A stretch of DNA of 51,953 nucleotides, from contig JAHBMJ010001505.1 in NCBI GenBank assembly GCA_018398765.1, positions 2,569 to 54,521 on the forward strand. Direction: 5' to 3'. The translations under genes were made by a program, and so were the position numbers. The notes beneath the pieces are model-generated. The model saw only the letters and a program-made list of their open reading frames with translations, ran no database searches and was not told where the DNA came from. Source of the stretch: Chromera velia (Eukaryota > Sar > Chromeraceae). Shown piece by piece: positions 1 through 51,953 of the stretch (positions are counted from its first letter, which is position 1; each line of letters begins with the position of its first letter).

Positions 1-17
1 GGGGGGGGGGGGGGGGG
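1..17. other. poly-G tract at window edge
   Basis: Seventeen consecutive G residues open the window. A similar run of 14 G follows the assembly gap at 41954-41967. I read both as homopolymer tracts where assembly stopped or resumed, not as biological features with a known role. Confidence 0.7.
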
Positions 18-117
18 AACAAGGGAGCTGAGGTGGTAAAAGGGTAAGTAAGAGAGAAAATCAGCGAGGGGGCGACTACTTCAGGGAGGGAGAGAGGGAG
101 GGAGGGAGGAAAACGAG

Positions 118-465
118 GGAGATCACCAGAACACGCAACTTGAGAGGGACCAGAGGGGTCAGTGTTGGACTTGCTGTTCTTGTAAGATGCCAGCTGCATA
201 AGGCAAGACAGTGACAAGCTGCCTGCAAGGTAACACGAGACTCATGCAGGCAGTGCAAACTGTGCAACAGTGATCACCCCGGAGATCACCAAAACACTCA
301 CCTTGAGAAGCAGAAGAAGAGGAAGCTGGGGGTCCCTCTTATGATGGCGGCTGTGCTCGTTTGTGATGTGGTTTTGAAAGCTGCATGCAGCAAGATAGTG
401 ACTATCAAGTGAACAGTTGTCTGCAAGTCGATGTAAGTGTGAGCTGTGCAACGGTGATCCCTGAT
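118..465. repeat. diverged two-copy tandem repeat, about 165-185 bp per unit
   Basis: Two neighbouring stretches share an ordered set of blocks: GAGATCACCA, a CTTGAGA block, a GCTGCATGC-like block, GACAGTGAC or TAGTGACTA, GTGAACAG or CAAGCTGCCTGCAAG, and a closing TGTGCAACNGTGATC. Copies start near 118 and 281. On the minus strand both read as short open frames, so an old exon duplication is possible, but I cannot identify a protein. Confidence 0.45.
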
Positions 466-1070
466 GAGTTCAGAAGTCACGCCTGCACGCACACATAGAA
501 ACCGACCTGGCCGTCTCCATTGGACCCTCCACACGAATTTGCCTGCCCGTGATTGTTCAGCGCAGTCAGAGCACGATCGGATGCACCCTGGAACACGTCG
601 TTAACACTGCTGCCGTGCTCCCGAGCACACCTACAAGGTTCGTCATCGTCTCTGACTCCTCTTCTACCCACGTGAACCCCTGCTGCTCTCCCTTGAGGCT
701 CTCGAAGCTGTAGCAGCCAAGAGACACACCGCCACAAGAAATCGTGGTGGTGGTCGTTGCTGTAACAGTGGTGGTCGTGGTGGTGGTGCTCTTCGCAACA
801 GTTGCGGTCGCGGCAGTGGGAAGAAGGAAAAGGGAGACACCGGGAGAGAGTAACAGCCACGGCACGCAAGAGCGAAGGAGCAAAGGGAGAGAATCAAGAA
901 AGAGAGCGCGGGTGACAAGACGGAGGGCAATCACGCAAAGAGATGTGCATGAATTTACCCAAGGAAAAAAGCAGCCTCCAGTAAGAAAGAAAGGGGGAGA
1001 CGGGATGAGAGGAACATATAACACAATGAAGAAGGACTGACGGCAGGCGGCCTTGCATACGGTCAGCCGA
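466..1070. other. no gene recognised; G/T- and purine-rich simple sequence
   Basis: This stretch holds a GTGGTG-type block (about 744-795) and an A/G-rich block (about 820-1000). Minus-strand open frames over it encode a threonine run from the repeat and have no recognisable domain. I do not support a gene here. Confidence 0.5.
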
Positions 1071-1092
1071 TGCGTGGATCCGCAGCACATAA

Positions 1093-1255
1093 GCTGCGGC
1101 GGGCTGTGGCGAGTTGGTGGGGTACTACCGTTTCCTCTGCGAAGAGGGGAACAATAAGGCGTGGCAGCTGCCGATTGAAGAGAGCACTTTGATAACGAAG
1201 GAGGTGTACGCGGAGAAGTGCCTGGAGGCCGGGAAGGCTTTCTCTGGCATGCTGA
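1093..1255 (+). pseudogene. possible orphan exon, unknown protein
   Basis: An open frame after a TAA at 1090 encodes a plausible globular stretch containing GYYRFLCEEGNNKAWQLPIE and KEVYAEKCLEAGKAFSGM. It then runs into pyrimidine-rich intron-like sequence. A second open stretch starts after a good acceptor (CTGCAG at about 1563-1568) and reads to 1732 or 1782 depending on phase. No donor in the first piece joins to it in a phase I find convincing, and no start codon is obvious. It may be a broken gene or exons of a gene whose other parts I cannot see. The family is not recognised. Confidence 0.25.
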
Positions 1256-1789
1256 AGGGCATAGGACTGCTGGTTGGTCGGTTTGTCTCTGCCCCCTTGT
1301 CCGCTGATGGTCTCATGGTCTCTTCTTCTCTCGTTTCGTGGTCTTTGCGTTTCTTTCCTATGCTTTTCTTCTCTCCTTTCTTTTTGCTCCGTATGGCCCA
1401 TCCCCTGTTGCTACCTTCTAGCACGGTGTTGTTAGAACTTCTCTCCTTCCCTCTCCCCTCTTCGGCCTTCAGCTTGCCTTCTTTCCGCTTTTCCCTTCCT
1501 TTTCTCATCCTTCCGTTTGTTCGTTCTCAATGAGCTCGTGCGCTCCCGTGTTCGTCGCTGCCCTGCAGGTGTGCCGACACTCTTGATATCCCGACCGTGG
1601 AGAAGGTGGAGTGTGACTTCGATTGCTCTGGCAGCGGATCCTCCTTCTTTGGAGGTCGTGGTCATCCAGCTAGTTGGCCGGAGGAAAATCAATACACAGG
1701 CTGCGGCTCTCACTCCGGTTTCCATTCACTAACACTATCTCTCGGGGTTGCTAACATAGTCACGCAGGGACCCCACAATTGAGGCTCTA

Positions 1790-2200
1790 CATGTGCACTT
1801 TTCTGCTTTTTGTTGTTTTGCTCTTTGACATACTGTTGTTCATCACATCTAACTTACACGCATGGTGATCATGCGACAGATGACGAAGACGGGGCAGACT
1901 GCCAACTGCAGAAATGAGACCATGCAGGTTGTGAAGAAGATCATCGAACCGGGAATTTCAAAGTCATGCCTTTCCCATATTAGTCCTTAAATGTCCTTAA
2001 ATATGTCCTTTCCTTATGCCGTGGCCTCCGAGCCATGGTATCTGTAGCCCAAACCGAAAGGAAAAAAGTAAAGGTGAGCCCCGCCCCCTACACCAAATTT
2101 CGCACGCGCGCCACTTACGTACTTCCTCACATTTTGGGTCGCAAACGCCTTACGGGACCGCGCAGTAAAAATTTTGCGCATGCATGTCATTGATTGAAAT
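1790..2200. other. intergenic, nothing recognised
   Basis: Mixed-composition sequence with a repeated ATGTCCTTAAAT-like pair near 1985-2005. I see no coding frame with codon-like content and no RNA gene. Confidence 0.4.
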
Positions 2201-2232
2201 GATTGAATTCGACCGCCTCAGAGTCTGAGGTC

Positions 2233-2492
2233 TGAATTCAGATGCGCTATCAGATGCGCTGTTCGACAGCTTTGTCAGACTTTGTAATGTGGGTGAGCAG
2301 ATGAGGGAAATCTTCAACTTAATGACGGACGTGGACGTGACAGTGAGTGAGAGCTGGGTGAAAACACTACTCTTCAAACGCCGTCTCCGCGCGTCTCAAT
2401 CTGTCTCAGACTGTTGTGAGTTTCATATTGTTTCCGGACTAAGCAGATCTGCCCTTTGGTCAGGTTTCCACCTGTCCTGCTCCAAGGAAAGG
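2233..2492 (+). pseudogene. possible exon of an unknown gene
   Basis: After an acceptor-like TTCAG near 2233 there is an open frame containing ALFDSFVRLCNVGEQMREIF and TDVDVTVSESWVKTLLFKRR. It runs to a consensus donor G|GTAAGTGG at about 2492. The frame is about 85 codons, with protein-like composition over its first 50 residues. I cannot find partner exons and do not recognise the family. It could equally be a gene relic. Confidence 0.25.
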
Positions 2493-2499
2493 TAAGTGG

Positions 2500-3300
2500 T
2501 CAATCTGTTCCTGTCTTCGTATTCCTCCTGTTTATTTGACTCCATAAATGAAAGGGAAACAGTCAGAGACAATCTACTAGCAAGCGTATGCGACTCTCTG
2601 CCGCGAGCGAGCTGCTGAACCCGGGCGCCTATGGCTTTCTTCTAGCTCTATTCACCCTGTTTGAGCCTGCCATGCAATATATATGATTTCCTGTCTGTAC
2701 TGACTTTGGGCTGTGAATCCTTGTGTCTTTGAGTAAATGGGTGAATGAGTAGGTGTGTTGGGTTTCCGTGTCCGTCTACATGTCTGTCTTAAAGTATCCC
2801 CCCGTTGCTGTCCACGATACTCGTTTCGATGCACGGTGCCCCTGTAAATAAATTTTTCCGGTATTTATGTGCGTGGATGCCAGTCTGTGATGTGGTTTTA
2901 TCTTCGTGTGCTCTGTCCGGCTTTCTCCATTCCACATTTTTCTGTGTCTCTCTTAGGCTATGTGTGTATTGAAATTCGTCTCCTTTGAGTGACCGGGTGC
3001 ACGTTGATTGAGTGCAGGAGTGCTGAGACTCTGAGGAGAAGCGCAAGGGTGAAAGACTGGCTGACTGACTGCCTGCCTGACTGACTAACCCACTGATCGA
3101 CTGGCAGCGACAGACAATCACAGTAACTGACTATTTGTCTGTCTTCTAGGTCTGTCTTGCTGTCTGTAAAAAAATTCCCCTCCCCTGGAATGAAAATATG
3201 GCCTGTTTGCCTGCCTGCCCACCTGCTCGCCTACCTACCTATCTGTCTACTTCTCCGTATGTTTGTCTGTATGACATTGTATGTAGGTGTATGCGTATGT
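2500..3300. other. gene-free, pyrimidine/TGCC-rich sequence
   Basis: The sequence holds many CTGCCTGC and CTGACTGA tetranucleotide stretches, for example 3056-3100 and 3200-3260. These resemble the intron ends of the genes further right. No exon could be supported. Confidence 0.4.
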
Positions 3301-3318
3301 GTATGAGGCCAGGAAGCA

Positions 3319-3396
3319 CAGAGAGAGAGAGAGAGAGCGAGAGCGAGAGCGAGACAGAGAGAGAGAGAGGGAGAGAGAGAGAGAGAGAGAGAGAGA
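3319..3396. repeat. (GA)n microsatellite with GAGC interruptions
   Basis: A purine dinucleotide array is visible directly. It generates spurious open frames rich in Arg-Glu on one strand. Confidence 0.95.
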
Positions 3397-3827
3397 ATGT
3401 GGGTAGCTTGTGCTTCAAGGCTCTAGCAGGACTACATCCATGATGTATTTCATTGTGTCGGCCTTTCTGCCTCGTGTGTTTTTATGTGTACGCGAGAGCT
3501 TCCTCTGAAAGGCTCTGTAACATTCCTGCTCCACTCTACTGCAGAGCCTGTGTATGCTAGTATGTATGGTTGTCTCTCGGTGTGTGTTTGCCTGCATATT
3601 CCTTTGTACAACCACCAGGCGGTACACCGAGGTCTGCTTGCTTGAAATCATACTCAAAACTCTCTGGGTTGCTTGCCTGCTTTGGGGTCACTGCCCAGGG
3701 CCACTGCCTCTTTTTGCACTACACAATTTTGAATGTTCTGCGTATCAGTCTGTGAATGAAATGAAAGCCTTAGAAACTTTGAAGGAAAGGGAACATTCCT
3801 TAGCACGTCCCTATCTGATCTTCCGTT

Positions 3828-3840
3828 CTCTTTCTCTCTC

Positions 3841-3876
<36 letters not shown>

Positions 3877-4053
3877 TCTCTCTCTCTTTGTATGTGTATG
3901 TCTCCGTCCGTGCGTGTACGATCTATACCTGTGCGAGCTTGTCAGTCTGAGTAATGTGCGTGCTTATGTGTACATGCGATGTAACAGTGAGAGTGTGAAC
4001 TTTCTCTCTCTCTCTCTCTCTGTGTGTGTACGTGAGTGTGTGTATATATGTGT

Positions 4054-4094
<41 letters not shown>

Positions 4095-4113
4095 TGTGTG
4101 TGTACGTGCGCAC
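3828..4113. repeat. compound (TC)n then (TG)n microsatellite
   Basis: Two blocks of CT repeats (3828-3890 and about 4003-4021) are followed by a long GT block to about 4113. The same TC-then-TG order recurs at 15892, 26051, 27878 and 30851 (plus strand) and at 48608 in sense orientation of a minus-strand gene. Confidence 0.95.
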
Positions 4114-4680
4114 GTTAGCAGACAGGTGGCAGACGAAGACTCATGATTAGGGAGAGATAGAGAGTGAGAGAGGGAAAGAGCCAGATGGATGTACGGTTCT
4201 GCATAGGAGAAAGAGATCGAGGCCGATGCACCCAGACTGAAGTAGAGAAACTGACAGTGTCTCAGACAAACAGCAAGATTGAGAGACAAAGGCTAAGACA
4301 AAGGCTGAAAGATGATGAAAGAGTAACTATTGTGTAAGTGATGCAGACATATATGCAGACACTGTAATACACTGTCAAAGACTAGGTCAAATACTGTTGG
4401 CTCACTCCTCCCCGGTCCTCGGACCGTCCTTCATGTTTGGGGCCTTTTCACAGATACCTTTACTGTGTTTTCGTATCGAACCTAATCGAGTTATTAGTAT
4501 ATTGAGAGACCATGTTAACTAGAAAATAAGTGAATCATTCTCTAGATCGTCATTTTTTCCTTTTTAAAAATGTTAGAAAAAATATGGCAAATTAGTTTTA
4601 TAAACTCAGGTAAAGAATATGTATTGTAGACAGTTTGCAGATCGATTTGCTATAACTATAAGTAAGAATTTTAAACTAAT
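4114..4680. other. intergenic, turning AT-rich
   Basis: Purine-rich sequence to about 4330 gives way to AT-rich sequence (about 4490-4690). Nothing coding was recognised. Confidence 0.4.
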
Positions 4681-5000
4681 TTTTAGTCATATTTAGGCCT
4701 TCATACGCGATAATGCGCGACCCCCGGTTTCCTCCTTTCAACAGGGCCACGGCATGCTCCACAGGAGCATTAAATATAAGGGTTAATTCTTTTCCCAAAT
4801 TCCCATACATGCATGCTTCCACATGCAGGCTCCATATGCAGTGGCATGCCGGGGCCCAGTAAAAGTGTCCGTGCATGCAGGCATGCTGCGGGCTAGCTGA
4901 CATCCCGAGGCCCTCAGTGCCACCCTGGGCCCCGACAGAATATACGCGTGATGTGGCTGGGCCACGGCCGCGGCTCTGCGCATGCATGGTCAGTCTGCTT
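4680..5000. promoter_or_regulatory. GC-rich island with repeated TGCATGC motifs
   Basis: A GC-rich patch embedded in AT-rich DNA carries many TGCATGC or GCATGC words (around 4807, 4850, 4876 and 4981) and GGGGCCC-like words. Similar islands lie at 22500-22680 (between two divergent genes), at 35340-35370 and at 40010-40180, in each case upstream of a gene. I infer promoter-type DNA, with low certainty. Confidence 0.35.
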
Positions 5001-5241
5001 CATGCATTGATCAATCCATCTCTTTGAAGACCTTGGCAATACAATGATACACATATAGACCCTGCTAAATACTCTGCTTTTAAGCTTATCCGATCAACGA
5101 GGAATTCACCATCTCCGTCTTCAAGGTACTTTAAGGGCACTTTACTTTGAACGATAGGACGCATCGAGTTTCCTAAGTGTTGATATAACACAGTGTCTGT
5201 GATGTTGCACGGTGTTGCAGCTGTTGCTGGCAGGCATTATA

Positions 5242-5330
5242 TGATTGATTGATTGATTGATTGATTGATTTATTGATTGATTTGTTCCACCCAGGAGCCT
5301 TCCCAGAAGATATCTATCATGTCTGATGGA
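5242..5330 (-). mobile_element. 3' end of a LINE-like retroelement with (ATCA)n tail, minus strand
   Basis: Read on the minus strand, a GGGAAGGC-rich stretch ending in GGGTGGAACA runs straight into AATCAATCAATAAATCAATC repeats. The same join (GGGAAGGCCC...GGCGGAACAT then ATCA repeats) ends the LINE at 12140-12180 on the plus strand. The shared sequence is only about 35 bp plus the tail, so this is a very short, 5'-truncated copy of the same family or of a SINE that shares its tail. Confidence 0.55.
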
Positions 5331-6417
5331 CAAGGAAAGCGGCTTCTGCCTGAGGATCCTGCCTCATTTCCCCTATCTCTTGATGAATTGTCCATTCCAA
5401 ATGTGAACCCCATTGAATCTGCGGGGAAAGTTTTGTGGCAGTTTCTTTCTCAAGCTGAGTTTAAGAACGTTTCCCGTGAGCTCGAGAGTGATGTACCCCC
5501 GTCAAGAGTGTGGGTGATTTGCAATGATCGAGAAGAAGCGGAGTATATCAAGAGACAACTCGCAACACACCTTTGTGTAAAGGTGGCAAAAACAGGCCAC
5601 ATTGACAGACAGACAAACGAGGAGAACAGAGAGAGCCCAACCACTCCTTCTGCCTCCGCTTCAGGAGTAAACTCAGTCTGTCAGACACAAATACAGAACT
5701 CATCTACTGAGGGAGGGGAGGAGGAGAGCAACGTTGAAAGAGATGGAGGGAAGGGGGAGGAGGGGAAGGCACAGCCTCGGGGTGAGGGAGGGGAGGAGGA
5801 GAGCAACGTTGAAAGAGATGGAGGGAATGGGGGGGAGGGGAACGCACAGCTGGGAGGTGAGGGAGGGGAGTTCGTGCCCCAGGACGTGCACGAATTTTTC
5901 GTCCCCGACCTCATAGAGGATTCAAATTTGGGTGGCTGAGGCAGAGACGGTTGTATTACCTCTCATCCAACGCATCGTGCCAGATGCAGAGCTGCTGGTG
6001 CGAATGCAGAATGCACTGACGAAGTGGGCTTTAAAGCTTTTCTTCGATGCCTACGCTATAAAGGTTGGGATGCAGATGGGAGTATCTCCTAACCAGATGG
6101 TGAAGAGCTTTAGCCGTCTTCGGCCCCACAGAAACGCGCTCTTCGGTGACCCCACAACAGAGGGGGACATGCAGTAATACCTGAATCTGTTTCTTGCGAT
6201 CACTCATATCGTCTCCAATGCCCTCTCTCGTGTGTTCGTGGAGGCTTACAATGAGGCCCCGTACTTCTGTGAGTCACGGATGCACTGCTGGGACGTGCTT
6301 ATATGGGCGGTCCAACAACACCGAGACTCGAGTGCTCTGGCCTCGAAAAATGCCCAGCACACAGCCAGCTTGATCGAGTGCCAGATGGCAGACAAAATGT
6401 GTGATGCGGCTCTCTAG
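5319..6417 (+). pseudogene. unknown protein gene, broken by a frameshift and a stop
   Basis: An ATG at 5319 opens a frame to a TGA at 5939. An ATG at 5277 is in the same frame but lies in a tetranucleotide repeat, so I prefer 5319. The first half includes LSLDELSIPNVNPIESAGKV and REEAEYIKRQLATHLCVKVA, then a low-complexity Gly-Glu region made of two 25-residue repeats. Coding-like sequence then continues in the +1 frame from about 5932: VVLPLIQRIVPDAELLVRMQ and FFDAYAIKVGMQMGVSPNQM. It is interrupted by TAA at 6175-6177 and resumes to TAG at about 6417 (VFVEAYNEAPYFCESRMHCW). I do not recognise the family. An intron could explain the frame change, but I see no convincing splice pair, so a decaying gene or mobile-element ORF is more likely. 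Confidence 0.45.
5709..5858. repeat. two tandem 75-bp units inside the broken gene
   Basis: Units start at 5709 and 5784 and begin GAGGGAGGGGAGGAGGAGAG. They keep frame (25 codons each). A fragment of a third unit starts near 5857. Confidence 0.9.
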
Positions 6418-6640
6418 GGTATACGACTTAAAATATTACTCTATGACTTTTAGAGGTTATACATAGGGTATGTTAGTGTTAAACATCACCCCTACATTAA
6501 AAACCATTTTTTTAGGACTTATTGCATTAAATTTAAATTTACTTCAAACAAAGTCAAAATGTTATCAAAGTGCTCACTGGTTGGATCGCAATCCGCGATT
6601 AAAGTTGTATCTCTAGGTGATGTCTAGAAAGGGCTCGTAA
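6418..6640. other. AT-rich intergenic
   Basis: No gene, repeat array or RNA structure was recognised. Confidence 0.4.
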
Positions 6641-6647
6641 ACTCGTA

Positions 6648-6830
6648 AGGATAGGATAGGATAGGATAGGATAGGATTAATGTTTGGAGGATTTGCCTCC
6701 TGCCCCAATGCCGAGCGCTTGACGTGCGGCGTCCAGGAAAAGCGTATACACACGTCGGACCTTCCTGGCCGGCCCGCACAGGCCAAAAAGACCTGTGCCG
6801 CAAACTGTTTACGTGATAATCAATCAATTA
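6648..6830 (-). mobile_element. retroelement 3' end with (ATCCT)n tail, minus strand
   Basis: Plus-strand 6648-6678 is a GGATA repeat. On the minus strand it forms an ATCCT tail directly after a GC-rich body with CATTGGGGCA and AAATCCTCC blocks and an ACATTAATCC junction. A second copy on the plus strand at about 46140-46256 has GGGGCATACAATCC, then ACATTCATTAAATTTTAATCC, then ATCCT repeats. This is a different tail from the (ATCA)n family. Body length and family are unknown. Confidence 0.45.
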
Positions 6831-6959
6831 CTATCAATTGCATGCGAAAGACTGCAATCAATCAATTCTCACTGACGATACTGCGGCCCACCGATACCCG
6901 GCGGAGCTCAAACAGGCTTCAAACGGAGGCATCTCAAAACAAACGGTCGATCGATTAGA

Positions 6960-7975
6960 GGCCAATCTTATTACTTCCCAGTCACTCAACCCTTTGGTTT
7001 CTCCCTCTTCCTTTGCTTGCTTCATTTACTGCCATATTGCTGAGTACTCTACCTGTCTTTTGTTTCTTTCCTTTTCATTTGACCAAAGGATTTGTAATCC
7101 GTAATATGTAGTAAAATGGAGTAAACACCCCCCCCCCCTTCGACCTTCCTTCAAAAAACAAAATCAAACCGTCATAATGCGATAGTGTCATCACTAGACT
7201 TCAATTATAACATCCATCACAACATCAGGGTCCTTAGCAAGGAGCTCCTTGAACGTTTCCTTAACTTTTAGTTCCTTTTAGGGCGAGGAAGCGGGGGACG
7301 ACGAGGAGGAAGAGGAGGAGGAGGAAGACGAAGAGGAGAAGGAGGAGGAAAATAAGGAGTATTTCTTGTCTTTTCCTTCAGGGGAACCAAGACGTGGCCC
7401 TTCTTAGTTTGGGCGGATTAAGTCTTGCAAGAGGAGGGGGTGGAGAAGGAAACGGCTCTAAACTGAGTCAGCAAGACCGAGCAAGACAGTCGGGCGTGTC
7501 ACACACACTGACTAGCAGCTCATACATGTTGTAGTACTGTACAGTGCAGTGAGCAAAAAACAGAAAGTGTTATACAGAGACCTAAGACGTCAAAAAATTA
7601 TTGATGGCCTTTTATAAAACATGCCGTATACTAATCTCATAATCCGTAATCAGTTGTAAGAGACATACTATAAAAGGGGGGGTATATGATTAGTTTTGCC
7701 CGTAATCACGTTTAATTTCACTAGATTTAAGCTTTTTAAGAAGAACTACGTTCCTTCAGCCTGAAATGTTTGAATAATTTATGTTTTTTATTATATGTTT
7801 TATATGATTTTACCTATAGAATCTTAATCGTAATTAAAACAGTCAAATACCCTAGTGCGGCTCTAGTTACGGTGGGGGCATTGTGCCACCGTTTGCCGCA
7901 TTTTATGGATGATGGGAGAAAGGTGGCTTGGAGCTAAATCTCCTTGGCCGCTGGGCAGACGGGGGAGGATGGTCG
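6960..7975. other. intergenic: AT-rich with a GAG/GAC tract
   Basis: The stretch includes a poly-C block (7128-7138), a GAGGAAGAGGAG trinucleotide tract (about 7283-7350) and AT-rich DNA (7560-7850). A short hairpin ACGGTGG...CCACCGT lies at about 7870-7893. No gene was supported. Confidence 0.4.
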
Positions 7976-7984
7976 TCAGGAGAC

Positions 7985-8150
7985 AGAGAGAAAGGAACTC
8001 GAACTGCACATAACGTTCAAGATGGCACAGGTGTACGAGAGGCTGATGGCATTGATGGATGCCCTCTTCAGCGGAGATGAGTGAACAATCCCGGTGGAGA
8101 CCTCCAAAATAGACGCAGAGGGCAACACCATCTGGAAGCCCGGCCTTTGA
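7985..8150 (+). pseudogene. short decayed coding fragment
   Basis: One plus-strand frame reads ELELHITFKMAQVYERLMAL then MDALFSGDE, an in-frame TGA, and PVETSKIDAEGNTIWKPGL followed by TGA. Continuation across the stop suggests a relic. The family is not recognised. It directly precedes the 82-bp tandem array. Confidence 0.3.
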
Positions 8151-8212
8151 AGTCTAAGAGGTGATCCAGCACGAAGTGCAGCAGCGAGCACAGTTACTGT
8201 ACAATTAGGTAT

Positions 8213-8762
8213 GCTAAAAAAAGGGCGGATCACGAAAGAAGTGACTGCCCTAGCAATGCAAACACATGAAGGAAGTGACCTTTTCCCACTGACTTATGCA
8301 AAAAGGCAGTATACGAAAGAAGTGATTGCCCCAGCAATGTAAACACACGAAAGAAGTAACATTTTTCCACCTACTTGTGCAAAAAGGGCAGATCACGAAA
8401 GAAGTGACTGCCCCAGCAATGCAAACACATGAAAGAAGTGACCTTTTTCGACCTACTTATGCAAAAAGGGCGGATCACGAAAGAAGTGACTGCTCCAGCA
8501 ATGTAAACACACAAAAGAAGTGACCTTTTTCGACCTACTTATGCAAAAAGGCGGTGTACGAAAGAAGTGACTGCCCCAGCAATGCAAACACACGAAAGAA
8601 GTGACCTTTTTCTACCTACTTATGCAAAAAGGGCGGATCATAAAAGAAGTGACTGCTCTAGCAATGCAAACACACGAAAGAAGTGACCTTTTTCTACCTA
8701 CTTATGCAAAAAGGGCGGATCACGAAAGAAGTGACTGCCCCAGCAATGCAAACACGCGAAGA
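8213..8762. repeat. 82-bp tandem array, about 6.6 copies
   Basis: Each unit contains GCAAAAAGGGCGGATCACGA, TGACTGCCCCAGCAATGCAA and CCTTTTTCTACCTACTTAT. Within each unit the 14-mer ACGAAAGAAGTGAC occurs twice, so it recurs alternately about every 35 and 47 bp. Copies differ by a few substitutions and 1-2 base indels. The array ends at GCAAACACGCGAAGATAACG. Confidence 0.95.
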
Positions 8763-8935
8763 TAACGACGGATTTCTAGAAGATCGTTGTAAAATGGAAT
8801 TCATTTCTTGTACATAGATTTAGTTTTTTTCTTTGATGTTCTATTTCTCCTTTTACATGCTTATGTGCCTTCATGTTTTTCAATCCATTGAGCAATTTGA
8901 GTTGCTTTCATGTACATGTTTCTCTGTATTCCTGC

Positions 8936-9706
8936 AGGTACCGAGTATCATCGCCGTTCATCTACAAGTCGCAGCGGTCATTCTCTAAGGTCTTTTGTTC
9001 CCTTTTCTTCTTCCGTATTAGCCTTTTGTCTTTGTCCACTCTCTTTTACGGAGATCAAATGTACGGCTCGTGAATCTCTTTATTCTCTTAGGTGGGGGGT
9101 GAGGCAATACGGGAACGATCCGACCGATTGAACATGCACCTGCCTTCAGGACATACCTCATGGACAGCGTATCCATGCTGCTTTGTATTCCTGTCTGTTC
9201 TGTCTGTCTATTGAGTTGTTTGTCGATGGTCCATTTCCTTTGTCTTTGTTGCAATAGATGTGTGCCTTTTCCTGTTCCTCAAGAAGGACACTCACTCACT
9301 CCATCACTGTACCTTCTTTCTCTGATGCCATCGTATGCTCCCTGTCTTACTTGGCATAGCTGTGTGATGGTCGATCGGAGGGGATGGGCGTCCTCTGTCT
9401 CCTTTTTTCATCCCATTAGTCGATCTCTTTTTTTCTCCCTTCTTTAACAGTTCGTTTGTGGGTGGGTTCTTTCCGGTCGTTGTTCTTCAGGACCAGAGAA
9501 CAAAAGAGACAAGACGGCCTGTGTCGATCTTGAGAAAGTGGAAGTGGAGGGAGGGTGGGGAGGATGGGAAGGGACAAAACGAATTCAATTATGTATCTGC
9601 TGGTATGCATGAGTACCAGCCATGTTATAAATTCATGTCAAAACCAGACCAATCTGAGAGTGGAAATAAAAACACTCATCGATCTTTTGTTTGGACTCTC
9701 TGTTGA
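8936..9706 (+). CDS. tentative small multi-exon gene with a PSGHTS motif
   Basis: Exon-like piece one follows CCTGCAG at about 8937 (YRVSSPFIYKSQRSFSK) and ends AAG|GTCTTTTG at about 8990. Piece two follows a pyrimidine-rich TCTCTTAG at about 9091 and reads VGGEAIRERSDRLNMHLPSG then HTSWTAYPCCFVFL; both junctions are phase 0. A third candidate follows GTTCTTCAG at about 9490 (DQRTKETRRPVSILRKWKW onward) and stops at about 9706, with AATAAA near 9663. PSGHTS is the central motif of PAP2-type acid phosphatases, where the His acts in catalysis. I do not see the family's first (K-x6-RP) or last (SR-x5-H-x3-D) motif, so the identity is only suggested. The start codon and the second junction are unresolved. 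Alternatively this is a chance open region. Confidence 0.3.
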
Positions 9707-9859
9707 AGAGATCTATCCTTTTCCCTCCTTTCTGACGTCTTTTGATTGCATGTCTGCACCTGTGTATGATTGCTGTTATCTGTTGAGCTCTTGGAGACGG
9801 AATGGAGGGAAAACCGATTATGTGCTTTCTGCTTGCGTCCCTGCTAGGTCGTACGTCCC

Positions 9860-11075
9860 ATGGGTGGTGCCTTTTTCTTTTCTTCCATCTACTATTCTCC
9901 TCTCGCTCAGGATATTGCCGCTCCACCCCCTTCCAACATCAATATCTATAGGCCATTTCGTCCTTCCTTGGCATCGAATGTCTTCGGCCAAAGTCGCCGT
10001 GCGATTTGTCCTTCTCTCCCTGTCAAGCTGGTGCTGGTTGCGAGAAACGAAGGGGGTCGCTGACGGGAGTAACAAGAGAGAGGGGAAAGGAGGGGGGGGA
10101 GTGAGAGTGGATGAAGGTGCTGTTGCTGCTTCCCTTCTTTTGTCTCGGTCCGTTGTCTCCTTTCTCTCTCATTGCCTGCCTCTCTCTGTTTCTTTCTCTC
10201 TTTCTTTCTACCCATCCACCCCCACCTATCTACCGTTCTTCTCTTCTGCAAGATATCCTGTCAGGCAGGCAGGCGGATGGACGGATCTCTCCATTTCTTG
10301 CATCAGCAATGCAGTACTAGTCAGCTGATGGAAGGATATCTTGGAACACAGTTGCGTGTGCAGTGAGGGAGCAAAGGTAAGAGGCAATATGAATTCAAAA
10401 AAAAAACTGAAAGGATCAGGCAGAAGACCGTCAAAGAGGATGAAGGATTGTTTTCAAGCCGGTAGCTGGTAAATACTGGATTTTCTGTGGAATCTACTTA
10501 GGCAAATTCCTAAGGAATTTAACTTCAAAACACCACACTAGATTTAAATGTTGCATAGAGAGGTGGAAGGACAAGAGTGAGGCGGACGTGCTAGGAATGG
10601 AACCGATCTCAAATGTTTTCTGCCTTCTGATATTTTCCATACATACAGCTTTTACAGTGCAGAGCCAAGAAAATATAAGTAATGATTTGGATGTAAATTT
10701 TAGTTTGAAAACCAGTTTTCTAGCCACTGGCAATTTTTAAATCGCTGTTAAAATCGGAACTCTGGGCCATCTATCTCTTAAATTCAGAAACTAATTAGAT
10801 TCTATGCAATTGAAAATCGAATTTCTAATTATGTTTTGCTTCGTCTACTATGACGTACTAGTACGCTAGGACGTAGTATGTCTAGGCCCTGCATAGCCCT
10901 GCACTACTTTTTTAAAAAATAAAAGAATCTTTAAAAAGATTAAAAAAAAATTTTATAATGGATTTTTTTTTTTATTATCACACTCGTATATAATAAGCAA
11001 ACAAGTTGAAACAACCGATGTTCAAATGTTGTAAGAGTGTTGCACGGGGTGTTGCATTTGAAACTATATATTTTT
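9860..11075. other. intergenic; pyrimidine-rich then AT-rich
   Basis: CT-rich stretches occur at 10130-10260 and AT-rich DNA from 10380 to 11070. The open frames here come from compositional bias. No gene was supported. Confidence 0.4.
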
Positions 11076-11078
11076 TAG

Positions 11079-12230
11079 TTGATAAATGATGATGATGATA
11101 TATGGGGTTAGAAAGAAACATAAGAGAGAAGAGCAGTCAGGAGAAGGCAGAACTGACAGGAGTGATGATGGCTGACGTGCACAGAAAGGTCTCAAATGGA
11201 AACCGTCTCCACCTTTCTTTGTTTGAAGACAGAGCAGGTAGAAAGGTTGGCTTGACAATGAAAATAGACAGAAAGAGAATAGGGAGAGCCCCTTTTTGCT
11301 ATACGAGAGTGGCGCCGCGATCGGAACACAGGAGGAGAGCAGCATGCAGGGTGGGAGACAGGGCTGTGGCTGCAACTTAGGGACAAATTCCGGTAAGGGG
11401 GGGAGAGAAGGTGCCGTTACAGAAAAGGATGTGCCAGTTCTGTCGAGGGTGGTTGGGAATCGAGGTGGTGGAAGATGAAATCCATCTGGTGACAGAATGT
11501 CCTGTTTTTGACAGAGAGAGAGCAGAAATGTTCAGAAAGATAGAAGAGAAATGGGACAGCAAGATGGAAGAAAGAGCCAGAAAGGCAGCCACAGAAAGAG
11601 AAGGGCTCAACAGAGAAGAGGGAAAAAGAGACAACTCGACGCTTTTCTGTTTTCTGTTGAATGAATGTTATGCCGGAGTGGATGAGTTTTTGGGATGGGC
11701 GTCATTTAGACGGAGGGTGTTTGAGGAGTGTCCAGGACGGTACGGACACATAGAGGGAGACGCTCTGGCGGCCAGACATACAGGAATCACCGGAAGGCAG
11801 CGGGCGATCGAGAGACTAACAAAAGAATATGAGGAGACAATTGATAACTTAGAGACGACCGAAGGAGCGTTAGGGTGGGGAAGGAGGGAGCCACAGAAGA
11901 AGATTGATAAAGCAAACAAGAAGAGCGAGGAAGCCCAAATCACATGCCGTTTCAGATCGATTTTCAGGCCGGAAAGCCAACGTGGATCCAGAGCCGTGGC
12001 TCAAACAACGAACAATCATGCAGCAGCGGCCAGGGCAACAGACTCTGGCGGGCCCCGAGGGCGGGGTCTGATACCTCAGCTTAGGCTGGGGAACGCCCCG
12101 CCCTGCTAGCTCTGGCGACAGATAGACATAGCGGGAAGGCCCTAGGGCGGAACATATCAATCAATCAATCAATCAATCAATCAGTTAATAAATGATGATG
12201 ATGATGATGATGATGTATGGGGTTAAAGCC
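11079..12230 (+). mobile_element. 5'-truncated LINE (non-LTR retrotransposon) C-terminal fragment
   Basis: One frame runs from 11102 to a TGA-free end at 12109, interrupted once by TAG at 11378-11380. After the stop it reads GQIPVRGEKVPLQKRMCQFC and GIEVVEDEIHLVTECP. This is the C-x2-C...H-x4-C knuckle with the EDE-x-H motif found at the C-terminus of many non-LTR reverse transcriptases (zf-RVT type). The reverse transcriptase domain itself is absent, so the copy is truncated. A 3' UTR ends in (ATCA)n at 12156-12182. Similar sequences flank both ends: GATAAATGATGATGATG...ATATGGGGTTA at about 11081-11110 and AATAAATGATGATG...GTATGGGGTTA at about 12187-12226. They could be a target-site duplication or tail repeats. 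Dead copy. Confidence 0.7.
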
Positions 12231-12239
12231 GGTGAGCCG

Positions 12240-12740
12240 TATAGACTCTGGCCAAGCTAGAGCGTCATATATATATTTAAAAAAAATCGGAAACTTTTTT
12301 TAAAAGTGGAGTACAAGGGCCGTAACAAGGCCTAGTGCTTCGTTGATTTAAATCTAAATTTAAATTATTACTGGATTTATTGTTTAAACTAAAACCGTGT
12401 TTGATAATGTTTTATCGTATAATGAATTATTACAATCTAATATGCTTTCGAACCACCATTTTGTAATTTTCAAGCTGACATGCCTAATTCTACAGTGGGA
12501 AACGTGTTCTAAGTACCAACTTTTTTCTCTGTCAGACTTTTTCTTTTGAACCCCGAAAACTTCTCGATTTAAGCAGTCACTACGAGGCGCTGCTTGACAG
12601 TCGGTTTTGAAATGCACCAGCCATCCTTTTCTTTTCCCCCGGCTATAGCTTTACTTCATCAGCTTTTCCTACGTTTTTCTTTTTCATTCCGCATGCGCGC
12701 AAACGTGCACACATGTACATACATACTCGATCATACACAG
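12240..12740. other. AT-rich intergenic
   Basis: Nothing recognised. Confidence 0.35.
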
Positions 12741-12744
12741 AGAC

Positions 12745-12975
12745 GGTGAGAGAGACGTGAATTTTGACACACACAAACACAGAGAAAGGCGCGGCGAGAG
12801 ACGTGCAAAATTTTACACAGACACAAAGACACGGAGAGGAGGGAAAGAAATGTGCAAAATTTTATGCAGACAGAAAGAGGGACGGAGCGGGCAAAGCACG
12901 TGAAAAAAATCACACAGACACAAAACACAGAGGGAGGGCAAGAGACGCGAAAAAAATGCACAAATACAAAAAGTC
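12745..12975. repeat. diverged 48-bp tandem repeat, about 4.7 copies
   Basis: Core words such as GACGTGCAAAATTTTACACA or CACGTGAAAAAAATCACACA recur at about 12748, 12796, 12844, 12890 and 12938. A 16-codon periodic minus-strand frame results, rich in Cys and Val. I treat that frame as a by-product. Confidence 0.75.
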
Positions 12976-12979
12976 GCGC

Positions 12980-14115
12980 CCCCCCGCACGCCTCCCTCGC
13001 TCTCGCACTACCTGCCCACAAGAGCTAGACTGAACCATTTTACAAACAAGAAACTCGTGCCTCTTTCTCTGCTCGCTCCCCGAGCCCGCGTCTTCTTTCT
13101 AGAACCCCGCGCGGAGATTCCTTCCTTCATCTCTGCGACGTTCCATTCTTCCCCGGCCGCCGGCCTTTCGGACTTCAAGTGCAGTTTCTTCGTGCAGACC
13201 CTCCTCACAAAAAGAAGCGGCGCATGAACGACCAACCACATATATACAGAGACTACCGGGATCGCTCTGGCCGACGACATACCCTTCCTCTCCTCTCCTC
13301 TCCTCTCCTCTCAAACTTTGCCTACCTTCCTTCCTTCCTAGATTGATCAGGAAGAACCGCCTCGCCTCGCCTCGCCACTGTTGAATTCAATGAAGAGTAA
13401 AAAGCTCTCTCAGGCAAAAAGCTAGGGAAAGAGACAAACATATGGGCATCTGTCAGACTACAGAGAGAGAGAGAGAGAGAGAGAGAGAATTTCATCCAAG
13501 TCAAGAGGAGCAAAACCTTGCAAGCCCCTTTCTGCGACTGCAATGTTCCCCGCGTATCATATGCGTGCGTGTGTGTCTATGAGGACACATTGGGGTGAGA
13601 TGGATGGCTTCTCCTCCCCGTTCCCTCGCCTGGCTGCTCTTTCTCTGTTCTGTCACCCTCCGCCCCCCCCCTCGTTGTTCAAAGGTCCATTCGATCTCCC
13701 GGCCACCTTACTCACTCGGACTCTCGGGAGGACGCCGACCGGCTGCCTGAAAGAAAGAGAGAGAGACAGAGAGGGCACGGGAGGGGAAGAAGGGAAGGAG
13801 GAATAAGATGAGACCCTTTGCTCCTCATCTTTATTGCTCAGACGACAGAGAGGCTTATCTGTGCATCCATCCCTCCAGAGTATTCAAAATTCAAACAAAA
13901 GACAGAACCAGACAGACAACAGAGCGATGAGGAAAACAGTTTTTCCGACTGTTGTTCTTTCTGTCTACCTGTTTTTCTGTCTGCCTTTCCCAGCCTGTGC
14001 TTGTATAACGAATTAACGAAACGACCAAAATTGACTTCAACGCGTGCGCGAGTGCAAAGGCAGGCAGGCAGGCATGCGCGAGTGCAAAGGCAGGCAGGCA
14101 GGACGCACACACACG

Positions 14116-14151
<36 letters not shown>

Positions 14152-14222
14152 TACACACACACAGACACAAAGAAAGAAAGAAGGAAAAAGGAAAATGTCT
14201 TGAGACGGACCTACCGACCGAC
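12980..14222. other. intergenic 3' of the NRF-6-like gene, simple-repeat rich
   Basis: Contains TCTCC repeats (13283-13312), a GA tract (13461-13488), a duplicated GGCAGGCAGGCATGCGCGAGTGC-type unit (about 14044-14102) and (TC)n/(CA)n at 14118-14165. No gene was supported. Confidence 0.4.
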
Positions 14223-15890
14223 CTACCGACCTGTTTTGAGGTCTCCTGCCCGCGTCTCCTCCTCTCCATCTCTTTCCTCTGCAGTCGTTTTCTTCTTCTC
14301 CTGCATCCCCACATTCTCCGCGATGCCCTCGACGAGGATTTTCTCCAAGTTCGCGATGGGCATCTCTATCAGCAAAGTCATCACCCATGCCACCAGATAG
14401 GTCGCACACCAACAGCCCAGGAAGTAGAGAAACAGTTGCACGACTGCAAAGCAAAAGGAAAAAAGAGTGGAGTGCAACAGCAGGAATCAATCAGACAACA
14501 GAAGAGAGAAGTGAATGCGTGCATCAATAGAAAAACGAATGCTGGAGATTCAGTCCGCCCGTGGATGTAAATTGAGTAAGAATGCACGCACAAGGAAGAA
14601 GAGTCATGACATGAAAGGGGGGCTGCTGCTGTTTACGCTAGAAGAAAAAAGTTCAAATTCCAAAGAAAGAAAGAAAGCAAAATGAATGAATGAAGAAAAA
14701 GAAAAGAAACCAGAAAGAAATCCAATCCCCATTGATGACGACAATTCACTCATTTTTCCTCAACTGTTCTTTCTTTCTTTCTTTCTTTCTTTCTTTCCTT
14801 CTTTCTGCCTGCTTTTGTGTCTGTATGTACAAATGAGAATCCCGTCACTCTCTCTTTCGAGAATTGTCCAGAGAGGGACTTCTTCCTCTTCCTCCTAGCT
14901 GCACGGGGGCGAATCTCTCTCTCCATGCATGCATGCGAGTTTGTTTATCCATAGATGCCCCCACGGCCATCCTCATGGCGCCCCCACTACATGCACGGGT
15001 GCTGTCTGACTGACGGACTGATTCAACGACATGGTCTCCCTCTCTCTTTCTTTTTTTCTGCTCGTTCTCTCTCTCTCTCTCCCCATGCAACCACAACTCC
15101 AACGACCAGGACAGCAGGCAGCTAGGATGAGAGAGAGCGTCCCTCTCTCCACGTGCTTGCCTGCCTGCCTGCCTATTTGCCTGTTTGCCTCCCTATCCCT
15201 CCCTCCCTCCGTACCCTCTGTGTGGTACTCTTGCCCCTTCATGTTCGAGAAGACGTGTTTTTGTTTTCTCTTCTGCCCGTTCTCTCTCCCTATTCCTTCC
15301 TTCCTACCTTCTGTGTAGTACTCCTGCCCCTTCATGTTCGCGAAGACGATGAACATGATCACTGGGTGCACCAGGTAGGCCAAGTAAGTCATCCTCGCCA
15401 GGGGGGCCCAAGCCTTCCATGACAAAATCCAGTTAGAGCAGGGCGCATACCCCTGGAGGCAGCAGAGAACAAGCCAACCGAGAGTCACTGCCCACAGAGA
15501 CCTGCAAGCAACCTCAACTTCAACGTTCAGTCTGTGCGGATCGAGCAGACATGTAAACGTGTGTGTGGTGTGTGCAGTGCAAAAAAAAGAAACCTACACA
15601 TGCTTAGACGTTCTACTGAAAGACCGCACACAGGCGGATTTGTCCGTCTGCATGCACGCAATTTTGGTGGGGGAGCGTATGCGTGCAGATTGATTCACTT
15701 GCTTACTCACAAAAGAGGAAAAAATCCGATCGACGGGATAGGACCTAGGCGAAAAATCAGCAAGGGTCCCACCGACGTTCGGACACGGAGTATGGTGGCA
15801 ATCGAACTGCGCACACTCACTCAAGAAAGTGGCAGCTGGCGTCACGTATACAGACAGACAGACCTCCTACAAGCACCATGACAGAGCGGG

Positions 15891-15971
<81 letters not shown>

Positions 15972-18900
15972 AACGAACAACTTCCTTCTCCCCCTCCTGC
16001 CCTGACTGCTCTCTCTCTCCCACGGCCCCCCCACCTGTCTGCCATGAGGAACATGACGTTCGCCCACGTGGGCCACTTCCACGAGTCCTCCTTGTTGGCT
16101 GTCCAGGGCATGAACACCAAGAAGACCCCCAACGCGAAGATGAACAGGTGGGTGCCCGCCCTACCGACAGAACTCCACTTGTCCAGTTTGACCCTCCCCT
16201 CCAGAATCGAGAGCCCGACCAGCATGCCCACTGCATAAGGCCCGATTCGGGTCCACGGCTTGTCGTATACCAAATCGAAGGAGGACTTCCCGCCGATCTG
16301 CACCAAGCCAGCCAGTCGAGCGTGGTTGGCAGTAATTGGTCATTATGTACGTGCCTACAGCCAGCCAGACATATACGTATGCATGGGGGCTAATTGTAGG
16401 GCAACAGTCTGATGTATGTGGGGGATGATGCCGAAGCGCCGCTCGAAACTGTCGACGTGCAGCGAGTGCATCTCTGCATGCGCATATGCACGCAGGGAGG
16501 GAGGGAGGTGCCATGCACGCAGGGAGGGAGGGAGGGAGGGAGGTGCCATGCACGCAGGGAGGGAGGGAGGGAGGGAGGTGCCATGCACGCAGGGAGGGAG
16601 GGAGGGAGGGAGGTGCCATGCACGCAGGGAGGGAGGGAGGGAGGGAGGTGCCATGCAGGTGCACTTCCGTTCTTCCGTTCAGTATCGTTTGGGGGACCTG
16701 CACGCACTCCCACCTACACAGACCGCACCCACGCCCACACACACTGAGGGACCGTCAAGTCTGTTCATGACAAAGATCGACAGACGCATTAGCTTGCCGA
16801 GGCACAGTTCATTCGCTCATCGGAGCGTCGCAGAGCACAAGGGATTCCTTCTTCCCTTCCCTTGCATCGATCATATAACACAACATGCAAACAACACCAG
16901 CTGGGGGGCTGCCGCCAGGTAATAAATTGAATGAAGCAAGCGCATTGTCATCGGGGAGGGGAGAGAGAGAAGGCAGAAAGAATTAACTGTCGGTCGGTCG
17001 ATGCGTCGCTGGCATGCCAGCACTAGCTGTCTGCGCGCATGAACGAACGAACGCCACGCCCGCATCCCCTGAGCCCTCCACTGACTTGTTCAAAAATCGC
17101 CACAGTAAGGGAGTTGTCGTAGGTGATCACTGCATTCGCGATTGTGCACCCGACGAGGAGCAATCCCGTCAGCACCCATCCCACAGCTTTGTGGACCCTG
17201 CATGATGCAACAGTGCAGCAGGACCATCCATCCATTGCGCATTTTAATCACGCATTTGAATGTTTGGGTGTTGAAACGATCCCTCCTCTCCCTTTGACGC
17301 GGATTGTCCGCCTGACTGACTGACTGGACTGACTGACTGACTGTCCGCCTGACTGTCTGACAAATCGTTTGACTGACTGACTGACTGACTGACTGACTGA
17401 CTGACTGACTGGCTGACTGACTGTCTGACAAATCGTTTGACTGACTGACTGACTTTGTGTACAGTGCGACGACGATTAGGGCGATGATGAAGAACTGCAT
17501 ATCGTTGGCCAGGTACCAGGACCAGACGATGCACATGTCGGCAGACTCAGTGGGGTACAGGTTATTGATGTACAGCGCATTCGTCCACCTGAACGCATTC
17601 ATTTTCATACAGAATATTTTATTTTCATAAATGAATTCTGTATGAAAATAAACGGGGTACAGGTTGTTGATGTACAGCGCGTTCGTCCACCTGCACGCAC
17701 GCATGCGCCCCCATGGAAGGGAAACAGACACGGAGACAAACAGTAGCAAGCAGCGGGCAGGTGTGGACTGCAGGCATCCTCATAGGCAGGACCATTATTA
17801 TCTGGGATGTTCTTGTGCAGTGCTCTCTTCGTCCGCCTGGATGGACGTCTTGGCTGATGCATGGACGGTTTTTTCCTCAAGAGGGGATCCAGCTAGGGGG
17901 TGGCAGTGCTGAACCAATTAATTGCCTGAACGCTTCCAGGGAAGGAAGGAAGAAGTAGTTTTTTTTTACGCACGCAGTGGGCGGAGAAGCGCGACGTCAA
18001 GCGTCAACGACTTCAGCCGACGCAGCGCTAGAGAGGGATGTCTCAAATACCGTCAGGGAGGCTCTTTTTCATGTGTGCCCTTTTCTTTTACTTTTTTGTG
18101 CGGATTCTCTCTTGTCTCTTTCACGGGCACAGCTCCCTCTGCCTAGCTCTCCCGTGAGTCTGTCAGTATGTTGTTTTCTCTCAAACTTTCGATCAGAGTT
18201 ATGGCCGGGCCAGTCTGCAGAGCAATGCATTCTTTCATCCTTCTATTCGTCTGCATGTCATTCTGCTGTCCTTCCTTCCTTCCTTCCTTCCTTGCTTGCT
18301 TCCTTCCTTCCTTCCTTCCTTTCTTTCTTTCTTTCTGCCTGCCTGCCTGCCTGCCTGACTGACCAGTACTGTCCACACGCCCCCCCGTTCCCCCCTCCAA
18401 ACTCTGCAGCCCCCCAGGTGGAGTTCACGTACTGAGGCCACAGAGGGCCGGTGCCCATGTACACACTCAGCCAATAGTACAGAGCTATGACCAAAAGGTA
18501 GACTGGCGTGAGACGCAGGTATCTGCACGCAGACGCCCAGAATCAATGACAGGAGATTCCCTCACTGTGCAGCTGAGCTTGAGATATCGCGTCAGACAGC
18601 AAAAGGGAAGAGCTGTCACCAAGAGGCAGACAAGCGTAACTAAAATGACGGACTCATAGACGTATGCTGGTGCCTCGATTGGCATAACGAAAACACGCAG
18701 GAAGAAGAAGAAGAAGAAGAAGAAGCGTAGACGCAACCCGAAAGCCCCCCCCGACCCCTTCATTCACGTGTGCTCCAACCCCAAAAGCCTTCGTCTTCTC
18801 TGCATTCGTCTTCGTGTGTGTCGTGTTCTTCCGTAAGACACAACCTGCCTGCCTGCTTACCTGAAGAGAGGGAGAGAGAGAAGAGAGATACAATCAATCA

Positions 18901-20467
18901 ATCGAGAGATGGGGAGAAAGGACTGCGGCATCCTCAGATCGGAACGGCTCTCTCTCTCTCTCACACACACACAGACAAGCCCACTTTCCTTCCTTCCTTC
19001 CTACCTGTGCAGCAGCGCCAGTCCGACGGGAGGGATCTTCACTTTGCCGAACATAGGGACCAGGGAGATCACGCACAGGAGCCCCGAGAGGAAGAAAAAA
19101 GAATCTACAGAGAACGGCGCACTTGTTAGGAGAGAGTACCAAAAACCTTGAGTGACCCTCGCCACAGCCTGCAGATGGACAGACAGACAGATGGACAGAC
19201 TATATCGTCCTTTCTTTCCTTTCTCTTCCTTTCGTTCACAGACAGACAAACAGACACACAGACGAACACAAAACGCACGAAGGATATGGAGACAAATCAG
19301 AATGGAGACCCAAGAGAGTTGTTCATCTCTCTGCCTGCCCTCTTCTAAGTCCATTGACTTCCATCTTCATTTCCTTCTGCGTGCATGCCACTGGATTCTT
19401 CGATCGATCGATCCTTCACCCTTCAATCAATCAACCAACCAAAGAGAACGAACCACTTAATTGCTCCTCAACGTACTGATGCAGGTGTGCAAGAAAGGAA
19501 TCAGTCATTCAGATGATGTAGAATTTCCACCTCGAAAGCAACTGAGTACACACGCCCAATCCCACCCAACCCTCTCTCATTCACACACAGGCACTCTCAC
19601 CTCTCCATTCTTGAGGTCAACAGAGCTCAGCCAGAAGGCCAGGGAGTGTCCAAAAATGACCCACGCGAGGGACAGGACACGAATCCCGTGCAGACACACA
19701 AGCTCCGGTCTTTTGTTGCCCTCCTTTTCCGTCTCCTTCTCTCCAGATGAAGCTCCACGATCATCCGACGACCGTGATCCCCCCCCCGCCTGAAGCCCTC
19801 TCTCATTCTCGTCTCTGTCTGCCGTCTCTGGCTGCATGGGGGGCGCTGCGGAGGGAGAGGGAGACGACGGGGGCAAACCCATCGCACCCCCACCCGCCCC
19901 AGCTGCGTGCACGCGCACCTCACGCCGCCTCCCCCCCCCCCAGAGGGCGCCCTCTCGCGGAGCCCCCGAGTCTCCTACTACCCCTTGCGCGCCTGTCTGC
20001 TGCTCTTGCGGTCCTTGTTGTTGCGTTCTTGTGTTTCTTTCCTTGTCTGCTGCCGGCTTGGAGGGCGCAGAGAGACGGAAAAGTGCCTCCCAGTTCCTTC
20101 TGGGCGAGAACGCTGAGAGGAATTTGAGGGCGGGGGTCTCGGGCTCAGTCTGCAGTGATATACATGACGCCTTTATTTATACACGTTTATTGGGCGAACT
20201 TACACATCAATTGGATCGCCGATGTTCGCCTGTGTTGAGTATGTGCTTACACAGAGATTGTACTAACATGTACACAGATCTTTTGAACAAACACAAACCC
20301 ATACTCAGACATGCACACACCCGCACGCATCAACGCCCAGGTACACACACAAAGAAGCACACACACAAGAACCTCCACACTCAGTAAACACAGATCCATA
20401 GAAAGGGACTCAAACCCACACATACTCACTCACTCCTTCACAAACCACACTCACACTCTCACACTCA

Positions 20468-20550
<83 letters not shown>

Positions 20551-22218
20551 GAAGGCACGCATGAAGTTCCCCCCCACGCCTCCCTCTCCCTGACAAACCT
20601 CACTCTTCTTTTTCGGGTCGTCCCACCCAGGCTGCGCAATCGTGTGGGCGAATGTGAGCGCCAGAAGGCCGAAGAAAAGGAAGAGAATCACAACGATGGA
20701 GGTCACCACTGTTCGCCAGTCAAGGTCGGGTTTGGAGAAGTCACAGGTAGAGGAGAAAGGGGGCAGAGATGCCGCTCCCAGCTTCTTCTCTCTGCCTTCC
20801 CGGTCGGTCCCTTCTGTCATTCTGGGTGTTCTCAAAGTCTCAGAGGGCACCACAGCCCCTTTCCTTCTGATCGAGTCCATCAGTCTGGCTTTGGTCCTCT
20901 GTACATGGATCATTTTTTCGATCTCTCTGAGGCTCGAGGAGGCGTCCTCCTCTTCTGCTAGCTCGGCATCGCTCTGTCCCCCTTCAGTGTCTAGAGCCTC
21001 CTTCAGTTTGGTCAGTCTCACCAGGGACTCGGTGAGGTTCCCCTGGGGAGGCATGGACAGAAGAGAGTCGAGGACCCTCCATAGAGGGGGGGACGCAGAG
21101 TGATTATCCACACTCAACAAAACACGAGGGGGGGGGTGGGAAAGGGAAGAAGACTCTGCAGGGGTGCTCAGTCTTTTGCCGAGAAACGCAGACGCGCCCT
21201 GCTGAATGGCGGCTTCAAACCTGTCACCGAGACCTCTGGACACGGCGTACGTTCGCAGGGCATGAAGGGAAAGAGGGGACGGGGGGAAAGATCCCGACAG
21301 AGAGAGACGACGTGAAACTTCGGACGTGACGATTTCCTGCTCTTCTTCTCGAATCCCCCCTCGGTTGATGGGAAGAGAAGAGAGAGCCCCTGCTCTTTCT
21401 TTTTTTTCTGCTTCCTGCTTCTTCATTGCAGGGCACGAAAGCATCTTTGTGAGCAGACAGCTGGTGGGGTTCAGAAACGACGCTGAGCCTACGCAGTCAG
21501 TATAGGGGTCACAGACGAAATCGGTGCTTTTGGCGAACTGTGCGTCGTCGCACTTGTCAGGTACGCACTGGCCTGTCTTGAGGGAAAATCCAGCAACGTT
21601 GTAGCTGCATGTGCAGTACCGGGCCCCGTCCTGGGCTGTGCACATGTCCCAGTCGCCTAGGTCGTTTGGGCCAGTGGAGGAGGCAGCGGTGAGGTTTTGG
21701 TAGAAGGGGGAAGTGCTGGTGAGGGGCACTGAGCACCTGAGGGCGCCTCCCAGTGTTTGGGCATACGCCGTCTGCTTAGGGTCTTTGCTGGAGCCCCCAG
21801 CTGCACACTGAATGTTGATGGGTTGGGGTGCGTTGGGGGCACTGCAGATGAGAGACTGCGCAGTGGCACACATCTGCTGAAGGGACGCATAAGCGGGTGG
21901 GAGGTTGTCACAGTCAATGGAGCCGTCACAGAGCCCCGAGACAGCTTCTATGCTGCATGTGGAGGGAACACACACAGCCTGCTGGACTCTGAAGGGGAGC
22001 TGTTTGATGGGTATCTGCACAGAGAGCATGCAGTACTTGTTGAGGGAAGTAGCGGTACAGTTCTCGAATTTCTCGATGTTGGGGGTTCCTGACAAAGGAC
22101 CGTAAGTGGAGTTCCACTGGGACACTGCAGTGAGACAGCTCTGGATATCCTCCACAGGCCCCGCAGAGGCGCCAAGGAGCAAGAAGACAAAACCCAGGAG
22201 GGGGGAAGCGCTCCCCAT
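14223..22218 (-). CDS. NRF-6-type membrane acyltransferase (acyltransferase 3 family), 9 exons
   Basis: Exons on the minus strand: 22218-20599, 19831-19601, 19168-19005, 18522-18364, 17588-17454, 17197-17086, 16297-16035, 15501-15308 and 14443-14223. The sum is 3099 bases (1032 aa) and every junction keeps phase. The start ATG at 22218 begins a signal peptide (MGSASPLLGFVFLLLGASA); an in-frame upstream ATG at 22326 would bury it. Exon 1 (540 aa) is a lumenal or extracellular Cys-rich NRF-type region with two CxxxxxxxYCxC-like repeats, a long charged linker and a membrane segment. Exons 2-9 carry family signatures: LHGIRVLSLAWVIFGHS (with the conserved His), SVDSFFFLSGLL, HRYLRLTPVY, YWWTNALYINNLYP, WSWYLANDMQFFII, DLVYDKPWTRIGPYAVGML and LARMTYLAYLVHP. 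Relatives are multipass proteins thought to move acyl groups onto lipids or other substrates; NRF-6 acts in lipid transport in worms. The substrate here is unknown. The far acceptor of exon 5 and the second donor of exon 8 are duplicated (see findings). The junction of exons 1 and 2 is the least certain. Confidence 0.9.
15212..15254 (-). repeat. duplicated exon end plus donor, NRF-6-like gene intron 8
   Basis: This 42-bp stretch matches 15306-15347, the end of exon 8 with its donor, at about 38 of 42 positions, 94 bp downstream in the sense direction. Both copies carry GAAG|GTAGG-like or GAGG|GTACG-like donors. Confidence 0.85.
15892..15970. repeat. compound (TC)n(TG)n microsatellite in intron
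   Basis: In the sense (minus) orientation it reads (CA)n(GA)n shortly after the exon 7 donor at 16034. Confidence 0.95.
16496..16655. repeat. 36-bp minisatellite, about 4.3 copies, in intron 6
   Basis: Units of GGTGCCATGCACGCA plus (GGGA)n recur at a 36-bp offset (CCATGCACGC at about 16511, 16547, 16583 and 16619). It sits in the intron between exons 6 and 7. Open frames on both strands are by-products. Confidence 0.95.
17552..17704 (-). mobile_element. exon-start duplication flanking a palindromic introner/MITE-like insert
   Basis: The first 40 or so bases of exon 5 with its acceptor occur twice, at 17552-17598 (used copy) and 17654-17704, at a 102-bp offset with 3 differences in about 43. 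Between them is an AT-rich insert with perfect 15-bp inverted repeats ATTTTCATACAGAAT (17601-17615) and ATTCTGTATGAAAAT (17635-17649). On the sense strand the insert ends TTCTGTATGAAAATGAATGC and then the acceptor. The offset is a multiple of three and stop-free, so use of the far acceptor would add 34 residues in frame, repeating WTNALYINNLYP. Confidence 0.85.
20470..20552. repeat. compound (TC)n(AC)n(AG)n microsatellite in intron 1
   Basis: Directly visible just downstream (sense) of the exon 1 donor at 20598. Confidence 0.95.
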
Positions 22219-22479
22219 CGTTGCGCTCTTCCTTCTCTCAGTCTGACTGGCGTGTGCCGTCTCCTTTTCTGAGATCCGTCTCTGTCCCTCTTTCTCTTCG
22301 GAAACAAAACAAACAGGAGACTTCACGGCAATCAGAGCACCGTCTTTTGCACGAGTTGTTCACTGCCTGTTTGGACCGGCCATCCAATCCTCAGAGGTCT
22401 GCCAAAATGCCTCAGGTCTTACTACCGTCTTAGCCTTATTAATAGCCCTGAGGACTTTGGGTGCGGATATGCAATCATG

Positions 22480-22690
22480 ATTGCGACAAGACTTTGCACG
22501 CGTACCCGCGCGCGGTCCGGCATGCAGGAAACGCGCTTTAAATCAGGACATGCATGCAAGGCATGTATGCATGCATGGACCCGGTCGGGCCATTTCGTGC
22601 ATGCGCCGTGCGGCGAGCCGCATCATTAATTGCTTAAATTCAAAAGAAATGTGTATAGTCGCCTCGCATGCATGCGCTTATTTACAAAAC
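22480..22690. promoter_or_regulatory. putative bidirectional promoter with TGCATGC clusters
   Basis: It lies between the divergent NRF-6-like gene (start 22218, minus) and the EF-hand-like gene (start about 23253, plus). It contains at least five GCATGC or TGCATGCATG words (around 22519, 22549, 22567, 22597 and 22666) and CGCGCG-type GC clusters. Position supports a promoter; the motif role is inferred. Confidence 0.4.
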
Positions 22691-23252
22691 GTCGATGAAT
22701 GAAGAAGCAGAGCCTCTTTATCAGCATCACACAGTGAGGACTGGTTCCCTACCCCTCAGCAGAACATCCATTATATGACTGTCTGAGTGGTTCGAACGGG
22801 GCCGAGCTCAGAAAAGCGAAAGCGTGTGGATCCGGGAAGTTTGTTCAGGGTGTCGCAACACTGCATTGCACGAAAAGGTTGGTCCAATGGACGACGTTTA
22901 CCGGCGCATCTGGATTGCATCTGCAGTTTGTGTCCCTTCACTATTCCCTGACACTTTGCGGATTCCTGTGAGAGATGACACACTCGTGACACAACAGCCT
23001 CCCTGGGTTCTGAACCGCTACTCCATCCCTCCGCGAGTTTCTTTATGAATCTTTTTAATAATGTATCGATGTGTAAGCATGCGTGATGTATAGATTGACA
23101 TGAGGAGTCCGAGCGCAGAGTATTGAAACAGACTTTTCTGTAATCCATAAATGGGTGCAGATTCACTGTGCTTGCTGGAACGCGGCTGACTCTTTTGTTC
23201 TTCCGTCGACACACACATCGCTTCGCTCCGACCTCAGAGGATAGAGGCGATC

Positions 23253-26048
23253 ATGATTACTTCCGCCGACACGGAGCCAGTGAAAGCGGTTTCAGGGATG
23301 CACTACAGCCAGGCAGACAAGGAGGGATACAGCAAGCAGCTTGTGGACGTCCTGCTCCGCATCGCCTACATCGTCAGTTCGGCGCATCATGTTTTTGCAT
23401 GCACGGTAGACGGGGGAAGACAAGCAAGTGGGGTCGGACACCATCTGCTGGACATGCAGGCAGAATACCAGTACAATGGAAACTCAGAAGGAAGGTTCAA
23501 TAGGCGGACAAACAGAAAGACAGCAGAGGAAGGTCCGAGGCTAGAACAGACAGGAGGATGAGGGGGTCTGATCACAAAAGGTTACTATCAGTGTGTCAGA
23601 CCGAGTGAGCAGCAGACAGCCAGATGGGTGTACAGAGAAGAAGAATGAGACGACAGGCAAGCAACCAGACACTCGCGCACCCTCCCACAATTTGAATCAT
23701 CGGGTGGGTGGTCAAGCAAGGAAGGAAAAGAAAGTCAAAACCCCCACGTACGGAAGGAATCGACGAAAGAAAAGTGCAGAGAAAAGGCAAAGGATCAGGA
23801 TTCCTCCCCACACTCTTTTTGAATCCAATGATAAAAAAAACAGAAGGGGTGGAATCTACAGCTGCAGAATGTTGCGCAATGAAGGAACACGAGAATGCGT
23901 TTCTTGCGGTTTAACAAGTAAGGAATCTCTTTTCGACAGAGACTGCAGAGGGGTCTGGGGCAGAAAGTGAAAACATGGAGATGAGGATGAGCCCTAGTGA
24001 TTCAGCACAGCCTTGTCGGCTGACTGACTGAGTAGGTCTCTCAGTTACACTGTGATGCGAGGGGCTTTTTTGACACGGTGACTGACGACGTTACTTTCCA
24101 GCTGACTGCAATGCTGACTCGCTGGAGACGGAGCGACCCTTGTATTCTCTGTCTTGGTGGTATGTATGAAGTTGAAATTCCTTTGTCCGTTTGGCTGCAT
24201 CTGTGTGCAGTGTGAAAGCCGCGGGGTGATCCCGAGCAAACTCTTTCAAGATTACGACTGGTCTCACAGGTCTGTCTGTCTGCCGCTTCACCGTGTTTCT
24301 GTCTCTCTCCCTTCGGTGTCATCTTGAAATGAATGGACCGCATCCGAGAACGCGTCTGTGTGCTTGCGTGCCGGGAGAGGTCCGACAGAGCTTGCAAGTA
24401 GAAAGACGATCTCTTACAAATCAGACCAGTCTGACTGCATGCACGCAGGCGTGTGGTTACGAAGTCACAATTCCCTTTCCTTCTTCTTTTTTTATTTGAC
24501 TGACTGCATGCATGCACGCAGGCGTGTGATCACCAAATCCCAATTCCAGCGTTCGCTGACGAATCTCCTGTCCAACCGGATCGTCTCCTCCGTAGACTAC
24601 CCCGTCTCACCCGAGGAGGTGAAACTCTTGGCAGAGACATTTGAGAAAGCACACAGAGGAGCCGAGAGCACTCGGGAGGAGAAGGGAAAGCCTGCAGCCG
24701 CACCACCGGAAGAGGTGTGGTATATGAAGTTCTGCGCGGCGGTGGAGGACATCAAGAACCACCCCGCCGCCACACAGGAGACCCTATACAGGATCAGAAG
24801 ACAGGTCGCCATAGGAGGGCGCGCCACACCCGGACCCAGCAGTTCGGCACCAACGAACAAATTTCACGTGCTTGTCCGTTGTCCCGGAGGACAGTGGGGG
24901 GCGCCTCCTGAGGTTGGGGTTGGGGGCGCTGCTTCGAACAACGCCCTGTGCTCTGTTGTGTCTTTGCTGCCGCTGGAGAAGAGAATCTTTCGTCGTCTGG
25001 CAGAGAGGAAGCTCTCGATCAGAGACCTCATTGACGAACACGACGAGAGGAAAACAGGAATCATATCCGTCAGTCAGTCAGTCAGTCAGTCAGTCAGTCA
25101 GTCTGGCAGCCTGGCAGTGCAAGGCAAGCCAAGCACGTGAAAGAAAAAGGATATTGATGCAGCATGCAAGACACGGAACGCGAAGACTTCTAGAAAGTCC
25201 GCGCAGGAATGGCGAGGAAGGGAAGGGAAGGGAAAGCGGATGGGGGGGGATCACGGAGGCCGTCAGGCAGGCAGCCCAGCAGCAAGGGAATGGATGAGAC
25301 CTCGAGGGCAAATTCAAGAGGAGGGAGGAGAAGTGATTTGATTGGGAGGATTCACCATCTCAACCAACGAACTCTAGGCACTCACGCATTCAAACAACCA
25401 CGTGCTCCATGAATGGATTGAGAGAGCCATGTAGAAGAGGTAGAAGAGGAATGAATCAGAGAAAAGAAAGAGGGCAGTCAATGAATGAACGCAATCTTTG
25501 TGTCAATGTAATTCCTTCCATTCCGCTTCTTCAATTCAGTCAGATGGATGGATTGAACGACAGATCTGTGTTCATGTTGTCCAATGAATTCTGTCCTCAT
25601 GTCTGATTTTGTTCTCTTTTTCTTCTTTCTTCACTTTCTTCCCTTCCCTTTTCTTCGTCGCTCTTCCCTCTCGTTGTGCAGGTTGACCAACTCCGTCAGG
25701 TGATCTCTTGTCTGAACTGCATTTGTGAGGAGGGAGAGCTCGAGAGTCTAGTGAAGAAATATGAATGGGATACCGGACTCATCGATGCAGGTGGGTCAAT
25801 TGGCCTGTCTGTGCATGTGTCTTTCTGTGGATAGGTCTAGTGTGTTTCTTGCTCTCTTGGTGCAGTCATTTAGATGCACTTGACGCATTTACGCAGCAAA
25901 AGCTAGAGACAGAGTCGTTCTAACGAAGGAAAAATGCGAATAAGGGGAATTGAAAGGGGGGCCACGGCAACACATAGACATATCGCTTTCTTTTGAAGCG
26001 ACGGCTATCAGGCTGTTTGCTTTTTGCTTCTACTCGGCAACGGCGCCG

Positions 26049-26082
<34 letters not shown>

Positions 26083-26096
26083 CCTCTCTCTCTTTT

Positions 26097-26141
<45 letters not shown>

Positions 26142-26164
26142 GTGTGTGTATGTATGTGTGTGTA

Positions 26165-26202
<38 letters not shown>

Positions 26203-27873
26203 TGTGTGATTATCAAGTGAAAAGCGTCTCACAGTGATATTGTTCATGCACACAATAAATACAGGCACCCTCCGGTACGCACTTGAGCACGCTGACGATG
26301 CCACAGGGAGGGGCGATGCAGGAGACCTCCGGGGCCGGGGAAGGCAGGGGAGGGGGGCGCACTGGGGAGAGAGGGGGGAGGACGAAGCAGACAGAGCGCG
26401 GGCGGGGGAAGACAGAAGAGGAGGCAGGGGACCGTCAGGTCGGTTGTCACTTTGTGCATACACATAGCTGCTCTCACTTGACATGCACGGGTTTTTCTTT
26501 TAATTTCATACAGACAAACACACTTAGTTCTTCAGTGCACTCATACAAATTGAAAGAAAGAATTTGTTTTTGCTCCCAAGATTCCTCGAGGGATCGAGAC
26601 ATACTCAGTGCAGTGAGGCCATTTCACTGGACAGAGGAATCTCATTTATGTTCTTCATTTTTATTTCCTTGCAGGTCCCCATCTGTGCTTTCAAATGAAT
26701 CTCTGTCTGTCTGTCTGTCTGTCTGTGTGCAGGTACTGACGTCTTCTCTCTGCCCAACGAGGCAGACCTCACCGATGTGCAGAGAAAAGAGGTCCGTCGA
26801 TCAGTCTGCATGTAGTCAATAGAAGCAAAATAGAGTGAAGGAATGAGAGAAAAGAGGTCCGTCAGCAGTCAATAGAAGCAAAATAGAGTGAAGGAATGAA
26901 TAAGCACTCGTGGAAATTTCTGTCAAGCGCTATGTACCAATCTCTCTCTCTTCTCACATGACCACACAGACCAACGGCACTACGATCGATGTGTCGCTTC
27001 CCTTCCATGAGAATTGGAAGGAGACAGGCAGGCCACTTCGCTTCGCTTCATTGTGGACGAAATTGATCCGAGCATAACGAATTGATCGCATGTTCGTGAA
27101 ATCGCAATTCACAACACTACACTGAAAGCTCTGGAATCTTCGACTGACTGTTCCCTCATTGGCTGATTCGAATGTCGGGCTCTCTGGCTTTCCCTTTTTC
27201 CGCAGAGCGTCCTCCCTCCTCCCTCCACACGCATCCATCCGATACTGCTCTGGTGTGAATGCACGTCTGGAGCTTTTCTGTGACAAGAATATATTGAATT
27301 CCGTGCTCCTGCAGGTGAAGGCTGTTGAGGACATAATCTTCCAATCGTCAACTATTTGCATTAATTTCTATACGGAATTCTTTATACGTACAAAAAAAAG
27401 AATAGATACAAAAAAAGATTTCTGTATGAAAATGAATGCATGCAGGTGAAGGCTGTTGAGGACAGAATCTTCCAATGGTCAACTACCAGGTCCGTCGGTC
27501 CGACAGTCAGAAGCGCTGTTGTTGAAGGAATGAAAAAAAAATTAGTAGTTCCAGTATTCTAGCTGATTGCTGTTGTTTCCCCCTTTGATGATGCCATCAT
27601 GCACCTACGCCATTCGACATCGAAACTTTGCACAATGTTCCCCCCTTTTTCGTTTTGAAGATTCATGAGAAGAAAGGAAAACAAACAGCAGAAAGCTTTC
27701 TTGTCTCCCATTCAAATGCTGCAGTGAATTTGAAACTCACACATACGCTCTAGCTCTCTTTTCCGTGCGCAAGGATTCCGCTGCCTTTCTGCTTTTGGTT
27801 CGTTGGCTCACATCTCCTCTCTCTTTCGGCAAACGCGATTCTATGTCTCGTGCTGAGTTTGCACAGATGCATT

Positions 27874-27922
<49 letters not shown>

Positions 27923-27939
27923 TGTGTGTGTGTGTATGT

Positions 27940-27977
<38 letters not shown>

Positions 27978-28739
27978 AAGAGTGGATCTCCGATCTTTCA
28001 TCCCTCCTTTCGACACTCACAGAAGGGGAGTTGTGTCGGCAACAAACTTCGCACGAGCTCTCGCGCAGGTACGTTGGTCAGATAGGCAGTCTGTCGGTCC
28101 TGTGGATGAATGGACTGTCCTTCCAATCTGCTTCCTCCCTCCTTAATTCATTCGGGACGACGAAGACTTTCTTTCTGTGCGTCTCGATCATTATGTGAAC
28201 ACATGCCTTGCTTACTCTGTCGCTCTTTCCGTCATGCAGGCAGACGGTCTCTCTCTGACCCAGAGGGAGTTCTGTTCAGTTCCTTTTTATTGTCTTTAAG
28301 TAAAACATTCATTCCAATATTGATGCACATTCTTCGATTCTTTCTCGATCATTTTGATAATTTCTGCAGGCGGGTCTTTCCTTGACGCAGAGGGAGCTCA
28401 GCCTCCTGGCTTTGAAGTATTCAGATCACCTTGACAGGAGGGGGCTGTTGTTCCATCCTTTTCTTCGACTGCTCGAGGACAAAAAGGTTCGTTGGTTCGT
28501 GGGTGAGTGAGTGAGTGAGTGAGTGAGTGAGTGAATGCTAGAGTGAGTGAGTGAGTGAGTGAGTGAGTGCAAGGGGGGTCCCTCCTTCCCACTGTGGATC
28601 TGAATCGGTGCCTCCGGTCCCTTGCAAGAACGAACACACAGACAGACAGACAGTTCTTTTGTCTGTCCCTCTTTTCTGCCCTCCTATTCCATCCGACTAG
28701 AAAAGAGAGAGAGAGTGTGGCCACTCTTTGGATGCACAC

Positions 28740-28777
<38 letters not shown>

Positions 28778-28832
28778 TCCTTGCAATCTTCTGCAGAGGC
28801 ACTCTGTCCGCATTTGTGTGTGTGTGTGTGTG

Positions 28833-28874
<42 letters not shown>

Positions 28875-30850
28875 TGCAGAGAGAAGGCCTGGGAGTGAAT
28901 CTGATGAACACGCGAACTCTCCGACTGGGGGACCTCAACGCACGCACTCCTGTCAACGCACTCACTGGTCGGTCCGTCGTTTCAGTCGTGTCGGTCGACA
29001 TTACGTGTACTGGTGGGACCCGTTTCGCGTTCTTCAGAAAGGTGCAATCGATGTCTGTATTCAAATCAAAGCCCTGAGGGTCTGGAGCGTCTTCTTCTGA
29101 ATGTTTTCTCTTCACGATATTCCATGTCGTTTCTTTCATCCAAAAACTGGGCTGTGGTGGTGTTATATGTTCTCATGTAATCCTGTTTGCGTCCTCTTTA
29201 GGACGTTTTGATGTCTTTTCTTGCACATGTATTTCTCTCGACCCGACCGACGTGTCAACGCTTAATTGCAGCGGGAGACTGCGGCATGACCGAAAAGAGC
29301 GGGGGGACCTCCGTGTATGGGGGGGCAGAGCGACCTTCCCGAAGAAGGGGGCGTGCGTCGGCGTGGCTCCCCGGAACCGTCTGGGACGTGGTGGAGCGTG
29401 CACGCGCGAAGGTGAAGACACGGCCTGGACAAGACGGAGTGGGGTGCGTGGTGGCTCTGGATGAATACTTTGGGGAAGTCGACAAGGTGAGTGGGTGAGT
29501 GAGTGAGTGAATAGGTGTGTGTTGGGATCGGGGGGGGAGAGGAGGAGGGCACGTGCATGCGGTTGTCTTTGTGCGCGTGTTTCTTTGAATGTGTCTGTGA
29601 GTGCGTTTTGATGTTTTGCTTCCGCACACGTGCAAGAGCATAAATGTGAGCACACATGTAGATGGCGTGTCTTTGTGATTGGGGCTCTGCCAGTGGCTGA
29701 ATCTCTTTTTCCTTCCCGTATCTGTAGAGACAGCTGGTGTGACAGGGAGGGACTTCCTTCTCATCACTTCATTCCCATCTTCTCTTCCCTTGAAAACAAA
29801 CAAACCCCTGTGATGATCTTTTCACATAGCTTTGCATTTCTTCATTGACATTTTCTTCTGCAGTACCGAGAGGGGCAGTGCAACAAGGCAGACTTCATGT
29901 TCGCGATGCGGAAAGCGTCCATACCTCTCACGGTCAGTTAGGTCGAACAAATCCGGCTGTATCACTTGTGCGATTGACCGGCTCCTGAATTTTCTGTAGG
30001 AAAGGACTTGGTTTTATAGCTTCCTTTTGAAAGCCGTCAGAAAAACCCAGAGAGACCACCTGATCAGATTGTCCTTCTTTTACACCTTTCCTGATTGAAT
30101 GCGTTGTGTGTGTGAAAGAAAGAAAAATCTGACGATTGATTGTCGAGAGCTGTCGATCCTCCGTTGATTGATGAACCAAACAACAACAACAACAAGAAAC
30201 AAAAAGTACATGTGTGTGTCTGCATGACTGCAGTCCGATGAAGCAGAAGCTTGTGTGGCACACTATAGAGGGGCAGTGGGCACGATCGACTTTGTGGGCT
30301 TCTTGAGGTTGGTCCGTCTTTTTGGTTGGCTCTGTGAGTTCCTTTCTTTTTGGTTCTCATACGCGGGCAGCGAGCACCTCGGTCCCTTCATATCCTCCTC
30401 TGAATTCTTGATTGCTCGATCGGGCTCACCAACTCGAAAAGAGATCGCTGGATCGTGTCGTCGATCCTTTGTATCAATAAAGAATGATTGATGAAGGCAA
30501 GGAGTCAAGCGTCCAAGGTGGGGTCAATTGTGTTGGAACTCTCTCACCGGAAGGAAGTATGGACGGTATGATAGATGGATCCTCTTGATTTCTCCACAGA
30601 CACAAACAGATCCTCCCTCTCCGCACACAACTACAGAAAGGTTTGGTCGTGTTGCCTCGAGGTTTTTGATATCTTTCTTGCTCTATATGCATCACATCGC
30701 TTCACATGGTCTGCTTCCCTCCTCCCCTCCCCCCCTCCCTCACTCCCTGCAGAGATGTGTACGCCAACCGCCGCCCTGCGAAAGGATTCGCCCGACTAGA
30801 CCCCAGGCGGCTCTTCTCTGCAGGGCCTGCAGGCATGAGGTCTGTCTCTC

Positions 30851-30914
<64 letters not shown>

Positions 30915-32914
30915 TGTGTGTGTGTGTCTGTGTCTGTCTGTGTGTGTGGGGGGGGGAGAGAGAGAGAGAGTAGTGCATCTTTGCAATTTGTTTGTTCTTT
31001 CTTTGTTTGACGCCTGACTTGAAAAGCCTGTCGCTATTCCTCTCTTTCGCTCTCATGATTTCTTGAATGCCTCTCGAAAGGAAAGCATAATGAATGGAAT
31101 AACAACAATTGAAGAATGGCCCTGCCTGCCTGCCTGGTTGCCTGCAGGTCCGATCTCTGGATGCCCCTGGAGGAGAGGCAGCAACGGCCAGTGGACCCTG
31201 TGAAGAAGGCCTTGCTGGTGTTCGGGATGAACGTAGAGGGAACGCCCCATAGACCCTCAGCACTCCAAGCTCAAGTCGACTTCCTTGTGCCTCAAGTGAG
31301 CTAGATAGTCGAGTCGACAGACACATTTGTTAGTTCGTTGGGAGACAGGTCCCTGTGCGTGGTGGGGGTCAGGCGTCTCTGGGGGGACGGAAGAAAGCTC
31401 AGAAATGGACACATGGATACATTTACAGGAACAGTGTGAACGGCGGAAGAGAGAAGTTGTAGCGAAGAAATGAAAGAAGAAAAGAAAAACAAGCAGGAAC
31501 GACAGGCAAAGAAAGTCGACATTCATGCATGCATGCTGTGTGTATTTGTCATGCTGCCTGCAGGTGAATCACTTGAGTGCCTCCGGAGTGTTCGACACTG
31601 TGGTGCTCCTCGCACATCATCTGAAGCAGAAGCAACAGGGAAACGGAAGTGGACTCGGCATCGATCTCTCTCACACAGCAGTCGGAGAGGGCGGCAGACC
31701 AGAGTGCACATTCCACCCCCGACTGCAGAGAGTGGAGAATGAGACGGCGATGACCACCGGAGTCACTGAGGTGGTTGCAAATCACTTCCCTCAGACGGAC
31801 GGTCCCTCTGCTGCCCACTCTCTATGCTCTCTGTCGGGCAGTGCGGGTGCGGCAGTCCTGGACGCTCTGGAGGAGGAGGGAAGGGAAGAGGAGGCCAAAG
31901 CGCTGGGGGGACTCGACGGGGAGGCAGAATTCGAAATTTCACTCGCGCAGTTCCTCCGCACAGTCATGGTACAGCAGGTAGGTTAGGGATGGAATGAGTG
32001 CGCGGAGAGGTTTTGAGATGTTGTGAATGAAATGAATGAAGTCACATCAATTGCACGTGGGCATCTTTTCGTTCCAATATCCGTCCACCTGCAAGCCTGC
32101 CTGCATGCGCGGTGACTTTTCTTTTTTCTTTTGCGACCTGTCTCGGTCTGTCTGTCTGCATGCTCAGATGCAGAAGCAGACAGTCTCCCTTTTCGATTGT
32201 TCAAAATGCACACACAGGAAGTGTCCGCCTTTCTTGTGCTGCTGCGACGTGAATGGTCTGTTGATTGCCTGCCTGCCTGCCTGCCTGTCTGCCTGCCTGC
32301 CTGCCTGCACGGCTTCTTGTCTGCTTGTGTGCAGGTGTTCATCGCGGGAGGAGAGGTGTTTTCCTCAGGAGGAGGCCCTTCTTCTTCTTCTTCAAGTGAC
32401 GTCTCTTCCCCGTCGTTTTCCGGTCCTTTGACGAAGAATCTGAACTCCATGGTCGAGACGGCAATCGATTTGGCCGAGTCGGGAGGCTTCAGGGTGTTCT
32501 TGTTGGCAGATGCGCTGGTACGTTGGGAGGGCAGGGAGGAGGAAGGTCGGCTTGTAGTCTTCAGTCTCTTTTCGCGTCCCGAGGAGATCCTTTTGTTGCG
32601 TGAAGAGAGAGGTATCGTGAATCAGTCTTTTTCTTTTCTTTTCTTTTTTTTCTGCCAGTCGGCTTTGAGCGGGCTCTAGAGCAAAAGGGACAGGCTGCAT
32701 TTCATCGATTGTGTTCTGAAATCGTTACCCTGACAGGACTCTCTCTTTGCATCCCTGGTCGTCCCTTTACTTTCTTCTCTGCTGCACGTTTTTTTGCTTA
32801 ATTAACTCCGTGTGCCTGCAGGTCGGCAGCGACGTCGAGAAGTTGGCCTCTGTGCACAGACGCTTGACAGGCGCGGGGGTTCGGATGGTGAAGATGGCAG
32901 AAGTTGTCTTCTGA
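23253..32914 (+). CDS. EF-hand-like repeat protein, multi-exon
   Basis: Phase-consistent exons: 24522-25068, 25682-25790, 26733-26791, 27446-27489, 27978-28068, 28370-28486, 28880-28967, 29272-29486, 29864-29932, 30234-30307, 30753-30839, 31148-31295, 31564-31977, 32335-32517 and 32822-32914 (TGA). They give about 778 residues. A first exon with ATG at 23253 (MITSADTEPVKAVSGMHYSQ, then LLRIAYIVSSAHH) is likely, but its donor is unresolved; GTACAA near 23473 fits phase. The protein has helix-loop-helix units of degenerate EF-hand type: FDTHRRGVVSATNFARALAQ then GLSLTQRELSLLALKYSD; FGEVDKYREGQCNKADFMFA; and GAVGTIDFVGFLRDVYANRR. Loops lack the acidic ladder, so calcium binding is doubtful. Similar paired units occur in ciliary and cytoskeletal proteins of protists; a structural role is my inference. 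No membrane segment or signal peptide is seen. Introns carry several exon-edge duplications. Confidence 0.8.
24431..24550 (+). repeat. duplicated acceptor plus exon start, EF-hand-like gene exon 2
   Basis: Acceptor and exon start GCACGCAG|GCGTGTG occur at 24448/24449 and again at 24521/24522, 73 bp apart. The following 20 bases are similar but diverged. Both copies are preceded by CTGACTGCATG. The second copy is the one in frame with the exon. Confidence 0.7.
25069..25104 (+). repeat. (GTCA)n array starting exactly at a donor site
   Basis: The intron after exon 2 begins TCC|GTCAGTCAGTCAGTC and continues for about eight units. The splice donor is therefore the first unit of the array. Confidence 0.9.
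26051..26203 (+). repeat. compound (TC)n(TG)n microsatellite in intron
   Basis: Directly visible in the intron before the exon at 26733. Confidence 0.95.
26781..26899 (+). repeat. tandem duplication of an exon end plus donor
   Basis: AGAGAAAAGAG|GTCCGTC, the end of the 26733-26791 exon and its donor, recurs at 26846-26863. The following AGTCAATAGAAGCAAAATAG block is also repeated. Copy two lacks about 12 bases present in copy one. Confidence 0.95.
27311..27489 (+). mobile_element. exon-start duplication flanking an introner/MITE-like insert
   Basis: GCAG|GTGAAGGCTGTTGAGG and the rest of the exon start occur at 27311-27354 and 27442-27485 (42 of 44 identical, offset 131). The AT-rich insert has imperfect inverted ends: GCATTAATTTCTATACGGAATTC at 27358-27380 pairs with 27417-27440. 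It ends TTCTGTATGAAAATGAATGC just before the acceptor, the same 20-mer as in the insert at 17.6 kb. The downstream copy is used; the upstream copy would shift frame and hit a stop. Confidence 0.85.
27878..27975 (+). repeat. (TC)n(TG)n array running into an acceptor
   Basis: The array ends GTGTGTGTGCAG|AAGAGTGG, so it forms the whole 3' end of the intron, including the pyrimidine tract. Confidence 0.95.
28235..28399 (+). repeat. decayed duplicated acceptor plus exon start
   Basis: TGCAG|GCAGACGGTCTCTCTCTGAC and CAGAGGGAGTTC at 28235-28272 resemble the true exon start at 28365-28399 (TGCAG|GCGGGTCTTTCCTTGACG, then CAGAGGGAGCTC). The copy has small indels and is followed by AT-rich sequence, so it looks like an older event of the same kind. 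Confidence 0.65.
28502..28568 (+). repeat. (GTGA)n arrays just inside an intron
   Basis: Two GTGA/GAGT tracts start 16 bases after the donor at 28487. Another (GTGA)n starts at the donor of the exon ending 29486. Confidence 0.9.
30851..30965 (+). repeat. compound (TC)n(TG)n(G)n(GA)n microsatellite in intron
   Basis: Directly visible after the donor at 30840. Confidence 0.95.
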
Positions 32915-34320
32915 TAGACGAGACGAGACAAGACGAGACAAGACAAGGAAATTAAGCGGATCGATCGAGTCCTTCAAGGGGGTGGCGCCTTTTGGTCTTC
33001 AACGCCGTTCTAACCGATTGGAGGAAATTCGATCGTTCAATCTTTATGAACGTAGAACCTATTCCTGATCGAGACGTTTCTCCTCCATTTTCGGCCCCTT
33101 TTTCCTTTGTGCATTCTTGTTGTGAAGACCAAAATTCAAGTTAGATTCTACGATTGGTGAGAAACAGTCTCCTTGCTTATCATTTGTGTCGGTGTGGAAT
33201 TGTTGACAATCTGTGTACAAAAATAAAGAAAAATAAAAATGTCTGGCTTCAAATGGCTCTAGAAATAGCTTCAGAGTTAGACAAGTTTGGCAAATCATAC
33301 ATAACAACTGAATCATACCACAGTATATTATCATGCACATTTCCTTGTAATTCAAAGTATAATAAAATTAAGATGATCCTAGAGATTATTAAAGATTGTT
33401 TTCTGTGACTATATGTTTCTAGTTTTCTTCATTCAATCCAGTTAGATATATTGGTTGGATACAAATCTGAATGGTGAAGTGTTTTCCAAGGTGCATGTTT
33501 TTTAAATTTTTGCCAAAAAATATTTTTGTACTTATAAAATTAATTTTAAACTAGTGGCTTATTTCTTTTCCATGAATCAGCGTCATTCATGTGCAAGCAT
33601 TCTGCTTTGGAAGTAGAAGAGTTTGAAAACAAACATCCTGGTAGAATTAAGTATAAATCAACTTGAAAGCAGGGTAGGGAAAAAGGTAGGTTATGAGATT
33701 AGGTTATAGGTTATGGGCCCCTCAGTTATACTGACAGTTTAACAATACAGCATTGGTGTTACAATGGTGTACTTCTTCCCCTGTCTGTGCAACTGCTACC
33801 ACATGACGAGCCACGTGACTCCAATATTTCCATTCTCTGAATAATTTCCTTTTCCATCGTTACACGGTTTTTACCTCGGTTTCCCTTCGTGCTTCAATTG
33901 ACGGTTCTTGCATTGCTTTGAATTACTCGTGACTTCTACTATAACACCTGAGCAGGGGGGTTGTGAACCTAGACAAGTATAGTTCACGCACTGATCGCAG
34001 GTGCGTCTCCAAAGGAGAAATTGAAAAGCAGATACCCTGTGAACACAATCAAACTCCACACCCCATCCACACATCCCCCTTCCCCTCCGACCCCCCTTCC
34101 CTTCCGTACGCGAGAGGCCCAACCTCCCCCAGAGGCTTTCTATACACTGCTTATCATTGCCCGGCCCCGCTGCTGGAAGCATCCGTCACCCCTAGAAGCC
34201 CACAATTAACGCCGAAATCACAGCCTTTCACCCTCCCTGGACCACGCCCTCTATGTTATCTGCGCCGCAGAATGCCGCAGAGATGCTGCGCCCCTTTGTA
34301 AACCTCATTCCCCCCATAAG
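32915..34320. other. intergenic, AT-rich
   Basis: Includes a GACGAGACAAGACGAGACAAGACAAG repeat just past the stop codon (about 32917-32946) and AT-rich DNA at 33200-33760. AATAAA-like words occur near 33222 and 33360. No gene was supported. Confidence 0.5.
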
Positions 34321-34324
34321 CAAC

Positions 34325-34948
34325 TCAAGACGTCCCCTTGCGAACCTGACATGAACTGTACGCAACCGTGCCAACCTGATACGAACCGTACAAAGCCGTG
34401 CCAGCTGCCTTAGCCTTTTCCATCTTGGTCTCCGCATCGTTGGCCTGCCCAGCTCCGCCAAGAATATTTACAGTTCCGGCGGCAACTTTGGAAACCTTTT
34501 CTGCTTGTGCGGCAGTTGCGAAGTGACTGGTAGCCTTCGCTGCCTGCATAGTCTTCTCAGAGGAGAGGCACATCGGGATCCAGCCTTTGGATGCGGCTGC
34601 GCTGGCTGCGGTAGCAGATGCCTTATAGCTCTTTGCCACGGCAGCAGCCCCCGTCGCAACCCCTGACGCAACCCCTGACGCCACCCCAAGAGTGGCCTTG
34701 ATTGGATCACGCTCGCAGATTCCACTCACGCAACTTAACCCTCCTCCAATCACACCCACTCCAGCACCGAGGAATGCAAGTGGAGGACATGCGAATGAGG
34801 CAAGATAAAGGCCGCCACTGAACCAGGACAACCCATTTCCAACACTGCTCAGCGCTTCACCATCATCGGCACACCTCTCGCAAAATTTCGAATTCCTTTT
34901 CCTCTCCCTTTTCTTGCAGTGCGCACAGAGTGACTCCTCCTTCCCCAT
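34325..34948 (-). CDS. unknown protein: Cys4 zinc-ribbon-like head with Ala/Gly-rich hydrophobic body
   Basis: A single open frame of 207 codons starts at ATG 34948 (MGKEESLCAHCKKRERKRNS). The frame is open further upstream to 35269, but that part lacks the clear motif and contains an unrelated hydrophobic stretch, so I chose 34948. Residues 8-26 form a C-x2-C...C-x2-C cluster (CAHC...CERC) with a basic loop, likely a small zinc-binding knuckle. The middle is a long hydrophobic, Gly/Ala-rich segment (FSGGLYLASFACPPLAFLGA and GVGVIGGGLSCVSGI), probably one or two membrane helices. Short VASG repeats and an Ala/Ser/Lys-rich helical tail follow. It lies tail-side to the EF-hand-like gene and head-to-head with the HNH gene. 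I do not recognise the family. Confidence 0.5.
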   Translation of the reverse strand: MGKEESLCAHCKKRERKRNSKFCERCADDGEALSSVGNGLSWFSGGLYLASFACPPLAFLGAGVGVIGGGLSCVSGICERDPIKATLGVASGVASGVATGAAAVAKSYKASATAASAAASKGWIPMCLSSEKTMQAAKATSHFATAAQAEKVSKVAAGTVNILGGAGQANDAETKMEKAKAAGTALYGSYQVGTVAYSSCQVRKGTS

Positions 34949-35376
34949 CGCGGTACAAATACACACTCTCTCCGACCAAACTGGCTGTACGGACCAAACG
35001 TATCCGTCCAGCGCTCGAGACTGAAGAGCAAAACGACAGCCAGTGTAAAGTATGAGAAGAATGCTCAGTCTAACAGGTGAGCCCAACGGACTGGCACAGC
35101 TGTAAATTCCAGCGAGCCACACAGAAATTGTCGAAAAACTTGAGTCCTTGAGTCCCATTCGGAGGCGTCCGGAGGTCTTGACAGAATAGATGAAGGTATA
35201 GTGACGACTCAGCATGTATGTTGATCTTGCAAGAATGCAAGGAGACGGGAATTTTTGCAGGAGACACATGGAGACACGGGCAGCCCACGCGCGCGGGATC
35301 GAAGGGAAGAGACGCGCGCGCCGGCGGGGCCCCAGATCCGAGCTGCATGTGTGCGTGCATGCATGGGTTCAGGGAT

Positions 35377-35465
35377 TTGCATTTTCTAAGTGCCCCACGC
35401 TACGCGCTTTCCGGGGCCATTTGCGTTTTCTAGGTGCCCCAGCACGATACGCTTTCCGGGGCCAT
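35377..35465. repeat. two tandem copies of a dispersed GTGCCCC...GGGGCCAT repeat
   Basis: Copies at 35377-35420 and 35421-35465 share TTGCRTTTTCTARGTGCCCC and GCTTTCCGGGGCCAT. A third copy lies at 40133-40178. Two of the sites are just upstream of genes (HNH gene, kinase gene). Confidence 0.9.
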
Positions 35466-35577
35466 CATTGCATGTTTTGCAACACATGCATCGCAAAACG
35501 ATCAAGAGAGCAATATGAGAGCAATATTTACTGTGGCAATTTTCCTCAGGGATTGATCAGAAACCACTGATTCGCGA

Positions 35578-37828
35578 GTTTTCGAGTGGTCGTCGAGAAC
35601 ATCTACCCCCGAGCTTTTGAGGGTGCTGGCGGTTGAACACATCATCGAACAAGCAACAGGTGGGTCAAACTGGTCGTGCATATCGACGTATATGTTATAT
35701 GTATGCAGATGAAACGATCACGCTGTGTTGCAACGTCGCCTTCCTGTGCAGACAATTTGCCGACACAACTTTTTGCTGGCAGTTCAGTGCCCTAAAATCT
35801 TGACTGTTTCCAGGGGTGAAGTGGGATCTTCAAAGCATGTCAGCGCTCAAGAGGCTGCTCTCAAAGACATTCGGTGACGTGAGTGCCCGCCACCGGAAAT
35901 ACGGCTTACAGAGGTGGGGATTGGCTGAATGTCCTCTTGAGAAAGATTACCTGCGACTTTTGTGGCATTCTCAGAACGGGCGGTGTCATTATTCGGGCAT
36001 ACAGATGCAAGCGGCACAGCATACGCACTGGGGGGGAAGTCTCGAGCGTTTGAACCTCAGCCGAGGATACGAGGTGGGAAACGTACAGTGGATCTGTCGG
36101 GAGTTGAACATTGCCCCGTATGTCCGAGTGTGTGGGTCTAAGAAGATGAAGACCGTCAACATGTGGTCTCGTGAGAAGGTCCAGTCCCTTCCATGCAAGA
36201 AGGCAGAGCTGGTATCGCCAGAAGCCGAGGAAGGGTTAGAACAACTTAGAATTAGGGGGCCCGTGCGAGAGAATGAGATGGGAAATACCCCAACTTTGAG
36301 GGGAGAAGCTGCCCGTGTGCTGTTGTCAAGTCGAATTGGGGCAAAAAATCGGCGCTGCCGAGGCCGGGATGTTGCTGGAATTCACACAATCAAGTGGACG
36401 GATGTATGCGAAATGCTGGAGAGCCAGGGGTTGCGGTGTGCATACTCGAACATCCCTTTCGGACATCATCGGGATATGGACTGGCGAATGTCGATCGAGC
36501 GGGTGAATAACCAGAAGGGGTACACACCAGAGAACTGTGTGCTGATTTGTAAGGAGTTCAACAGCGCTGATCACACAGGCCGCGCTCGATGTCCAGACAA
36601 GGTGACTGGATCAGCGCAGATGTCACGCGAGAAAGTGACACACTTGGTGGAACACGTACTGCAGGTAAGAAATTCAAATGTGAGGCGATGCAAGGCCTAC
36701 TGTGCTCCTTTCTGGCATCAAGTGTTTTCGAAAAGTGCTCCGCTACCCTCCTTTCTCCTTTTCGTGTTTTGAAAGCTAGGCTGATAGAGGCTATTGGCCC
36801 TCGGAGGAACGGAGGAAGAGATTTTCTTTAAGTGCAGAAAGAATGTAGCCACAACGTCGGCACATAGACGGGGAGGGCCCACCTTGACTTGGTGAAGTCG
36901 ATCGGCCGTGTGATCCTAATTAAGGATGCAAACTTGGGTATTCATGTTTATGTGTCATATTTTTGGATCAATACATGCAGGACCTGGTGAAGTTGAATGA
37001 CCCGATTCACGAGTTGACGGCCCCAATAGAGAAGCGCGAGGCGAGTGGAGACACGCGGTCCGATTGGAGGGTCGGTCTTTCTTGCCTTTCTTCTTTTCCT
37101 CTTGTTATTTGAAGAGGAAGAAGGCAGAATGAAGCGAAAGGATAGAGACGCCGATCAGATCACAGATGGAGGGACGCAGAGTGACGAATCGCCGCCGACA
37201 GTTGGCTAAAAGATTACAGCATGCAGTTCATTGCACCCAATTATATGTGCGGTCTTGCACCCGAAGCAACACGTGCGTCTTTCTCACTCCTAAGCGAAGG
37301 GTTCCATGTTTCATCTGTTTGGGTTCCTCTCTGTTTCCTATCAGGTGAAAAAAAACAGCCCCCCCTGGGTCTCCGTACGTTCAGAATTTTTGTATCTTTA
37401 CTTATTGCCCCCACAACCCCCCCCTGTGTTGTTTGCCAATGATTGTTTCACGAAATTGGTGACTAGACATGAAGTTTGTCACCCATTAGATACTCTCTGC
37501 TAAAAATCCAGCCCTGCATGCCGCTCACATGCATGTGTGGTTGCCTTTCTGTCTCCTTGTATGCCTTTTAATTTGATTGCCTGACTGTGTTCCTTCCCGT
37601 GCAGTTACTGTTCCCCGGGACGAGGATGTGCGGAAGTGGGAGGGAGGAGGGTGGCATGGAGAGGCGATTGATCATGTAAAGCTCAGCCAGTGTAGTGTGA
37701 AGGACGGCAGGCTGGTGCTTGATCCGGACGAGCACACGGGGCTGACTTGGGGAGAAGAGAGGACAAAGAAGGAGGGGAAGGAGGGAGAACCCTCGGAGAG
37801 AACGAGACTTGTCCTAGGACTTGTCTGA
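35578..37828 (+). CDS. double HNH (His-Me finger) endonuclease-like protein, 5' end uncertain
   Basis: Exons: about 35578-35659 (start unresolved), 35814-36664, 36981-37074 and 37605-37828 (TGA), all in phase. Exon 2 holds two modules of the phage-type HNH pattern: CHYSGIQMQ then GSLERLNLSRGYEVGNVQWI with CRELN; and CAYSNIPF then MSIERVNNQKGYTPENCVLI with CKEFNSAD. In that superfamily an S-x-E/D-R-x-N...GY...N...C...N core follows a Cys-containing zinc loop. The usual general-base His is not evident in the SLER/SIER positions, so activity is uncertain. The C-terminal exons encode a charged region (RKWEGGGWHGEAIDHVKLSQ) without a recognised domain. Introns and host-like splice sites show it is a nuclear gene; phage-like or giant-virus-like architecture suggests an old transfer (inference). 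The donor of exon 3 (GTCTTT, after 37074) is weaker than others. Confidence 0.6.
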
Positions 37829-38130
37829 AGAGGATGGAAGGGAGTCCTGATCTAGGTCCTGATAAACTCTATGCAGTCCTCCAGCTGTCTACATGTGTCG
37901 ACAATCCTTTTACCATGCAACCCTTGTCGGCCTATCAGTCTCTCATCCTCTATGTTTGTTTACCTCACTGGCACCCTTTCCATCGTCGTAAGTTTCCGAT
38001 TGAACGGGGGAGTAGCTGACATTCTTAATGGTCTACTATATCCCAGTATATACAAAAAACTTTAGTTTAATGTTTAGTAGTCTTACTAGTGATACTTTGA
38101 TACTAATGAAAACGTGATCGATAGATCGAA
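37829..38130. other. intergenic, nothing recognised
   Basis: Turns AT-rich from about 38020. No feature supported. Confidence 0.4.
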
Positions 38131-38140
38131 TTCATCTTGT

Positions 38141-39030
38141 ATCTGGGATTACCCCCTGACACTAAGCTACGCTTGATTGAAGGCTACCGAAGATGGTCTT
38201 AGTCTTGATCAAAGGCGGCCGGAGGCCGCCGAAGAAAATCGTATGTCCTGATTGAAAGCCGCCGAAAGCGGGCAACGAGAGGCCAAAAGCCATGTCGAAG
38301 ATGAACGCACGTCAAATTTGTGTAAGAGAGTCAAAGTCAAAAGGTCTTAAAAAATATATATGCCGTCATCATACAAATTAATTAATGGTGTAGAATTGAG
38401 TATTAAAACAATATGTAACACTGTTATAGTATATGCATACGATGTACACACCGGTATATATGCATACGGTTCACCTACATTAAAAAAAAAAAAATTAAAG
38501 TTTTTCCAATAAACTTGGATTTGATTCAAAGTTGCCCCACAATAATCGTCTTTTATTCATCTTTTGATGTTTGCTGCTCTTTAAAGAGGCTAATACAGCT
38601 CAGAAAGATCATTACATTATTTTGAAAAAAAGAAAAAAAGACCAGAACCGTGTGGTAGAACTAAATCCAGAAGTTTATTTAAATTTTAGAAGAGATTTCT
38701 CTAGGAGGCCCTTCAGCTAAGCTATGATCTAAGGAGATTCTTTTGTAAAAATTGTAAATGAATAGACAGGAATGTATAGAAATCATAGACTATCATTGTA
38801 TGGGGGGTTTTAGGGAGTTTATAGATATTGATATCAATTCTTAGTACACTTTTTCAGTACACTTTTATAGGGTATATAATTTTTTTTTTAGCCTTTTTTA
38901 CACTAGTAAAAATATAATGAGCGCTGAAGGTGGTGTTAGTCTTGATCGAAGGAAGCCGTAGGCCACTGAAGATGACAATATTTTGATCGATTTTAAAAAT
39001 TCATAGCTTAGTATCAGGGGAGTATCTGGA
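38141..39030. mobile_element. about 0.9-kb non-autonomous DNA element with inverted ends
   Basis: The left end CCCCCTGACACTAAGCTACG (38152-38171), preceded by ATCTGGGATTA, is matched in inverted form on the right by the complement of CATAGCTTAGTATCAGGGGA (39002-39021), followed by GTATCTGG. Next to each end a direct-orientation block with TTAGTCTTGATC and GCCG-type palindromes occurs (38190-38245 and 38925-38975). The interior is AT-rich with no open frame. This fits a MITE-like or other non-autonomous transposon. Flanking target duplication was not resolved. Confidence 0.55.
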
Positions 39031-39305
39031 ACATACTCTAACTCAGGTCAACCCCCTCCTCGAGCTCTATGGACCAGAATTTTGCTCTCTTTCTCCCTCT
39101 TCTTCTGCTTCTTCCCTCTCTGCATCAATTCTTTCTCTAACTTTTTGTGCTCTCTCCGCTGCCCTTCTCACGAATTTTCTGTTTTTTTTTTTTTTTGGTA
39201 GACAAAAAATGTTTGTCCTTCATTCGACCCCTCCATGTGTGTAGTAAACGATCTGACCTTTTCTACCTTGCTGTCTCCTTTGATCCAATCTGTATTGAAT
39301 TTCAA
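39031..39305. other. AT-rich spacer with T16-type tract
   Basis: Contains a pyrimidine block and a poly-T run (39182-39197). A minus-strand stretch reads KFVRRAAERAQKVRERIDAE, which could be a retroelement scrap. Not supported as a gene. Confidence 0.3.
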
Positions 39306-39813
39306 GAACCTCCCTGAACCTAAGTGCTACTTAAAAAAATATGATTAAGATGATCTCCATCTGCGGCATCGTTTTTCAAGAGACCGTCCATCCTTGCGGC
39401 GTACATGGTCAAGACACCGTTCAAATATGTGGCTTTGGCTTTCAAGACACCGTAAATGATCTGCGCCTGCGGCGCGGACTTTCAAGCTTCTCCCAAAATG
39501 ACCTCCCTGAACCTAACTACCACTTAAAAGTTCAAACCACATTTTTGGATATGCTTGAAAGTCCGCGCCACAGGTGCGGATCATTCTAGGGATCCTAGGG
39601 ATCATTTACGGTGTCTTGAAAGCTAAAGCCACATATCTAGATGGTGTTTTAACCGTCTATACTGCAAGCATGGAGTCGTGGATGGTCTCTTAAAAAATAA
39701 TGCCGCCGATAGAGATCACCTTGATTATATTTTTTCAAGTGGTACTTAGGTTCAGGGAGGTTCCCAAAATACGGTTTGAACTTTCAAGTGGTAGTTAGGT
39801 TTAGGGAGGTCAT
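39306..39813. mobile_element. interleaved inverted-repeat element (order A, B, A', B')
   Basis: A (39306-39487) is the inverted complement of A' (39554-39763) over most of its length, including GTGGCTTTGGCTTTCAAGAC, GGACTTTCAAG and CTCCCTGAACCTAAGTG. B (39498-39538; CTCCCTGAACCTAACTACCA) is the inverted complement of B' (39773-39813). A and B also start with the same CTCCCTGAACCTAA. The transcript could form two mutually exclusive or nested long hairpins. There is no open frame. It looks like a foldback-type mobile element. Confidence 0.75.
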
Positions 39814-40009
39814 TTCAAGTAGGCTAAGTAAACATAATTCATTGTGATTCAATATGATTCAAGATGTGTTCAGATGGTGAGACCAGAATATTTAACTCAT
39901 AAAATGAAAAGGATGTATAAACACCATCATCATCATCCTCAAGCTCCAATAATAGGATACATCTTTATGTTTCTCTGAGAGCATTTACAAAAGACATGCT
40001 AATGCCTTT

Positions 40010-40180
40010 GTGGCCCGGCCCCGGCGGCGGCGGGCGGCGGATGCTGGCGGATGACATTGCATGCAAGCTAGGACGCTGTCGGGCCGCCGGGGGCGGGGCG
40101 GGGTTGGGGCGGGCCCGGGTTTAATTTAAAAATTGCGTTTTCTAATTAGGTGCCCCACGCTACGCTTTCCGGGGCCATGA
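40010..40180. promoter_or_regulatory. GC-rich island upstream of the kinase gene
   Basis: A GGCGGCGGGCGGCGG-type block, a GCATGCAAGC word and one copy of the GTGCCCC...GGGGCCAT repeat (40133-40178) sit in otherwise AT-rich DNA 215 bp upstream of the kinase start codon. Promoter assignment is by position only. Confidence 0.35.
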
Positions 40181-40394
40181 GATGCCGATGCGGCCATATA
40201 TGTAGCTAGGCAATTTGCTGCATTTTGCACCACTTTAATGCTGCTGCTCTTTCCAGCCGCAGCTCGCCTCCTGACATCTCCCAACGTCTTCTGGCATTCG
40301 CAAGGCGGTCAGTATGTCATGCTGTACGTGATCACTCGGATTGGTGTCGAAATGATTTTGTGTCAAGTTCCCTGAAAGTTTCTCTGAAGTCAGG

Positions 40395-43300
40395 ATGTCA
40401 GCAGAGACGCACTTTTCGCCTGACCTGAAGGTCTATGGGCTTCCCACAAATCTTCGTATCTGCAAGGTCAGTGAATTTCACATTCCCGGCCGGGATCCAT
40501 TCCGCCGCTCTGGGTGCATGTCACATCTTGTGTCCATCTGCATCTGAGGCTTTCCCTCCCTTTTTCTCTTCGCCTCTACTCGCCTTGCAGAAGTACGAGG
40601 TGGTTTTTCCTGATCCTGTGATCGCCAAACGGGTGGAGAGAAATTCGGTGATTGCGAGTTTAATCCGATTGAGGGAGAAGGACACAGGTCGGTCAGTTGG
40701 TTGGCCCTCCATTCTTTTCATCATTTCCTCTTCTAGTCCTTGTTCCTTTCATATAAGTAGCTGGTCCTCAAAAAATGCAGAGTGAGAAGCAAGGCAGATT
40801 TGCAAAGTTTGCAAAGGTCAGGCAGCTCAGGTCAGGCCGGTTGGGCTTTCGAGGCACAAGGAAAGGAACTGTCTGTCTTGGGCTTTTCCTTCTTGTCTCC
40901 CAATCTCTTTATCACGCTCGCATAATTTATTGGACACTGAGGTGCGGCAGAGCTTCGGTTTCAGTGCACGGACGTATGCTGCAGAGGGGAGGAAAAGGCG
41001 AAAGGACGACAGAGGGCGAAAGTCTTTTCTCATCGCTCCGTTCTTTTTCATTTGGTTTTCCCCATTTTGCTCGATCATCTCTTCCCTGTGTGTCATCGTG
41101 TGTCATCCTGCCTGTGCGCTCCTTGATCCTGGACCTCCCTCAACCATAAGTGTGTGAGACGAGACGAGAGGTGACGATCGGCAGATGACGAAGGTTTTCT
41201 CTAACTTCTTCTGGGTGTGAAGGGGTACCGCCCTCTTTCGTCAGCCAAACCCCAAAACCTGGAGATCCGTGCGCCTTCTCGTGGCTTGATTCTCCCCTTG
41301 CCTGCCTGCGTCCATGCCTGCCTGCCTCTGTCCAATGGTCATTTGTGCTGCAGGTCGTCCTGTGGTCGTGAAGGTTTTGCGGTTCGGGGAGAAGGATGTC
41401 GACCTGGTGGCAAGAGAGGCCGCCATCCTCACCAGCCCACGGGCCGTCCATCCGAACATCGTCAGTCAGACAGGCAGGCGGGCAGTGAGCCAGCAGGGTA
41501 TCAGCTACTTCCAGTCACTCAGGCAAGCAGCAAGGCATGAAGCGGCACACCTTTGCGAGCAAGGAAAGAGGCGGGCATGGAGGGGATGTGGCTGGATTGG
41601 CTTCAGCATGGGAAGAGAAAGTTCCACACCTGCAGACGTGCTCGACGAAANNNNNNNNNNNNNNNNNNNNNNNNNNNNNNNNNNNNNNNNNNNNNNNNNN
41701 NNNNNNNNNNNNNNNNNNNNNNNNNNNNNNNNNNNNNNNNNNNNNNNNNNNNNNNNNNNNNNNNNNNNNNNNNNNNNNNNNNNNNNNNNNNNNNNNNNNN
41801 NNNNNNNNNNNNNNNNNNNNNNNNNNNNNNNNNNNNNNNNNNNNNNNNNNNNNNNNNNNNNNNNNNNNNNNNNNNNNNNNNNNNNNNNNNNNNNNNNNNN
41901 NNNNNNNNNNNNNNNNNNNNNNNNNNNNNNNNNNNNNNNNNNNNNNNNNNNNNGGGGGGGGGGGGGGAATAAAGGGGTTCTTCTGGTTTTATTCTGTAGG
42001 CAGTCACGCGGCATGCCGCCAGCATCAACATATTCCTGGATGACTCTGGTCCTCCTGTCTCTTTCGTTTCTTTCTCCGACTGTGTGGTTGTTCGTCAATC
42101 TCTGTCTGCGTGTGTGCAGATATTCTGTGAGAGGTGTGACGCAGGCGGACTGCCACCCAGGCAGGCGTCTCACATCTACCTCTACCTTGAGTACCTGCCC
42201 CACACATTGAGAGAGCTCCTAGATTTGCCCCCTGTTGATGAAATCCAAGGACAACCAGACAGCAGTCACACTGCCTCCTCTTCTTCCTCTTCCGCGGCTG
42301 CGGGAAGGAAAAAAGAAAAAAGCCGAAAGGGCACAAAACAGAAAGAGAGACAGTCTGAATCAAATTCATCCGCCTCTCCCAACTTCCCCCCACCGGGGCC
42401 CTTTCCGCTATCCGACCAGGACAAGAAGCACGTTGCCGTGCAGTTGCTAAGTGCGTTGCGTCATTTGCACAAAGAGTATGTAATCCACCGAGATCTCAAG
42501 CCTGAGAATGTGCTGGTGGGGAGGGATCCCGCTTCAGGGCGGGTGATTGCCAAGTTGATTGACTTTGGTTTGGCCAGGGACTTGGTGGGGAATGAGGGGA
42601 ATGACTCTGCTCATTATACACTTGACAACGGCACGCTCCACTTTTGCCCAAGAGAGCAGTTGCTTCTTCTTCAGTGCACAAAGCTCCAAAGGAAGTTCGT
42701 GAGAGAAGAGCAGGACGCCGAAGCATACGGAAAGCTTCTGTTGGAGATGTTTGCAACACAAAGAGCTTTCGTTAACGTTGAGGGGGGAACAGAGAAAGAA
42801 AATGGGTCATCCCAGGGGGGCGGACACAAGGCCAAGACGAAGAAAAAAAAACAAGACGGACCCTCCTCATCCTCTTCCACCCAAGTTGACATCACCTTTC
42901 ACGACCGTTCCTGTCCCTCCGACTCCATTTCCTCTTCCTCTTCCTCTTCTTCCCCCCCGAAATATGCCTCTGTGTTCGCTGTGGAGGGCCTGGAAGGAGT
43001 CCTGCCATCAGAAAGGAAGGCAGAGAGATGGCCGAAGTTCCCGAAAGTCCAGAGGTCCAAAACAAAATTCCTCGACGCAATCGTGACAGACTTGATTCTG
43101 CTTGGGGCACCTCCTCAACAGGTCAGTTAGTTATTTAGTGCCTTGTTGTTGTTCAGATGGACGGACTTCTCGTTTCTTCCTTCTTGCCTTTGTTTCGATC
43201 TGTTTTCCTGTTCTTGTGTTCTTTCTCTCTCTCTCCCCCCCTCTCTTTCTCGCTCGCTCGCTCGCTCTCTCTTTCTCTCTCTTCCTTCCATTCATTCATT

Positions 43301-45882
43301 GATTCTTTCTTTCTTTGACTTCCTTGATTCCCTCTTTGCTCGCTTTTCTCACTCACTGCCTTTCCGTAAGTGACATCATCCAGATAGGAGATGGAGGGAT
43401 GACGGGGGTCCATCCATTTCTCCTTCCTTCCAAAGGAGGGAGGGAGAAATGGATGAGTGAGTCTCACGGGAGGGAAACTGAATGGATCGAGGGAACGAAT
43501 GGCAGAAAGAAAGAAAGCATTCGGGAGGGAAGGAAAATAAATAAACGAGAGGAGGAAAGGAAAAGAAATAAGCGAGAGAAGAGGAGAACGTCAGAGGCTC
43601 ACTGACCGAATCGTTGAAAGACTGCAAGCTGTAAGAATGAAAGGAGCAAGGAAGGAAATTCGTGGGGAATCAATCAGATGAATGGATGGATGGAGGGAGG
43701 GAGGGATAAAAAGATGGAATTAAAAGACAGGGAATGAAATTTCAGGGAATGAAATTCGTGCATACAGCAAACCAGTTCGGTTGTCGATCAGCCGTATGAC
43801 CAAGCCCTTATTTAAGTCAACTTCTGGGCTCTCCCTCGTTGTCCAAATTCCGTCTTTGCTGTCTCTGATCTTCCATGATCTCATCTGATCTGACGCACGC
43901 ATGCATGCATGCAGGAGGTCCAGTCGCTTGTCCGGGATGCGATCGGTGCCCTCCGATGGACGGGGGCCGAGGGTGAGTTCGGCACGAGGAAGGAGGAGAC
44001 GTACGCGGACGCGCTGGCGTTGCCGTCGTTTGTGCAGGGGTGGGTAGATCGGCTCGGCCTGGGAGGCCGGGGTCTGGGTGAGTCTCTGCCTCTGTTGGGC
44101 ATAGATGCCGACAGTGAGGTAGGCAAAGTGCTTACTGCGACTCTGTCCTTTCATGGGCCGAAGCGAAGGAATTCTCTTTTGTCTGCAGAGGCGCTGGTTG
44201 CCTTGGATTGCGCAAAGGGGGGGGAAGGTTTCTGGCAAGTGCCGGAGTCGATGCTGACGCCCATTGGCGGACCTGGGAAGGGTGCGATCACTCGTCGGTC
44301 TTCGCGTGTGTCTCTGTGCGTGGATGAAATGGAAAGTGGGCCAGGGGGGTTGTTTGACGCGAATGCCGACCTTGTGCGCGCAGTGCGAGAGATTCGAAAT
44401 GAGGACCGCGAGGTGGTCGTGGCTCTGTTTGAAGACATGTTTTCGATGTCTTCGTCGTCAGTGGCGCCCTCAGTGTGTCAGACTGAGAGAGGCACGCAGG
44501 CCACGAGGGAAGAGAGAGAGACAGAGACAGCAGAGAAAGAAAGATGGTACCTCGAGCGCCGTAACCCCTTCCACTCACTTACTGCCGTGCCTTCCTCTCA
44601 ACCCCAGGCTCAGCAGCAGACTACTGCCGTCCGGGTTCGTTCGAATGAATTTGAATCAGTGACCCTGACGTCGAAAGGGAAGGGTAAGGGGTCTCGTTCT
44701 CTTGCAGCAACAGTAGCAGCCAAAGAAGCGGAGAACGGACTTTCCCAAGCGCTTTTTGAAAGTTCAGTCGGCAACGGAAAGAATGCGAGGAAAAAGGGAG
44801 AGAAGGGATTTGCTCGAGAGGCTGCGGCAGTGTTGGGAAAGGGGGGCAATGGAAAAGGGAAGATGGTACAGGGGTGTGTGGCAAAGGAAAAACAGAGGGC
44901 AGGTCGGGCAGGGCGAGACGAGACCATCACAGAGCAAGCGGTCTTCTTGCCTCGAGGGGGGGTTAAAGGAAAGGGGGGGGGCAAGGGAAGAGGGGGTGGG
45001 GGGGCAGCAGTTGGGGGGAGAAAGAAGGGCAGAGCGGTAGTCAGCAGTGCAATTGAAAGAGAAGAAGAAGAGCAGCTTGGGGCGTCTTTGCTGTCTGGTC
45101 CTTTTTCCAAAGTTTCGTCTCTTCCAAAGGGGAAGGGAAGAAAGCGACAGGTCGAACAAGTACAAGAGGAGAAGGACGATGATTGGGACGATGCATTTGC
45201 GTCTTTGCCAACTGCGATTCTGTCTCCGGAAGGGGGCTCTTCCCCCGAGAGGGGACAGGAGGCTGACTGCACTTCTTTTGACGGCCTGTCAGGCTGGCCA
45301 CTGCCGGATCAGCCCTCCGCCGCCAGTGGGGGAGGAGGGCGAAAGAAGGCGAAGAGGCAAGTGGCCATCTCGAAACAGGATCAGGACAATTTTGCAGAAG
45401 TGGGTTTGTACAGTTCGGGTGGGAATGAAGTGGGCTTCAAGAGAGGAAAATCAACAGGAAAGAAAAGGATAGAAAAGGAAGGCAAGGGGGCAGGAGGACA
45501 ATTGAAGTCAAGCAATTTGAAATTGCAAAAGGCCGCGGGTGTTGCGAGCAAGAAGACCGTCAAGCCGTCTGCCGGGGGGCAGAAAGGCTTGGCAGCCCAG
45601 TGGGGCAGGGGGAGGGGAAAGGGAGAGGGTACAGTTGGTGGGGTTGTGCCTTCGTCTTCTGCTGTCGCTGTGAAAAAGAAAAACGCAAAGGGCACGCAGG
45701 TGGGGGGGAAAGCTGACTCGTCGGGTGGTCGGGAGATTTTGCGGCATGCCTCAGCGGGGCAAAAGGGGGAGGGGGGCTCGGCAGCTTCCGACAAGGAAGC
45801 CAGCCGGCGAAAGCGGTCAGCTCCAAAGACGAAGAAGGGCGACGGATCTGCGGCAGATGCTGCTGCTTGTATCATTCAATAA
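40395..45882 (+). CDS. Ser/Thr protein kinase with Ser-rich inserts and long basic low-complexity tail, 5 exons
   Basis: Exons 40395-40466, 40591-40687, 41354-41460, 42120-43121 and 43915-45882 sum to 3246 bases (1081 aa), all in phase. The start is ATG 40395 (MSAETHFSPDLKVYGLP). Kinase motifs: VVVKVL with Lys63, AREAAIL with Glu78, HPNI at the exon 3-4 join, YLYLEYLPHTL hinge, HRDLKPEN with Asp217, DFG at 240-242, and NGTLHFCPREQ near 268-272 in place of the usual APE. A clear glycine-rich loop is not seen. A Ser/Lys-rich insert of about 60 residues follows the hinge (residues 129-189) and another follows the activation segment. Exon 5 adds a conserved-looking segment (EVQSLVRDAIGALRW; YADALALPSFVQGWVDRLGL), then about 400 residues rich in Gly, Lys and Ser that resemble a disordered, nucleic-acid- or chromatin-binding tail. 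The kinase core has loose IRE1-like features, but no membrane segment or RNase domain is seen. It belongs to no family I can name with certainty. Confidence 0.85.
41651..41953. other. assembly gap (303 N), then 14 G
   Basis: The gap lies in the intron between kinase exons 3 (ending 41460) and 4 (starting 42120). The flanking exons join in phase inside a standard kinase motif, so no coding sequence need be missing. Confidence 0.95.
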
Positions 45883-45883
45883 A
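45878..45883 (+). terminator. AATAAA polyadenylation-type signal overlapping the kinase stop codon
   Basis: The TAA stop at 45880-45882 is embedded in AATAAA. If used, the 3' UTR would be very short. I cannot tell whether it is functional. Confidence 0.4.
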
Positions 45884-46139
45884 AAATTGCCTTTGATGAG
45901 GGTTCTCCATTTTGGTAGAATACATGCATAAGTATTCCGTAGTATAGTTCTTGCAATGACTTACACTGTAGCTTGTACATGTACAGCAATGCATTCAACT
46001 ACATTGAATTCCAAAAAAACAGAGTGAAAAGATATGCCAAATGCTAGGCCAAATGGCAGCGTGCTAAGCAGTATGTTGATTTTTCTTCAGATTCCTGAAC
46101 CTTTAGCGGCAAGTTTAGCCGAACCTGCTGCTAGCCTGC

Positions 46140-46256
46140 AGGTAGGCCTCGGTTATGCATTTCAAAGTTTTTATAGTGTAAGTCGAGGCCTGGCAGTGGA
46201 CCACGGGGCATACAATCCGGAACATTCATTAAATTTTAATCCTATCCTATCCTACG
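46140..46256 (+). mobile_element. retroelement 3' end with (ATCCT)n tail, plus strand
   Basis: GGGGCATACAATCCGGAACA is followed by an AT-rich joint and CCTATCCTATCCTA. It resembles the minus-strand copy at 6648-6830. A short fragment. Confidence 0.4.
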
Positions 46257-46259
46257 TAC

Positions 46260-46690
46260 ATCTGCATGTATATACAAAACTAGATACAAAACTAGCTACA
46301 AAATATATATCCTATACTTGATATTTATTAAAGATCAACATAATAGTCTCTAAAACTCTCTGTCTAATATACAATTGTTATTTCGATTGGGATTGAATTA
46401 CTTGCGATATATATATATATGTAACAACATGGAAACTAGATGCTACGTGCACTCCAAACTTTTTTTCAAATTCTTTTTCTGTCGGGTCTTTACTCTGACT
46501 TTCAAGTTTTAGGGTGTTGTTTATTGACCAGGGAAAGCCTGCATGCATGCACGCATGCACGCAAATAAATAAGGAGAACCGGGATCATGTGGACAGCACA
46601 TCAGGCGGTCATTCACAGGGAAGATTAGATGAATGTTTATTTGCAGGAATCGAACAGAGACAGCACACACCAGACATAGAGAAAAGGGGG
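46260..46690. other. AT-rich intergenic
   Basis: Contains an (AT)n run at about 46411-46421 and GCATGCATGCACGCATGC at about 46540-46560. No gene was supported. Confidence 0.4.
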
Positions 46691-46700
46691 GACGATTTTC

Positions 46701-46706
46701 TTTATT
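46701..46706 (-). terminator. AATAAA polyadenylation-type signal, E1 gene
   Basis: The minus strand reads ACAAATAAAGAAAA about 150 bases after the proposed stop of the E1 gene, a plausible 3' end. Confidence 0.45.
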
Positions 46707-46853
46707 TGTTTCTGCTGCTTCAACTATGTTAATAAAAAACTCTCCTTGTCCAACATAGGCATCTTTACCAAACAGCCAAACGGATTTGCTTGAAAAAATA
46801 AACCGACTGTCTGGAGAGGAATGGGAATTGCTCTCTCAAGTCTCTCGAGCTGC

Positions 46854-51763
<4,910 letters not shown>

Positions 51764-51953
51764 CTGCATGCATGCATGCATGCGCACAGGCCCCTTCAGT
51801 TGAGTTTCTGTCTGTCGCATAGAAAGAAACGTGTCTGCACTACGCGTGCCGTCACGGCTTCACAAACGAAGGTAGGAAGGAAGATCCATCGAAGAAAGAG
51901 AGAGAGCGAGAGAAAAAAGGGAGGGAACAGATAGACGGACAGACGGACGGACC

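Follow-up and report, generated by a model that had tools for sequence, protein, structure and literature searches.

Two copies of one element lie between duplicated host sequences in the window

Why would two unrelated genes on opposite strands carry the same 20-mer directly in front of an acceptor? The question was raised by a sequence-only reading of the window, that is, the whole stretch of 51,953 nucleotides of Chromera velia DNA (GC 46-54%) that was analysed here. The features at the two sites are as follows.

27310..27354, plus strand: host duplication, upstream copy; acceptor TGCAG at 27310-27314 and exon start
27355..27440, plus strand: element, 86 bp, with imperfect inverted ends
27420..27439, plus strand: 20-mer TTCTGTATGAAAATGAATGC, the outer part of one arm
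27441..27485, plus strand: host duplication, downstream copy; acceptor TGCAG at 27441-27445, exon frame VKAVEDRIFQWSTT
27447..27449, plus strand: TGA, in frame only via the upstream acceptor copy (ORF 27126-27449)
17654..17696, minus strand: host duplication, upstream copy in gene sense; acceptor GCGTGCAG, then RWTNALYINNLYP
17595..17653, minus strand: second window element, 59 bp, with inverted arms
17552..17594, minus strand: host duplication, downstream copy; acceptor GCGTTCAG

The duplicated exon start that had been described in the plus-strand gene, with an offset of 131, was confirmed as two direct copies of 45 bp (27310-27354 and 27441-27485) with 96% identity. The 86 bp between them, which begin with TTTGCATTAATTTCTATACGGAATTC and end with TTCTGTATGAAAATGAATGCA, do have imperfect inverted ends, also as described. 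The identical 20-mer occurs at 27420-27439 (plus strand) and 17595-17614 (minus strand), and chance is not an adequate explanation for the sharing (mean expectation 0.00 in 100 shuffles of the window). At both sites the 20-mer leads into a CAG acceptor-like sequence that opens the downstream duplicate, in keeping with the claim that it abuts acceptors. We found that the second element, too, has a copy of one host stretch on either side (43-46 bp, offset 102), a duplication absent from the earlier reading.

The plus-strand gene has a single open frame in the downstream exon copy. Entry from the upstream acceptor leads to the TGA at 27447-27449, so the open exon requires the downstream acceptor. 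In the minus-strand gene the path from the upstream acceptor stays open (102 bp). Two exons of this gene match Acyl_transf_3 with E values of 0.013 and 0.014, below the Pfam cut-off. It looks like an acyltransferase-3/NRF6-like gene and is called the acyltransferase gene below. The EF-hand label given to the plus-strand gene had no Pfam support in the two short pieces searched (69 and 38 aa).

The window contains other repeats. A 27 bp duplication (28246-28272 and 28373-28399; 81%) with two acceptor-like sites apparently lies in the same plus-strand gene; its 100 bp insert has no clear family words, and the duplication may be the trace of an old insertion of this type. A 54 bp duplication (15202-15255 and 15295-15348; 87%) in the acyltransferase-like gene flanks 39 bp of inserted sequence that has no relation to the family. 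A 39 bp duplication (24436-24474 and 24509-24547; 87%) opens with the acceptor-like TGCATGCACGCAG and flanks a non-family, pyrimidine-rich insert of 34 bp. There is a tandem repeat with units of ~82 bp at 8218-8740, and the ORFs at 41508-42218 contain a run of residues translated as X, which indicates bases that are unresolved or withheld.

The elements belong to a multi-copy family with outward-facing arms

We searched the Chromera velia assembly (177.8 Mb, 4040 contigs) for words of the element. A light-harvesting protein encoded in this genome has 98% identity to a UniRef entry of Chromera velia CCMP2878. The 20-mer seen in the window (G-variant) had 66 exact matches, its A-variant 173 and the arm core AGAATTCTGTATGAAA 965; a 25-mer had 892 matches with up to three mismatches. 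The reversed words had none. An inner word, GCTCCCTGAAAAAGAATTC, had 67 matches with at most one mismatch (control 0); of 12 that were inspected, five were at one site. Thus the 20-mer does mark a family, as had been proposed, and copies are found far beyond the window.

The fullest copies have two outward-facing arms of ~35 bp, and most of the copies examined are shorter inside. The fullest copy of all, L144 (C836:29713-29891), combines one complete arm, GCTCCCTGAAAAAGAATTCTGTATGAAAGTAAACG, with a second complete arm that is its reverse complement; the two face outward, are separated by ~8 extra bases and have more arms alongside. This site is a complex cluster with at least five arm copies. 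The ~70 bp near-palindrome that we take as the full form would be a composite read from copies such as L144; no single copy is perfect. Conservation over 146 arms, a set that probably includes one chance match from a viral contig, was highest at the core and the outer end and faded inward.

The sampled loci contained 131 arm clusters, 105 of them with a duplication. By the order and orientation of their arms, these 105 comprised 42 '-+', 27 '+', 19 '-', 3 '--', 2 '++' and 12 longer clusters. The inward order '+-' was not found among two-arm clusters, and inward neighbours were confined to longer ones. That is, the inverted termini typical of MITEs and other TIR elements are present in 42 of the 47 two-arm clusters, and 46 further clusters have one detected arm. 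A '+' or '-' cluster has one arm that passes the core test; in some such clusters, including the window element at 27355-27440, a second arm is present but worn. Copies with one arm only also exist (e.g., L149 and L121), and three loci (L038, L080 and L090) have tandem arrays of duplicate plus element. We found no longer body upstream of the arms: over the 700 bp compared, arm-linked matches were at most 48 bp among 80 of the 168 matching pairs, and the one 54 bp match among these 80 (L065 and L085) was not arm-linked.

An artefact of assembly or adaptors was considered and ruled out because the duplicates have diverged, end variants and arrays exist, and the Rpt4 protein (below) is intact. 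A single exact 17-mer match in viral contigs was taken as chance, and a 24-mer had no match among GTDB genomes. Rfam gave no match at gathering scores over the whole window. Matches to miRNA precursors in L142 and L144 were all below the gathering score and were attributed to hairpin shape.

A long duplication of variable length flanks the elements

We examined 110 exact arm matches for duplication of the adjacent host sequence: 64 of the G-variant outside the window, 2 in the window, and 41 plus 3 of the A-variant. The 64 G-variant matches were covered by 56 loci and the 41 A-variant matches (of 173) by 40 loci; the 3 other A-variant matches were in the first set. A-variant loci were taken in order, up to C905, among the matches listed (100 of 173), excluding C634, the arrays C709 and C710, and C758. 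L093-L096 were left out of the 110-match and 41-match counts. Loci were selected by an intact arm, and a duplication was counted if its score was 15 or higher and it lay no more than 12 bp from the arm.

Eighty-seven of the 110 matches had a duplication next to the arm, and 82 of these 87 were outside arrays. In the previously unexamined A-variant set the fraction was 35 of 41. Among the other 23 matches, seven had a duplicate further from the arm (L060, L079, L084, L115, L118, L122 and L126). The remaining 16 scored below 15, mostly within the range of the flank controls (mostly 7-13), and 15 of them gave nothing better when all available upstream sequence was searched again.

Among 93 one- or two-arm clusters, the duplication was 16-78 bp long (median 39, sd 12.2). 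The flanking duplication is therefore unlike ordinary target duplications, as had been suspected from the window: it has the variable length of LINE and SINE target duplications and not the short, fixed length expected of a MITE. The body that LINEs and SINEs share beyond the arm was absent from the upstream comparison above. Both copies were identical in 24 of the 93 clusters, and the median identity was 0.956. These identical pairs suggest recent activity of the family, and we count them in favor of the explanation given below. No clear motif marked the boundaries of the duplication. The length of the insert, modulo 3, gave remainders 0/1/2 in 24/9/21 acceptor-type cases and 8/12/19 others.

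Duplications of this kind are mostly associated with the family. In 171 kb of background (the same loci plus the window) there were 77 family pairs and 17 non-family pairs; roughly ten of the 17 were tandem repeats and one (L049) was a diverged family copy. Non-family duplications had no excess of acceptors: YAG occurred at 34 distinct places, compared to 30-41 for other triplets.

The duplications are enriched in acceptor-like motifs

We measured the association with splice sites by scoring motifs in the duplicates against equal-length control stretches or flanks from the same loci, so the results concern motifs and not annotated introns or gene models. TGCAG was found in 38 of 93 duplicates, compared to 15.1 ± 3.3 in controls (highest of 300 controls, 26). 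In the first set, it was in 32 of 77, compared to 11.0 ± 3.0 in equal-length stretches. An acceptor score of at least 1.0 was reached at 34 of 74 loci, compared to 15.2 ± 3.3 (highest of 300 controls, 26), an excess over background of about a quarter of the loci. AGGT was also frequent (27 of 77, compared to 13.6 ± 3.0). A loose acceptor pattern with a pyrimidine tract was less distinctive (37 compared to 26.1 ± 4.1), and the highest control (38) surpassed it. Many left copies have a pyrimidine-rich acceptor context of their own. In the 45 of 93 clusters with an acceptor score of this size, some of which will be background, the exon started a median of 9 bp into the duplicate and a median of 27 bp of exon was duplicated.

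The donor signal was weaker. GGT[ACG][ACG]G was present in 22 of 93, compared to 11.7 ± 3.1, and the highest control equaled it (22). GTRAGT was only slightly up (6 of 77, compared to 3.3 ± 1.7), and GGT[AG]AG was not raised in the 93 clusters (4, compared to 2.1 ± 1.3).

Part of the splice-motif signal may be exon-like composition, because two of four supposedly neutral words were also raised (GGACG, 11 compared to 5.3 ± 2.2; TCAAG, 11 compared to 6.1 ± 2.2); GCTGA and CACGA were not raised in the 93 clusters. The GC content of the duplicates (0.536) was slightly higher than that of the flanks (0.485-0.516), as expected if they overlap exons. An early impression that one-arm clusters are oriented toward the acceptor was dropped (10 to 8).

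By motif scores and flank controls, then, the placement of the copies with respect to acceptor-like motifs is not random. If elements inserted anywhere and the harmful insertions were later lost, copies in introns and in intergenic DNA should survive too, so such a process is not sufficient on its own to account for the excess; a preference for exons or exon borders is needed.

The elements straddle existing splice sites in two genes

The sequence-only reading had proposed that the elements insert at, or create, 3' splice sites. The association with 3' splice-site motifs held up, with the qualification that donors are also affected. The creation of introns did not hold in the two genes tested.

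The acyltransferase gene has a paralogue (L138) with 82% identity over the exon. L138 has the same intron end, ATGCGTGCAG/GTGGAC (the slash marks the border), and a single exon copy with neither element nor duplication. That is, it represents an empty site, and the simplest reading is that the intron predates the element.

The second gene encodes Rpt4 (L157). It was named from PDB matches of its peptide, the tail of which we supplied from what we presume to be the Rpt4 sequence, and an assembled query, with guessed joints, was 99% identical to a Chromera velia UniRef entry. One element lies across an acceptor, with the duplicate copies 107 bp apart, and the path from the upstream acceptor runs into a stop. 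A second element lies across a donor (...CTTATGGAG/GTCAGCAG). The upstream exon ends ~390 bp before the first acceptor copy; the intron extends that far upstream of the duplication. The Chromera Rpt4 protein P0091 (jgi, uniref, mmetsp and eukprot) contains each duplicated segment once and neither element, which indicates removal by splicing, at the protein level, in this one gene. Proteins in mmetsp derive from transcripts. Based on the empty site with its intron and on Rpt4, we infer that elements straddle splice sites that already existed. A gene identified by Pfam as DnaJ has a duplication that apparently spans an exon end and a GT, a donor-type case.

How the elements may insert

A mechanism has to account for the outward arms, the long variable duplication, the excess of splice motifs and the absence of the elements from the protein of one gene. 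We think that the elements are probably a short, non-autonomous mobile family that enters by staggered nicking and leaves a duplication that can straddle a splice site. Its fullest form would have two outward-facing arms of ~35 bp, head to head around a GAGCGCTC-like centre, with outer ends ...AATGCA or ...AAACGCA; sampled copies appear to keep an outer end and to have lost most of the inner sequence. Entry would be at two nicks on opposite strands, mostly ~16-60 bp apart, and a putative enzyme would fill in the stretch between them, leaving a long direct duplication of variable length on both sides; nicks and fill-in are read back from the product. A large share of insertions, about a quarter of loci above background by motif score, would span a pre-existing exon-intron border, more often at acceptors than at donors. 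Because the splice site is part of what is duplicated, the gene would keep one intact, suitably placed site, and the element and one duplicate would fall inside the intron. For Rpt4 the protein supports this outcome, and for the acyltransferase gene the empty paralogue does; for other genes we infer it. The end of the element and the AG of the duplicate would often form a new acceptor (AATGCAG/). The duplicates would later diverge, and recombination between them could give the short tandem arrays found at some sites.

Copies with one arm only, such as L149 and L121, are not predicted for a two-ended transposon and count against this explanation, as do the lack of a clear boundary motif and the 16 arm matches with a score below 15. 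One-arm copies are among the observations that twin-primed reverse transcription explains well. An endonuclease would nick both strands and both 3' ends would copy the same short RNA, with the 3' end ...GUAUGAAAAURAAUGCA; the copies would join at self-complementary stretches (GAATTC and GAGCGCTC), which would yield inverted arms that differ in length, between long, variable duplications. The inward fading of arm conservation, the highly variable duplication length, inserts that resemble patchworks of the same words in either orientation (e.g., L125, L105 and L107) and the terminal TGCA that some duplicates have next to the element (e.g., L098, L119, L127 and L129) all fit. However, no longer body was common upstream of the arms in the matching pairs inspected, boundaries have no consistent primer motif, and clusters with one detected arm have no direction relative to the acceptor, with the caveat that some second arms are too worn for the core test. 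We regard this route as rather unlikely.

If instead the tandem duplication were primary, staggered breaks near intron borders would be filled and rejoined with captured filler, and the family sequence would be that filler. The few non-family inserts within duplications in the window (15202, 24436 and 28246) are of the kind that such repair would give, but non-family cases are few, their duplications have no YAG excess, and the filler sequences belong to a single family whose ends face outward, all of which make repair improbable. A classical introner, which makes new introns inside exons, is very improbable. AGGT, the motif required in the model of intron gain by duplication, is frequent in the duplicates; against this, the paralogue has its intron with no element, the Rpt4 intron reaches well upstream of the duplication, and many left copies bring their own acceptor context.

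Comparison with known systems

MITEs are tiny, have no coding capacity and have inverted ends and shortened copies; in MITE superfamilies target duplications are short and of fixed length. The Chromera family shares the small size, lack of coding capacity, inverted ends and shortened copies, and has a long and variable duplication instead. Since this is outside the short, fixed range known for inverted-end elements, it points to an integration step that has not been described.

Introners, as treated in the main text of Gozashti et al. 2022 (PMC9860276), are also short families, some with inverted ends, linked to splice sites that come partly from the element and partly from the target duplication. 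In contrast, the characterised families cited there have repeats of 3-9 bp and make new introns, whereas duplications in the Chromera family are mostly 16-60 bp and, in the two genes tested, at existing introns. 'Chromera' does not appear in that main text. The introner elements of Amoebophrya, another alveolate, are described in the portion of PMC7789003 consulted as having inverted repeats (8-20 nt), a predicted hairpin and direct repeats over exon-intron borders. Unlike the Chromera elements, they have direct repeats of 3-5 nt and are themselves introns, largely non-canonical. Twin-primed LINE insertions, in the part of PMC2837659 consulted, also place copies of a single template, in opposite orientations, between target duplications; the Chromera family differs in having no LINE body and in that both arms start at the same end of the template. 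Some copies of Penelope-like elements, in the sections of PMC3846280 consulted, have inverted terminal repeats, and these elements also have palindromes at the ends of their repeats and target duplications, but they are large coding elements with duplications of 8-10 bp (in one study). No report of the Chromera family was found in the literature searched, which included passages of the Chromera genome paper (PMC4501334). The novel part is the long, variable duplication that spans a splice site.

The family is flanked by host copies of roughly 16-60 bp that often include an intron border, so that the insert can be removed from the message; such length and variability are unusual in elements of this kind. 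A possible, tentative reading is that this is a distinct class of eukaryotic mobile element, in which nicking with a stagger of ~40 bp duplicates whole splice sites and permits harmless entry at exon edges. If so, each such insertion would shift an intron border, and a relic of the exon edge would stay behind within the intron. The results suggest a simple route to life at exon edges, with the copied splice site rendering the insertion harmless, and the abundance of core copies and of identical duplicate pairs makes the idea testable in a living, sequenced alga.
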